Below, in pieces: positions 1-64,000 of a DNA stretch of 64,000 nt. Position 1 is the first letter of the stretch. Each line of letters begins with the position of its first letter. Made by a program: the position numbers and the translations under genes. Under the pieces are notes generated by a model. That model did no database searches and had not been told where the DNA came from. It saw nothing but the letters and a program-made list of their open reading frames with translations. Source of the stretch: an uncultured Porphyromonadaceae bacterium (lineage in GTDB: Bacteria > Bacteroidota > Bacteroidia > Bacteroidales > Muribaculaceae); NCBI GenBank assembly GCA_947178215.1, contig CAMWXJ010000011.1, positions 30,316 to 94,315 on the forward strand, in the 5' to 3' direction.

Positions 1-2820
1 AGAGCGCTCGCGGCCGAGCTTGAAGCCGTCGAGGGCGTTGTAGGCGAGTATGAGGCGGCCGAGCTTGTCAATCTGGGTCGACATGGTCGAGCGTATCACG
101 TCCCACACCTTGTCGGTGCGATCGGGACGGTCAAGCGCGGCGAGAAGTTTAAGCTTCTGTGTCTCGGACGACGATGACGACGCCTCCATTATCATTTCCG
201 ACAGGGAGTCGACGCGCACGAGGTCTACACGACCGTTTGAGGCAAACTCGTCGAGCACCTCGATGACGGAGCAGCGGCGTGCGTAGTACAGTGCCTGCTG
301 TTCCAGGCCGAGCATCTCGGCCATGAGCCTGGCAAACCAGAAGTAGTTGTAGGCGTGCACCATTTCGGTGGTGAGGTCGGCCATGCGGGCTATGATGCGC
401 ATCAGCTCGCCTACGCGGATGTCGCTCAGCGGCTCGTCCATCTGGCCGGCCGAGTCGGCGGCATCGGTCTTCGAGTCCCCTTTCGCGGCTTCGGCGTGGT
501 AGTCCTGGGGCGTCGTGGTATCAGCGCCGTAGACGCGCTCGTCGGCGTAGCTGTAAATCAGCGTAGCGAGCGAGTCTTCAAACGTCACCTTTTCGGGCAC
601 ATAGCTCTGTATGCAGGTTGCAAGCGTCTCCTGACGGGCGCCGGTGCCTACGGAGTCGATGCGTATGCGTATGTTGTCGCCGGGCATTATTGCCTCGGAG
701 AAATCGCCTCCGTCGACCCATGCGGTGAAGCCGTGCTCGGTGAACACCGTGAAACGGTCGCCGAAAAAGCCTCCGGTATGCGACGGCATGGCCGTGACCA
801 CGGCGTTGAGCTCGCTGTTGAGCTCAACGTTGTCGTTGACGTAGCGGTTGAGCTCGTCGATAACAGAGAACGACAGAGTATCGTCGGCAGGCGAGCAGGC
901 CATGACACGGGCCGTCAGGCGGTAAGGCCGGCCGTCGGGGTCAAAGAACACCGACAGGGGCACAGCGCCGTTGCCGCGTATAAGGTTGGAGCGGTCGAGG
1001 AAGCCCTCGCCGCGATAGCCGTCCTCGACCACGCGGCAGGCGAAGCGCTCGTTGCCGGGAGTGTCGTTGACTATCGACTCGACAATTATCTCCACGGTGT
1101 CGCCCGGATCGGGCAACATCAGCTTGCGCTTTTTCTTGGCCTCCTTGGGCTTGACGACAGTCTCGACGACAGCGGATTCCGCCGAACCCTTGCTCTTGCG
1201 TGTGCCGGCGAGAGCCTGGCGCACCAGTGCAAACGTGTCGCGAAACTGCAAGATAGTGCCGGGGCGGCGGTTTTCGGGCGGGAGGGCGTCGCTGAGCCAT
1301 ATCTGCAAGCCGTGCCACAACGGCAGCTTGGCCGGTATGACGGAGTGGGAGGCGTCGGAGCCGTTGATACGAAGCGCTATTGACGACGAGTCGACCGACA
1401 GTGTGGCCTGGGGCGTCGCAAAGGTGTAGGTCGAGCCGTCGAGCGGTTCGGTCTTTACGAGGGTGCGGGCGAGGCGTCCGAGGTCCTTGGTGTCGTCCCA
1501 CTTGAACTCGTTGTCGGGAATATCGCCCGAAATGGCCACTTGGAGGGCCTTTTCGAGCATCTGCTGCTTCTCGCAATTGCTCTTGAACGAGAAGTAGCGG
1601 TAGAGGCGCGAGCGGTTTACCGCCAGCTCGTCGGCGGCCTCGGAGGAGGCAGCTCCACGGCGGCCCGAGGCGAGAATCTGCTGTATGGCTATGGCGGCGA
1701 GCATCTTGTCGAGACGGCTTTCGGCCTCGTCGCCGTCAATCTCCGATATGTTGTCGAGTATGGTGTGACAGGAGTCGATATAGAGTTGCAACTGCTCGAT
1801 GAACGCCGAACGGAACGGCTCGGCCATCCACGACGACGGGTTGCCTCGGTGTATCACCTCGATTAGTTCCGTCATGCGGCTGTCGATGCTGTCGGGGTCG
1901 AGCGAGAACACGCACATGAGCGTGCGCAGCTTGCTCTCGGGCCGGTAGAGGTAGCCCGAGGCGCGAAGCTTCTCCATTATGTGGGATATGTATTCGTTCT
2001 GGCGCCCCTCGTCGACTATGCCGAGCGCGGTGAGCATATCGTCGCAGTAGCTCACCAGTCGGGCCGTCTCCTCGCGCAGGGCGAAACGCCTGGGCGCCGC
2101 GAACGCGCAGAGCAGCTCGGTGTCTTCGAGCACGTAGGCCGTAATGGCGCGCAGCGTGGCCACACGCTCCGGGTCGGGTCGTATGCCCGAGGTGAGGAAA
2201 TGCTCGCGGGCCGTGCGGAGGGCTTCGAGAATCCACTCGGGATTCCTGGCTTTAAGCATCGACATAGCCTTCACCATACGCGGCTCTTCGGCCAGTGCCT
2301 CGAAGAGTTGCTCCACCTGTTCGGCTCCAATGTTGGTGTCGAGGTCCTTGCGGGTCACGAGCACCATGGGCGGTTCGCCGTGACGTTCAAGCACTTCCTC
2401 AATTTGAAGATTCAGGTTTATGCCCTGCATCTTGCCTACCCGACAGCGCACTCGGTCGCCGTGGGTGAGCTTCATGCCTCGCTTGGCGGGGAGCAAAATC
2501 CAGTATCCGAGTCCCTCCTGAGTGACCTTGTAGTGAGGCATCTCGGTTTTGGTCATGTCGGCCTCGACAATAAATTCGTAGGATTCCCCCTGTCGATATC
2601 GTGCCGCGAATATCGGCGACATATCCTGTTTGAGAAAAACCAAATTGCCGTCAACGCGGTCCACTATACAGGCAACCTGCTCGGGTGTCTTGTCGTAGCG
2701 TTGAAAATCAAATTTTTTTACTTTAACATTTTTTCCGTCAAGATTCAGGGTATAGTAACCATACGAATCGGCCACAACGTCGAGCGTGATTTTTTGCCCC
2801 TTGGTAAGCAGGTTTGCCAT
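1..2820 (-). CDS. Large uncharacterised protein (at least 940 aa, C-terminus beyond window edge), possible repeated OB/S1-like beta-barrel segments
   Basis: Hand translation of the minus strand from ATG at 2820 (MANLLTKGQKITLDVVADSYGYYTLNLDGKNVKVKKFDF...) stays open to position 1; not in the ORF track because it has no stop inside the window. TATATTTG -7-like box at 2893-2900 (minus). Confidence 0.85.
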   Translation of the reverse strand, partial: MANLLTKGQKITLDVVADSYGYYTLNLDGKNVKVKKFDFQRYDKTPEQVACIVDRVDGNLVFLKQDMSPIFAARYRQGESYEFIVEADMTKTEMPHYKVTQEGLGYWILLPAKRGMKLTHGDRVRCRVGKMQGINLNLQIEEVLERHGEPPMVLVTRKDLDTNIGAEQVEQLFEALAEEPRMVKAMSMLKARNPEWILEALRTAREHFLTSGIRPDPERVATLRAITAYVLEDTELLCAFAAPRRFALREETARLVSYCDDMLTALGIVDEGRQNEYISHIMEKLRASGYLYRPESKLRTLMCVFSLDPDSIDSRMTELIEVIHRGNPSSWMAEPFRSAFIEQLQLYIDSCHTILDNISEIDGDEAESRLDKMLAAIAIQQILASGRRGAASSEAADELAVNRSRLYRYFSFKSNCEKQQMLEKALQVAISGDIPDNEFKWDDTKDLGRLARTLVKTEPLDGSTYTFATPQATLSVDSSSIALRINGSDASHSVIPAKLPLWHGLQIWLSDALPPENRRPGTILQFRDTFALVRQALAGTRKSKGSAESAVVETVVKPKEAKKKRKLMLPDPGDTVEIIVESIVNDTPGNERFACRVVEDGYRGEGFLDRSNLIRGNGAVPLSVFFDPDGRPYRLTARVMACSPADDTLSFSVIDELNRYVNDNVELNSELNAVVTAMPSHTGGFFGDRFTVFTEHGFTAWVDGGDFSEAIMPGDNIRIRIDSVGTGARQETLATCIQSYVPEKVTFEDSLATLIYSYADERVYGADTTTPQDYHAEAAKGDSKTDAADSAGQMDEPLSDIRVGELMRIIARMADLTTEMVHAYNYFWFARLMAEMLGLEQQALYYARRCSVIEVLDEFASNGRVDLVRVDSLSEMIMEASSSSSETQKLKLLAALDRPDRTDKVWDVIRSTMSTQIDKLGRLILAYNALDGFKLGRERS

Positions 2821-2917
2821 AAAAGATTGAAATTTAATGCGATAAAATCAAAGGCTATACGGCAGCTGCGACTGTGCGCGGCTACCGTCAAGCAAATATA
2901 GCAAAAATCACGGAATA

Positions 2918-3436
2918 TCAGCGCCTCACCGCTATCGCTATCACGGCGGCGCCGGCTATGCAGGTCCAGGCTACGCGGGCGCACAATCCGGGCGCCTCGA
3001 CTGCCTCGCGGCCCACGCGGATGTCAAGCAACGGCAGCCCGCGCCGCCCGAATGCCTTGTAGGCCGCTTCCTTTGCGGTCCATATCTCGCACGGCGTGAG
3101 CGAGGGGTCATCGGCCGCCGAGACAAAACGCGAGGCTATACGCCGCAACTGGCCCTCACGGCACGGGTCCTCGATGTCGACGCCGGGCCTCACAGCCGGG
3201 TCGTGCGACAGTGCGAGCAGGGCATATCCGGCCCCGTGGCTCACCGACACGGCTACGTCATCGCGCCCCACGGCGAAGGGAGCGCCGTCGGGGCGGTGCC
3301 CCTCGACGGTGCCGAGCAGCTCGCGGAACAGACGGTCGACGGCCTCGCGCTCGGCGGCGCGCCCGCGGCCGTCGAGCGGCAACAGCCACAGCTCTATCCC
3401 GGCCAACGGCGACTCAATACCGATTATCCCGCTCAT
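2918..3436 (-). CDS. 4'-phosphopantetheinyl transferase superfamily protein
   Basis: 172-aa ORF with VSVSHGAGYALLALS, GVDIED and WTAKEAAYKAFGRRGLP motifs typical of Sfp/AcpS-type PPTases. Confidence 0.88.
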   Translation of the reverse strand: MSGIIGIESPLAGIELWLLPLDGRGRAAEREAVDRLFRELLGTVEGHRPDGAPFAVGRDDVAVSVSHGAGYALLALSHDPAVRPGVDIEDPCREGQLRRIASRFVSAADDPSLTPCEIWTAKEAAYKAFGRRGLPLLDIRVGREAVEAPGLCARVAWTCIAGAAVIAIAVRR

Positions 3437-3457
3437 AGACGACAGACATTTGCGGCA

Positions 3458-4669
3458 TCATGCGGCAGCGGCACGCTGCGGAGCGGCAAGCCATGTGCCA
3501 CGCTTCCAGAGATATTCGAGCGGCCCCTGACGGTGGGTCGCGAGCCGGCGGCGGCTGAAAAGCAGCAGCACACCGAAGATTACAAACGCTATGAGCACCG
3601 ATTCAACGGCACCGGTGCGCCACCACAGGTCAAGTCCAAAGTGATAATACACCGTGACGCCTATAATCGACTGCGCGATATAGTTGGTAAGGCTCATGCG
3701 GCCAAACGCCATGATGAAACGCTGGCCCCGATACCCGTTGCCGGCGTGAAACCAGGCGAGCATAAACAGGGCTACAAGCAGCGTCATGAATGCAAAATTG
3801 TAGAGCATAGGCACAGCTATGCTGTAATACGACAGCACCGTGATGTTGCCGATATGCTGAGGCACCAACTCTTTGAGGAGATAGAGCGGCACACACGCCA
3901 TAGCGGCGCACACGGCTGCACGGCCCCAGAAGCGGCGGCTCTCGGCCGATTTCTCGAAATAAGCCTTCCGACCGAGCCACATCCCGAGCAGAAACAGAGC
4001 GGGCGTCTGAAACAGGCGGCCCGCCTCGACCTGCCAGAAGTTGCTGTAAAGCTGACCGTTCCAGATATTGTTGGCGAGGGTCTGGATGAGGTTGCCGTTA
4101 CGTCCCACTTCCTCGGCCGACAACGCGTATCTGACAAACGTCGAGTTGGTGTCTACATAGTCGGGATTCATCAGCGCATAAACTATCTTGGCCCAGCATA
4201 GCGGCTGAATCATCAGCAGGGCGGCCACCCACAGCACAGTGCGGTTGCTCCACGACGACGCCGGTATCAGGACAAGGCCACACACGGCATAGAGCAGCAG
4301 TATGTCGCCGTTGTAAAACAGCGCGTGAAGCTGTGAGAATCCTACAAGCAGCAGCATGCGCCACGCAAACCTCAGCCTGAAATCGGAGCCGCGACGGCGG
4401 GCGTTGCGCATCTGTATGAAAAAGCTGAAACCGAAGAGCAGCGAGAACGTTGCGTAGGCTTTTCCGGCAAAGAGGAAATAGATTAGCTGCGTGGTTTTGG
4501 CGTCGAGCCATTGCAGCCATTCGAGGCGCGGCTCCGAGCCGTAAAATATGTTGTAGTGTTCCAGATTGTGGAGCAGCACTATGGCCAGGAGGGCAAAGCC
4601 ACGCAATGCGTCGACAGCTTCGAGGCGGCAGGATGTAGTGAGGCTTCGGTAGCCGGGGGCAGTGTTCAT
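3458..4669 (-). CDS. DUF418/YeiB-like polytopic membrane protein (putative acyltransferase)
   Basis: EAVDALRGFALLAIVLLHNLEHYN N-terminus plus many hydrophobic segments; ATG at 4669 preferred over 4789 because the longer ORF overlaps the divergent promoter. Confidence 0.8.
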   Translation of the reverse strand: MNTAPGYRSLTTSCRLEAVDALRGFALLAIVLLHNLEHYNIFYGSEPRLEWLQWLDAKTTQLIYFLFAGKAYATFSLLFGFSFFIQMRNARRRGSDFRLRFAWRMLLLVGFSQLHALFYNGDILLLYAVCGLVLIPASSWSNRTVLWVAALLMIQPLCWAKIVYALMNPDYVDTNSTFVRYALSAEEVGRNGNLIQTLANNIWNGQLYSNFWQVEAGRLFQTPALFLLGMWLGRKAYFEKSAESRRFWGRAAVCAAMACVPLYLLKELVPQHIGNITVLSYYSIAVPMLYNFAFMTLLVALFMLAWFHAGNGYRGQRFIMAFGRMSLTNYIAQSIIGVTVYYHFGLDLWWRTGAVESVLIAFVIFGVLLLFSRRRLATHRQGPLEYLWKRGTWLAAPQRAAAA

Positions 4670-4679
4670 GACAGACTGA

Positions 4680-8378
<3,699 letters not shown>

Positions 8379-8455
8379 TGAACCATAGCGGCCGGAGGGT
8401 TGTTGGAGATAATGTAACTACACACACTCCAATTATTAAAATACCCCACACCGCT

Positions 8456-8623
8456 ATGGCTATAATCAAGACACCCCAACAACGCGAACTGAGCGCTCTG
8501 CAGAAAGTAGAAAAAGAAATGCAGCACCACATTCGCATGGAACGCATCCATCATTGCATCATGGGTGCCCTCGGCGCGATGGCCGTCGGAGCATTCTTCC
8601 TCGGTCGTTGCCTCCGCCGTTGA
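8456..8623 (+). CDS. Small single-TM protein (55 aa), unknown function
   Basis: ORF MAIIKTPQQRELSALQKVEKEMQHHIRMERIHHCIMGALGAMAVGAFFLGRCLRR in the frame of the 8222-8623 ORF, with its own ATG after the beta-galactosidase stop. Confidence 0.5.
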   Translation: MAIIKTPQQRELSALQKVEKEMQHHIRMERIHHCIMGALGAMAVGAFFLGRCLRR

Positions 8624-8695
8624 GCCACGCGTCTTAGCGCCCTGCTCCGCGAGCCGCATTTGAGCGGCCGGTTCAGCAACATATACCACTCACGT

Positions 8696-8732
8696 CGACG
8701 CCCCGCCCGGCCAAAAGCCCTGCGGGGCGTCG
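8696..8732. terminator. GC-rich hairpin CGACGCCCCGC...GCGGGGCGTCG
   Basis: 11-bp perfect inverted repeat downstream of the 55-aa ORF; no clear U-tract. Confidence 0.5.
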
Positions 8733-8875
8733 GCGCGTCTTATCACCACCTGCAATCCGCCGCATAACATCGCCGGCCACCGGAACCAGCATCACGCTTC
8801 AATCATGCGCATGACCTGCTTGCTGCCATTTTAACCAAAAATAAGCTTACACCGCGCCATAACCGGGAAAAGGGA

Positions 8876-8907
8876 TTGAAATTTTATGTTTTTTAGCATT
8901 ATTTTTG
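8876..8907 (+). promoter_or_regulatory. Bacteroidetes promoter for the first SusCD operon (TTG, 21 bp, TATTTTTG)
   Basis: TTG 8876-8878 and TATTTTTG 8900-8907; about 200-nt 5' leader before ATG 9121. Confidence 0.55.
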
Positions 8908-9120
8908 TCAGTTTCGCACTTTTTCATTAACTTGCGGCACATTTCGTTTACCAACCTTTGGAATCGATCCATATATCTTAAAAAATATCAATCTCCATCC
9001 TAACCATAAACATCTGATTACCAGCAATTTTACAAATCGAAACCCTTATTCCCAAAGGCACAAGCTGCCATCTGACTCAATCAATCACTATCCACTTTAA
9101 CCTCAAATTAATTACCAAAC

Positions 9121-12100
9121 ATGAGTAAGCAACTCAGACCGACACTGACGCTGATAGCGCTCCTGACAGCGGGGTATTTCCCTGTAAATCAGGTATTTGC
9201 GTCTACCGTATCGGGGGGGGTAATTTCTGCCTCCGAGGCTTCTGCGGCCAATCCTTCCGCTGCCCCTGACGAAACCACCCGAACCGTCACGGGTGTCGTG
9301 ATCGACGGTGACATGAACGAACCTCTCATGGGTGCCAACGTACAAGTCGTTGGCGATCCCAAAAGTGTCACAGTAACAAATATCGACGGCGAATTTACAG
9401 TAAAATTCAGCAGTAAGCTCAAAAGTCCTAAACTGCTTGTCACATATATCGGATATGAGAAAGCGGAAGTAAACATCGGCGATTTGGGACAAATCACCGT
9501 GACAATGAAGCCGACAGGCAACGCCCTCAACGAAGTGGTCGTAGTCGGCTCCGGTACCCAGAAAAAGGTATCCGTAACAGGCGCCATATCGTCAATCAAG
9601 GGCGAGGAACTGAAAATGTCGACCTCGACCCTCACCAACGCCCTCGCGGGTAAATTTGCCGGCGTATTCGCCAACAACACTTCCGGTCAGCCCGGCTCGG
9701 GCGCCGAATTCTACATCCGAGGCATCTCCAACTTCTCCAACAAGAGCGCCACACCGCTTATCCTTCTCGACGACGTGGAGATTTCGTCGAGCGACCTCAA
9801 CTATATCCCGGCTGAAAACATCGCCAGCTTCTCGGTGCTGAAAGACGCATCGGCGACTGCTATCTATGGCGCACGCGGCGCCAACGGCGTTATGATCATC
9901 ACCACCAAGGGTGGCGACTACAACAGCAAGACCCGCGTCAACGTGCAGTTTGAAAACGCCTTCAACATGCTCAACCAGATGCCTGAGTTTGTCGACGGCG
10001 CCACCTATATGGAGCTTTACAACAAAGCCCAGTACGGCCGCACGCCCGGCGAGGCTCAGCGTTTCAGCCAGGAGCAGATCGACCGCACCCGCTCGGGCGA
10101 GAATCCCTACCTCTATCCCGACGTAGACTGGTCCGACGTACTCTTCAAGAAACTCGCCACACGTCAGAAAGCGAGCGTCACCGTATCGGGCGGCGGAAGC
10201 AAGGTGAAATATTACATGGCTCTCGAAGCGCTCCACGAAAACGGCCACTACCGCACCAAGAAACTCTATTCGTGGAACAACAACATCCAGAACTACAACT
10301 ACACCTTCCAGAACAACATCGCCTACAAGCTCACACCGACCACCACTGTGTCGATGAACATGAACGCGCAGATAAGGCAGGGCACACAGCCTAATGTCAA
10401 CGCCACCACCCTGTTCAATTATGTGCTTCAATACAACCCGACACTCTTCCCGGTGACATACCCCGCGCGCGAAGGATACAACCACATACTCTACGGCACA
10501 TACGAACTTGCCGGCGGCCAGTACCTGGCCAACCCTTACGCGCAGCTCACCACCAGCCTGTATCAGAGCAACCAGAACACCATCAACACCGTGATGAAGA
10601 TTGACCAGGAGCTCGACTTCATCACCAAGGGCCTCAAATTCCAGGGTTGGGTCAACTTCAAGAACTGGGCGCAGAAATATTACTCCCGTTCCATCACACC
10701 CTACACATATCTCCCCGGCAACATCGACGACGCCGACTGGACCAATCCGATATTTGACCTGCAAAGCGCCGGCATAGGCACTAACTTCATCTCGGAATCA
10801 GACCTATACAATCTTTCCGACAACACATTCGAGCTTCAGGCCAACCTCAATTACAGCCGCCGTTTCGACGAACACGACGTGTCGGCCATGGTGCTCTACC
10901 GCATGCGCGAATATCGCAAAACAACAATTCTTCCCAACCGCAACCAGGGCATATCGGGCCGCGTGACCTACGACTACGGCCACCGCTATCTCCTTGAATT
11001 CAACTTCGGCTACAACGGTACCGAACGTCTGGCCAAGGGCCACCGTTTCGGCTTCTTCCCCGCAGGTTCGATAGGCTGGGTAGCAAGCAACGAATCATTC
11101 TGGGAGCCGTTAAGTCCCGTGGTGTCGCACTTCAAGCTCCGCGGCTCCTACGGCCTGGTAGGCTCCGATGACCTCGTGCAGCCCAACGGCGCCTACTTCC
11201 TTTACTACGACCAGCTTACAGGCGGCGTCCTCAACGGACTCACATGGCAGCCGGGCGCCGGCGGCAGTGCAGGCTGGGGCGCATCGATGGGCGGTCCGCA
11301 GATACTCTACTATGGCGTGACCGACCTCGGATGGGAAAAGGTAAAGAAGCTCGACATCGGTGTCGACGTGCACCTCTTCCACGACCTTCAGCTCACCTTC
11401 GACTACTTCCTCGACAAGCGCTACGACATGTTCATGCAGCGCAAGTCGTGGCCCGCAATGCTCGGTTACGGCGACATGATGCCCTACGCACCCGTAGGCC
11501 GCGCCGAAAACCGCGGCTTTGAAGGCAGCCTCTCTTACAACAAGGCCCTCAACGAGGAGACAGCGATAAGCGTGTCGGCCAACTTCACCTACAACACCAA
11601 CAAGCTCATCAATGCCGACGAGCTCAACTACCGCTACGCATGGCAGTTTGAGACCGGTCTGCCTCTCGACCACACCCGCGGCTATATCGCCGAAGGATAC
11701 TTCACCTCGCAGGAGGAGATTGACAACAGCCCCGTGCAGAACCTCGGCTCGCAGGTCAAGGTCGGCGACATCAAGTACCGCGACCTCAACGGCGACGGCC
11801 AGATCAACCAGGACGACCAGACCATGATCTCGGAATACGGCTCCGTACCCCGCCTGCAATACGGCTTCGGTGCCACACTGAACTGGCGCAAATTTGACTT
11901 CGGCTTCTTCTTCACCGGCTCGGCCAAGCGCACGCTGCTCATCACCGGCGCCCAGATGAACGGCGTCAACAACGCGATTTTCCCCTTCCAGCAGACTCCG
12001 GGCAACGCTCCCCGCAACGTGTTGTCGGCCATAGCCGACAGCTACTTCGACCCCGACCGCGGCAATTTCGACGCCGAATTCCCTCTTATGGGCATTCAGG

Positions 12101-12333
12101 TGACCGACGTGGCCAACAACACCGTGGCCTCGACACACTGGACTCGCGACGGCTCGTTCCTGCGCCTGCGTAACATAGAGCTCGGCTGGTCGTTCCCTCT
12201 CGGCCGCGTGTATGTATCGGGCATCAACCTGCTCAACTTCACCTCATTCAAGCTCTGGGACCCCGAGCTGAAGCAGTGGAACTCATATCCCCTTCAGAAG
12301 ACCGTAAACGTAGGTGTGCAATTCAATCTCTAA
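9121..12333 (+). CDS. SusC/RagA family TonB-dependent outer membrane receptor
   Basis: Carboxypeptidase-regulatory-like N-terminal domain, NEVVVVGSGTQKK TonB-box-like segment, plug motif SFSVLKDASATAIYGARGANGVMIITTK, followed immediately by a SusD gene. Confidence 0.96.
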   Translation: MSKQLRPTLTLIALLTAGYFPVNQVFASTVSGGVISASEASAANPSAAPDETTRTVTGVVIDGDMNEPLMGANVQVVGDPKSVTVTNIDGEFTVKFSSKLKSPKLLVTYIGYEKAEVNIGDLGQITVTMKPTGNALNEVVVVGSGTQKKVSVTGAISSIKGEELKMSTSTLTNALAGKFAGVFANNTSGQPGSGAEFYIRGISNFSNKSATPLILLDDVEISSSDLNYIPAENIASFSVLKDASATAIYGARGANGVMIITTKGGDYNSKTRVNVQFENAFNMLNQMPEFVDGATYMELYNKAQYGRTPGEAQRFSQEQIDRTRSGENPYLYPDVDWSDVLFKKLATRQKASVTVSGGGSKVKYYMALEALHENGHYRTKKLYSWNNNIQNYNYTFQNNIAYKLTPTTTVSMNMNAQIRQGTQPNVNATTLFNYVLQYNPTLFPVTYPAREGYNHILYGTYELAGGQYLANPYAQLTTSLYQSNQNTINTVMKIDQELDFITKGLKFQGWVNFKNWAQKYYSRSITPYTYLPGNIDDADWTNPIFDLQSAGIGTNFISESDLYNLSDNTFELQANLNYSRRFDEHDVSAMVLYRMREYRKTTILPNRNQGISGRVTYDYGHRYLLEFNFGYNGTERLAKGHRFGFFPAGSIGWVASNESFWEPLSPVVSHFKLRGSYGLVGSDDLVQPNGAYFLYYDQLTGGVLNGLTWQPGAGGSAGWGASMGGPQILYYGVTDLGWEKVKKLDIGVDVHLFHDLQLTFDYFLDKRYDMFMQRKSWPAMLGYGDMMPYAPVGRAENRGFEGSLSYNKALNEETAISVSANFTYNTNKLINADELNYRYAWQFETGLPLDHTRGYIAEGYFTSQEEIDNSPVQNLGSQVKVGDIKYRDLNGDGQINQDDQTMISEYGSVPRLQYGFGATLNWRKFDFGFFFTGSAKRTLLITGAQMNGVNNAIFPFQQTPGNAPRNVLSAIADSYFDPDRGNFDAEFPLMGIQVTDVANNTVASTHWTRDGSFLRLRNIELGWSFPLGRVYVSGINLLNFTSFKLWDPELKQWNSYPLQKTVNVGVQFNL
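9213..9220 (+). repeat. G8 homopolymer tract within the susC coding sequence
   Basis: ACCGTATCGGGGGGGGTAATTT read directly; codes TVSGGVI just after the signal peptide. Confidence 0.95.
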
Positions 12334-12355
12334 TCCCTCTCAACATCAGTAAACA

Positions 12356-14323
12356 ATGAAACTCAAGAATATATTCAACAGACTGGTGCTCGGCGCGGCC
12401 GCCATATCGCTGCTCGGAGGAACCGCTGCCTGCAACTACCTCGACGTAGTGCCACCGGAACAGGTCAAGGTTGAGGACGCCATGGAAAACTATAATACCG
12501 CCCTCGGCTTCCTTTACAGCTGCTACGCTTTCAGCGCCAACAATAGTGTGGGCGAGCTCCCCTACGGCAACTATCTCTCGGAGATGAACACCACCGCCGA
12601 CGACGTGCTCAACCCCCACGCATGGGCATCCGACGGTGGCGCCGCAGCAATACTCCTCAACACCATCTCGGCACAGAACGCCCCCGACTACTGGGGCCAC
12701 AACTACAACGGCATAGGCCAGTGCCTGCTCTTCCTCGAACAGCTCGACAAAGCCGGCCTGGTGGAACGCGGAGTCATCACCGCCGACATGGACCGCGAGT
12801 GGCGTGCCGAAATGAAGGCCCTCATGGCTTACTATCACTTCGTGATTCTGCGCCGCTACGGCCCGATAGCCATCCTGGAAGAAAAGCTGCCGCTCGATGC
12901 CCCGCAGAGCTCATTCCCCGGCCGCTATCACTTCGACTACTGCGTCGACTGGATTGTCAACACCCTCGACGAAGCAGCGGCCGAGTTGCCCGCCAAGCGC
13001 GACGTGGCCCAGATGGGCCGCATGACCTCGACCATCTGCAAGGCTATCAAAGCCCAGACACTCCTGCTCGCCGCATCGCCCCTCTACAACGGTTCGTTCC
13101 CCTACACCGACTTCAAGAACACCAACTGGGAGACACCCGGCTACGGCCAGGAGCTGATTAGCCGCACCTACGACGCGTCGAAATGGAACCGCGCGCTGGC
13201 AGCTGCCAACGAGGCTATCGACTGGGCCGAGACCCGAGGCGACCGCGCAATATATCGCGGCGACGAATACATCAACGCCAACATCAATCTCGACGAAGTC
13301 TACATCCCCGGCGGCGCGAGCGACGAGTTCAAGGCCGCAGTGCTACGCATGCGCTATCTGCACTACGCCTGCGAAAACGAGGGCAACCGCGAGGCTATCA
13401 TGACCACGGGCGCCGGCGGCCTCACTACTCAGTGGTTCGCCTCTTTCCCGAAGAAAATCATGCAGCTCAACTCCGGCACCATGCTCTCGGGCTACTCGGG
13501 CCAGGGACCCACACTCTTTGCCGTGACCCACTTCCTGACAGCCAATGGCTATCTGCCCGAAAACGACCCGAAGTTCACCCCCGAGGCCGAGTGGTTTGAG
13601 AGCGCAGGTCTGCCCGACGAGGGCGTAGGCCGCTCGCGCATCATCAACCTCCACGTGGCCCGCGAACCGCGATTCTACGCCTGGATAGGTTTCGATGGCG
13701 GCGACTACTCGCTGCGCATCGCCAACGGCCAGCCCGTGCATCTCAATATGCTCGACAAGGACCTGCAAGGCTACAACACCTCTACCCGCGACAACAGCCC
13801 CACCGGCTACCTCTGCCAGAAGTTCATGCCCCCCACAATGCAGATTGCCCCCACCAACACCTATGTGGGCTACGTGGGCCCCTCGCGTGCCGTGATTCGC
13901 CTGGCCGAACTCTATCTCATCCGTGCCGAATGTGAGGCACAGCTCGGCATGACCGATGAGGCTATCCGCGACGTCAACGTAATCCGCGAGCGCGCCGGCG
14001 CACAGCCCCTTACCACCGCCATGATAGGTGCCGGAGGCATGACACTCATGGACTGGGTCAAGAACGAGCGTGTGTGTGAGTTCTTCAACGAGGGCAAGCG
14101 CTATTTCGACATCCGCCGCTGGGTGGAGGGCGACAAGTATCTCGGCCTCGGCAAGCGCATGGGTCTCAACGCCCTCGCCAAGGAGAACCCCTCTTTCGAG
14201 GAGTTCAACAAGCCCACCCGTCTGCCCTACAACTACACCTGGGCCAACAAGCTGTATCTCTATCCCATACAGTATGGTGACGTGTACGCCAATCCGCAGC
14301 TTGTTCAGAATCCCGGTTTCTGA
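12356..14323 (+). CDS. SusD/RagB family nutrient-binding outer membrane lipoprotein
   Basis: Lipobox LGGTAACNYLD, C-terminal NERVCEFFNEGKRYFDIRRW motif; directly downstream of susC. Confidence 0.95.
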   Translation: MKLKNIFNRLVLGAAAISLLGGTAACNYLDVVPPEQVKVEDAMENYNTALGFLYSCYAFSANNSVGELPYGNYLSEMNTTADDVLNPHAWASDGGAAAILLNTISAQNAPDYWGHNYNGIGQCLLFLEQLDKAGLVERGVITADMDREWRAEMKALMAYYHFVILRRYGPIAILEEKLPLDAPQSSFPGRYHFDYCVDWIVNTLDEAAAELPAKRDVAQMGRMTSTICKAIKAQTLLLAASPLYNGSFPYTDFKNTNWETPGYGQELISRTYDASKWNRALAAANEAIDWAETRGDRAIYRGDEYINANINLDEVYIPGGASDEFKAAVLRMRYLHYACENEGNREAIMTTGAGGLTTQWFASFPKKIMQLNSGTMLSGYSGQGPTLFAVTHFLTANGYLPENDPKFTPEAEWFESAGLPDEGVGRSRIINLHVAREPRFYAWIGFDGGDYSLRIANGQPVHLNMLDKDLQGYNTSTRDNSPTGYLCQKFMPPTMQIAPTNTYVGYVGPSRAVIRLAELYLIRAECEAQLGMTDEAIRDVNVIRERAGAQPLTTAMIGAGGMTLMDWVKNERVCEFFNEGKRYFDIRRWVEGDKYLGLGKRMGLNALAKENPSFEEFNKPTRLPYNYTWANKLYLYPIQYGDVYANPQLVQNPGF

Positions 14324-14363
14324 CCTCATAGTTATATATGACACCCTACAACAACTATCCTAA

Positions 14364-15713
14364 ATGAAAAAAATATATATAGCATCTGCTCTGACAGCAC
14401 TTATGTTATCGGGTCAGTCGTGCTCGGAGAGCTACGACATCTATCCCGACGAATATGCCGGAGTAGTCATGATAAAGGACGCCGGCGAGAATCCGCTCAA
14501 CGTGTACTCGACCGACGATAAAGTGCCGTGCAGCTTCACCGTGATGAAGGGCGGCCATGGACAGAACGCGGCTACCGCTACCCTGCGCGCCATGACGGCC
14601 GAAGAGTTTGCCGAATATCAGGCCGAGTCGGGCAAGCCTTACGCCATGCTCAGCTCCGACTGCTACTCGTTCTCAGCCGACGGCCAGACATCGTCGACCG
14701 ACCTCACTTTCAGCGCCGGCGAAAACTACAAGCAAGTCAACGTGTATGTCAACGCCAAGGCACTCGGCAAATTCATGGAGACCTTCGACGGCTCCCTTTA
14801 CAGCCCGGTAGTGCCCGTGATGCTCGAAAGCTCCGACGCCACCGTCAACACCGAGAGCTTCGAGTCGTTCATCCTCCCCGTGTACAGCGAGCCTACACTG
14901 CTGCTCACTGCCGCAGGAGCCGCCGACAACAGCTACTCGCTCGGCCCGCTCGCCGGCCGCACATTCTCGGCAACCGTGCAGCTCCCCATCGAAAACCAGT
15001 GGGACATCACCTTCGAGCTTGCCGTCGATCCCTCGGTAGTAGCATCGTACAACAGCATGTACGGCGCCTCCTACACCTCGATTGACCCGTCGGCCGTGAC
15101 AGGCAACATGACGTTTACCATGCCCGCCGGCACCAATTCCATGGATGTCAGCATGAACATCGACCCCTCGAAGCTCGCCGACTGCAACACCGTCGTGCCT
15201 CTGCGCATTGTCAGCACCAACGTCGACGGCATCAATCCCGACGAGCTCAACGGCTGGATTGTAGGCACCACACGCATTCCGCTCACCGTGGATATGCTGT
15301 CGACCAACGCCCTCGAACCGTCGGAAGGCTCGCTCGCCAACCTCCTCGACAACGACCTCAGCACGTTCTTCCACTCGGCATGGTCGGTAAGCGTCGACGG
15401 CGCCCACTATCTGCAAGTAAACCTGCCCGACAGTTACAGCCACATACAGATACAGTATGCCAACCGCGTAAGCGCCAGCACCAACACCCCGGCATGGTTT
15501 AACTTCTACACGGGCACAAGCGACAGCAACCTCGTGCTCTTCAAGCAGTATGCCTGGGATATCGACGGACTCAACGGCAACAGCGGCGCATACAACCTCC
15601 TTGCTCCCCTTGACTTCACCACTCCCCAGAGCGTGTTCCGCATCGAGAACACCCGTAGCTGGAACGGCAACGCATTCTTCGTGCTTACCGAACTTGCAAT
15701 GTGGGGATATTGA
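14364..15713 (+). CDS. Surface lipoprotein with DUF1735-like domains and a C-terminal discoidin-like (F5/8 type C) segment
   Basis: Lipobox LMLSGQSCSE; domain-like repeats and NLLDNDLSTFFHSAWS...YLQVNLPDSYSHIQIQY typical of SusE/F-position surface glycan-binding proteins. Confidence 0.75.
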   Translation: MKKIYIASALTALMLSGQSCSESYDIYPDEYAGVVMIKDAGENPLNVYSTDDKVPCSFTVMKGGHGQNAATATLRAMTAEEFAEYQAESGKPYAMLSSDCYSFSADGQTSSTDLTFSAGENYKQVNVYVNAKALGKFMETFDGSLYSPVVPVMLESSDATVNTESFESFILPVYSEPTLLLTAAGAADNSYSLGPLAGRTFSATVQLPIENQWDITFELAVDPSVVASYNSMYGASYTSIDPSAVTGNMTFTMPAGTNSMDVSMNIDPSKLADCNTVVPLRIVSTNVDGINPDELNGWIVGTTRIPLTVDMLSTNALEPSEGSLANLLDNDLSTFFHSAWSVSVDGAHYLQVNLPDSYSHIQIQYANRVSASTNTPAWFNFYTGTSDSNLVLFKQYAWDIDGLNGNSGAYNLLAPLDFTTPQSVFRIENTRSWNGNAFFVLTELAMWGY

Positions 15714-15813
15714 TGTATATCTGTTTACCGACTGTACCAATGCGGCAGTATAGATATGATTATGGTTAATCAGCAGACGATTTGTCAAGTGATTGACTGA
15801 ATCTCTGAAAGGC

Positions 15814-15845
15814 ATGGTCCGGGCTTCGGCAGAAGTCCGGACCAT
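15814..15845 (+). terminator. Intrinsic terminator of the first SusCD operon
   Basis: ATGGTCCGGgCTTC ggca GAAGtCCGGACCAT followed by TGCTTTTTC. Confidence 0.75.
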
Positions 15846-15905
15846 TGCTTTTTCTAACCTTAATATAAGCTGTCGTTACTGTACCTGCGTATCGCAGATT
15901 TTCGC

Positions 15906-15913
15906 TATATTTG
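15906..15913 (+). promoter_or_regulatory. -7 box TATATTTG upstream of the Crp/Fnr gene
   Basis: TAnnTTTG match; no convincing -33 element, consistent with an activated promoter. Confidence 0.5.
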
Positions 15914-15937
15914 CAGTCAGACCCCGTTTTTACCGCC

Positions 15938-16636
15938 ATGAGAGAATCCATCGTCATCAAAAACATAGGCCCGCTCGCTAAGGGGGATAGTATTCACTTA
16001 CGTGGAGGTGAGGTATCCAAAGATGATGAAGTGATGGGGAGCGGAATGAGATCCGGGAAGATTATAGGGGCGATGCCTACGGTGGTGAGCCGCATGCGCA
16101 AGGCGTGCAGGGTATCGGATGCCACGCTGCTTGAACTGGCAGCGTGTCTGGAGCCCTGCTCGTTTCCGAAAAGGCACCTCCTTGTGGTGGACAATGCACG
16201 CTCGCGCTACGCCTACTTCGTAGAGAAGGGACTCACGCGCTCGTTCTGGATTGTCGACGGCGAGGAGATTACAACCTCGTTCTCCACCGACGGCGCTATT
16301 GTGTTCAGCATGGACGAGCTCTATTATGACAGGCCGAGTGAAGAAAACGTCGAGACAATCGAGGCGGTAACCGCTTTCAGAATCCATGTCGGCGATCTCA
16401 CAAGGCTGCTGGAGACCAATATCGAGCTGGCCAACTGGGGCCGCATCATCCATCAGGACGAATACCGCCGTCTCCACCGCTCACACAAAGAGCGGCTGAC
16501 GCTCCCCGCGCGCGAGCGCTACGAGGCGTTCTGCAACCAGTTTCCCGAAGTGGCGGCCAAAGCGCGTCTGGGCCACATAGCATCGTATCTCGGCCTGAGG
16601 CTCTCGACTCTGAGCCGACTGAGGGGACGAATTTGA
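15938..16636 (+). CDS. Crp/Fnr family transcriptional regulator
   Basis: Cyclic-nucleotide-binding-like fold (YFVEKGLTRSFWIVDGEEITTSFSTDGAIVFSM) and C-terminal ARLGHIASYLGLRLSTLSRLRGRI HTH; track start 15911 is a TTG, ATG 15938 preferred. Confidence 0.85.
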   Translation: MRESIVIKNIGPLAKGDSIHLRGGEVSKDDEVMGSGMRSGKIIGAMPTVVSRMRKACRVSDATLLELAACLEPCSFPKRHLLVVDNARSRYAYFVEKGLTRSFWIVDGEEITTSFSTDGAIVFSMDELYYDRPSEENVETIEAVTAFRIHVGDLTRLLETNIELANWGRIIHQDEYRRLHRSHKERLTLPARERYEAFCNQFPEVAAKARLGHIASYLGLRLSTLSRLRGRI

Positions 16637-16648
16637 CATAGGTCAAAT
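16631..16648. promoter_or_regulatory. Perfect FNR-type palindrome ATTTGAC-ATAG-GTCAAAT
   Basis: Read directly; overlaps the TGA stop of the Crp/Fnr gene; centre about 43 bp upstream of the TSS implied by TAACTTTG at 16669-16676. Confidence 0.65.
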
Positions 16649-16668
16649 TTTTGCCGGATGCAAATGAC

Positions 16669-16676
16669 TAACTTTG
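16669..16676 (+). promoter_or_regulatory. -7 box TAACTTTG upstream of the acyltransferase gene
   Basis: Matches TAnnTTTG; lacks a correctly spaced -33 TTG. Confidence 0.6.
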
Positions 16677-16733
16677 CACTCCTGAATCAACCAACCTGTC
16701 AATCATCACCACACAACGAAAAAACTCAACGAT

Positions 16734-17921
16734 ATGGCCCAAACAGCAACATCACGCGCAGTGGCTTCGGGAGCATACGCCGACTCCAAGCCGCACTATG
16801 AGCTTCTCGACGGACTCCGAGGCGTTGCCGCGCTCCTCGTGCTTTGGTATCATGTACACGAAGGATTCGCCTTTGCGGGTGGCCTGCCCGTCATCGACGA
16901 CATCAACCACGGCTATCTTGCCGTCGATTTCTTCTTCATGCTCTCGGGATTTGTGATAGGCTATGCCTACGACGACCGCTGGGGCCGCGGCCTCACCACG
17001 GGCAACTTCTTCAAGCGCCGCCTCATACGCCTCCACCCGATGGTGATTATGGGCGCTATAATAGGACTGATATGTTTCCTGATACAGGGTGCACAGCAGT
17101 GGGACGGCACTCCTGCCACTGTAGGTGGCATCATGACGGCCCTGCTCTGCGCCATGCTGTTTATCCCGGCCATGCCCGGCGGGATGTATGAAGTAAGGGG
17201 CAATGGCGAAGCGTTTCCGCTCAACGGTCCGGCCTGGTCGCTTTTTTTCGAATATATAGGCAACATACTCTATGCCCTCTTCATCCGCCGCTTCTCTACG
17301 GCTGTGGTAGCGGTGCTCACCGCTCTTCTCGGTCTCGGACTGATAGCTTTCACATGGCTCAACATGAGCGGCTACGACTCCATAGGAGTGGGCTGGACCA
17401 TGGGCGAGTACGGTATCTTCACGGGTGGCCTGCGCATGCTGTTTCCGTTCACGGCGGGCATTCTGCTCTCGCGCGTGTACAAGCCTCGCAAGGTGCGCGG
17501 CGCCTTCTGGCTGTGCGCCGCAGTGCTGCTGCTACTTTTCAGCGTGCCCTATATACCGAGCGAAGGCTCGATAAGCCTCAACGGCGTTTATGAGTCGGTG
17601 TGCATAGTGCTGATATTTCCGGCCCTGGTGTGGCTCGGTGCGTCGGGCACCACCACCGACCGTCTGTCGTCGGGCGTGTGCAAGTTTCTGGGCGACCTAT
17701 CGTTTCCGCTCTATATCACCCACTATCCCGTGATGTATCTCTTCTATGCCTGGATGATTGACAGCGGCAAACACACTTTGGCCGACACATGGCCGGTGGC
17801 CCTCGGCGTCATGGCCCTCAACATCATCGTGGCCTGGGCATGCCTCAAGCTCTACGACGAGCCTGTCAGAAAGTGGCTCACACGCCGTTTCAACCCCGCC
17901 ACAGCAAAGCGGCAGGGCTGA
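16734..17921 (+). CDS. Acyltransferase 3 family (OafA/OatA-like) membrane protein
   Basis: YELLDGLRGVAALLVLWYHVHEGF and DFFFMLSGFVIGYAYDDRW motifs, polytopic. Confidence 0.9.
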   Translation: MAQTATSRAVASGAYADSKPHYELLDGLRGVAALLVLWYHVHEGFAFAGGLPVIDDINHGYLAVDFFFMLSGFVIGYAYDDRWGRGLTTGNFFKRRLIRLHPMVIMGAIIGLICFLIQGAQQWDGTPATVGGIMTALLCAMLFIPAMPGGMYEVRGNGEAFPLNGPAWSLFFEYIGNILYALFIRRFSTAVVAVLTALLGLGLIAFTWLNMSGYDSIGVGWTMGEYGIFTGGLRMLFPFTAGILLSRVYKPRKVRGAFWLCAAVLLLLFSVPYIPSEGSISLNGVYESVCIVLIFPALVWLGASGTTTDRLSSGVCKFLGDLSFPLYITHYPVMYLFYAWMIDSGKHTLADTWPVALGVMALNIIVAWACLKLYDEPVRKWLTRRFNPATAKRQG

Positions 17922-17939
17922 GACCGGTAGTGTGGCGAG

Positions 17940-18221
17940 TCAGTCCTGATACTCGGCGGCAACCTCCGATATGGCGTCGGCGTCGGGTATCCATCGGCCA
18001 GGATCGGCAGGATTGGCTTCGACGAGATCCATCACCGACACATAGTCGTTTGTCGGGTCGGCATCAATCATGGCGTCGATATCTTCCTCGTCATCGGGAT
18101 CGACAAGAGTTACGACACGGGCCTTGGGGTCGATTTTCACAAGGGCGTTGTCGGAATAAGCAAGGTCGTTGGAGGCAAACTCTTCAACGGCCTTGATTAT
18201 CTGTCGGGCTATCTCATTCAT
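17940..18221 (-). CDS. Small acidic conserved hypothetical protein (93 aa)
   Basis: MNEIARQIIKAVEEFASNDLAYSDNALVKIDP... from ATG 18221; TATCTTTG -7 box on minus at 18259-18266. Confidence 0.65.
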   Translation of the reverse strand: MNEIARQIIKAVEEFASNDLAYSDNALVKIDPKARVVTLVDPDDEEDIDAMIDADPTNDYVSVMDLVEANPADPGRWIPDADAISEVAAEYQD

Positions 18222-18319
18222 GGTGCTTGACGGGAGGCTTTGGTTGTCACTCCCGCCACAAAGATAGTCAAAATCCTCGTCGGTCCTTTGCCTTGACCGA
18301 TAAATCAACCGTGAGCAGG

Positions 18320-19891
18320 TCACTGAAACGGCAGCGGGTCGATGCCGGGCACGGTATTGCCCCAAGTTGAGCGGTCGAGGCTGCGGTAGCTTACGGCCTC
18401 GCTGATATGCGCCGGGCCGATGTCGGCGGCGCCGTCGAGATCGGCTATCGTGCGTGCAACCTTGACAATGCGGTCGTAGGCGCGCGCACTCATGTCAAAT
18501 TTCGTCATTACCTTTTCGAGAATCGCCAGGGTGTCGGGGGCGAGGGGTGCGTAGCGAGCCATGAGTCGTGAGTTCATCTGCGCATTGCAGTGTATGCCCG
18601 GCTCTGAGGCAAACCGCCGCTGCTGGATGAGGCGGGCGCGGCACACCCGCTCCCGTATTGACTCGCTCGGCTCGCCGGGGGCCGCGTGAGCGAGTTCTTC
18701 GAACGGCACGGGGAGTATCTCGACTTGCAGGTCGATGCGGTCGAGAAGCGGCCCGGAGATACGTGACAGATAGCGCGCAACGGCTCCGGGAGCGCATGTA
18801 CACTGCTTGGTGGGGTGATTGTAGTAGCCGCACGGGCAGGGATTCATGCTCGCCACAAGCATGAAGCCGGCGGGATAGTCGATCGAGTAGCGGGCGCGCG
18901 AAATAGAGATATGGCGGTCTTCAAGGGGCTGCCGTAGCACTTCGAGCACCGCTTTCGGAAATTCGGGAAATTCGTCGAGAAACAACACACCATTGTGCGC
19001 GAGTGAGATTTCGCCGGGACGGGGATTGGAACCACCCCCCACGAGCGCCACCGGCGATATGGTGTGGTGCGGCGCGCGAAACGGGCGCTGCGTCATGAGT
19101 CGTGAACCGCGTTTGAGGCATCCGGCCACAGAGTGTATCTTGGTCGTTTCGAGGGCTTCGGCGAGCGTAAACGGAGGCATGATTGTGGGTAGGCGCTTTG
19201 CCATCATCGACTTGCCTACGCCCGGAGGACCCACGAGAAGGATGTTGTGGCCGCCGGCACATGCCACCTCAAAGGCACGCTTTACCGTCTCCTGCCCCTT
19301 GACGTCGTAGAAATCCACGTCGAACACGGCCGACGAGCGGGCAAACTCGGCGCGAGTGTCGACTTCGGTGGCCGGCACGATAATGGCGCCGGAGAGCATA
19401 TCACACACCTGGCGCAGACTCTTCATACCGTAGACTTTAAGATTGTTGACTACGGCGGCTTCGGTAGCGTTGGCTTCCGGCACAATCATCCCCTTGAAGC
19501 CCAGCTCGCGCGCCTTGATAGCCATGGGGAGCGCCCCGGAGATGGGCAGCAGGGTACCGTCGAGGCTCAACTCGCCCATCATGAGGTAGTCGCCGAGACT
19601 GTCGCATTTGAGCGTGTCGTCGCCGGCAAGCAGCGCGATAGCGATAGGGAGGTCGAAAGCCGAGCCCTCCTTACGGATGTCGGCGGGCGACAGGTTGACG
19701 ACAATACGGCGGCGCGGACGCCTGAAACCGCTTTGGTCAATAGCCGTCATGACACGCTGAAAACTCTCTTTGACGGCAGCGTCGGGGAGCCCCACGATGT
19801 TGAAAGCCGCGCCCTGCTCCACCGATGCTTCCACGGTGACGGAAATGGCGTCGATACCTTGCAGTGCGGCGCCGTAAACTTTTACAAGCAC
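18320..19891 (-). CDS. comM: YifB/ComM family Mg chelatase-like AAA ATPase
   Basis: ILLVGPPGVGKSMMAKRLPTI Walker A, RPFRAPHHTISPVALVGGG, LFLDEFPEF, ASMNPCPCGYY. Confidence 0.95.
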   Translation of the reverse strand: MLVKVYGAALQGIDAISVTVEASVEQGAAFNIVGLPDAAVKESFQRVMTAIDQSGFRRPRRRIVVNLSPADIRKEGSAFDLPIAIALLAGDDTLKCDSLGDYLMMGELSLDGTLLPISGALPMAIKARELGFKGMIVPEANATEAAVVNNLKVYGMKSLRQVCDMLSGAIIVPATEVDTRAEFARSSAVFDVDFYDVKGQETVKRAFEVACAGGHNILLVGPPGVGKSMMAKRLPTIMPPFTLAEALETTKIHSVAGCLKRGSRLMTQRPFRAPHHTISPVALVGGGSNPRPGEISLAHNGVLFLDEFPEFPKAVLEVLRQPLEDRHISISRARYSIDYPAGFMLVASMNPCPCGYYNHPTKQCTCAPGAVARYLSRISGPLLDRIDLQVEILPVPFEELAHAAPGEPSESIRERVCRARLIQQRRFASEPGIHCNAQMNSRLMARYAPLAPDTLAILEKVMTKFDMSARAYDRIVKVARTIADLDGAADIGPAHISEAVSYRSLDRSTWGNTVPGIDPLPFQ

Positions 19892-19938
19892 TTGTAGATT
19901 AGATTCTTTGAGGTGAAATAAGAGTTGAAACGGGCAAA

Positions 19939-19978
19939 GGGAGCATGGCGCGGAGTGTGTGACTCCGGCTATGCTCCC
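19939..19978. terminator. Hairpin between secG and comM
   Basis: GGGAGCATgGC..GGAGT gtgtg ACTCCggCtATGCTCCC. Confidence 0.45.
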
Positions 19979-20031
19979 GTATATGATGGATAGCGCCTCA
20001 CGGCTTACACCGTGGCGGCTGCGACATTAAC

Positions 20032-20409
20032 TTACTCTGCGGCAGGTTCTTCGGCTGCGGGTGCCTCGGCGGGTGTTTCGGCAGGAGCCTCACTTGCTAC
20101 GGGAAGCTGGCTGTCGTAGCCGGCAACGCTCTGCTCTACCGCTGCGGGAGCCTTAACACGGGGGGCGGTGTTGCCCACGCTGTTGGGGATAAAGAAAGTG
20201 GAGAGGATAGCGAACACGGCGATGCAGCCGGCAAGTGTCCAGGTCACTTTCTCGATAAAGTTGTTGGTGCGACGCACGCCCATAATCTGGTTGGAGCCGG
20301 CAAACGACGACGAGAGGCCACCGCCCTTTGATTTCTGGATAAGCACGACACCAATCATCAGCAGAGCTGCGAGAAGCGAGAGAACAATCAGAATGATATA
20401 AATAAACAT
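20032..20409 (-). CDS. secG: Preprotein translocase subunit SecG
   Basis: VLIQKSKGGGLSSSFAGSNQIMGVRRTNNFIEKVTW; Pro/Ala/Glu-rich C-terminal tail. Confidence 0.93.
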   Translation of the reverse strand: MFIYIILIVLSLLAALLMIGVVLIQKSKGGGLSSSFAGSNQIMGVRRTNNFIEKVTWTLAGCIAVFAILSTFFIPNSVGNTAPRVKAPAAVEQSVAGYDSQLPVASEAPAETPAEAPAAEEPAAE

Positions 20410-20426
20410 AGCTGTAAATGTAGTAA

Positions 20427-21239
20427 TTACACGTTATTTGGCTCGTCGGCACCCCCTTTTGAGGCACGCTCGATGAGCATAAGTTTTTGCAGAAAGCGCA
20501 ATTGGTCTGCAAAGTAAACACTTTTTTTTGGATTATTCAAGCTGAGAGCGTGAATAATGTCATACGCTTTGTCATAACGGCCCCTTCGGATATAGACCTG
20601 GGCGAGACTCTCGCTGAGCGAGGCGCCACTGTCGTTGGCCGGCGGCACGGTATGCACCGGCCTTGCCGCCCTCGTCGGCACCGCCCTCACACCCTTGTCC
20701 GAGCTTTCCGAATTGTCCGAGCTGTCCGAGCCTCCAGCACTGCCCACGGGCTCTTTGGCCTCTTCGGCAGCAGCCTCCCGCTCCAGCAGAGCGGCATAGT
20801 CATCCGGCACCGGATTGAATATCATCTTTTCAAGCAATGCCTCTTCACGCGGGCTCATGCGGCCGTAGGTAGCCAGAAAGGTATCAATAGCGCGGTCGGT
20901 GTCGGATGATACGGCGACAGCTTCCTCGGCCGGGCAGCTAATCGCTGCGACACGCTCGCCGTCGGGGTCGAGCAGGCGAAACAGCATGTCGCGCCCCGGC
21001 ACGCCCGCAGCCACGCGCATTATCAGCTCCTCGCGCTCACTGTCGGTAATCTCGCCTCGGGGGGCGTTTTTGAGCCGGAGCACAGCCGGCAAGGACATAT
21101 ATGGATATGCCTCGGCAAGCGCCTCGGCTTCGGCCGCGGTGGGGCAGGCGTCGGGCTCCGTGAGAAGCCGACGAAGTATTGCTGCCGGGTCGTGCGATTG
21201 CTGCTGAGTGTCGTTGATGTCGTCCATGGCTCGTGTCAA
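20427..21239 (-). CDS. Hypothetical protein with C-terminal TPR-like segment
   Basis: SLAQVYIRRGRYDKAYDIIHALSLNNPKKSVYFADQLRFLQKL; lies between secG and lptE-like gene. Alternative ATG at 21227. Confidence 0.7.
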   Translation of the reverse strand: MTRAMDDINDTQQQSHDPAAILRRLLTEPDACPTAAEAEALAEAYPYMSLPAVLRLKNAPRGEITDSEREELIMRVAAGVPGRDMLFRLLDPDGERVAAISCPAEEAVAVSSDTDRAIDTFLATYGRMSPREEALLEKMIFNPVPDDYAALLEREAAAEEAKEPVGSAGGSDSSDNSESSDKGVRAVPTRAARPVHTVPPANDSGASLSESLAQVYIRRGRYDKAYDIIHALSLNNPKKSVYFADQLRFLQKLMLIERASKGGADEPNNV

Positions 21240-21256
21240 TAAAGCGTCATAGCGGC

Positions 21257-21769
21257 TTACCAGTCGCCGAGAGTGGCGTTGAATATCTGTATCACGAGGT
21301 CTTCCGAAATAGCCTGACAGAGCTGATCCTGCACCTCATTGAGCATCTGGTTGGAGTCGAAGTCCTGATAGGCCGAGAAGTCCTGGTCGAAGCTCTTCTT
21401 CTCATCCTTGTTGTCGGTGTAGACCACATGCACCTTGATAGTGAGACGCGTCTTGGATGCGTAGGCGTCCTGCGTCACGGCCTGAGGAGTGAGGCTGTAA
21501 TCGGTAATCTCGCCCTCTATCTGGATGTCGGCAGGCGGGTCGGTGACTTGCAGGCGCGTGTTGCGCGACACATAGTCGAGCAACTCGTTTTCAAATATCG
21601 TCTGAAGCTGCGGGTACACAAGCGCCGTACGGATAGGGAAATTGGCAATAGATATGGTCTTGTAGATGTTGTAGTCGAGCGCGGCGCCGTTGAGAGTCCA
21701 GCTGAAACTGCATCCGCCGAGAAGCAGCGGAAGCAGGATTACGGTGAGGCTAAGGAGGAGTCGGCGCAT
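21257..21769 (-). CDS. LptE-like lipoprotein (LPS assembly)
   Basis: ATG 21769 gives MRRLLLSLTVILLPLLLGGCSFSWTLNGAALDYNIYKTISIANFPIRTALVYPQLQTIFENELLDYVSRNTRL; TAACTTTG -7 box on minus at 21814-21821. Confidence 0.8.
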   Translation of the reverse strand: MRRLLLSLTVILLPLLLGGCSFSWTLNGAALDYNIYKTISIANFPIRTALVYPQLQTIFENELLDYVSRNTRLQVTDPPADIQIEGEITDYSLTPQAVTQDAYASKTRLTIKVHVVYTDNKDEKKSFDQDFSAYQDFDSNQMLNEVQDQLCQAISEDLVIQIFNATLGDW

Positions 21770-21863
21770 GATAGGCTGTCGGTTGGCTTTATGGTGGGAT
21801 TGGTTTAACAAGGCAAAGTTAGCAAATATTTCACGATAACAGGCGACAACGGGCGGTAAAAAT

Positions 21864-21897
21864 AGCGGCTCCGCCTCGTACGGAGGTCGGAGCCGCT
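21864..21897 (-). terminator. Intrinsic terminator downstream of secDF
   Basis: Minus strand AGCGGCTCCGACCTCCGTACGAGGCGGAGCCGCT followed by ATTTTTA. Confidence 0.75.
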
Positions 21898-21930
21898 TAT
21901 TATTGTAGTCGCTTTGGCTGTCGGCGGCGC

Positions 21931-24825
21931 TTATGCGCGACGACCTGCCTTGGCGTTGCGACGGCTGTCGGTGATATACGCAACCGGAGCTGCAATGAAC
22001 ATGGTGGCGAGTGTGCCGAATACTACGCCGAATATCATGGCGAATACAAACGAGCGGATAGCGTCGCCGCCGAGGATGAAGATGCAAAGGAGCACGAGCA
22101 GGGTCGTGGCCGATGTCATCACCGTACGGCCGAGGGTCGAGTTGATCGAGCTGTTGATGGTGGTGGCGAAATCCTGCTTGGGATATAGGCTAACGTTCTC
22201 ACGCACGCGGTCAAACACAACCACGGTATCATTAATCTGATAACCAATCACGGTAAGGATTGCCGCAATAAACGACTGGTCGATTTCCATGGCGAAGGGG
22301 AAGAGGCCGTAGAAGAACGAGTAGAAACCGATGATGAGGAAGGATGTCAAGCTGACGGCGGCAAGAGCGCCGAGCGAGAAGGCCACGTTGTGGAATCGGA
22401 TGAGGATGTAGACGAACATGGCTGCGAGAGCGAGCACCACTGCGATTACGGCGTCGGTACGCATGTCGTTGGCCACGGTAGGACCAACCTTCTGCGACGA
22501 CATGATGCCGATGTTTTCGTTAGTGGTGGAGAAGTCGGACATTGACATGTCGCCGATTTCGCCTTTGAGGCCGTTGTAGAGAATCTCGGTAATCTGGTCG
22601 TCGACATTCTCCTCGTCGGAGTCAATCTTGTAGTTGGTCGAGATACGCACCTTGGTGTCGTCATCGATAGTGATGACGCTTACCTGAGCACCGTCGAAGA
22701 GGGGAGCGAGTGATGCCTGGAGCTCGTGAGTCTTCACGGGGTGATCAAACTGCACCACATAGTTGCGGCCGCCGGAGAAGTCGATACCCTGGCTGAGGCC
22801 GCGGGTAAAGAAGCTGATGACGGTGGCGACGATGAGCACTGCCACTACAATGAACGCGGTGCGGCGCGCACCGAGGAAATTGAAGTGGGTGTTGGTGAAC
22901 ATGCGGCGCGAGACAGCCGTGGTGAAAGTGAGGTTGGCGATAGCCTTGCTCTTGGCGAAGAGGATGAACACGAGGCGTGTCAGGTACACCGCAGTGAAGA
23001 ACGAGCAGATGATGCCGATGATGAGGGTGGTGGCGAAGCCCTTGATAGGACCTGTGCCGAAGAGGAGCAGAATCACGCCGGTGATAATCGACGTGAGGTT
23101 GGAGTCGAAGATTGCCGAGAAGGCGTTGGAGTAACCGTCGGCGATAGCGGTGCGCACATTCTTGCCATTGCGGAGCTCTTCCTTGGCGCGCTCGAAGATA
23201 AGCACGTTGGCGTCTACAGCCATACCGAGAGCGAGCACGATACCGGCTATACCCGAAAGGGTGAGCACTGCCTGGAACGATGCCAGGATGCCGAATGTGA
23301 AGAAGATGTTGAAGATGAGGGCAAGGTTTGCGACAAGACCGGGGATAAGACCGTAGATGAGGCACATGAACACCATGAGGAGCACGAGTGCCACAACAAA
23401 CGACCACATACCGTCCTCAATGGCCTGCTGGCCGAGCGACGGACCGATTACAGTATCGGAGATGATGTCGACCTTGGCGGCCATCTTACCGCTCTTGAGC
23501 ACGTTGGCAAGGTCCTTCGCCTCATCGGTCGAGAAGTGGCCGGTGATCGATGTGCGGCCGCCTTCGATAGCGTTCTGCACGTTAGGAGCCGAGTAGACCT
23601 GATTGTCGAGCACGATGGCTACCTGCTTGCCTACGTTGGCGGCGGTCATGCGGGCCCACTTCTTGGCAGCGTCGGGGTTCATCGACATCGACACATAGTT
23701 GCCGCCCTGCATATTGTCGTACTCGTTGTTAGCGGTAGTGACAACGTCGCCGTAGAGTGTTGCCTTGCCGCCCACGGTGCGGAGACCGACGAGGGTGTAG
23801 AGGTCAACCTTGCGGTTACGGCCGGTTACAGTATCGGGCATCTCTATGGTCTGGGGCTTTACTTCCCAGGCGAGTTTGAGATTAGCAGGGAGGATACGCT
23901 TGGCGGCGGGCGAAGCGATAATCGAGTCGATGGTGGCGCGCTCCATGAGTGTAGCGGAGCCGACAGCGATGGGATTGTACTGCGAGCCGGGCACGAGGAA
24001 ATGTGCGAAGAGGCCGCGGCCGTCGGTGGTGGAGTCGGCGGCGATAGCGCGGTCAAGCTCCATAAGTGCGCCCTGGTAGTCGGCTACGGGGAATGTCTCG
24101 TAAAATTCGAGGTTGGCCGAGCTTTTGAGAAGCTCACGCACGCGGTCGTGCTCCTTTACACCGGGGAGTTCAAGAAGAATCTGGCCGTCGTTTTCAAGCT
24201 CCTGGATGTTGGGCGACACGACACCGAACTGGTCGATACGCGAACGAAGCACATTGGTCGACGAGCTCACGCGGTCCTTGACCTCCTGTTTGAGAGTGGC
24301 CTCGACAGCTTCGGGGCTGTCGCCGCGCTTGGTCTGGTCGCGGAACACCACGGTAAGGTCACCGGCGGGATCGATGCGGCGGTACTCGCGGCAGAACACA
24401 CCTACGTAGTCGTGGCTCTTGGTGGCCTTGACAACGGAATCGGCGGCGTGGATAGCGGGTTCAAAGTAAGGGTTGCCTTCGGCGTTGGCCATTGAGCGGA
24501 GGATGTCGGGCACGGATACTTGAAGGGTCACATTCATGCCGCCTTTCAAGTCGAGGCCGAGGCCCACGCCAAGTTTCTGAACTTCGTTGAAAGTATAACC
24601 GAGATAGACGGGCTCCTTGGAGATGGAGTCGATGTAGCTCTTGTAGGCCACACGGTAGGCGTCGGAACGTGTGTCGCCGTTGCTCATGGAGGCTGCATAT
24701 TTCTCGGCATTGCCCTCATGATGATTGGTCACGAGAGTAAACGAGAGATAGAACAGACAGATGAGCACGAGGAATATCGCGATGATGCCGGCAACGACAC
24801 TTCCTAATTTTCCTTTGCTTTGCAT
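21931..24825 (-). CDS. secDF: SecD-SecF fusion protein translocase
   Basis: GLGLDLKGGMNVTLQV (SecD), GMAVDANVLIFERAKEELRNG, and SecF GIDFSGGRNYVVQF...GYQINDTVVVFDRVREN in one ORF. Confidence 0.96.
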   Translation of the reverse strand: MQSKGKLGSVVAGIIAIFLVLICLFYLSFTLVTNHHEGNAEKYAASMSNGDTRSDAYRVAYKSYIDSISKEPVYLGYTFNEVQKLGVGLGLDLKGGMNVTLQVSVPDILRSMANAEGNPYFEPAIHAADSVVKATKSHDYVGVFCREYRRIDPAGDLTVVFRDQTKRGDSPEAVEATLKQEVKDRVSSSTNVLRSRIDQFGVVSPNIQELENDGQILLELPGVKEHDRVRELLKSSANLEFYETFPVADYQGALMELDRAIAADSTTDGRGLFAHFLVPGSQYNPIAVGSATLMERATIDSIIASPAAKRILPANLKLAWEVKPQTIEMPDTVTGRNRKVDLYTLVGLRTVGGKATLYGDVVTTANNEYDNMQGGNYVSMSMNPDAAKKWARMTAANVGKQVAIVLDNQVYSAPNVQNAIEGGRTSITGHFSTDEAKDLANVLKSGKMAAKVDIISDTVIGPSLGQQAIEDGMWSFVVALVLLMVFMCLIYGLIPGLVANLALIFNIFFTFGILASFQAVLTLSGIAGIVLALGMAVDANVLIFERAKEELRNGKNVRTAIADGYSNAFSAIFDSNLTSIITGVILLLFGTGPIKGFATTLIIGIICSFFTAVYLTRLVFILFAKSKAIANLTFTTAVSRRMFTNTHFNFLGARRTAFIVVAVLIVATVISFFTRGLSQGIDFSGGRNYVVQFDHPVKTHELQASLAPLFDGAQVSVITIDDDTKVRISTNYKIDSDEENVDDQITEILYNGLKGEIGDMSMSDFSTTNENIGIMSSQKVGPTVANDMRTDAVIAVVLALAAMFVYILIRFHNVAFSLGALAAVSLTSFLIIGFYSFFYGLFPFAMEIDQSFIAAILTVIGYQINDTVVVFDRVRENVSLYPKQDFATTINSSINSTLGRTVMTSATTLLVLLCIFILGGDAIRSFVFAMIFGVVFGTLATMFIAAPVAYITDSRRNAKAGRRA

Positions 24826-24944
24826 GTCGGGGATAAGATGTTTATTGGTGGTTTATTATTTGTTTTTCGAGGTTGGCAAGCGGCTGACCCACATAGCAAT
24901 AATCGCTCACCGAAAGCACCCTCGACTACCCGACGGCCGGGCAT
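24804..24944 (-). CDS. Candidate 46-codon upstream ORF in the secDF leader, overlapping the secDF start
   Basis: Hand translation MPGRRVVEGAFGERLLLCGSAACQPRKTNNKPPINILSPTCKAKEN-stop; below the track's length cutoff; ATG lies in the AGCACCC/GGGTGCT hairpin. Confidence 0.25.
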   Translation of the reverse strand: MPGRRVVEGAFGERLLLCGSAACQPRKTNNKPPINILSPTCKAKEN

Positions 24945-24984
24945 GGGGGTGCTCCCGTGAGGGGGAAGTCACTTTTTCAGCGTG

Positions 24985-24992
24985 CAAATATA
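24985..24992 (-). promoter_or_regulatory. -7 box TATATTTG for secDF
   Basis: CAAATATA on plus; implies a leader of about 150 nt before ATG 24825. Confidence 0.55.
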
Positions 24993-25071
24993 CGATTTAA
25001 TTTTGTAATTACCGCCATTTTAGCGCCCTAATTTTAACACCGTGCGGCATAAACAACGGCACAAATGCCGA

Positions 25072-25118
25072 CGAAGCAACCGCGACGTGACACGAGTGTT
25101 CACGCTGCGGTTGCTTCG
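25072..25118 (-). terminator. Large hairpin downstream of leuS
   Basis: CGAAGCAACCGC...GCGGTTGCTTCG 12-bp perfect inverted repeat; no clear U-tract. Confidence 0.5.
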
Positions 25119-25173
25119 CCATGCAGTTATCTTCCGTCGGCCGTGGGCCGACGGATGGTTGCGGCGGCTACGG

Positions 25174-27948
25174 TCAGCCCACCACTATGTTGACAATCTT
25201 GCCCGGCACGACAATGACTTTGCGCACAGTCTTGCCTTCGGTCCACTTGGCCGCGCCCTCGTGACCGAGAGCCAGCTTCTCCACCTCGTCGGCGGGGGTG
25301 TCGGCAGGCACCTCGATGCTGAAACGTACCTTGCCGTTGAACGACACGGCATACTTGACGGCGCTCTCGCGGAGATACTCTTCGTTCCACGCGGGCCACT
25401 GTGCGTCACACACCGTGGTATCATGGCCGAGCGCGTGCCACAGCTCTTCGGCGATATGCGGCGCGAAAGGCGCAAGAACCACAACGAGCGGCTCCAAGAT
25501 AGCGCGCGAGTGACATTTGAGCTGATAAAGCTCGTTGACGCATATCATGAAAGCTGCCACTGAAGTGTTGTAGCTGAACGTCTCTATATCGCCGGTAACC
25601 TTCTTGATGAGCTTGTGGAGGCTTTTGAGGGCTTCGGGCGAGGGAGCGTCGTCGGTCACGAGCCAGTTGTCGCCCTTGAAGAAAAGACCCCAGAAGCGTT
25701 TGAGGAAGCGGTTCACGCCGTCGATACCGTTGGTGTCCCACGGCTTGCTCTGTTCCAGCGGGCCGAGGAACATCTCATAGAGGCGCAGGGTGTCGGCTCC
25801 GTAGCGCTCGACGATGTCGTCGGGGTTGACTACGTTGAACATCGACTTCGACATCTTCTCGACGGCCCAGCCGCAGATATACTTGCCGTCTTCAAGCACG
25901 AACTCGGCGGTGGCAAACTCGGGACGCCATTTGCGGAACGCGTCAAGGTCGAGCTGGTCGTTGCTCACTATATTTACATCGACATGAATCGGGGTGGTGT
26001 CGTAGTCGCCTTTGAGGCCGGCCGACACAAATGTGTTGGTATCCTTGATGCGGTAAACGAAGTTGCTTCGGCCCTGAATCATGCCCTGGTTTATCAGCTT
26101 CTTGAACGGCTCCTCCTCGACCACTACGCCGAGGTCATAAAGGAATTTGTTCCAGAAGCGTGAGTAGATGAGGTGGCCTGTGGCGTGCTCGGTGCCGCCA
26201 ATATACAGGTCAACATTGCGCCAGTAAGCGTCAGCTTCGGGCGACACGAGCGCCTTGTCATTGCGCGGGTCCATGTATCGCAGATAGTAGGCCGACGAAC
26301 CGGCAAAGCCTGGCATGGTGTTGAGTTCGAGGGGATAGCCGTCGGCGGTGTGCCAGTTCTTGGCACGGCCGAGGGGAGGCTCGCCTGTCTCCGTGGGGAG
26401 ATACTTGTCGACCTCGGGCAGAAGCAGCGGAAGCTGATTTTCGGGGAGCATGTGGGGCACTCCGTCCTTATAATATACGGGGAACGGCTCGCCCCAGTAA
26501 CGCTGGCGCGAGAATATGGCGTCGCGTAGGCGATAGTTGACCTTGACGCGGCCTATGCCCTTTTCGGCGATAAATTTCTTGGCGGCAGCGATAGCCTCCT
26601 TGACAGTGAGGCCGTTGAGGTCGAGCTCGGGTCCGGCCGAATTAATCATGACACCCTCCTTGGCGTCAAAGCTCGCCTCGCTCACGTCGGCACCCTCGAT
26701 GAGTGGAATTACGGGGAGGTCGAAGCGGCGGGCAAAGGCATAGTCGCGCGAGTCGTGAGCCGGCACAGCCATAATGGCGCCGGTGCCGTAGCCTGCGAGC
26801 ACATAGTCGCTCACCCACACCGGTATCTCTTTGCCGGTGAGCGGATTTATGGCGTATGAGCCGGTGAACACACCGGTTACTTTCTTGTCGATCATGCGCT
26901 CGCGCTCGGTCTTGTGCTTCACGGCATCGAGATAGGCGGCTACCTCAGCCTCGCGGTCGGGAGTAGTGAGCTGCCTTACGTACGCACTCTCCGGGGCAAG
27001 CACCATAAAGGTGACGCCAAACACGGTGTCGGCGCGCGTGGTGAATATTTCGAGTTCGATGTCGTCGCGGCCGGCGACGGCAAAGCGCATCTCCGCGCCC
27101 TCCGAGCGGCCAATCCAGTTGCGCTGGGTCTCTTTGAGCGACTCGGTCCAGTCGATGGTATCAAGGCCGTCGAGCAGACGCTGAGCGTAGGCACTGACGC
27201 GCAGACACCACTGATACATGAGCTTCTGCTCCACTGGATAGCCGCCACGGATTGACAGGCCCTCGCTCACCTCGTCGTTGGCGAGTACGGTGCCGAGTTT
27301 CGGGCACCAGTTCACCATTGTGTTGCCGAGATAAGCGATGCGGTAGTTCATCAGCACGTCGCTCTTGGCCTTCTCGTCCATGGCGTTCCATTCGTCGGCG
27401 GTGAATTGAAGCTCACGTGAGCAAGCTCCGTTGACGCCGGCGGTGCCTTCCTTGGCAAAATGGGCTTCAAGCTCGCTTATCGGGCGAGCCTTGCGGGCCG
27501 AGTTGTCGTACCACGACTCGAACATCTTGATAAAGGCCCACTGAGTCCACTTGTAATACTCCGGGGCGCAAGTCTTTATCTCACGGTCCCAGTCGTAGCA
27601 GAATCCTATCTTGTCGAGCTGCGAACGATAGCGGTCGATATTCTTGAATGTGGTGACTTCGGGGTGCTGGCCGGTCTGTATGGCATACTGCTCGGCGGGC
27701 AGACCGTAGGCATCATAGCCCATCGGGTGAAGCACGTTGAAGCCGTTGAGGCGCTTGTAGCGCGAGAAGATGTCGGAAGCTATATATCCCAGCGGGTGAC
27801 CTACGTGGAGGCCGGCACCCGAGGGATAGGGAAACATATCGAGTACGTAATATTTGGGGCGCGCAGGGTCAATCTCGGTGTGATAGGTCTTGTTGTCACG
27901 CCAATATTGCTGCCAGCGGCTCTCGATGTCGCGGTGATTATATTCCAT
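25174..27948 (-). CDS. leuS: Leucyl-tRNA synthetase
   Basis: [22 protein letters not shown]-region, [19 protein letters not shown] motif, 924 aa. Confidence 0.98.
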
Positions 27949-27980
27949 GATGTGATATTATTGACTATTGCGGGGAGGGT

Positions 27981-28928
27981 TTAAAGGCCGAGCTTGGCCG
28001 AGAGGTCGAGCATGCGGTCGATAGGGCGGCGTGCCGACTCGGCGAGAGCGCCGTCTATCTCTACTTGCGGGGCGAGGTCGCGCAGACAGTCGCGCAGACG
28101 TTCGAGGGTATTGAGCTTCATGTAGCTGCAATTATTGCATGCGCAGCCGCCACCGTTCTCGGGAGGAGCCGGAATGAAAAGCTTGTCAGGGCACGCATTC
28201 TGCATCTTGTGCAGAATGCCGCTCTCCGTCGCCACGATAAACTCCCGGGCGTCGCTCGCCATGGCAAATTTGAGCAGCGCGGCGGTGGAGCCTATCTTGT
28301 CGGCGACAAGACGCACGGGGCGCGGGCACTCAGGGTGTACGAGGAGCAGGGCGTCGGGATGCTCGGCTTTCAGCTTCAATATCGCGTCGAGCGAGAATTG
28401 CTCGTGGACGTGGCACGCACCGTCCCACAACACCATGTCGCGGCCTGTGATGGAGTTTATGTAGCTGCCGAGGTTACGGTCGGGGCCGAAAATTATCTTC
28501 TCGTCGGCCGGCATCGACCCTACTATCTCACAGGCGTTGCCCGAAGTCACCACGATGTCGGTAAGCGCTTTCACCGCCGCCGACGTGTTGACGTAGCTTA
28601 TGACGGTATGTCCCGGGCGTGCCTTGACAAACGCCTCAAACTCCACGGGGTCGCAGCTGTCGGCAAGCGAGCAGCCGGCATCGGGAGCCGGTTCGAGCAC
28701 AGTCTTGTCGGGCGCGAGCATCTTCACGGTCTCGGCCATGAAATGCACGCCACACATCACCACTATCGGCTCTTCGAGCTTGGTTGCTATACGTGCCAGA
28801 GCCAGGGAGTCGCCTACATGGTCGGCGAGGTCCTGAATCTCGGGGATAGTATAATAATGGGCGAGGATGCAAGCATTGCGCTCTGCTTTAAGACGCCTTA
28901 TCTCATCAATAATCGCTTGATTGGTCAT
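27981..28928 (-). CDS. nadA: Quinolinate synthase
   Basis: ACILAHYYTIPEIQDLADHVGDSLALAR, MCGVHFMAETVKMLAPDKTVLEP, CACNNCSYMKLNTLE; ATG 28928; TATTTTTG box on minus at 28960-28967. Confidence 0.97.
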   Translation of the reverse strand: MTNQAIIDEIRRLKAERNACILAHYYTIPEIQDLADHVGDSLALARIATKLEEPIVVMCGVHFMAETVKMLAPDKTVLEPAPDAGCSLADSCDPVEFEAFVKARPGHTVISYVNTSAAVKALTDIVVTSGNACEIVGSMPADEKIIFGPDRNLGSYINSITGRDMVLWDGACHVHEQFSLDAILKLKAEHPDALLLVHPECPRPVRLVADKIGSTAALLKFAMASDAREFIVATESGILHKMQNACPDKLFIPAPPENGGGCACNNCSYMKLNTLERLRDCLRDLAPQVEIDGALAESARRPIDRMLDLSAKLGL

Positions 28929-29149
28929 TATCTTGACAATTATCTTGCTTTTTCGGCTGCAAAAATACAAATTTTTCGCTACTCCACGGCAGTAATCCCA
29001 CCCCAACACCCAATTTCATGACGCATAAAGCCGAGATTGCTGTGACGAAAGCGCACACAACGCCGCACTGAAATACCGTATCGACTTCCTGATCATAACC
29101 TGTTAATGAAAGCTGGGAGGGAGGGGAATATAATCATGCCGACGGTATG

Positions 29150-31804
29150 TCAACTTCCCTTTTCGCCAAAATCGGTCTGCTGTCGCTCCACTTCTTTCAG
29201 CTTCAATTCATTCAGTTCATGGCGCAGGCGTTCCAACTCCAATTCCGCGTCATTCTTTCTGTCTGCCGAAGCCGATTTCACCTGCCGGATTTGAATCTCT
29301 TCCGCCTCATCAAAAACCAACGGATACATGGGAGCGGAAGATGTCAATTCCAGTTCGCCGCTAACAGGCATCTGAGAGCCTTCGTACAACACACTTGCTC
29401 TGATCTTTATCTTGCCAGGCTTCGTGGTTGACTGAATCAGTACCGGCGCACTGCCCCATTTCACGGGCGCAGGATTGGCCATTATACCGGCATCGCCTAA
29501 AATACGCCCCTCACCTTCCACAAAGAACTTGATATAATAGTTGTTAAGGCGCTTAACATTGCCATTCTTATCAGTAACTTCGGCTATTACGGTTACAAAG
29601 TCGGAACCATCGGCGCACAGATTCACTCCCTCGTTATCGACCCTCAGGCGAACCTGTGCGGGGCGGCGAGCCGGCATTACCTTGTGGGTAGCCACGACCT
29701 TGCCGTCCATAAGTCCTTCCGCCAACATGTAGACATCCTCTCCATGGTTATTCCGGGTCAAACTCTTGTCGGTCATAAAATCAAATATCCCCGGGAATGT
29801 GATAATCGGAGAGGGCATTCCTTTCCGTGCCTTGTCTTTATTATATGTGTACACCTTTCCGTCTTTATTGACCGTAAGGCGCACTTCATCACAATTGGAA
29901 TAGACAGTCACGTCGCTGTCAGAAAACGGTGTCATCTCATGAGCTATATATACCATAGGGCCGCTTTCCGCCAGCCCGTCGGAGGCCTCGGCCGGACGCT
30001 GCGCCTTAAACATGTAGTAGGAATATTTCGGCTGACGGAAAATATCCATCACTCCCCCGTAGAAAGGGTCGGGATGATAACCTCGCTGATGATCGAACGA
30101 ATGCCACAGGCAACCGCCCGCGTGCCACTGAGATTCCTTGTACAAGGCATCATAACACGTATAGTCATAAGCCGGAGAAGCATAATGCACGGCTTGTATC
30201 AGCATGGGGCGTTCGCCCCAGTTGCGGGCTGTACGGCTGGAAGAGTTGTGGGAACTCCAATCATCCACATTATCGCCCCATTCACGTGTAAAATAAGTGA
30301 CGTCGGGGTCGCGATTCGACAAGTCGGCCGGATGAGCGAACCTGACCGTGAAATATTGCGCTCCTTTGGCTTGTGTATCGCAGCCCGAATAACACGACGG
30401 ATAAGGATACTCCTCATCGACAAGAGCTTTCACACGCCCGGCAAAATCCTCGGGATACCATGTCTCGTTAAGAATAGGCTCCCACAGCCATACACAAGGG
30501 TGGTTACGGTCGCGGCGAACCAGATTACGGATGTCGCTGTAAACCCTCTTGGCAAAAACGGGCTCATCGCTCCAAAACTGCCATCCGGGAGTGTTCACGA
30601 TAACAAAAAGGCCAAGTTCATCGCAGGCATCCATAAAAGCGGGGTCTTGCGGACAATGCGCATTACGAATCACTTCCATTCCCAAATCTTTCAGCTTCTT
30701 CGCATCGCGCCAGTGAATACTGTTGGCCACTGCGTTGCCCACTACCGCAAAATCCTGATGTCGGTTAGCACCTATCAATGGCTTTCCATACGGCTTTCCG
30801 TTAAGCCAAAAACCGTCCTTCCCTTTAAATTCGATGCTGCGGATGCCGACACGGCGGCGATAACCGTCAACTACATTGCCATTCTTGTCATAAATGCGGA
30901 TATACAGATTATACAGGTATGGCGACGAAGGAGACCACAAATGAGGTTGCTCCACCGTCATCTTTCCGTTGCGGCTTATCGCAGCACCTTTGCGGATATT
31001 GAGCTTCATATCCGACGATGCCACTTCCTTACCGTCACGGTCGACCAACGAATAGGCGATGTTTCCTGTAAAGTTACGTGTATTGTCGTTACGTATATGC
31101 GCTTTCAGCAGAATATCAGCCGATTGCTCCGACACATTGTCAAATGCGACAAACAAGCCGCCGCCGGCTGTCTCGTTCTCATAATTCGGGTCGGTTATAA
31201 ACACTCGATTGTGAGCAATCAGCCAGCAGTCACGATATATCCCACCAAAGTATGTGTAATCCAACATGTTCTGCGGTTTTCCCGGAGCATAAGTAGAGTC
31301 ATCGCTATTGTCGGCCCATACGGCTATCACATTGTCTTCTTCCCAATTTAACGCATCAGTCACATCAACCGATACCGGAAGGTAGCCGCCAAAATGCTCG
31401 GCGAGCAGATTACCGTTAACGTAGATTTTGCTTTTGCCCATAATGGCTTCAAAATGCAAAAACAGCTTCTTACCTTTTAGGTCCTGAGCCGGAGTGAAAT
31501 GTTTCCTATACCAGATCTCTCCCTGATAGTTGATGCAGCCACTGGCCTCGGTAGGATAGTAGTCGATGCCATTAGGCAATGACACTACCTGCCAGTCTTT
31601 GTCATTAAACTCTCTCATTTCGGCACCGGCGGCTGTGCCTTTATGAAAACGCCATGCAGGATTCATAGAATATACATCACGTCCCGTATCAGGAACTCGG
31701 AAAAAGCCTGCTGTCGAAAAATCAGGTTCGTAGGCAAATGCCACAATAACCATACAGCAACACATCAGGTTGGCGATCAGTCGTTTTACACTCATACAAT
31801 GCAT
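29150..31804 (-). CDS. Glycoside hydrolase family 2 enzyme with charged C-terminal coiled-coil-like tail
   Basis: GH2 jelly-roll and IRNAHCPQDPAFMDACDELGLFVI, HPCVWLWEPILNETWYP (acid/base NE), signal peptide; tail ELELERLRHELNELKLKEVERQQTDFGEKGS. Confidence 0.9.
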   Translation of the reverse strand: MHCMSVKRLIANLMCCCMVIVAFAYEPDFSTAGFFRVPDTGRDVYSMNPAWRFHKGTAAGAEMREFNDKDWQVVSLPNGIDYYPTEASGCINYQGEIWYRKHFTPAQDLKGKKLFLHFEAIMGKSKIYVNGNLLAEHFGGYLPVSVDVTDALNWEEDNVIAVWADNSDDSTYAPGKPQNMLDYTYFGGIYRDCWLIAHNRVFITDPNYENETAGGGLFVAFDNVSEQSADILLKAHIRNDNTRNFTGNIAYSLVDRDGKEVASSDMKLNIRKGAAISRNGKMTVEQPHLWSPSSPYLYNLYIRIYDKNGNVVDGYRRRVGIRSIEFKGKDGFWLNGKPYGKPLIGANRHQDFAVVGNAVANSIHWRDAKKLKDLGMEVIRNAHCPQDPAFMDACDELGLFVIVNTPGWQFWSDEPVFAKRVYSDIRNLVRRDRNHPCVWLWEPILNETWYPEDFAGRVKALVDEEYPYPSCYSGCDTQAKGAQYFTVRFAHPADLSNRDPDVTYFTREWGDNVDDWSSHNSSSRTARNWGERPMLIQAVHYASPAYDYTCYDALYKESQWHAGGCLWHSFDHQRGYHPDPFYGGVMDIFRQPKYSYYMFKAQRPAEASDGLAESGPMVYIAHEMTPFSDSDVTVYSNCDEVRLTVNKDGKVYTYNKDKARKGMPSPIITFPGIFDFMTDKSLTRNNHGEDVYMLAEGLMDGKVVATHKVMPARRPAQVRLRVDNEGVNLCADGSDFVTVIAEVTDKNGNVKRLNNYYIKFFVEGEGRILGDAGIMANPAPVKWGSAPVLIQSTTKPGKIKIRASVLYEGSQMPVSGELELTSSAPMYPLVFDEAEEIQIRQVKSASADRKNDAELELERLRHELNELKLKEVERQQTDFGEKGS

Positions 31805-31885
31805 TTATCCAATATTGAAAAAGAAGGGAGGGAGTTATATAGCCAAGGATTGTCAGTGAATCAGCAGGTATCCTTACACTGAGGT

Positions 31886-33802
31886 TTATTGGTAGATGCG
31901 GACGTAGTCGATTTCGTACTTCATGGGGAGGGCGTCGTCGGCGATGTCGCCGCCGTGGTCGCCGCCAAGGGCCAGGTCGAGCAGCACATAATGCGGCTGG
32001 CGCATGGGATTGCTGCCTTTGCCTATCGCTCCGTTGAATGTGCCGGCAAGCGCCGTCTCGTGTATCAGTTTGTCATCAAGATATATCCTGAGGTAATCTT
32101 CGTCCCAGTCCATACGCCATATGTGGAATTTCGAAGCCCAGTCGGAATCCTTGGCCGTGAAGTGCTCAAATGGCACTGCCACGGTGTGCCATTTGGCGTC
32201 ATATTCCTTGTCGGTACCCCACGCCGCGTTGGCAAGGATATGCGGCACTCCGTCGATGCGGTAATATTCCATGACGTCAATCTCGCCGTTGGAGGGCCAA
32301 GGCATATCGCATCCGAGAGTCCATATCGCGGGCCATGCGCCCGGTGCCACGGGTATGCGGGCCCGCACTTCGAGGGTACCGTAGCGGAACTCTTTTTTGC
32401 CTCGAGTGTTGACCGACGCCGAGGTGTAGCCTATAACGGGCCTTGACGCGCGCCAGTCGGCGACGGAGGCGTCCTCGCTGTAGCCTGGATTTGGGCGGCA
32501 CTCCTTGCGCGCTTCAAGCACAAGCACGCCGTCGCGGCAATATGCATTGTCGGGCTGATACCACTGGTCCTCATGGTTGCGCTCGAAGCCGTTCTCATAG
32601 TTCCAGTAGAGCGAGTCGAGCCGTCCGTCGCGGTCAAACTCGTCACTCCACACGAGGCGCTTGCCGCCGGGCCCCTTGTTGAGCGCGGGGGCAATGTCAA
32701 CATCCTTTATCACCGGCATACCGTCGGCGTCAAACTCCACGGGGAGGCATTTGTATCTTGAATCGGCAAGACGCCGGGGGCGCCACTGGTCGGCAAAGAA
32801 ATAAATCTCACCGTCAACAACGAGCGGAAACGCGCCCTGAGAGCCTAAAGTGGTCTCACTCCCCTCACCTACAAACGGCGTGGGGTGCCGGGTCCATTCC
32901 CCCATTATGTTGTCGGCCGAGAACAGCCTTGCCTCGTTGGGGTCCCAGCCTGTACAGCCCGAGCATATCATCCAATATTTGCCGCCATGCTTGAATAGCA
33001 CCGGGGCTTCGTTGTGGCCCCCGGGGAAGAGTCGCACATACTTGCCGGTGTGGGCGGTGTAGTCGGGTGTGAGAGGTGCGATATGCAGCGTAAGGTTCTC
33101 TTCCGACGAATAGATATGGTAGGCCTTGCCGTCGTCGTCGACAAACAATGTCATGTCACGCGACATCTGCCCCCCTTCGCGGTCACGCTCGGCAAACATG
33201 CCCTCCTCAACAGCGCGGCGCCACTCGGGAGTCCACCACTCGCCGTCGGCCTCATCCCACTTGTATCCGCGGAATTTCCGGGCGAGATTGGCGGGATATT
33301 TGCCGGGGTTGGCACGCTGTGAGCGCAATAGCCTGAACGGTCCGGCTGGCGATTCGCTCACGGCCACGCCGTAATGAGCGGCATCATAGCCGCGCCCTTT
33401 CAGCTCGTGGTGAAACCACATGACATATTTCCCGGTCTTGGGATTGAACACTACCTTGGGGCGCTCAATGGTACATCCTCGCTGCATTACGCTCGCAGTG
33501 TCGTCGACGACTGCGAGGGCTATACCCTCGTTTTTCCAGTTGACGAGGTCGGGCGACGAATAGCATGCCACGCCTTTCTGATAGGCGGCGTCGAAGCCGG
33601 GGCGGTGCTCGCCATACCAGTAATAGAGCGAGTCGGCTTTTATTATACTGCCGCCGTGACAGTTGATGCGGTTGCCGTCGATGTCATACCATTCGCCACC
33701 GTTGTAGAGCGGCATCACTCGCCCCGCCGCCGAGACCGCAAAGGGCAATTGCAGCAGAGTAATGACAGATAGCAGAAAACATGATAAGCTTAAATGACGC
33801 AT
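31886..33802 (-). CDS. Two-domain glycoside hydrolase: N-terminal GH43-like, C-terminal GH16-like
   Basis: N-term GGEWYDIDGNRINCHGGSIIKADSLYYWYGEHRP...SSPDLVNWKNEGIAL (GH43, subfamily 24/34-like); C-term LVWSDEFDRDGRLDSLYWNYENGFERN...GEIDVMEYY catalytic motif (GH16). Signal peptide from ATG 33802. Confidence 0.88.
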   Translation of the reverse strand: MRHLSLSCFLLSVITLLQLPFAVSAAGRVMPLYNGGEWYDIDGNRINCHGGSIIKADSLYYWYGEHRPGFDAAYQKGVACYSSPDLVNWKNEGIALAVVDDTASVMQRGCTIERPKVVFNPKTGKYVMWFHHELKGRGYDAAHYGVAVSESPAGPFRLLRSQRANPGKYPANLARKFRGYKWDEADGEWWTPEWRRAVEEGMFAERDREGGQMSRDMTLFVDDDGKAYHIYSSEENLTLHIAPLTPDYTAHTGKYVRLFPGGHNEAPVLFKHGGKYWMICSGCTGWDPNEARLFSADNIMGEWTRHPTPFVGEGSETTLGSQGAFPLVVDGEIYFFADQWRPRRLADSRYKCLPVEFDADGMPVIKDVDIAPALNKGPGGKRLVWSDEFDRDGRLDSLYWNYENGFERNHEDQWYQPDNAYCRDGVLVLEARKECRPNPGYSEDASVADWRASRPVIGYTSASVNTRGKKEFRYGTLEVRARIPVAPGAWPAIWTLGCDMPWPSNGEIDVMEYYRIDGVPHILANAAWGTDKEYDAKWHTVAVPFEHFTAKDSDWASKFHIWRMDWDEDYLRIYLDDKLIHETALAGTFNGAIGKGSNPMRQPHYVLLDLALGGDHGGDIADDALPMKYEIDYVRIYQ

Positions 33803-33938
33803 GGATTCGATTCCGGTTAAAAACACACATGGTTGTAATCGCAAAATTACTCTTTTTATCCCGACCCGCCAACAGTTTGTATGGCAAATCCATAGCCCGT
33901 GGTTCCAAAGCGTCTTTTACCAAACGGGAAATAATCGC

Positions 33939-33946
33939 TATCTTTG
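33939..33946 (+). promoter_or_regulatory. -7 box TATCTTTG upstream of the DUF2264 gene
   Basis: TAnnTTTG match 57 bp upstream of ATG 34003. Confidence 0.55.
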
Positions 33947-34002
33947 CAAAGCGGACCCCTTCTGCGCCTACCTGCATCTCTCATACCAATCCACAACCGA
34001 CC

Positions 34003-35217
34003 ATGATACGCAAAACGGCAATAGCTCTACTTACGGCTCTGACAGTAGTGGCGGCATACGGCCGCCCCAAATCCGGCACCGCCGGGCAAAGCGACCGCGA
34101 CAAGTGGGTCGAAGCGTGTTACAAGATAGCGGCTCCCGTGCTCGAAAACATGAGCCGCGGCGAGCTGCGACAAAACATGAAGCTCGAACTGAGTCCCACC
34201 TACGGCAGCCGCGACACATCGGTAGCTTATCTTGAAGCGTTCGGACGCCTCATGTGCGGCATCTCACCTTGGCTCGCGCTTCCCGACGATGACACTCCCG
34301 AGGGGATAAAGCGCGCTCACCTCCGCGAGCTCGCACTTGCATCGTACAAAAACGCTGTCAACCCCGAGAGTGCCGACTACTTGCAATGGGACGGCTCGCG
34401 CCTGGGGCAGCCACTCGTCGACGCTGCGTTTCTCGCGCAAAGCTTCCTCCGCGCGCCCGAAGCCACATGGGAGCGCCTCGATACCCTCACTCAGCGCCGC
34501 TATCTCGACTGCTTCAAGGGACTGCGCAATGTCACTCCCGCCTACAACAACTGGCTGCTGTTCAGAGGCATCATCGAGGCTTTCATACTGCGCGTGTCGC
34601 CCGGCGACGCCGACCGCTTCGCCCTGCGCGCCACCGCCAACAAGATTAACGAGTGGTATCAAGGGGGCGGAATGTACAGCGACGGCGCTCATCTTGCCCT
34701 CGACAACTACAACGCTTTCGTGATACACCCTATGTATATAGAGATGATAGAGCAGCTCGAGAAGAGCGGCCAGGACTATCTCTCACCGGTCAAGTCGGGT
34801 GATGCGGTAAAGCGCATGCAGCAATACAACACATTTGTCGAGAGCCTCATAGCACCCGACGGAACATATCCCGCTTTCGGCCGGTCGGTGGTCTACCGCC
34901 TCGGCGCGCTCCAAACTCTCGCCATGGCCGCGTGGAAATACGGCTATCCCGAAGGGATGAACGACGGCTCTGTGCGCGCCGCCCTCACCGCGGTGATGGA
35001 AAACATGCTCGGCATGCCTGGCACATACGACGCCGACGGATTTCTCACTCTTGGCTATGCCGGTCATCAGCCCGAGATGGCCAACAGCTATACCAACAAC
35101 GGCAGCGTGTATCTCACCTCGACGATGTTCATGCCGCTCGGGCTTCCGGCTGACCATCCGTTCTGGACGGCCAAGTCGGAGCCGTGGACGCAACAGCGCG
35201 TATGGCACCGCGAATAA
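34003..35217 (+). CDS. DUF2264 domain-containing secreted protein (alpha/alpha barrel, glycan-related)
   Basis: AYLEAFGRLMCGISPWLALPDD, NNWLLFRGIIEAFIL, YSDGAHLALDNYNAFVIHPMY; ATG 34003 gives a signal peptide. Confidence 0.88.
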   Translation: MIRKTAIALLTALTVVAAYGRPKSGTAGQSDRDKWVEACYKIAAPVLENMSRGELRQNMKLELSPTYGSRDTSVAYLEAFGRLMCGISPWLALPDDDTPEGIKRAHLRELALASYKNAVNPESADYLQWDGSRLGQPLVDAAFLAQSFLRAPEATWERLDTLTQRRYLDCFKGLRNVTPAYNNWLLFRGIIEAFILRVSPGDADRFALRATANKINEWYQGGGMYSDGAHLALDNYNAFVIHPMYIEMIEQLEKSGQDYLSPVKSGDAVKRMQQYNTFVESLIAPDGTYPAFGRSVVYRLGALQTLAMAAWKYGYPEGMNDGSVRAALTAVMENMLGMPGTYDADGFLTLGYAGHQPEMANSYTNNGSVYLTSTMFMPLGLPADHPFWTAKSEPWTQQRVWHRE

Positions 35218-35236
35218 ACCGCGGTGCCGGAGCTGT

Positions 35237-35530
35237 TCAGAAGAGGGGGAAAGTGGAATTGGTGTAGACGAACTTACGCTCGAAATCCTGCTCGTTCATG
35301 GCAATCATGAGGATGCCCTGGATGAGCCACAGCACCGACAGCGCGCCGCAGGTGACGAGCGACAGCACGATAGCGATGATTCCGGCCTGAGTCTTGCCCA
35401 GATAGAAATATTGTATGCCGAGTGAGCCAAGGAATATGGCGAGAAGGCCGGCTACGCCGCGCGAGCGTCCGGAAGGACCGGCATCGAAAGCACTGCCGTT
35501 ACCGGTATTGCAGTTGTTGTTCTGATTCAT
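35237..35530 (-). CDS. TM2 domain-containing protein
   Basis: GVAGLLAIFLGSLGIQYFYLGKTQAGIIAIVLSLVTCGALSVLWLIQGILMI. Confidence 0.92.
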   Translation of the reverse strand: MNQNNNCNTGNGSAFDAGPSGRSRGVAGLLAIFLGSLGIQYFYLGKTQAGIIAIVLSLVTCGALSVLWLIQGILMIAMNEQDFERKFVYTNSTFPLF

Positions 35531-35560
35531 AGCGTTGGAATTTATATAGGTGATAATGAT

Positions 35561-36841
35561 TTAAGTACGTGTGAGGGTGAAGTGGCCTATGCGGCAGGCG
35601 AGACATCGCCGCTCCTGGCAGTAACGCCGGCGTAGCTGAATCACCGCCTGTGAGTCAAACGCGCTTTCGGCGCGTAGTCCCGCGCGGGCAAAGGCCTCGA
35701 CAATGGAATTGCGTTCGGGTTGGAGCGCTTGAAGCATCTCCACGGCGCGCTCCATGAGGCGGTCATCGCCATGGGCGGCTCCGTAGGCGTGAATCACCGG
35801 CACGGCGGCGTTGATGACCATAATCTCGGCCGACGGGCGGCTGAGGGTGCTTCCTGCCCGGGCGCCCGATTCCGGCCCGAACGTGTAGCGGGTGTGCCAG
35901 TAGGGCGACAGAGCCGGCAGAAACAGCATGCGCGCCTGGTCGGCCGTGGGGGCGGCAAGAATACGGGAGTGCAGCCTGAACCCTCCCGCTATCATAGCCG
36001 CGAGGACGGCAATGCGGCGGTGTGGGAAGTTGGCGGGCCGCATGCGGCTCATCTTCCAGCCGAGCGACACCGGCCGCCTGAGGCCGAACTTGCGCGCCAT
36101 GAAACGATACTCGTGCATAAGCTGCGAGGCATACGGCTCCCCCGCCTCGGCGGGGGCATCGAGCAATCCGCTCTGGCCGAAGAGTATGGCCTCGATGGTA
36201 AACAGCGAGTCGGCGTGCTTGCCGAGGACACGCAGCGGCGTGGCGAGGGCAAGCCGCTCGAAGGGGTCGGCGTTGACGCTGAATCCGAGACCACGCGCCA
36301 CGGTTACGTAGGTCGCTTCCTCATAATCGCCGCCAAGCCGCTCGCGGCGTATGCGCTCTATGCGCTCCTCCTTGTCATACAATCGCTCGAAAGCGAGGGT
36401 GGTGAGCCACGAGCGGCGGCGCAGGACATCCATGGCCGCTATCAGCGGTGCGCACGGTATGTCAATGTCGGCGCGGTCGACGAGGCTTCTGTAACGACGG
36501 TCGAGGTCGTCGCGCCGCGGCATCACCATCTGCGGTATGGTCTCGCCGTTGGAGCGGCATATTGTGGCGTCGTCGGTACCCACCACATGTAGTATCACCG
36601 AGTCGTAGGCCGGGTCGCCGTCGTGATTGTGGCGGTGCCAGTCGCTCGCGCGCACATGTATCTCGACATTACCCGCCCACCGGCGCCCACCGATTTCTAT
36701 CCTGGCGTTGAAGAAATCGGGGCCGGCGTCGACGTTGCGGCGCCCCGGATCGATGATGCGCAGCGGCAGGCCGTCGACGGTGGCGACGGGTCCGGGAGGA
36801 AGCAGACGATGCTCCCAGGCATATTGCATCAGCATCTCCAT
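35561..36841 (-). CDS. DUF2851 family protein
   Basis: ATG 36841: MEMLMQYAWEHRLLPPGPVATVDGLPLRIIDPGRRNVDAGPDFFNARIEIGGRRWAGNVEIHVRASDWHRHNHDGDPAYDSVILHVV. Confidence 0.9.
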   Translation of the reverse strand: MEMLMQYAWEHRLLPPGPVATVDGLPLRIIDPGRRNVDAGPDFFNARIEIGGRRWAGNVEIHVRASDWHRHNHDGDPAYDSVILHVVGTDDATICRSNGETIPQMVMPRRDDLDRRYRSLVDRADIDIPCAPLIAAMDVLRRRSWLTTLAFERLYDKEERIERIRRERLGGDYEEATYVTVARGLGFSVNADPFERLALATPLRVLGKHADSLFTIEAILFGQSGLLDAPAEAGEPYASQLMHEYRFMARKFGLRRPVSLGWKMSRMRPANFPHRRIAVLAAMIAGGFRLHSRILAAPTADQARMLFLPALSPYWHTRYTFGPESGARAGSTLSRPSAEIMVINAAVPVIHAYGAAHGDDRLMERAVEMLQALQPERNSIVEAFARAGLRAESAFDSQAVIQLRRRYCQERRCLACRIGHFTLTRT

Positions 36842-36873
36842 AGGGGCGCGGGAGGTGGGGGTGAGTGAAGGGT

Positions 36874-38019
36874 TCAATAAAGGTGCTCGTCGGGCGACTT
36901 GACCTCGGCCGGGGTGATTGGGCGCGAGGTCATGGCGTGCCACACGTAAGCTATGTAGGCCACGACAAATGGCACGGCGAGCGACACAATGCTCATCACG
37001 CCGAGCGTGAACTCGGTGCTCGAAGAGTTGGCTATGGTGAGCGACGAGTCGAAATCGACGAGCGAGGGGTAGTAGGGGGTGTCGTTGAAGCCGGCGAGAC
37101 AGAAGAGGGCCACCACCACGAGGACGGTGCCGGGGGCAGTGAGCCATATGCCGGAGGTGTAGCCCTTGCGTGTCACCGTGAGGATTATGCCGGCAAGCAC
37201 GAGCACCACGCCGAGGAGGAGCATCACGAGCACCACGGGCATGGCAAGCAGGTTGTTGAGATACTTGTAGGGCTCGGGCATGAAGCCTGCGGGGGTAGCG
37301 GTGAGGCCGGTGGCGGTAAACAACACTCCGGCGAAGAGGAGGAAGAGCACCACGAAGATGAGGCCGTTGACGGCGACGCGGCGGCGGTTGCGCGCGGTGA
37401 GCTCCGGGCTGTCGGCTATCGAGCAGAGGAAGAAGAGGGCGGCCTGCGTGCGGGCCAGAAACAGCACCGTGAAGCCAAGCAGCAGATTCTGCCAGGTAGC
37501 TATCGCTTCCAGGCCGCGTGTTGGCGCCCACTGCGAGATGACAGGGGCCGAGGTGTCGAGCAGATTGCCTTTGGCTACGGTAAACTCGGCGCCGAAAAAC
37601 ATCATCGCCACGGCGACGCCGAGCAGAATGCAGCCCGCGCAGCCGTTGATGAAAAGGAAGATGTCGTAGACGCTTGTGCCGTAAATGTTGCCCGGCTTGC
37701 GGCGGTATTCATAGCTCACGGCCTGAAGCACAAAGCTGAACAGGATGAGCATCCACAGCCAGTAGGCTCCGCCGAAGCTGGTAGAGTAGAACAGCGGGAA
37801 CGAGGCGAAAAACGCGCCGCCGAACACCACGAGTGTCGTGAATGTAAGCTCCCACTTGCGGCCGAGGGCGTTGACTATCATGGCACGGCCGCTGTGATCG
37901 GCCGAATGGTTGAGAATCATGGTCTGTCCACCCTGCACGAAGAGGAGGAACACGAGTGCCGCGCCGAGCACGGCAATAATTATCCACCAGTAGGCTTGAA
38001 GATTGGCGAGTGTCATCAT
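36874..38019 (-). CDS. cydB: Cytochrome bd ubiquinol oxidase subunit II
   Basis: Polytopic 381-aa protein directly downstream of cydA (4-bp overlap); typical CydB sequence. Confidence 0.94.
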   Translation of the reverse strand: MMTLANLQAYWWIIIAVLGAALVFLLFVQGGQTMILNHSADHSGRAMIVNALGRKWELTFTTLVVFGGAFFASFPLFYSTSFGGAYWLWMLILFSFVLQAVSYEYRRKPGNIYGTSVYDIFLFINGCAGCILLGVAVAMMFFGAEFTVAKGNLLDTSAPVISQWAPTRGLEAIATWQNLLLGFTVLFLARTQAALFFLCSIADSPELTARNRRRVAVNGLIFVVLFLLFAGVLFTATGLTATPAGFMPEPYKYLNNLLAMPVVLVMLLLGVVLVLAGIILTVTRKGYTSGIWLTAPGTVLVVVALFCLAGFNDTPYYPSLVDFDSSLTIANSSSTEFTLGVMSIVSLAVPFVVAYIAYVWHAMTSRPITPAEVKSPDEHLY

Positions 38020-39608
38020 TTTGCTTCGGCTGTTGAGGGTGATACGTGACTTGATTCATGTTCGGGGCCGCGGCTTATGGCGCGGAGCATGATGCTCAGC
38101 TCTGCGGCGAGGAGCGCCGTGAATATGGCGGCGAAGAGCCAGAAAGTGATTATGACGCTCGACGCGCTGAGGTCGGAGATAGCGGCACGCGTGGGCATGA
38201 GGTTCTGTATCACCCACGGCTGACGTCCCACCTCGGCCACCACCCAGCCGGCCTGCGAGCATACCCACACCAGAGGTATGGTTATCATGCCGAGCCACTG
38301 CACTATGCGGCTGCGCTCCATGACGCGACGCTTGCGGTAGGCGAGGAAGAGGGCGGCGACGAAGAAGAGCAGCAGCCAGCCGCCTATTATCACCATGATA
38401 TGAAACGAATAGTAAGTGACGGCTACGGGAGGTACTGCGTCGGACGGCTTGTCGAGATAGCCGAAGCCAAACGAACCGTAGTCGGCCTCGATAGCCTTGC
38501 GGGCCTCGGCCATTGCGCCCTCGTCGCCGGCGGCGTAGGCTGCATCGAAAGCGCGTAGCGCCTCATGGCTGCGTCGTCCCGCCTCGATGCGCTCGGCGTA
38601 GGAGAGTGTGGTTACGGTGTCGCCCGAAGCGGTCACATCGGCCACGCCCTTCATGAGGTCGTTGATGCCCGGCACAAAGGCGTCGGGATTGTGTGTGGCG
38701 AGCAGGCTGAGCATCTTGGGCACGGATATATCCAGCAGGAACGGCTCTTCGTCGTTGTCGGGGGTCTTGTCGGGGTTGATGATGCCGAAAGCGCTTATAG
38801 CCTGGCCTCGGGAGCCGTCGTAGAGGCCCTCCATGGCTGCGAGCTTCATGGGCTGCACGCGGGCCACGTCAAGGCTCGACTGATCGCCGCTGTAAAGGGT
38901 GAGCAGGATGCCGGCGAGGCCTACCCAGCCCGCCACCTTGACCGATTTCAGGGCAAGTTCCTGATGACGCCTGCGGAGCAGGAACCAGCAGCTTACGCCC
39001 ACGACAAACACACCGGCGAGGGTCCAGCCGCTCATAACGGCATGGGTGAACTTATGCACGGCCACGGGCGATAGCGCCACGTCGGCAAACGACTGCATGA
39101 CATTGCGCATCTGCACCGGATCAAACTCCATGCCCACCGGATATTGCATCCATGCGTTGGCCACGAGAATCCACCAGGCCGAGATTGTGGCGCCGAGCGC
39201 CGTGAGCCATGTGGAGGCGAGGTGGAAGCCGGCGCTGACCTTTTTCCAGCCGAAGAACATCACGGCAATGAAGGTCGACTCCATGAAAAAGGCGAAGATG
39301 CCCTCGATTGCGAGCGGAGCGCCGAAAATGTCGCCCACAAACCAGGAGTAATTGCTCCAGTTTGTGCCGAACTCAAATTCGAGGATGAGGCCGGTGGCCA
39401 CACCGAGTGCAAAGTTGATGCCGAAAAGCAACATCCAGAATTTTGTAGCGGAGAGCCAAACGGGGTTGCGCCGTTTGTAATAGATTGTCTCCATGATAGC
39501 CACTATGACCGAGAGGCCCAGGGTGAGGGGCACAAACAGCCAGTGGTACATCGCCGTGAGGGCAAATTGCCACCGCGACCAGTCGACTACGCTTATCAGG
39601 TCAGGCAT
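38016..39608 (-). CDS. cydA: Cytochrome bd ubiquinol oxidase subunit I
   Basis: DWSRWQFALTAMYHWLFVPLTLGLS, GWVVAEVGRQPWVIQNLMPTR. Confidence 0.97.
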   Translation of the reverse strand: MPDLISVVDWSRWQFALTAMYHWLFVPLTLGLSVIVAIMETIYYKRRNPVWLSATKFWMLLFGINFALGVATGLILEFEFGTNWSNYSWFVGDIFGAPLAIEGIFAFFMESTFIAVMFFGWKKVSAGFHLASTWLTALGATISAWWILVANAWMQYPVGMEFDPVQMRNVMQSFADVALSPVAVHKFTHAVMSGWTLAGVFVVGVSCWFLLRRRHQELALKSVKVAGWVGLAGILLTLYSGDQSSLDVARVQPMKLAAMEGLYDGSRGQAISAFGIINPDKTPDNDEEPFLLDISVPKMLSLLATHNPDAFVPGINDLMKGVADVTASGDTVTTLSYAERIEAGRRSHEALRAFDAAYAAGDEGAMAEARKAIEADYGSFGFGYLDKPSDAVPPVAVTYYSFHIMVIIGGWLLLFFVAALFLAYRKRRVMERSRIVQWLGMITIPLVWVCSQAGWVVAEVGRQPWVIQNLMPTRAAISDLSASSVIITFWLFAAIFTALLAAELSIMLRAISRGPEHESSHVSPSTAEAK

Positions 39609-39681
39609 GTTTTATGGTTTTTAATTTTTTCGGTTAAAACGCGATTCAAGGGAGGTGGGAACGTGTGTGGGGCGACGGCGG

Positions 39682-39897
39682 TCAGCGGTCGGAGTCGCTG
39701 AGAGCGGTACGGACGGCGCCGGCGCGCTCCTCGTCGCTGTCGTAGTTGGTGCCGAGTATGTCGGGGAAGAAAAAGAGTTTCAGCACCCCGAACATGATTA
39801 TGAGCTTGATGATGATTATGGCCCAGAGGGAGCGGCCCACGGTCATCGACCGGAAGCCGTCGACATAGAGGTCGATGATGCGTCGCCAGAGGGTCAT
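39682..39897 (-). CDS. DUF4492 domain-containing protein linked to cydAB
   Basis: IIDLYVDGFRSMTVGRSLWAIIIIKLIIMFGVLKLFFFPDIL; position immediately upstream of cydA. Confidence 0.88.
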   Translation of the reverse strand: MTLWRRIIDLYVDGFRSMTVGRSLWAIIIIKLIIMFGVLKLFFFPDILGTNYDSDEERAGAVRTALSDSDR

Positions 39898-39919
39898 AGG
39901 GTAAGTGAGGAAGGATGGA

Positions 39920-40582
39920 TTAGAGGAAGTCGTTGGCTACTATGGGAAGTATGTCGACGGGGTTATATATAATGTGGTCGGCGTGGTTGTCGCGCAGCTC
40001 GCTTACGGGGCGGAAGCCCCACGTTACGCCCACCGACTCTATACAGGCGCGCCGCGCCGTCTCCATATCCACACCCGAGTCACCCACATAAAGGGTCTCG
40101 GCCTTTGGTGTCGGGTGGGCCGAGAGTATGTTGAACACTATCGACGGGTCGGGCTTGGAGGGCACACCCTCCTGATGTCCGAACGCGGCAACCCACTTCA
40201 CGTCGGGGAAAAAGATGCCCATGAGCTTTGTCACCGCATCCTGGTACTTGTTGGAGGCGACGGCCAAGGCCACGCCGCGCTCATGCAGCGCTGCAAGCAG
40301 CTCAACGACGCCGGGATAAGGGCGTGTGAAGTCGGCGAGATGCTCGTCGTAGTAATCATGAAACACACTGCGTATGCGTTCGAGGGTGGATTTGTTGCGA
40401 TGCTCCTCGGGGAGGGCACGCTCAAGCAGACGGCTCACTCCGTTGCCCACCATCATAGGGTAGGCTTCGAGGGGATGAGTGGGAAACCCCTCGACCGCCA
40501 GGGCGTGGTTGGTAGCGTTGCCCAGGTCGTCGATGGTGTTGAGCAGAGTGCCGTCGAGGTCAAAGATTACAAGCTTTTTCAT
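39920..40582 (-). CDS. HAD family hydrolase, phosphoglycolate phosphatase-like
   Basis: MKKLVIFDLDGTLLNTIDDL, VASNK, KPDPSIVFNIL, YVGDSGVDMETARRA; TATATTTG box on minus at 40588-40595. Confidence 0.92.
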   Translation of the reverse strand: MKKLVIFDLDGTLLNTIDDLGNATNHALAVEGFPTHPLEAYPMMVGNGVSRLLERALPEEHRNKSTLERIRSVFHDYYDEHLADFTRPYPGVVELLAALHERGVALAVASNKYQDAVTKLMGIFFPDVKWVAAFGHQEGVPSKPDPSIVFNILSAHPTPKAETLYVGDSGVDMETARRACIESVGVTWGFRPVSELRDNHADHIIYNPVDILPIVANDFL

Positions 40583-40631
40583 CAGCGCAAATATAAACAT
40601 TTCCCTTCACACTTCACCATTCAGCGGGAAT

Positions 40632-40797
40632 AAAAAAAGCCCGGCGATATACCACCGGGCCGAGATTGCGTAGTTGCGTAGAAGGAGGAAATCATGATTC
40701 TGAATCCTACGCAGGATTTTGCGTGACTTGACGGAAAAAGGCTAATGCGATAGCTGTCAGCTCACTGACTTCGTCACCTTGCGGCAGCCTTATCCGC
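40632..40797 (-). ncRNA. Putative structured small RNA gene (about 165 nt), family unidentified
   Basis: Promoter TTTG / 20 bp / TAACTTTG on minus, no ORF, outer stem 40732-40743 with 40786-40796, 3' terminator GCCCGG...CCGGGC plus U7. Confidence 0.65.
40639..40660 (-). terminator. Intrinsic terminator of the putative sRNA
   Basis: Minus strand GCCCGGTGGTATATCGCCGGGC followed by TTTTTTTA. Confidence 0.85.
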
Positions 40798-40800
40798 TTG

Positions 40801-40832
40801 CAAAGTTAACACTTTAATTTCACTTCCACAAA
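40801..40832 (-). promoter_or_regulatory. Bacteroidetes promoter of the putative sRNA
   Basis: Minus strand TTTG (40832-40829), 20-bp spacer, TAACTTTG (40808-40801). Confidence 0.75.
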
Positions 40833-40915
40833 TACAGCCGTGCGTTCACCCATAAAATTGCCGCCACGGGCAACCGGGAAAGCCTGCAACCATACTGTTG
40901 TCAACCACAAAAAAA

Positions 40916-40939
40916 GCTCTGAACCACATGGTTCAGAGC
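40916..40939 (-). terminator. Intrinsic terminator of the second SusCD operon (minus)
   Basis: GCTCTGAACC-ATGT-GGTTCAGAGC on minus, followed by TTTTTTT. Confidence 0.85.
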
Positions 40940-41061
40940 TTTCTACATGAGGCTATCAGTTCTTAGCCGTATTTATCAGGTTGCGCGTAGACCCGCCTGA
41001 ACGGTCAAAACAGTTGGCATAAAAGACCATCCCGACATTGGTCGGCGCAAACATACATGTC

Positions 41062-41526
41062 TTAGCTTCGTGGAATAAGCTCCAGAGTCACTGTCCAGAC
41101 CTTCTTCTTGCCGTTGGCTGCTGTGATCTGATACTTGTTGGGCTTGCTCCAGTCGCCGGGCACGCCAAGAGCGGGCGCCCCGTCGAGAGGTTCGATTACC
41201 GCTGCGGTAGAGATGTTGAGCACCACCACCAGTTCGGAAGTCGTCAGATTGGGAAGCTGATCGGCCGGGAAACTGGCCTGGGCCTGACACTGGATCGCCA
41301 TAGTGTTCTCTTCCGAATCGATTGAGGCGGCACGTGCCAGTGTTACCTGTCTAACTACCGTTTCGCCGTCGACGACATTTTTATAACGGTAGTAGACACC
41401 CTGAAGGCTGGTGATGTCGGCGCCATCATACACGTCGTCGGGATCATCAATGCCGTGGGTCAAGCATCCTGTAAGGCATACCACCGACAGGAGGGTCGCG
41501 AAAAGTGAGAAAATATATCGTTTCAT
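41062..41526 (-). CDS. Small PUL lipoprotein with C-terminal DUF5018-like segment
   Basis: Lipobox SVVCLTGCLTHG; YQITAANGKKKVWTVTLELIPRS end; third gene of a SusCD operon. Confidence 0.65.
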   Translation of the reverse strand: MKRYIFSLFATLLSVVCLTGCLTHGIDDPDDVYDGADITSLQGVYYRYKNVVDGETVVRQVTLARAASIDSEENTMAIQCQAQASFPADQLPNLTTSELVVVLNISTAAVIEPLDGAPALGVPGDWSKPNKYQITAANGKKKVWTVTLELIPRS

Positions 41527-41545
41527 GTCTGTTTCTTATTTATTA

Positions 41546-43501
41546 TTACCATCCGGGGTTCTGTTCGTGATCAAGACCATAGGCTTCACGTGTGTTGAGG
41601 AAACTCTGCGGTATCGGGAATAGATAGCGGCGTGTCGTGAAATTGCGGTTGGCCGAGTTGAGCAGTGTCAGCTGATTGATGATAAATGCAGTGCGGTCAC
41701 GGTTGATCTCAATCTTGTATACCGGGCAGTCCAGGTCGCGAATCACGTCGCCCGGCTGACGTCCGTAGTTGGCATAGCCGCCATATTTACCCCAGCGCAG
41801 ATAGCTGAAATAGATATCGCCGGCCTCGTTGGCCATCTCTACACGACGCTCGCGCATATAGTCGGCCCATGCATCCTGCAGGTTTGTGGCAGTCGATGCG
41901 GGCAGCTTGCCGTGCACGGTACGGGTGGCATTGAGAGCGCTCACTGCGGGAGCAACCTGATTCTTGCAGAGATAAGCCTCGGCGAGGTTCATGTAGGCTT
42001 CGCCTGTGCGCGCTATGCAATAATGGAACGGCACTGACACCGAGTAGAACGCACGGGTGATGTCGCTCACCGAGTTTTTGCGCCAGTAGTAGCCGGTGGT
42101 GGTATTGTACCATCCTCCGTCCTCCTTGTCGCGCACACCCATCGAGAAGTTGCCGGCAAGATTGGTTTCAACATACTGTCCGAGCCATGTCGTCTTGTCG
42201 TAGATCACGCTTGCGGCCATACGCGCGTCGCGGTTGCCGTAGATGATGTCGGAAATGTCAACACCGTCGGCCACGCCGGCTTTGAGGGTAGCGTAGCGTG
42301 TGGCAGCAGGATAGCCGTCGTTGAGCTGCTGGAAGTCCTGAGGTGTGGGGATGCGACGCAGCTCGCCGTTAGTGCGGGAATATTCGTCGATCTCGCCGGG
42401 TGATGTCACCGAAAGAGCATTGTGCTCGGTGACGGCAGCGATATACTGCGATGTGGCCCACCAGGGCTTGGCCTCGCCGGTGGCTTCGTCGATAGCCAGA
42501 TATTGGTCAACGAGATCCTGAGTGGGGAAATGTGTGGCCCACGCCTCAAACGGACGGCCCTCACCCGGCTTGATGTCAAACTGTACGGGACAGAGCGATA
42601 TCTGCACGTCGTCGAGCGAGATGTTGGGAGCCGTATTGATCATCTCGACAAAAGAGCTGACAGATGTGTTGCTGCTCAGACGGTAATAGCCCCAGAGGAT
42701 TTCAGGTGCGGTGGCATTGCTTTCGTTGAACATGCCTTCATAGTCGGTGGAAAGGCCGGGACCGTTGTTGACAACATCGCCGGCATAGGCAATGGCTTTG
42801 TCGAGGTATGCGGCATCGCCGGTATAGGCATAGGCCTGGAGGCATGCGCGGCTGGCTATAACTTCGGCGGCATACTTGTTGGGCAGACCGGCCGACGAGC
42901 TTGTACGCATATCGGGGATAGCTGCGTCGAAATCCTCCATCACCAGCTGGTAGCTCTCAGCCACCGATGCGGTCATGGGAATGTCGGCTTTAAGCGAGTC
43001 GGCTTCTGTCAGCACTTGACGGATAGGCACAAAGCGACCCATCGTCTTGGTCTGATAGTAGAAAATCAGACCGCGGAGGAATCGGCCATGAGCCACCAGC
43101 TCGGCTTTTTCACTTTCTGAAAGCGCATCGCTTTCAGCAGCTTTCTCGATAATGAGATTGCATTGGCGAAGCTGTGCGAAACGATTGATACCCATGTCGG
43201 TACCGTTGCTGAGACCAAGCTCTGTCGCAACTCCGTCAATACCCGAGCCCACCTGGTCGCACTGCGAACCGTCGGGGGTCCTGGCAGCCCACAGAATGCA
43301 TGAGCCGCTGCCTGCCAGACCGTTAGATGTTATCACGGTGTTGTAGGTGCCGTCCACAAAAGCGTCGGCAGTCGATTTGCTACCCCACACCTCGGCCTCC
43401 GAGAAGATCTCGGTAGGATGAGTGTCGAGGGTGTCCTTGCACGCACTGAGTCCGAGAAGGCCCAGTCCGACCAAAGGATAAGTGATATATTTGATATTCA
43501 T
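41546..43501 (-). CDS. SusD/RagB family lipoprotein
   Basis: Lipobox LGLLGLSACKD; RERRVEMANEAGDIYFSYLRWGKYGGY; adjacent to susC. Confidence 0.95.
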   Translation of the reverse strand: MNIKYITYPLVGLGLLGLSACKDTLDTHPTEIFSEAEVWGSKSTADAFVDGTYNTVITSNGLAGSGSCILWAARTPDGSQCDQVGSGIDGVATELGLSNGTDMGINRFAQLRQCNLIIEKAAESDALSESEKAELVAHGRFLRGLIFYYQTKTMGRFVPIRQVLTEADSLKADIPMTASVAESYQLVMEDFDAAIPDMRTSSSAGLPNKYAAEVIASRACLQAYAYTGDAAYLDKAIAYAGDVVNNGPGLSTDYEGMFNESNATAPEILWGYYRLSSNTSVSSFVEMINTAPNISLDDVQISLCPVQFDIKPGEGRPFEAWATHFPTQDLVDQYLAIDEATGEAKPWWATSQYIAAVTEHNALSVTSPGEIDEYSRTNGELRRIPTPQDFQQLNDGYPAATRYATLKAGVADGVDISDIIYGNRDARMAASVIYDKTTWLGQYVETNLAGNFSMGVRDKEDGGWYNTTTGYYWRKNSVSDITRAFYSVSVPFHYCIARTGEAYMNLAEAYLCKNQVAPAVSALNATRTVHGKLPASTATNLQDAWADYMRERRVEMANEAGDIYFSYLRWGKYGGYANYGRQPGDVIRDLDCPVYKIEINRDRTAFIINQLTLLNSANRNFTTRRYLFPIPQSFLNTREAYGLDHEQNPGW

Positions 43502-43521
43502 TTGGTTTCTGAGAATTATGA

Positions 43522-46500
43522 TTAGAATCCTAAGTTAAGGGTCATAGCCAGGATGCGCTCTACCGGGTAGCCGTAGTTCTCGGTCGATGCCGTTTCAGGA
43601 TCGATGCCGTATTTCTTGACGGCCGAGACGGTGAAGAGATTCTCGCCTGAGAAGCCGATACGGGCGCGTGAGAGCCAATTGACGTTCTTGAGCAGCTTAT
43701 ATTTGAAATCGTAGCCAAACTGCACGTCTTTCAGACGGATATACTGACCGTTTACGAGCCAGAAATCGCTGCTGATGTAGTTGTTGTTGCTGTTGTCAGG
43801 GGTGTTGCTCATCAGACGCGGGAATTTGGCGTTGGTGTTGTCGGGACGCCAGTAATCGGTCTGGAAGTCGAATATCACGGGGAGCTGCGAGGTCTGTCCG
43901 GTCTGCATGGCAAGTGATCCGGGAATAGCGACATCAAACTTCGTTGAGCCCTGGAAAAGAGCCGAGAGATAGAATCCCTTGTAGTTCAGGCTGATGTTGA
44001 TACCGAACTGTCCGTGAGGGGTGCTCTGCGAGCCGCGGTAGCGGAGGTCCTCTGTGGTAATCTGTCCGTCGCCGTTGGTATCCTCGTAACGGAGGTCGCC
44101 GGGACGCATATAGCCTGAATTATAGGCATTGACATAACCTGCGCTGTTGTAGATTTCGTCGACGTCATTATAGAAGCCATAGCAATTGTAAAGACGGCCA
44201 TAGACATCCTGTTTGCGTCCCTGCAAACGGGTGTAGGGATTCATCGACTGGCTTTCGGGCTCATCGGCGATGCGGGCCCAGAGCGAGTTGTACCATGTCA
44301 GGTTGGCGGATATGTCATAGGAGAAATCACCGACCATGTCATGCCATCCGAGCTGGAATTCCCAGCCGGCGCGGCGAAATTCGCTGTCGGACTTTACCAG
44401 GGGCATACTGATACCGATCACCTGGTTGAGATAGCTTTCGCCTGTGGGAGCCACGAGATAGCCCTTTGTAGAGTAATAGAAGTAGTCGACCGAACCGGTG
44501 AGGCGGCTTCCGAGTAAACCGAAGTCAAGGCCTATGTCGGTCTGGCGTGTGGTGTACCAGGTGAGGTCGGGCGAGGGAAGCGCTCCTTCCGAGAAGGTGG
44601 GCACAAACTTGCCGTCGACCACATAACCCTGGTTGTTGAGGGTATAGGATGTCAGATAGGCGAAGCGTCCGGCCGAAGTGTCAAGACCGGTTTCGCCATA
44701 TGAAGCGCGGAGCTTGAGGTTGTTGACGATATTGGTCTCCACGAGGCTCTGCATGAACTGCTCCTGGGTTATGCGCCATCCGGCCGATCCGCTGAAGAAT
44801 GTGCCCCAGCGCTTGCCGGGAGCGAAACGGTCGGAACCGTCGCGACGTATGCTTCCCTCCACGAGGTAGCGGTTGTCGTAGTTGTATTTCAACTGTCCGA
44901 TCCACGCAGCGCGGCCAAGCTCGGCCTCGCTGCCGCCGTTTGACTGGTCGGCTTCAGGTCCCACATTGATCTGGTCGATGTTGAACTCATAGTTGATGCG
45001 GCGCAACCATGCGCTCTGGCCCCATTCGTAGTAATCCTCGAAGCCTGCGATGGCAGATACTGAGTGTTTGCCAAACTTACGGTTGTACTCTGCGAAAATC
45101 TGGTCAGTGAATGAGTACCCCGACCAGGCCTGATAATAAAGCTGCGACTTGTTGTCGTAGGAAGGCATGTCGGAATCCCAGTCATATTTGGCCGCATCCT
45201 TTCGCCAGTTCTTGTTGGTGTTGGAGTAGTAGCGGTAGTTGCCCGAGTAGCGGAGCTTGAGTCCGTCGACCCAGAGGCAATCCCATATCAGATCGATCTT
45301 GCCGTTGATCACGGCATACTTTGTGCGGTTGTAGCCGGCGTCCTTGGCTGTTTCGGCCACAGGGTTATCGGTGGTGTTGTAGGGGAGTCCGAGGCTGTTG
45401 AAGGCCGGAGTGAGCGGGCTCTTGTTATTGATGTGCGAGAACACGCCGTAATAGCTGTCGGCCGACGAAGTCGACGGTGTGCTCTCCTCCTGCCAGTATC
45501 CGTCGATCGACGGGTTGACATGCAGACCGATATCCTTGATCAGCACATTGTCGGAAATGCGGAAATTGGTACGCTTCATCCAGTTGTTGTCGTTGCGGAA
45601 GAGCGACTGCTGGTCGGTGTGACCCAGCGACACGTAGAACTGGTTGGTTTCCGAGCCGCCTGTCAGACGGGCGGCATGCTTGGTCTGAGGTGCCCATGAG
45701 CGGAGCACTGCCTTGCGCCAGTTGGTGTTGCTGTACGACAGCGGATCGGAACCGTCTTTCATCTTCTGTATGGCCACCTCGTCGAAGTAGGGGTCACGGC
45801 CTTCGCTGATACGCGCACTATTGATCCATTCGGCACGGTCCCACACGTCCATGGGTTCGGGCCAGATGTTGGGCTGCGACCACGATGCGTTGAAGTCATA
45901 TTCCAGAGTCACCTTGCCGCTCTTACCCGAGCGTGTGGTGACCTGAATGATACCGTTTGACGCACGCGAACCGTAGATGGCGGTAGCCGATGCATCTTTG
46001 AGGATCGAGATGTCCTTGATGTCGTCGGGCGAAAGGTTGGCGAAGTCATCCTCCGTGCGGATTATGCCGTCGATGACATAGAGCGGAGTGCCGCCACCGC
46101 GGATGCTGACCGACGGACGGTTGTTGATACCACCGCCGCTTGCCGTGATGATGACACCGGGCGAACGGCCGGCCATGCCCTGAATCACGTTGGTGACCGG
46201 CAGGTTGACGATTTCGCCTGCATTCACGGTAGATACCGAAGAGATAAGGTCGCGTTTGGTGGTTGTAGAGTATCCGACCACAACTACTTCGTCGAGATTC
46301 GACAGCGACTCTTCAAGAGCCACCTCTACATAGTCGGCCACTGCCACCTCCTTGGTTTCAAGGCCGATGTATGAAATCATCAGGTGTTTGCACTCGTCGG
46401 GCACTTTAAAGGAAAATTTGCCGTCAATGCCTGTTGTTGTGACGATTTTCAAATCATCTCTGCATCGAACAGACGCTCCGACCACCGGCTCGCCTGTATT

Positions 46501-46593
46501 TGCTTCTGTAACCAGGCCTGTAACAATGCGCGCTTGCGCCAGACCGACGATCAGAGAAACAAAGGCAAAAAAAAGGATTAGCCTACGCTTCAT
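43522..46593 (-). CDS. SusC/RagA family TonB-dependent outer membrane receptor
   Basis: VVGYSTTTKRDLISSVSTVNAGEI, DISILKDASATAIYGSRASNGIIQVTT; carboxypeptidase-like N-terminal domain. Confidence 0.96.
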   Translation of the reverse strand: MKRRLILFFAFVSLIVGLAQARIVTGLVTEANTGEPVVGASVRCRDDLKIVTTTGIDGKFSFKVPDECKHLMISYIGLETKEVAVADYVEVALEESLSNLDEVVVVGYSTTTKRDLISSVSTVNAGEIVNLPVTNVIQGMAGRSPGVIITASGGGINNRPSVSIRGGGTPLYVIDGIIRTEDDFANLSPDDIKDISILKDASATAIYGSRASNGIIQVTTRSGKSGKVTLEYDFNASWSQPNIWPEPMDVWDRAEWINSARISEGRDPYFDEVAIQKMKDGSDPLSYSNTNWRKAVLRSWAPQTKHAARLTGGSETNQFYVSLGHTDQQSLFRNDNNWMKRTNFRISDNVLIKDIGLHVNPSIDGYWQEESTPSTSSADSYYGVFSHINNKSPLTPAFNSLGLPYNTTDNPVAETAKDAGYNRTKYAVINGKIDLIWDCLWVDGLKLRYSGNYRYYSNTNKNWRKDAAKYDWDSDMPSYDNKSQLYYQAWSGYSFTDQIFAEYNRKFGKHSVSAIAGFEDYYEWGQSAWLRRINYEFNIDQINVGPEADQSNGGSEAELGRAAWIGQLKYNYDNRYLVEGSIRRDGSDRFAPGKRWGTFFSGSAGWRITQEQFMQSLVETNIVNNLKLRASYGETGLDTSAGRFAYLTSYTLNNQGYVVDGKFVPTFSEGALPSPDLTWYTTRQTDIGLDFGLLGSRLTGSVDYFYYSTKGYLVAPTGESYLNQVIGISMPLVKSDSEFRRAGWEFQLGWHDMVGDFSYDISANLTWYNSLWARIADEPESQSMNPYTRLQGRKQDVYGRLYNCYGFYNDVDEIYNSAGYVNAYNSGYMRPGDLRYEDTNGDGQITTEDLRYRGSQSTPHGQFGINISLNYKGFYLSALFQGSTKFDVAIPGSLAMQTGQTSQLPVIFDFQTDYWRPDNTNAKFPRLMSNTPDNSNNNYISSDFWLVNGQYIRLKDVQFGYDFKYKLLKNVNWLSRARIGFSGENLFTVSAVKKYGIDPETASTENYGYPVERILAMTLNLGF

Positions 46594-46701
46594 GATACTT
46601 TGTTTAGGGTTATTGATAATAGGTTAATAAATAGATTGAATACACAGATTATTTTGATTGGTTTTATCTATGTGACTCAACATTTTTTTAGTTAATGCCT
46701 G

Positions 46702-46731
46702 CGAATGTACGCATAAATTACCCCCCCCCAA
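46702..46731 (-). promoter_or_regulatory. Candidate promoter of the minus-strand SusCD operon with poly-G tract in the spacer
   Basis: Minus strand TTG (46731-46729), 19-bp spacer containing G8 of the G9 run, TACATTCG (46709-46702; one mismatch to TAnnTTTG). Confidence 0.45.
46721..46729. repeat. C9/G9 homopolymer tract
   Basis: AAATTACCCCCCCCCAATTATTTAAC read directly. Confidence 0.95.
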
Positions 46732-46886
46732 TTATTTAACTCTTATTAAGGATTATTAACACCGACACAATATATAATTATAATAGATATCCGGCGAAAG
46801 CAGGAAGCTAAGGGTAATTCTGGTCGTCCATTGCTTTCGCAAACAGTTATCTTAACAGCGAATTATTTGTTAAATAATCCTAAAAT

Positions 46887-46895
46887 GGGGGGGGG
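46887..46895. repeat. G9/C9 homopolymer tract
   Basis: CCTAAAATGGGGGGGGGTAGTTAAT read directly. Confidence 0.95.
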
Positions 46896-46912
46896 TAGTT
46901 AATAAATGTTTA

Positions 46913-46942
46913 TTGCCGTACGTGGAAATATAGCTAATTTTG
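46913..46942 (+). promoter_or_regulatory. Promoter of the plus-strand SusCD operon (TTG, 19 bp, TAATTTTG)
   Basis: TTG 46913-46915 and TAATTTTG 46935-46942; implies about 245-nt leader before ATG 47194. Confidence 0.6.
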
Positions 46943-47193
46943 CGGCATTGTTTTGCAAAATTAACCTACATTAAGCAAAGATAATAAAAACACGATGCCA
47001 TGACTGACACCCACGTCGCGCTCCGTCATCAGTGCAGGTAGATTGTTTTTTTTTTTGACGGCGCGGATTCCGTACTGAATTGAATAGCACCCTTTCGGTA
47101 TACTGCCATAGAAAAGAAACAGATCAATCGGTCAGACGTCAACAGTCTATATTATTCTACGCTTGATCCAATCATAATCATTAAATAAATCTT

Positions 47194-50100
47194 ATGCCAA
47201 AACAGTTAGTAAAAGGTGTGGTGACATTGTCGCTTCTCCTCTCGGGAGGCGGCATGTACAATGCTTACGCTCAGCAAGCCAGCGCGACCACACAGACAAC
47301 AGGCACATGTACAGGTGTTGTTTATGACGATACGGGCGAACCTCTGATTGGCGCCACAGTGTCGGTCGAAGGCACCAACATTGCCGGAGCCACAAACATC
47401 GACGGTGAATTTTCTCTCAAAGGTGTTAAAGAAGGAGCCACCATCAATGTAAGTTATATCGGCTGCAAACCTTTCACAATCCGTTGGAACGGCCAGCCGC
47501 TTAACATCACTCTTGAATCCGACAACAACGTACTTGAAGAAGTTGTCGTGATGGGTTACGGTGTAGCCCAAAAGCGCACCAAGGTAACCAACTCTATCGC
47601 CAAGGTAAGCAAGGAAACACTCACCGTCGGCGCAAACGCCAACCCCGCCCAGGCCCTTGCCGGTGCCGTATCAGGCGTAAAGGTCAATATCACTACCGGT
47701 GACCCCGGCGCAACTCCGTCAATCGTAATCCGCGGCGGTACCAACTGGACAGGCACCAGCGAACCTCTTATCGTGGTCGATGGCCAGATTCGCAGCTCGC
47801 TTTCCGACATCAACCCCAACGACATCGCATCGATGGACGTCCTCAAAGACGCCGGCGCAACCGCTCTCTACGGTGCCCGCGCAGCCAACGGCGTTATCCT
47901 CGTGACCACAAAGCAGGGTCAGGCCGGCAAAGCCACCATCACCCTCAATGCCAAGTACGGCCTCAACTACTACAACACCGGCTATGACATGGCCGATGCT
48001 CACGACTATATCTATTTCAGCCGCCTTGGCACATGGAATACCGAGTGGGCTCACACCCGCAACGGTATCAACTCGCTCTCAGCGAACAACCAGCCTAACG
48101 GCGTAGGCCGCACGCAGATAACCTCTGACATGGTATGGAACATCATGACCATGACCGACGAGAACAAGTATCTGCTCCAACAGGGCTGGCAGTCGATGAT
48201 CGATCCCATCGATCCGAGCCGCACCATCATCTACCGCGACACATCGATAGGCGACGTCAACATCAACACTCCCGCCTACACTCAGGACTACAACCTCTCG
48301 CTCTCCGGCGGTAACGACCGCGGCACCTATTATGCAGGCCTCGGTTACTACGATGCCGACGGTGCGTTTACCAACACATTCTACAAGCGCTACAACTTCT
48401 CGCTTACCGGCAGCTACAAGATAACCAAGTGGCTGGAATCCAACTCCAACTTCACATTTACCCGAGCCAACTGGTTAAAGGTTCCCAATGGCCTCACCCA
48501 GACCGACGACTATCTCGGCTATCTGTTCGGACGTGTGATGTCGCTTCCTCCCACAATCCGCCTGCTCAACGAGGACGGCTCGGCCGCTTTCGGTCAGACG
48601 ACTGAAAACGGCAACTACAACTATCAGCCCGACCAGTTTATCCGCGAGTATCAGAGCGACAAGTTCCAGATGACCCAGTCACTTACCGCCAAGATTATCG
48701 ACGGCCTGACAGTCAAGGGCTCAATGAGCTGGTACTACAACGAGGAACTCGACGAGACAATGAACAAGGAGTTCCAGAGCGCGGCAGGCGCACAGCCCGG
48801 CACCAACAACGGCTGGAACCGCACTTACAGCCAGAGCGCAAGCTTCTCGCGTTACTTCGACCAGACCTACAACCTCGTAGCCAACTTCAACCGCACCTTC
48901 AAGGAAGCCCACACAGTCAACGCCATGCTCGGCACCGAGTTCTATCAGCGTCAGTACAAGGGCCTTTCCGCAAGCGGTTATGGCTCGCCCACCGGCTACT
49001 GGATGGACCTCGGCCTCACATTCGCCGGCCAGCAGAATCCTTACCAGGCAAGCTCGCGTTCGGTAGACTCACAGCATCTCGAAGAGCGCATCATGTCGTA
49101 CTTCGGCCGCTTTGAATACGACTACAAGGACAAGTATCTGATTGCCGCCACATTCCGTCAGGACGGCTACTCACGACTGATTAACAACCGCTGGGGCTTC
49201 TTCCCCGGTGTATCAGCCGGCTGGGTATTCTCTCAGGAAGACTTCTTCCAGAAAACAGGCCTCGCTTCGATTGTGAACTTCGCCAAGCTTCGCGGCGGAT
49301 ATGGTCTTAACGGTATCGTGAACCCCGACGTGATAAGCTGGTACGGCCTCCAAGGCGCATATTCGGCCTACAACTACAACGGCAACTACGGCTATCGCAT
49401 CAGTGCGCTACCTAACCCCAACCTGAAATGGGAGCGTACACGTACCGGTGAAATCGGTCTTGACTTAGGCTTCCTCCAAAACAAGTACAACCTGAGCGTT
49501 GTGTACTACAACCGTCTGACCATGGACAAGTACGCCAACTATCAGCTGCCCCCGACAACCGGTTTCTCATCGGTAGTAAACAACAACGGTAAGTTCCGTA
49601 ACCAAGGTGTCGAAATCGACATCAACGCCACTCCGATCCGCACACGCGACTTCTCGTGGACTATCGGAGCCAACCTCTCCTACAACAAGAACATCGTAGT
49701 AGAGCTTCCCGAAAACGAATACAAGAATTATCAGCAGAACGGTACCCTCGTTTACGACGGTATCGGCAGCACCAACAGCGAGCGCCACTATATCGGCGGT
49801 CTCCAAGAAGGTCAGGAGCCCAACCACCTCATCGGCTACAAGAAGAACTACATCGTACGCTCGGAAGCCGAACTGCCCAAGGGCTATATCGACATCTCCG
49901 GCTCATATGCTGCCGTATATGCTGACGAAGAGGGCTACCAGCGTCTCGTAAAGATGGGTTATGCCAACGGCGCCGTCAAGCTGATGCCCGGTGACGTGGT
50001 ATGGCAGGACCGCAACGGTGACAACATGATCGACTCATCCGACCGTTACGACCTCGGCAACCTCACCCCCCACTGGACCGGCGGTTTCAACACCACATTA

Positions 50101-50574
50101 AACTGGAAGGGCCTCCAACTCTATGCACGCTTTGACATGGGCTTCGACTTCACCGTGTATGACAGCAACATGGCATGGTGGCTCGGCTGCGGCCAGGGTA
50201 CATACTCATTCCCGACGCAGATTCACGACACCTGGACCGAGGATAACCCCAACGCCAAATATCCCCGCTACGTATGGGCTTCGGTATTCGGTACCGACTC
50301 ATGGATTCGCACCAGCGACATACTCGCACAGTCGGGCGCTTACCTCGCCTGCCGCGAACTCTCGCTCAGCTATCAGCTCCCGCTCGACATCTGCCGTCGC
50401 TTCGCTTGCGAGGGTCTCACCGTAAGCGTGACCGGTCAGAATCTCGGCTACCTCAAAAAGTGCACCAACCCGCTGCCCGACCGTCAGCAGTATTATAACG
50501 GTAACACAGCCGGCTGGGGTGGTACTTATAACCTGCCGCGCACCGTACTGTTCGGCCTCAACGTAACGTTCTAA
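47194..50574 (+). CDS. SusC/RagA family TonB-dependent outer membrane receptor
   Basis: GVVYDDTGEPLIGATVSVEGTNIAGATNIDGEFSLKGV, VVMGYGVAQKRTKVTNSIAKV, SMDVLKDAGATALYGARAANGVILVTTKQG. Confidence 0.96.
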   Translation: MPKQLVKGVVTLSLLLSGGGMYNAYAQQASATTQTTGTCTGVVYDDTGEPLIGATVSVEGTNIAGATNIDGEFSLKGVKEGATINVSYIGCKPFTIRWNGQPLNITLESDNNVLEEVVVMGYGVAQKRTKVTNSIAKVSKETLTVGANANPAQALAGAVSGVKVNITTGDPGATPSIVIRGGTNWTGTSEPLIVVDGQIRSSLSDINPNDIASMDVLKDAGATALYGARAANGVILVTTKQGQAGKATITLNAKYGLNYYNTGYDMADAHDYIYFSRLGTWNTEWAHTRNGINSLSANNQPNGVGRTQITSDMVWNIMTMTDENKYLLQQGWQSMIDPIDPSRTIIYRDTSIGDVNINTPAYTQDYNLSLSGGNDRGTYYAGLGYYDADGAFTNTFYKRYNFSLTGSYKITKWLESNSNFTFTRANWLKVPNGLTQTDDYLGYLFGRVMSLPPTIRLLNEDGSAAFGQTTENGNYNYQPDQFIREYQSDKFQMTQSLTAKIIDGLTVKGSMSWYYNEELDETMNKEFQSAAGAQPGTNNGWNRTYSQSASFSRYFDQTYNLVANFNRTFKEAHTVNAMLGTEFYQRQYKGLSASGYGSPTGYWMDLGLTFAGQQNPYQASSRSVDSQHLEERIMSYFGRFEYDYKDKYLIAATFRQDGYSRLINNRWGFFPGVSAGWVFSQEDFFQKTGLASIVNFAKLRGGYGLNGIVNPDVISWYGLQGAYSAYNYNGNYGYRISALPNPNLKWERTRTGEIGLDLGFLQNKYNLSVVYYNRLTMDKYANYQLPPTTGFSSVVNNNGKFRNQGVEIDINATPIRTRDFSWTIGANLSYNKNIVVELPENEYKNYQQNGTLVYDGIGSTNSERHYIGGLQEGQEPNHLIGYKKNYIVRSEAELPKGYIDISGSYAAVYADEEGYQRLVKMGYANGAVKLMPGDVVWQDRNGDNMIDSSDRYDLGNLTPHWTGGFNTTLNWKGLQLYARFDMGFDFTVYDSNMAWWLGCGQGTYSFPTQIHDTWTEDNPNAKYPRYVWASVFGTDSWIRTSDILAQSGAYLACRELSLSYQLPLDICRRFACEGLTVSVTGQNLGYLKKCTNPLPDRQQYYNGNTAGWGGTYNLPRTVLFGLNVTF

Positions 50575-50601
50575 ACACAATACATGGAATAAACAATCGT
50601 T

Positions 50602-52392
50602 ATGAAGACCAAATATATCAAAATACTTGCCTCATTGGCCATCGCGGGCACCGGGATGCTGACGTCATGCAGCCTTGACCTCACCAATCCCGACGGTCCG
50701 ACAGCAACAGGCTTCTTCGATGAGCAGGACAAATTTATCCTCAACATCATCGGCATCACGCAGGAATGGCGCACCGACTTCGACACCAACACCATGCGTA
50801 ACGCCGGCGAGCTCCGCTCGGGTATCTATACCATCACAGGTATCGACGGTTCGGCACTCAACGACATCACCTACATCAACAATGTGCTTGACGAAGCCCA
50901 CCCGCAGTTCGACAACTTCGCAGGCTACTACGGCGTAATAGGTAACCTCAACGCTTTCCTTTACTACGCCGAGGAAAACGCCGGCGTATTCACCAGCGAG
51001 CTCGCCCGCAATTATCTCGTAGGCATGGCTCACGGTATGCGCGCATACTGCTACTTCCAGCTCTACAAGATGTATGGCACCTGCCCTCTCCGCAAGGACC
51101 CCGACGTGCTTCTCGGCAACTTCAACGCCACAGAGCTCGCCATGCCCCGTGCAGAAGCATCGGAAGTACTCGCTTTCATCAAGGAAGAAGTGGACGCTTC
51201 GCTCGCAGCGTTCAATGCCGGCTCAGGCTACAATGACGCCCGTGTGCTCGGCGCCAACTTCTGGAACAAGGCAGCCACCGAAATGCTCGCCGGCGAAGTT
51301 TATCTCTGGAGCGGCAAGGTTTCGACCGGCAACCAGAACGCCAACCCCGCCGACATCACCACCGCCAAGGGCTACTTCCAGAACGTAATCAACAACTACG
51401 GCTATGCCATGCAGCCCACTTACGACGATGTATTCGCGAAAGGCGGCAACAGCGAGGTGATTTTCGCTACTTTCTACGGCTACGGCATCGCTACCGCCAA
51501 TTGGTACTACGCATCGCTATGGAAGCCCGACACAGGTACAGCCAAAGGCACCTATTGGAGCTGCTACGGCTACGACGGCCTGACCCCCATCAACAACGCC
51601 TACCGCCTCGGCTGCTTCATCAACGAGGCCGGAGAACAGGTATACAATAACTTCTACTATCACGGCGTCAGCGGTATCGTGAACCGTTACCAGTATAGTA
51701 ACGCCGTGTGGTATCAGTATGACGCCGAGGACACACGCCGCAGCGTGCTTATGGACAACTATCTTGTAGAGAACGACGAGAAGAGCCTCAACTTCATCGA
51801 AAATTTCGACAAGGATACCCACCACCTTGCAGGCACATTCGTCTATAAGTACAAAGGTGAGCTCCAAAACGACAATATCGCCGGTACCAACCACATGATA
51901 TATTACCGTCTGCCGCTCGCTTACATGTACCTCGCCGAGATTGCCAACTACGAGGACAACAAAGCCGACGTAGAGCGCTATATCAACATAGTCCGCAAGC
52001 GCGCCTACGGCGACAACTGGAATGAGGCCGAGTTCGGCTACAAGGCCGGTGACTTCCGCAGCAACGAGGTCGCTATCCTCCAAGAGAAGACCAAAGAGTT
52101 CCTCCAGGAGGGTCAGCGCTGGTGGGATATCCGCCGTCTGACAGGCGTCAAGGGTGGTACCGACCGCGACCACCTCATCTTCCAGCCCGAAAGCTGTGCC
52201 GGCTGGGGTCTTGATGTCGCCGCACACCCCTACTGGAACGAAGTTTGCTCTGATGTAGCCAACCTCGCCGACTGCCCGCTGATAACCGACCAGCCGGTAC
52301 TTGACTACGCCACAAAATCACACATGGTGCTGTGGCCTATCAATACCGCTCTCATCAGCGACACCGTGAAACAGACTCCCGGCTACGAATAA
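50602..52392 (+). CDS. SusD/RagB family lipoprotein
   Basis: Lipobox GTGMLTSCSLD; EKTKEFLQEGQRWWDIRRL; immediately downstream of susC. Confidence 0.95.
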   Translation: MKTKYIKILASLAIAGTGMLTSCSLDLTNPDGPTATGFFDEQDKFILNIIGITQEWRTDFDTNTMRNAGELRSGIYTITGIDGSALNDITYINNVLDEAHPQFDNFAGYYGVIGNLNAFLYYAEENAGVFTSELARNYLVGMAHGMRAYCYFQLYKMYGTCPLRKDPDVLLGNFNATELAMPRAEASEVLAFIKEEVDASLAAFNAGSGYNDARVLGANFWNKAATEMLAGEVYLWSGKVSTGNQNANPADITTAKGYFQNVINNYGYAMQPTYDDVFAKGGNSEVIFATFYGYGIATANWYYASLWKPDTGTAKGTYWSCYGYDGLTPINNAYRLGCFINEAGEQVYNNFYYHGVSGIVNRYQYSNAVWYQYDAEDTRRSVLMDNYLVENDEKSLNFIENFDKDTHHLAGTFVYKYKGELQNDNIAGTNHMIYYRLPLAYMYLAEIANYEDNKADVERYINIVRKRAYGDNWNEAEFGYKAGDFRSNEVAILQEKTKEFLQEGQRWWDIRRLTGVKGGTDRDHLIFQPESCAGWGLDVAAHPYWNEVCSDVANLADCPLITDQPVLDYATKSHMVLWPINTALISDTVKQTPGYE

Positions 52393-52441
52393 TAGACCTC
52401 CAACGGCAACCGGTAATCACCGGTCTGCAATAATACACATC

Positions 52442-52474
52442 AACGGCCCCGGCGGTAATTCCGCCGGGGCCGTT
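52442..52474. terminator. Hairpin between convergent susD and mgsA
   Basis: AACGGCCCCGGCGG-TAATT-CCGCCGGGGCCGTT, 14-bp perfect stem; no clear U-tract. Confidence 0.6.
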
Positions 52475-52506
52475 GCCGTCAGGAGAGTGCCGAAGTGTCG
52501 GGGCCA

Positions 52507-52968
52507 TCAGCCCTGCTCGAGCGCCTTGCGGTCGAAAAAGGTGTAGCTCTGGTCGCGAGGATGATAATCGGGATTGCCCCAAAGAGTGCTTGAAATGATG
52601 AGGTCGGCGCTGATGCGGTTGCAGGCAATAGGCACGTTATGGAGGCGGCACTGACGCAGAAGCATCTGTATGTCGGCCTCGTGGGGCTGTGCGTTGAGGT
52701 CGTCGATAAGGAACACGGCGAAGTCGACCTCATTGCGCACCACCATGGCGGCAATCTCGGCGTCGCCGCCCATAGGGCCGGAGTTCATACATTCGAGGTC
52801 GGGGTGAAAACCCATCTCTTCCAGTGCCTCGCGGATGAGCGAGCCGGTGGTGCCGGTGCACACGAGGTGGTGGTGAGACAGATACTCGGCGTTATACTTG
52901 GCCCAGTCGACCATGTCGGCCTTGCGGTGGTCGTGGGCCACCAGGGCGATAGTAAGCTTGTCTTTCAT
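52507..52968 (-). CDS. mgsA: Methylglyoxal synthase
   Basis: IALVAHDHRKADMVDWAKYN, CTGTTGSLIREAL, SGPMGGDAEIAAMV; ATG 52968. Confidence 0.95.
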   Translation of the reverse strand: MKDKLTIALVAHDHRKADMVDWAKYNAEYLSHHHLVCTGTTGSLIREALEEMGFHPDLECMNSGPMGGDAEIAAMVVRNEVDFAVFLIDDLNAQPHEADIQMLLRQCRLHNVPIACNRISADLIISSTLWGNPDYHPRDQSYTFFDRKALEQG

Positions 52969-53090
52969 AAGAATGAGGAGTGTTGCAGGGTTGATTGAAC
53001 CGGTGAAACGTGATGGCCGCCGCGAGGGCACCGACGATGCGTTGTCGCTTACGCGGCCTACTTCATAAACGTTTCGGCGCCATTAAAGTT

Positions 53091-53134
53091 GTAACCCGCC
53101 CTCACGACGTTCCGGCGTCGTGAGGGCGGGTTAC
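53091..53134. terminator. 19-bp perfect hairpin downstream of the S41 peptidase gene
   Basis: GTAACCCGCCCTCACGACG-TTCCGG-CGTCGTGAGGGCGGGTTAC. Confidence 0.6.
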
Positions 53135-53169
53135 GCTTATATGGATATATGTCGTGCGGCTGCCGGGGC

Positions 53170-56100
53170 TTATTTGGCCTTGGCGGCGTCGGCGGCGCGG
53201 AGCATCTCGGTCACAGCGGTACGGAGCTGCTCGTCGTAGCCTGAGAGCTGCTGTTCGGGGGTGTTGTAGACCTCGATGTCGGGTTGGAGTTCGAGGTTTT
53301 CAAGCCAGCGTCCCTGATTGTCGCGCATGCCCACCTGGGGGATGCCAAACACGATAGTCGGGTCAATCTGGTTCTCCCACCACACGGCGGTCATCGTTCC
53401 GGGCACGGGCGCACCTATGAGCTTGCCGAGATTGAGGGTCTGGTAGGTCCAGGGGAAGCCGTGGGCGTTGGAATAGTTGTCCTCGCACATGAGCACGCAG
53501 GAGGGCTTGGTCCAGCGGTTGAACGGGTCCTGACCGATATATTGTCCGCGAGGCTCGAAAGTGGCGAACTTGGTGCCGGAGAGGAGCACTGCGAGGTCTT
53601 CATGGAGCCAGCCGCCGCCGTTGTGGCGGGTGTCGATGATTACAGCGTCGGCGTTGCGGTAGCGGCCGAGGAGCTCGCTGAACGTCTTGCGGAACGAGGG
53701 GGAGTCCATGCCCTGGATGTGTATGTAGCCCACGCGACCGCCCGAAAGCGAGTCGACCATAGCGCGATTACGCTCTACCCAGCGGTTGTAGAGGTAGCCA
53801 GAGCGCGAGCCGGCGGCTTTGAGCTGCTGCTCGAAAGTCTTGCCGGTGGCGGGGTCCTTGACGGTGAGCATCACCTGCTTGCCGGCCTTGCCCGACAGGA
53901 GGGGATAGTAGTCGCGGCCCGCCTTGACAGGCTGCCCGTCGATAGTCTCGATAATCATGCCGGGACGTATCTTGACCGAAGCGCGGTCCATGGGGCCCTG
54001 CTCCACAATTTCCTTGACGAGAAGGCCGTCGCCCTCGTAGTCGTTGTCGAAGAACGCGCCGAGCCATGCCGTAGCGGGTGTATTGATAGCCGACATGTTG
54101 CCGTAGAAACGGGCGCCGGTGTGGGAGCCGTTGAGCTCGCCGAGCATCTCGGAGAGCAGCTCCTGGAAGTCGTAATTGTTGTTGATGTAGGGGAGGAAGC
54201 GTGCGTAGGCGTCGTGGTAGCCTTTCCAGTCGATACCGTGGATTTCGGGGTCGTAGAACTTGTCGGCCACCTGTCGCCAGGCGTGATTGAAGATATACTC
54301 GCGCTGCTTGGCGGGGCGGAAGGTGAACTCGGCGGCATACTGTATGGGCTTGGTCGACTTGGCTGCTATGTCGAGCTTCTTCATGCCTCCGCCCGAGATG
54401 AGGTAGAGGTTGTTGATTTTGGCGTCGGGCACGAACTCGCCGTAGCCGAGACCCTTGACGATAATCTTGCTCGAACGGTCGTCGAGGTCGTGCTCCCAGA
54501 GGTCGCCGTCGCCCTCAAACGAGGTGGCATAGTAGAGCTTTCGGCCGTCCTTGGAGAGGATGAAGTCGCCGAGGAACGAGCTGTTGGGGGTGAGGCGGGC
54601 GATGCGGTTGTCGCGGTTGTCGAGCTTGAACACGAGCGGCTTCACGGCGTTGTTGTCCTTGTCCTTATCGGCGTCTTTGCCTTTTTTCGACTTCTTTTTA
54701 TCGGCCTTCTTGTCGGCCTTGTCGCCGTCGGCTTCGTCCTTGTCCTTGTCCTTGTCGGCGTCCTTTCGCGACTCGGCTACCTCGCGCTCTTCCTTGGAGA
54801 GACGCCATTCGTCGTATGCCTCATCGTCGAAGAACATGATATATACGTCGCTCTCTGCGCCCCATGAGCCGTGGGAGCGGTAGCCTGAGCGGTCGCTGTT
54901 CCATATCATGGCCTTGCCGTCGAGCACCCACTTGGGGCTGTCGTCGGAGTAGCCGGAGCGGGTGAGATTGGTCATCTCGCCGGAGCCGTCGGCCTTGACG
55001 AGGACTATGTCGGTATTGTTCCAGCCGCCGTTGTCGATATATTTGGCGAGGAACCAGCGCGAGTCGGGGCTCCACGCATATGTCTGGTCGCCGTCGGAGT
55101 AAGAGTAGTTGTACTTGCCGGGGAGCACTGTGCGTATCTGCTTGGTGTCGAGGTTGTAGACACACAGCTCGGTGCGGTCGCGGAGGAAGGCTATCTCCTT
55201 GCCGTCGGGCGAGAATTTGGGCTGGAAGGCATTCTGTTCGAGGAGAATCAGCGGCTCTTCCTTAAACTCGGTGGCGTAGGTGAACTTCTTGTCTTCGGGG
55301 CGCACGAGCGAGGTGCGGTAGATGCCCCATCGGCCGTCGCGCTCCGACGAGTAGATGAGCGAGCGGCCGTCGGGAGCGAAGTCGACGTTGCGCTCCTGCT
55401 CCGGGGTGTCGGTGATGCGCTTGGTGGTGGCGTAGTCGGTAGAGGTGACGTAGACGTCGCCATTGGTGATGAAAGCCACCTCTTTGCCCTTTTCGTTAAG
55501 GGCGAGGGAGCGCGCTCCGCTGCGCATGACAACCATCGTGGAGTCGTAGTCGGCGCGGTCGGCGATAACGCTGATACCCACCTTGGCGGGCTTGGAGCCG
55601 GCGGCGGTGCCGAGGGTGTAAATCTCGCCGTCGTAAAGGAAAGCGAGGGTCTTGCCGTCGGCTGAGCCTGAGAGGTTGCGCACTGGATGGGTGGTGAAGT
55701 CGGTCACGCGGGTGTCGCCGCTGCCGTCGACGTTGCGGCGGTAGACGTTAAATGAGCCGTTCTGCTCGCTGAGGTAGTAGAAGCTCTTGCCGTCGGGGGT
55801 CCACACGGGATTGCGGTCTTCGCCACGGAATGAGGTGAGCTTTGTAAACTTGCGCTCTTTGGCGGGACGGTCGGCGCCCTCGGCTTTCCACACGTCGCGG
55901 GCTATCGAGCTGACGTGATGCTTGCGCCAGGGGTCCTCATAGCCCTTTTTGTCGTGATAGAGCAGGGTCTTGCCGTCGGGGCTCACGCTTATATCCTCCA
56001 TGGGAAGCGATGAGTATAGACGGGGACGGGCGCCGGGCACGGTTATGTCGAGGCTGTAAACCTGGGGGAACTGCCCGGAGGGGAACTGGATGTCGTCGGC

Positions 56101-56490
56101 ATCGGGCTCTATGCTCGCAGTGTAGAGCACCGTAGTGGGGTTGAGGAACGTTATCGGACGCTCGGCGGCGGTTACGGTGGTGAGCTGACGGGGTTCGCCG
56201 CCTGTGGCGGGTACGGAATAGAGGTCGAAGTTGCCGTGACGATCGGAGGCGAATACGATTGTCTTGCCGTCGGGGCTCCATACAGGCTGTGTGTCGTAGG
56301 AGCGGTGAGTTGTAAGCTGTGTGGCGCGTCCGCCGCCGGCGGGCACGGTCCAGATGTCGCCTTTATAGGAGAAGGCGATACGTGAACCGTCGGGTGAGAT
56401 GGCGGGATAACGCATCCACATGGGTGTCTCGGCCGAAGCGCTGAAAGCAGCGGCTCCGAGAGCGAGACTCACGATAAGCGAAAGTTTCAT
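53170..56490 (-). CDS. Tricorn-like S41 family peptidase with WD40-like beta-propellers and PDZ domain
   Basis: PD40-type repeats (SPDGSRIAFSYKGDIWTV, WSPDGKTIVFASDRHGN) and C-terminal DAVIIDTRHNGGGWLHEDLAVLLSG; signal peptide. Confidence 0.93.
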   Translation of the reverse strand: MKLSLIVSLALGAAAFSASAETPMWMRYPAISPDGSRIAFSYKGDIWTVPAGGGRATQLTTHRSYDTQPVWSPDGKTIVFASDRHGNFDLYSVPATGGEPRQLTTVTAAERPITFLNPTTVLYTASIEPDADDIQFPSGQFPQVYSLDITVPGARPRLYSSLPMEDISVSPDGKTLLYHDKKGYEDPWRKHHVSSIARDVWKAEGADRPAKERKFTKLTSFRGEDRNPVWTPDGKSFYYLSEQNGSFNVYRRNVDGSGDTRVTDFTTHPVRNLSGSADGKTLAFLYDGEIYTLGTAAGSKPAKVGISVIADRADYDSTMVVMRSGARSLALNEKGKEVAFITNGDVYVTSTDYATTKRITDTPEQERNVDFAPDGRSLIYSSERDGRWGIYRTSLVRPEDKKFTYATEFKEEPLILLEQNAFQPKFSPDGKEIAFLRDRTELCVYNLDTKQIRTVLPGKYNYSYSDGDQTYAWSPDSRWFLAKYIDNGGWNNTDIVLVKADGSGEMTNLTRSGYSDDSPKWVLDGKAMIWNSDRSGYRSHGSWGAESDVYIMFFDDEAYDEWRLSKEEREVAESRKDADKDKDKDEADGDKADKKADKKKSKKGKDADKDKDNNAVKPLVFKLDNRDNRIARLTPNSSFLGDFILSKDGRKLYYATSFEGDGDLWEHDLDDRSSKIIVKGLGYGEFVPDAKINNLYLISGGGMKKLDIAAKSTKPIQYAAEFTFRPAKQREYIFNHAWRQVADKFYDPEIHGIDWKGYHDAYARFLPYINNNYDFQELLSEMLGELNGSHTGARFYGNMSAINTPATAWLGAFFDNDYEGDGLLVKEIVEQGPMDRASVKIRPGMIIETIDGQPVKAGRDYYPLLSGKAGKQVMLTVKDPATGKTFEQQLKAAGSRSGYLYNRWVERNRAMVDSLSGGRVGYIHIQGMDSPSFRKTFSELLGRYRNADAVIIDTRHNGGGWLHEDLAVLLSGTKFATFEPRGQYIGQDPFNRWTKPSCVLMCEDNYSNAHGFPWTYQTLNLGKLIGAPVPGTMTAVWWENQIDPTIVFGIPQVGMRDNQGRWLENLELQPDIEVYNTPEQQLSGYDEQLRTAVTEMLRAADAAKAK

Positions 56491-56520
56491 TTCCGTTATG
56501 ATGAATGATTGGTTGATTCT

Positions 56521-57828
56521 TTATTCTTTGTTGAGAGTGGTGGGACGAAGGATGATAAGCTGGGCCAGAAGAGCGAGCACGAGGGCGCCTGCCATGCACA
56601 CGAAGCCGATGCCCATGCGTCCCTGGTCGGCAAGTGAGCCGAGCACGTTGGTAGCGAGTGCGCCTACGAAGAGACCGCACATATTCATCATGCCGTAGGC
56701 CGTGGCGCGCGAGCGTGCCGATACGAACTGGCAGAGGATAGGCATATTGTTTGCGTCGAACAGGCCGTAGCCGAGGCCGAAGAGCAGACCGGCCGACACG
56801 GCTGCGACGAGCGTGTGGCCGTAGCCCATGAGCACGAGCGCGGGCACCATCATGGCAAGGCCGATCGACGAGGTGTAGATGCGGCCGCGGAGATTGCGGC
56901 GACTCCAATTGTCGGCCATAGGGCCGCCCACCATGACGCCGATAAACGAGGCTACGGCAATGGTGATGGTGGCCACCGGGCCGGCCCAGGTCATCTCGAT
57001 GCCGAGCGAGTCGGCAAACAGCGTGGGAAGCCAGTTTTTGGTGGCCCAGCCGGGCACCGACGATGTTGCGAAGAAGAAGAGAATGGTCCAGAATGCGATA
57101 TTGACGACGAGAGCGCCGAGAGATGCGCCGGTGGCGCGGAGATTGCGTTTCAGCACGGTGCCGAGTGGCTCGGGATGACCCTCGGCGGCATCCTCGGCGG
57201 CCTTGCGGCCCTCAAACGAGTCGACACGCTTCTCATGCAGGAAGAACACGAGGATGAAGCCGTAGACGATGCCTATGATGCCAAACCAGTGGAATGTCTG
57301 CTGCCAGGAGAGGTGCTCGGCCACAAATGCGCCGAAGCCGCCCACGGCCTGGCCCATGTAGAGTCCGGTCATGTGGATGCCTATGGCGAGCGAGAGTTGT
57401 TTGCCGGTGAAATAGTCAGCGATAAGGGAGAGTGCGGCGGGAATGTAGAGGGCCTCAGACACACCCATTGTGGCACGAAGCCAGTAGACCTGCTCGTAAC
57501 TCTGCGCGTAGCCCATGGCAAGCGTCACGCCGCTCCACACCACAAGACTTACCACGATGAGCCACTTACGGTTTACGCGGTCGGCCACGATGCCCGACAC
57601 AGGACTCATAAAGCCATAAATCCACATAAACACAGCCATTATCTTGCCAAACATGACTTTGCTTTCGAGGTCGGCGATGTCGACGGCCATAGCGTCGCGC
57701 ATGGTCGAGAGCATCTGGCGGTCCATATAATTGAGCAGTGCGACGACCCAGAGCAGGCCGACTACCACCCAGGGATAATAACTTTTCGTGCTACCTTTGG
57801 CAGCCGCGGCTACATTATTTGTGCTCAT
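56521..57828 (-). CDS. MFS transporter
   Basis: YYPWVVVGLLWVVALLNYMDRQMLSTMRDAM, GIVADRVNRKWLI; 12 hydrophobic segments; TATATTTG box on minus at 57875-57882. Confidence 0.92.
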   Translation of the reverse strand: MSTNNVAAAAKGSTKSYYPWVVVGLLWVVALLNYMDRQMLSTMRDAMAVDIADLESKVMFGKIMAVFMWIYGFMSPVSGIVADRVNRKWLIVVSLVVWSGVTLAMGYAQSYEQVYWLRATMGVSEALYIPAALSLIADYFTGKQLSLAIGIHMTGLYMGQAVGGFGAFVAEHLSWQQTFHWFGIIGIVYGFILVFFLHEKRVDSFEGRKAAEDAAEGHPEPLGTVLKRNLRATGASLGALVVNIAFWTILFFFATSSVPGWATKNWLPTLFADSLGIEMTWAGPVATITIAVASFIGVMVGGPMADNWSRRNLRGRIYTSSIGLAMMVPALVLMGYGHTLVAAVSAGLLFGLGYGLFDANNMPILCQFVSARSRATAYGMMNMCGLFVGALATNVLGSLADQGRMGIGFVCMAGALVLALLAQLIILRPTTLNKE

Positions 57829-57991
57829 GGTGATTTATTGTGATTTTAATGGTTATTATTAGGCATATATTCGGCAAATATAACACTTTTGCCGTAGCCC
57901 TGCAAACAAAAAATCACCCCGCCCGCCAGACAGACGGCAGTGGAGCAGGTAACAGCCGTAAAATACCGTCGGACGGCGTGTTGTGCCGCCC

Positions 57992-58216
57992 TCAGAGCGC
58001 GATAATGAAGTCGCAGATGTCGCCGAGCACTTCGGGAGCTATCGTCTCGGTTATGGTGCCGTATTCGGCCACGTCGACTGTCGTGAAGTGAAATACCAGA
58101 GGAAGCTTGGCAGGGCCGAGGCTGAGCTCGCCACGCCATGAGCCGTCGATAGCCATGGCCGATACGGCCACACAAGCGACGGATGCCAGTACGGCGATAA
58201 TCTTTTTGATAACCAT
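57992..58216 (-). pseudogene. Secreted 74-aa protein resembling N- and C-terminal ends of an alpha/beta hydrolase (internal deletion)
   Basis: MVIKKIIAVLASVACVAVSAMAIDGSWRGELSLGPAKLPLVFHFTTVDVAEYGTITETIAPEVLGDICDFIIAL: signal peptide, GSWRGEL..LPLVFHF start, EYGTITETIAPEVLGDICDFI end. Confidence 0.45.
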
Positions 58217-58286
58217 TGCGTTGATTTATATTGCCGCGAAAGCGACCTGCCGCATACCAACTATCCGTGGAGCGGATTCCACAGTG

Positions 58287-58919
58287 TCAGCGGAGGGCGA
58301 GGGCCGCTTCGGGGCCGAGGTTGAATATGAGGTCGAGGATGCTGAGGCCCGGAAGGAAGCCGAAGCGCGATTGTCGCACCTGCCAATAAGGGCCCACGGC
58401 GTCATCGCACGACACAGACAGACGCACACCGTCGCTGGGAGGCGTGGCGGTGTGTACAAGGGTATCGTCCGGGAGGGTCAGTATGTCGCGCACCTGTGCG
58501 TCGAGGGCCGAGGCGAAGTCTATGAGGCGCATGGCACTCCCCGCCGCACTTATCAGCGGGATGAAGCGGTCGGCATAGAACTCATAAAACGGCGTGCGGC
58601 CATAAGCGCTTTCAAGGGCGGTGGGAAGAGTCTCCTGCCAGCGTCCGTGGTCGCTTAGGGTGACGTCGGCCCACGTCGCTCCCTGGCACGGCTTGGCTAT
58701 CGGCACGGTGAGCATGAGACGCCCGCGTGTGTCGGCTATCTCAAACCGGTGGGTGGACTTGACGGTGCGGTCGAAGCGGCCGCTCCAATCGACGACGGCG
58801 CGCGGAAACGAGGCCGCCACACGGTAGTATGATGCCGGCGGAAGCAGGCGCGGGGGCAGGATGAGCGTCGGGCCGTCGGGGCGGGTTACGAGCGGATGCA
58901 TTGCCGGTATAAGTGTCAC
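58287..58919 (-). CDS. WbqC family protein
   Basis: HRFEIADTRGRLMLTVPIAK...WQETLPTALESAYGRTPFYEFYADRFIPLI. Confidence 0.88.
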   Translation of the reverse strand: MTLIPAMHPLVTRPDGPTLILPPRLLPPASYYRVAASFPRAVVDWSGRFDRTVKSTHRFEIADTRGRLMLTVPIAKPCQGATWADVTLSDHGRWQETLPTALESAYGRTPFYEFYADRFIPLISAAGSAMRLIDFASALDAQVRDILTLPDDTLVHTATPPSDGVRLSVSCDDAVGPYWQVRQSRFGFLPGLSILDLIFNLGPEAALALR

Positions 58920-60391
58920 GAACGGGCGTTGCGGAAAATGCGGCTCCAGCGTATGTTGCTGAGGAAGCCTTTCTCGGCATCAAACGATATGAGCACACGC
59001 TCCGGACGACCCACGATGTGGTCTTCGGGCACAAAGCCCCAGTAGCGCGAGTCGAGCGAGTTGTCGCGGTTGTCGCCCATCATGAAGTAGTAGTCCATGC
59101 CGAAAGTGTAGGTCTTGGCCGGCTTGCCGTCGATATAGGCTGTCGCGGTGGCTTCGTCGAAGTAGGCGTCGGTGTGATGCTCGTAATTGCGTATGGCGCG
59201 GTTGTAGATGGCCCAGTTGCGGGCGTCGAGATTAATCGTGGCGCCCTTTGATGGAATCCACAGCGGTCCGAAGTCGGCGCGCGTCCACTCATCGGCAACT
59301 CCCGCCGGAAAGAGATATTCGGTGCCGGGCTGAGGTTCTTCACGGCGCATCACGGCGACGTCGCCGCGCGCTTTGAGGCTTTCGACCATTGAGGTGGTGA
59401 GGGGCGAGCGGTAGATGTTGGGGATAGAGCCGTCGGGATTGACGGTGAAGCCAAGTCGTACAAGATTCTCGACGTCGGCGGGACCGAGGCCAGCGCTGAC
59501 AAGAGTGAGGTCGGCGGCGGCGATGCCGAGAGCCTCGCGGTCGAGCTCGCTTAGGGGAGCACCTTTAAGCTGGAAGATATAGTTGTACTGGGCATCTGCG
59601 GGGAGGGCCTGCTTCACACCGTCGATATAGATGTCGCCCCCGACGATTGAGATGGTGTCGCCGGGCAGCCCTACACAGCGCTTGACATAGTTCTCGCGGC
59701 GATCGACGGGACGGTAGATTACCTCACCGAAGCGTTCGGGATAGCCGTTGACAGCGGCACGGCCATAAATCTGGCAGAGGGTATAGTAGTCGGGGTTCTG
59801 CATTTTGAGCGCCACGGTGTCGCCGGCGGGGAAGTTGAATACCACGATGTCACCACGCTGCACGGTAGTGTAGCCTTTGAGGCGGTGGTAGCTCCACTCG
59901 GGGGTATCGAGATAGCTCTTGCCTCCGATTATCGGCATCTCGTTGTGGGCCAGCGGGAAATGAACCGGGGTATTGGGTACGCGCGGACCGTAAGCCATTT
60001 TGTTGACCCACAGATAGTCGCCCGTTAGCAGCGTCTTTTCAAGCGACGACGAGGGTATTTGATAGTTCTGCCCCACGAAGAGGAAGATAAAGTAGACGAG
60101 AATCAGGGCATAGACAATCGCGTCGACCCACCCCATTACGGTCCTCACCGTCGCGCTCTTGCTCTTTTTCCACCAGGTAAAGGGTATGTAGCCGGTGATG
60201 TAGATGTCGAAGAGCAGGATAAGGAATATAGCGACCCACCAGCTGCCGAGCCACGCCACCCAGGCGAGGAATATGAGCGCTACGAGGGCGAAGCGTATCC
60301 AGCGCGTGGTCTTGACGGCGGCTATGCGCTCGCCGAATGTGCGGGGCTCCTTTACCGGGGCTTTATCGGATGTTTCGGGTGCTGAGGACAT
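58916..60391 (-). CDS. lepB: Signal peptidase I
   Basis: IPSSSLEKTLLTGDYLWVNKMAYGPRVPNTP, NYVKRCVGLPGDTISI, MMGDNRDNSLDSRYWGFVPEDHIVGR. Confidence 0.95.
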   Translation of the reverse strand: MSSAPETSDKAPVKEPRTFGERIAAVKTTRWIRFALVALIFLAWVAWLGSWWVAIFLILLFDIYITGYIPFTWWKKSKSATVRTVMGWVDAIVYALILVYFIFLFVGQNYQIPSSSLEKTLLTGDYLWVNKMAYGPRVPNTPVHFPLAHNEMPIIGGKSYLDTPEWSYHRLKGYTTVQRGDIVVFNFPAGDTVALKMQNPDYYTLCQIYGRAAVNGYPERFGEVIYRPVDRRENYVKRCVGLPGDTISIVGGDIYIDGVKQALPADAQYNYIFQLKGAPLSELDREALGIAAADLTLVSAGLGPADVENLVRLGFTVNPDGSIPNIYRSPLTTSMVESLKARGDVAVMRREEPQPGTEYLFPAGVADEWTRADFGPLWIPSKGATINLDARNWAIYNRAIRNYEHHTDAYFDEATATAYIDGKPAKTYTFGMDYYFMMGDNRDNSLDSRYWGFVPEDHIVGRPERVLISFDAEKGFLSNIRWSRIFRNARS

Positions 60392-60443
60392 TGGAGTGAA
60401 TGACGATGATTGGCTTGGAATGAGAGGACGAGTAGGTAGCGGT

Positions 60444-61172
60444 TCAGCCGCGGAGCAGGTCGGCCATAAGAGCGTCCATGCCGTAGACGCCTTTGTGGCC
60501 GGGGAGCCACTCGGCGGCGAGGACGGCGCCCAGTGCGAAACCTTCGCGGCTCTTGGCGCGGTGGGTGATAGAGATGGAGTCGACAGCGCTATCCCACACT
60601 ATGGTATGGGTGCCGGGGACTTCGCCTTCGCGGATATGGTTGACGATGAGGGCGTCGTCAGCCGCCGGCACCTCCTCGGTCCACGAGTTGATACGGCTGC
60701 TCTCTTCGACGATGCCGTCGGCGAGGGTCACAGCGGTGCCGCTCGGGTGGTCGAGCTTGTGGATATGGTGAGTCTCGGTCATGAAAGGCCTATACTGCGG
60801 AAACGGCTCCATGAGTCTTGCGAGGCGGCGCGACAGCTCGAAGAAAATGTTGACGCCTACCGAGAAATTGGAGGTCCAGAAAAACGACGCCTCACTGTCG
60901 GCCACCATTTTTTCCACATCGTCGCGGCGCGAGGTCCAGCCTGTCGAGCCGGAAACCACGGGCACGCCGGCGGCAAAGGCACGGCGATAGTTATCAACAG
61001 CAGTTGCGGGTGTTGTGAACTCGATTGCGACGTCGGCCGACTTGAAGGCCGGGCTGTCGAAGTCGTCGAGATTCTCTTTGTCGATTACAGATACTATCTC
61101 ATGGCCGCGTTCGCGGGCGATATGCTCCACGATATGACCCATTTTGCCGTAGCCTATGATTGCGATTTTCAT
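60444..61172 (-). CDS. dapB: 4-hydroxy-tetrahydrodipicolinate reductase
   Basis: MKIAIIGYGKMGHIVEHIA, ETHHIHKLDHPSGTAVTLADGI. Confidence 0.96.
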   Translation of the reverse strand: MKIAIIGYGKMGHIVEHIARERGHEIVSVIDKENLDDFDSPAFKSADVAIEFTTPATAVDNYRRAFAAGVPVVSGSTGWTSRRDDVEKMVADSEASFFWTSNFSVGVNIFFELSRRLARLMEPFPQYRPFMTETHHIHKLDHPSGTAVTLADGIVEESSRINSWTEEVPAADDALIVNHIREGEVPGTHTIVWDSAVDSISITHRAKSREGFALGAVLAAEWLPGHKGVYGMDALMADLLRG

Positions 61173-61190
61173 CTTGTCGTAGAAAGGGGA

Positions 61191-61919
61191 TTAATCGTTG
61201 TTGCTGCTGCCGAAGAAACGGAGGAGGTAGAGGAAGAGATTGATGAAGTCGAGATAGAGACTCAGCGCGCCGATAGTGGCGAGACGACCGCCGGCTCCGT
61301 CGGGAGCCATGGCTGCCATGGCCTTTACTTTCTGAGTATCCCACGCGGTGAGACCCACGAAGATGAGCACACCCGCGCCGGAGATAATCCACTCCAAAGT
61401 GGTGGAATGGGCGAAGATGTTGACTACCGAGGCGATGATGAGGCCAATAAGGGCCATGAAGAGGAAGCTGCCCCACTTGGTCAGGTCTTGACTTGTGGTG
61501 TAGCCGAAGATGCTCATGGCGCCGAATGTGCCGGCGGTGATGAAGAATGTCTTGGCTATCGAGGTGTGGGTGTAGACCATGAATATGGGGAAGAGCATCA
61601 GGCCGTTGACCACCGCGAAGAGATAGAAGAGCAGCGTGGCCGTGGGAGAGCTGAGACGGTTGATGCCGGCCGAGATGCCGAGCACGAGGCCGATTTCGAC
61701 GAGCATGAGTACCCACATCACAGCGCTGTGGGCGGCGAAGAAGCTGATGACGGCTGGGGTGGAGTAGCACCACAGGGCCGTGAGGGCCGTGACGAGGAGT
61801 CCGAGGGTCATGCGGACGTAGACGGAACGCATGACGCGGCTTACGCGCTGGTCGAGCGCTATGGTGCCGCTATTGGCGCCACGATATTCGGGAGGGGTGT
61901 CGTAACGATTCATTTGCAT
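61191..61919 (-). CDS. Bax inhibitor-1/YccA family membrane protein
   Basis: VYVRMTLGLLVTALTALW, TAWDTQKVKAM, SLYLDFINLFLYLLRFFG; TATCTTTG box on minus at 61963-61970. Confidence 0.94.
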   Translation of the reverse strand: MQMNRYDTPPEYRGANSGTIALDQRVSRVMRSVYVRMTLGLLVTALTALWCYSTPAVISFFAAHSAVMWVLMLVEIGLVLGISAGINRLSSPTATLLFYLFAVVNGLMLFPIFMVYTHTSIAKTFFITAGTFGAMSIFGYTTSQDLTKWGSFLFMALIGLIIASVVNIFAHSTTLEWIISGAGVLIFVGLTAWDTQKVKAMAAMAPDGAGGRLATIGALSLYLDFINLFLYLLRFFGSSNND

Positions 61920-62041
61920 AGTACTTTGTATGGTTTTTGCACAGTCTAATTACAATAACGTACAAAGATAGCAAAAATTTCGCATACCGTGTCAAAAAGG
62001 CCTGCTCTATCGCTCCCGACACTGTCTTGCCGTAAAACACG

Positions 62042-62084
62042 TCAGCCCACATGTGCGCAACGCTGTGACGCATAAGTGGGCTGA
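62042..62084 (-). terminator. Hairpin downstream of argS
   Basis: TCAGCCCAC...GTGGGCTGA with nested stem, followed on minus by CGTGTTTTA. Confidence 0.5.
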
Positions 62085-62110
62085 AAGCGTTTATGTCGTG
62101 TTGGGTAGAA

Positions 62111-63901
62111 TTACATACGGTCGGGCATAGTGATGCCGAGCAGCCCCATGCCGGCGGCGAGGGTACGTGCGGTGGTGGCGCTCAGGTCGAGGCGTAGCGA
62201 GCGCACTGCTGCATCCTCTTCGCGAAGTATCGAGCAGTCGTGATAGAACTGGTTGTACTCTTTGGTGAGGTCATAGCAGTAGTTGGCGATAAGGGCAGGG
62301 CTGTAACTGCGGCCTGCTTCGGCCACTACCGAGGGGAAATCGCCCAGACGCTGGATGAGGGCCACTTCGCGCGCTCCGGGAACGGCGGTCACATAGTCGC
62401 CAATCTCCATGCCTGCATCAGCGGCCTTGCGCATAAGCGAACGGATGCGGGCATAAGTATACTGGATGAACGGACCGGTATTGCCGTTGAAGTCAATCGA
62501 CTCCTTGGGGTTAAAGGTCATGTTCTTGCGAGGGTCGACTTTGAGGAGGAAATATTTCAGCGCTCCGAGACCTATGGCCTCGGTGATAGCGTCGCGCTCG
62601 GCGTCGCTCAGGCCGTCGAGCTTACCCAGCTCCTCGCTCACGGCGCGGGCGGTAGACACCATTTCGTCCATGAGGTCGTCGGCGTCAACGACGGTGCCCT
62701 CGCGGCTCTTCATCTTACCCTCGGGGAGCTCGACCATGCCATAGGAGAAATGAACCAAGTCCTTGCCCCATGCGAAGCCGAGACGGTCGAGAAGCAGCGA
62801 GAGTACCTGGAAATGGTAGTTCTGCTCGTTGCCCACCACGTAAATCATCTTGTCGATGGGGAAGTCCTGATAACGGAGCTTTGCTGTACCTATATCCTGT
62901 GTCATGTACACCGATGTGCCGTCGCTGCGAAGAAGCAGCTTCTGATCAAGACCGGCATCAGTGAGGTCTGCCCACACGGAGCCGTCTTCCTTGCGAAACA
63001 TGATGCCTTTTTCGAGGCCTTCGAGCACCTTCTCCTTGCCTTCAAGATATGTTTCGCTCTCGTAATAAATCTTGTCGAAGCCTACCCCCATACGTTTATA
63101 CGTCTCGTCGAAACCGGCGTACACCCATGAGTTCATCTTCTCCCAAAGAGCACGAACCTCGGGGTCCTTGGCCTCCCACTTGCGGAGCATCTCGCGCGCT
63201 TCGGCCATGAGTGGCGAGGCGGCTTCGGCCTCCTCCTTGGATATGCCACGCGTCTCCATTAGTTCCTTCACCTCCGCGCGGTAGTGCTTGTCAAAAGCTA
63301 CATAGAAGTCACCGATAAGATGGTCGCCCTTCTTGCCCGTCGATTCCGGAGTGGCGCCGTCGCCCCACTTCTGCCATGCAAGCATCGACTTGCAGATATG
63401 GATGCCACGGTCGTTGACAATATTGGTGCGGACCACCCGGTTGCCGCATGCAGCAAGAATTCGGGCGAGCGAACTGCCGAGAAGGTTGTTACGCACGTGC
63501 CCGAGGTGAAGCGGCTTGTTGGTGTTGGGGCTTGAATACTCCACCATGACGAGCGGAGAAGCCTCTGTTGCCTCTGTGATGCCCCAATTCTTATCGGCTG
63601 AAATGTGACCTAACACAGCAGCCCAGAACGACGGCTCAATAACGATATTGAGAAAGCCTTTTACTACATTAAAAGAGGCTACGGCGGGTTCATTGTCGAC
63701 AAGCCACTCACCAATTTCTCTGCCGATGGCCTCAGGACTTTTACGTGCTGCCTTTACCCACGGGAAGACGACAATTGTGAGGTCGCCCTCAAATTCCTTG
63801 CGGGTTGTCTGACATGCGATGGTCGAAGGGTCGGCTTCGATATTATAGAGAGCCTTTACGGCCGCTGCAACAGCTTGCGAAATTATATTATCTATCGACA
63901 T
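62111..63901 (-). CDS. argS: Arginyl-tRNA synthetase
   Basis: VEYSSPNTNKPLHLGHVRNNLLG, KMKSREGTVV, C-terminal DALR region; TAACTTTG box on minus at 63948-63955. Confidence 0.97.
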   Translation of the reverse strand: MSIDNIISQAVAAAVKALYNIEADPSTIACQTTRKEFEGDLTIVVFPWVKAARKSPEAIGREIGEWLVDNEPAVASFNVVKGFLNIVIEPSFWAAVLGHISADKNWGITEATEASPLVMVEYSSPNTNKPLHLGHVRNNLLGSSLARILAACGNRVVRTNIVNDRGIHICKSMLAWQKWGDGATPESTGKKGDHLIGDFYVAFDKHYRAEVKELMETRGISKEEAEAASPLMAEAREMLRKWEAKDPEVRALWEKMNSWVYAGFDETYKRMGVGFDKIYYESETYLEGKEKVLEGLEKGIMFRKEDGSVWADLTDAGLDQKLLLRSDGTSVYMTQDIGTAKLRYQDFPIDKMIYVVGNEQNYHFQVLSLLLDRLGFAWGKDLVHFSYGMVELPEGKMKSREGTVVDADDLMDEMVSTARAVSEELGKLDGLSDAERDAITEAIGLGALKYFLLKVDPRKNMTFNPKESIDFNGNTGPFIQYTYARIRSLMRKAADAGMEIGDYVTAVPGAREVALIQRLGDFPSVVAEAGRSYSPALIANYCYDLTKEYNQFYHDCSILREEDAAVRSLRLDLSATTARTLAAGMGLLGITMPDRM

Positions 63902-64000
63902 AGCCTGTATGTGGGATTATTCGATTAATGACTTAAACAATTGCCTGCAAAGTTACAAAAAATATGCGAGAGGGGCGTAATCACTACATAGATATAAATC

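Follow-up and report, generated by a model that had tools for sequence, protein, structure and literature searches.

We analysed a window of 64,000 nucleotides of DNA from an uncultured Porphyromonadaceae bacterium (GTDB family Muribaculaceae) and found on its minus strand, between a HAD hydrolase gene and a SusC/SusD/DUF5018-related operon, a short unit consisting of a promoter sequence and a terminator sequence with no usable ORF between them. The unit matched no known RNA family and was present on two contigs of apparently one species. Our preferred reading, to which we give slightly better than even chances, is that it is a species-restricted, stand-alone small RNA gene whose product most likely works through base pairing in trans. 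From its anatomy we infer the following course of events. RNA polymerase carrying the primary sigma factor of Bacteroidetes would start at about position 40798 on the minus strand (range 40800-40795) and would stop at the intrinsic terminator near 40632 (range 40638-40632), giving an RNA of about 165 nt in which a 5' multibranch domain is followed by a middle hairpin and then the terminator hairpin (Table 1). The CCUCCUU/AUCAUGAUU apical loop of the middle hairpin would then pair in trans with the ribosome-binding region of a target, cover it and block its translation.

Table 1 Features of the small RNA locus and its surroundings (positions in the window)
Feature	Coordinates	Strand	Details
Bacteroidetes primary-sigma promoter	40801..40832	-	TTTG (40832-40829), 20-bp spacer, TAACTTTG (40808-40801)
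Small RNA gene (very probable)	40630..40798	-	Promoter/terminator anatomy; no called gene between; identical in a second strain-level contig
5' domain (predicted)	40731..40797	-	Outer stem CGGA/UCCG plus AAGGCU/AGCCUU closing a multibranch loop; fold z -1.84 alone
Middle hairpin (predicted)	40676..40713	-	Apical palindrome AAUCAUGAUU (40699-40690) plus CCUCCUU (40688-40682); fold z -2.0 alone
Intrinsic terminator	40632..40661	-	9-bp GC-rich stem plus U7; GCCCGG-N10-CCGGGC, T7 ending at 40632
Terminator of the upstream SusC/SusD/DUF5018-related operon	40909..40939	-	AGCTCTGAACC-ATGT-GGTTCAGAGCT plus T run
Probable separate promoter core (TATATTTG) of the HAD hydrolase gene	40588..40595	-	By sequence; HAD ATG at 40582

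A preliminary description of the locus had proposed the minus-strand promoter, the GCCCGG-type terminator with its run of U, and isolation of the unit by a terminator of the upstream operon. The promoter was recovered base for base, and both terminators were found where they had been placed. To assess the promoter, the genome sample (2.498 of 2.547 Mb, with 1928 genes called by a purpose-built simple hexamer gene finder) was scanned for the full motif TTTG-N18-22-TANNTTTG. It gave 201 matches, 182 of which were wholly intergenic as compared with 22 expected by area, and for 145 of the 201 a gene on the same strand began no more than 300 nt downstream; the reversed pattern, used as a control, gave 14 matches and only 2 intergenic ones. 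The extended core GTTAACTTTGC occurred seven times in the genome, in every case closely preceding a gene or RNA start on the same strand. Among the 30 tRNA/tmRNA genes of the genome, 14 were preceded by the full motif and 27 by the core, and the promoter region of the locus resembled tRNA-gene promoters in two relatives, with 86-88% likeness along some 35 nt. The promoter of the unit is well above chance.

The earlier claim that some 165 nt lack a convincing ORF also held: the sole ATG of the RNA leads into a frame that is still open beyond the terminator, and frames that start with GTG and close within the RNA reach at most 6 codons. The unit shows two features expected of an independent intergenic Bacteroidetes sRNA gene, a consensus promoter of its own and a Rho-independent terminator of its own with no ORF before it. 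Only nine units running from a full promoter to a terminator without a called gene were present in 2.5 Mb: three solitary tRNA genes, one uncalled small protein gene, one trp-leader-like unit, three others and the unit described here. Since its promoter is above chance and it is one of only nine such units, three of them solitary tRNA genes, it is very probably a stand-alone RNA gene, and its independence and isolation from both neighbours are well supported.

None of the 4227 Rfam families reached its gathering threshold in the window, the best sub-threshold matches sitting on the terminator, and ARAGORN found no tRNA or tmRNA there. The preliminary description had considered a 6S RNA, a known Bacteroidales candidate family or something new. 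The Bacteroidales-1 (6S) RNA, RF01693, was found elsewhere in this genome (G000:C22:18368-18568, 110.7 bits), the tmRNA lies on contig C13, and RF00013 gave only 12.9 bits away from the locus, with nothing above noise. The Bacteroidales-1 RNA is similar in length to the predicted transcript and it, too, has a TTAACTTTGC promoter core immediately in front of it, but it is a separate gene and its covariance model had no match at our locus; the first two suggestions are excluded as far as these tests allow. The third stood with regard to the lack of a known family, but the RNA is new only as a species-restricted orphan.

BLASTN against 34 genomes of the genus yielded only short chance matches, nearly all inside protein genes. 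A single-sequence covariance model was searched in samples, partly overlapping, of 397 family, 394 order and 398 phylum genomes, and a model of the 5' domain only in the family sample. These searches returned one real match, in contig G124:C96, with an identical RNA; its 2758-base locus (L072, G124:C96:1-2758) shared 99.6% identity with the window, neighbouring genes included, suggesting that this contig likely comes from the same species and was mis-binned into a genome of another genus. All 12 differences between the two loci fall outside the RNA; with only ~0.7 to be expected in 169 nt, this says nothing about selection. Neither the 34 genomes of the genus nor the family, order and phylum samples yielded a homologue from outside the species. 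Nor did the genomes searched show conservation with compensatory changes, for which the preliminary description had asked. The plasmid and phage collections gave no match. The remaining covariance-model matches were weak: by eye, L073-L078 were terminators or other sequence; L226 was likewise weak; those of the order sample (L081-L083) had E values of 0.01-0.045 per genome; and the best of the phylum sample had an E value of 1.9e-4 for one genome, i.e., ~0.08 over 398, compatible with chance. Two candidate likenesses were rejected: 16 nt of non-coding sequence that matched ahead of tRNA-Trp in genome G008 (L042) were absent before this genome's own tRNA-Trp, and the palindromic repeat in L076 that ACGCAAAATCCTGCGT resembles was not found in this genome.

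The predicted fold of the whole RNA (-53.7 kcal/mol) was mildly better than those of shuffled sequences, mainly because of the terminator: the z score was -2.39 with it and -1.12 without it, when 24 of 200 shuffles folded equally well. The outer stem of the preliminary description (CGGAU/AAGGCU at 40796-40786 with AGCCUU-UU-UCCG at 40743-40732) is present, and the multibranch loop that it closes would carry the hairpins GCC-GCAA-GGU and GUCAG-UGAG-CUGAC. The case for the term structured, applied to this RNA from the start, is weaker than was implied; a structured RNA is plausible, not demonstrated.

Accessibility was predicted to be highest in two linkers and around the apex of the middle hairpin. 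This apical sequence reads AAUCAUGAUUUCCUCCUU, the complement of AAGGAGG-AAAUC-AUG-AUU, a complete ribosome-binding site with Shine-Dalgarno sequence and AUG, and the CCUCCUU/AUCAUGAUU loop is the best seed candidate. Against 1921 start regions the loop gave a best duplex of -25.3 kcal/mol, as compared with -22.4 +/- 1.4 for shuffled loops (12 shuffles, minimum -24.8), an excess of about 2 sd on 12 shuffles that emerged after three segments had been examined; the linkers stood out from their own shuffles less than the loop, or not at all. Base pairing at a ribosome-binding site would be the most likely mode of action. Strong Shine-Dalgarno sequences were found in 24 of the 1921 start regions, among them that of rpsR (bS18, recognised by sequence), before which a strong Shine-Dalgarno has been reported for Bacteroidales; in Bacteroidia ribosomes the anti-Shine-Dalgarno is sequestered by bS21, bS18 and bS6 (PMC9976891). 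The predicted pairing with the rpsR start region comprises 7 + 8 bp at -20.3 kcal/mol and was matched by 2% of shuffles that kept CCUCCUU. The CCUCC match is generic, however, and three genes score above rpsR, including RND-efflux-like and chromate-transporter-like ones (judged by sequence); moreover, rpsR was picked after the fact and is a choice without conservation. We treat rpsR as a lead only and a weak candidate target. That the RNA is a specific translational regulator of rpsR, occluding its Shine-Dalgarno and AUG, is a highly improbable special case of our preferred reading, and we would place just as low the idea of a Bacteroidales sRNA whose anti-Shine-Dalgarno-like loop specifically controls a few strong-Shine-Dalgarno mRNAs, e.g. 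rpsR, where ribosomes hide their own anti-Shine-Dalgarno.

Other explanations were weighed as well. A real promoter and a real terminator in fast-evolving intergenic DNA could produce a neutral, functionless transcript, in keeping with the restriction to one species among the genomes searched and with a non-terminator fold near the shuffled mean; we consider this rather unlikely in view of the strong consensus promoter of tRNA-gene type, the two individually stable predicted hairpins, and the terminators that separate the unit on both sides. The unit might instead be a 5' leader whose conditional terminator, as part of a riboswitch or attenuator, governs the downstream HAD hydrolase and DUF4492/cytochrome bd genes, given that it lies directly upstream of the HAD gene on the same strand with its terminator 50 nt before the ATG. 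This is improbable: behind that terminator the HAD gene probably has a promoter core of its own, TATATTTG, and so does not require the RNA for a leader, and in the relatives examined the same gene stands behind other genes, often surface-antigen-like, with no such RNA there. We also saw no leader peptide, no evident antiterminator and no riboswitch match in the unit. As to a divergent form of 6S RNA or some other housekeeping RNA, the size, the strong stable-RNA-like promoter and the long outer stem would suit it, but the genome already holds its Bacteroidales-1 and tmRNA genes (see above), our RNA is without an Rfam match, and its predicted structure falls into three distinct domains instead of forming a single long rod with a bubble at its centre, which leaves very little probability for it.

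The preferred reading, a trans-acting small RNA, has parallels in known systems. C/U-rich sRNA loops that pair with Shine-Dalgarno sequences occur, for example, in RNAIII and RsaE of Staphylococcus and RepG of Helicobacter; the RNA described here also has a predicted CCUCC hairpin loop that could cover a ribosome-binding site. With so small a share of strong-Shine-Dalgarno mRNAs in this genome, such targets would be few. If the loop does target mRNAs of this kind, it would bear on why a few Bacteroidales genes retain such sites. With the intergenic sRNAs of B. thetaiotaomicron (GibS, MasB/BTnc201 and other BTnc) the predicted RNA shares an independent promoter with -33/-7 boxes, an intrinsic terminator, a length of 100-200 nt, a position between operons and often narrow conservation (PMC7366714, PMC10994844). 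It differs from them in having neither an Rfam match nor a match in the order genomes sampled, and from GibS, which has a single-stranded 5' region, in its predicted closed 5' stem. Species-restricted small RNAs are common: 27 of the 49 high-confidence intergenic sRNAs of B. thetaiotaomicron, those having a Rho-independent terminator as well as a start site, are strain-specific (PMC7366714), and 135 intergenic sRNAs are now listed for that species (PMC10994844). A species-restricted sRNA here is therefore an ordinary discovery and not a new kind of RNA. It adds a well-delimited sRNA candidate without an Rfam match, and a strict Bacteroidetes promoter combined with a terminator makes for an efficient listing of stand-alone RNA genes in such genomes.

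Some minor observations concern the opposite strand and the rest of the genome. On the plus strand of the window, at 40670-40700, the side opposite the loop is a perfect Shine-Dalgarno plus ATG opening a 10-codon ORF, for which no promoter was seen. Separately, short ORF starts that are near-identical to one another (GTTGGTCGAGGAGGCG, then ATG/TTG CGTCAGGC) recur at four places, G000:C5:2929, C5:5442, C6:111779 and C12:7885. Outside the window, at G000:C2:70102-70519 (minus strand; L098), a small ORF that had not been called as a gene follows a promoter; the peptide it encodes is hydrophobic at its N-terminus, contains a Gly-Gly motif, is rich in Cys towards the C-terminus and looks, by eye, bacteriocin- or RiPP-like. 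The promoter-terminator units without a called gene at G000:C13:85923-86122 (plus strand), G000:C9:49835-49956 and G000:C23:11351-11434 (both minus strand) are possible sRNAs or uncalled small genes. At G000:C35:10688-10921 (plus strand; L215), a plus-strand gene is preceded by a promoter, then a short ORF containing adjacent Trp codons, then a strong terminator, and the Trp-Trp peptide makes this a probable trp-type attenuator leader.
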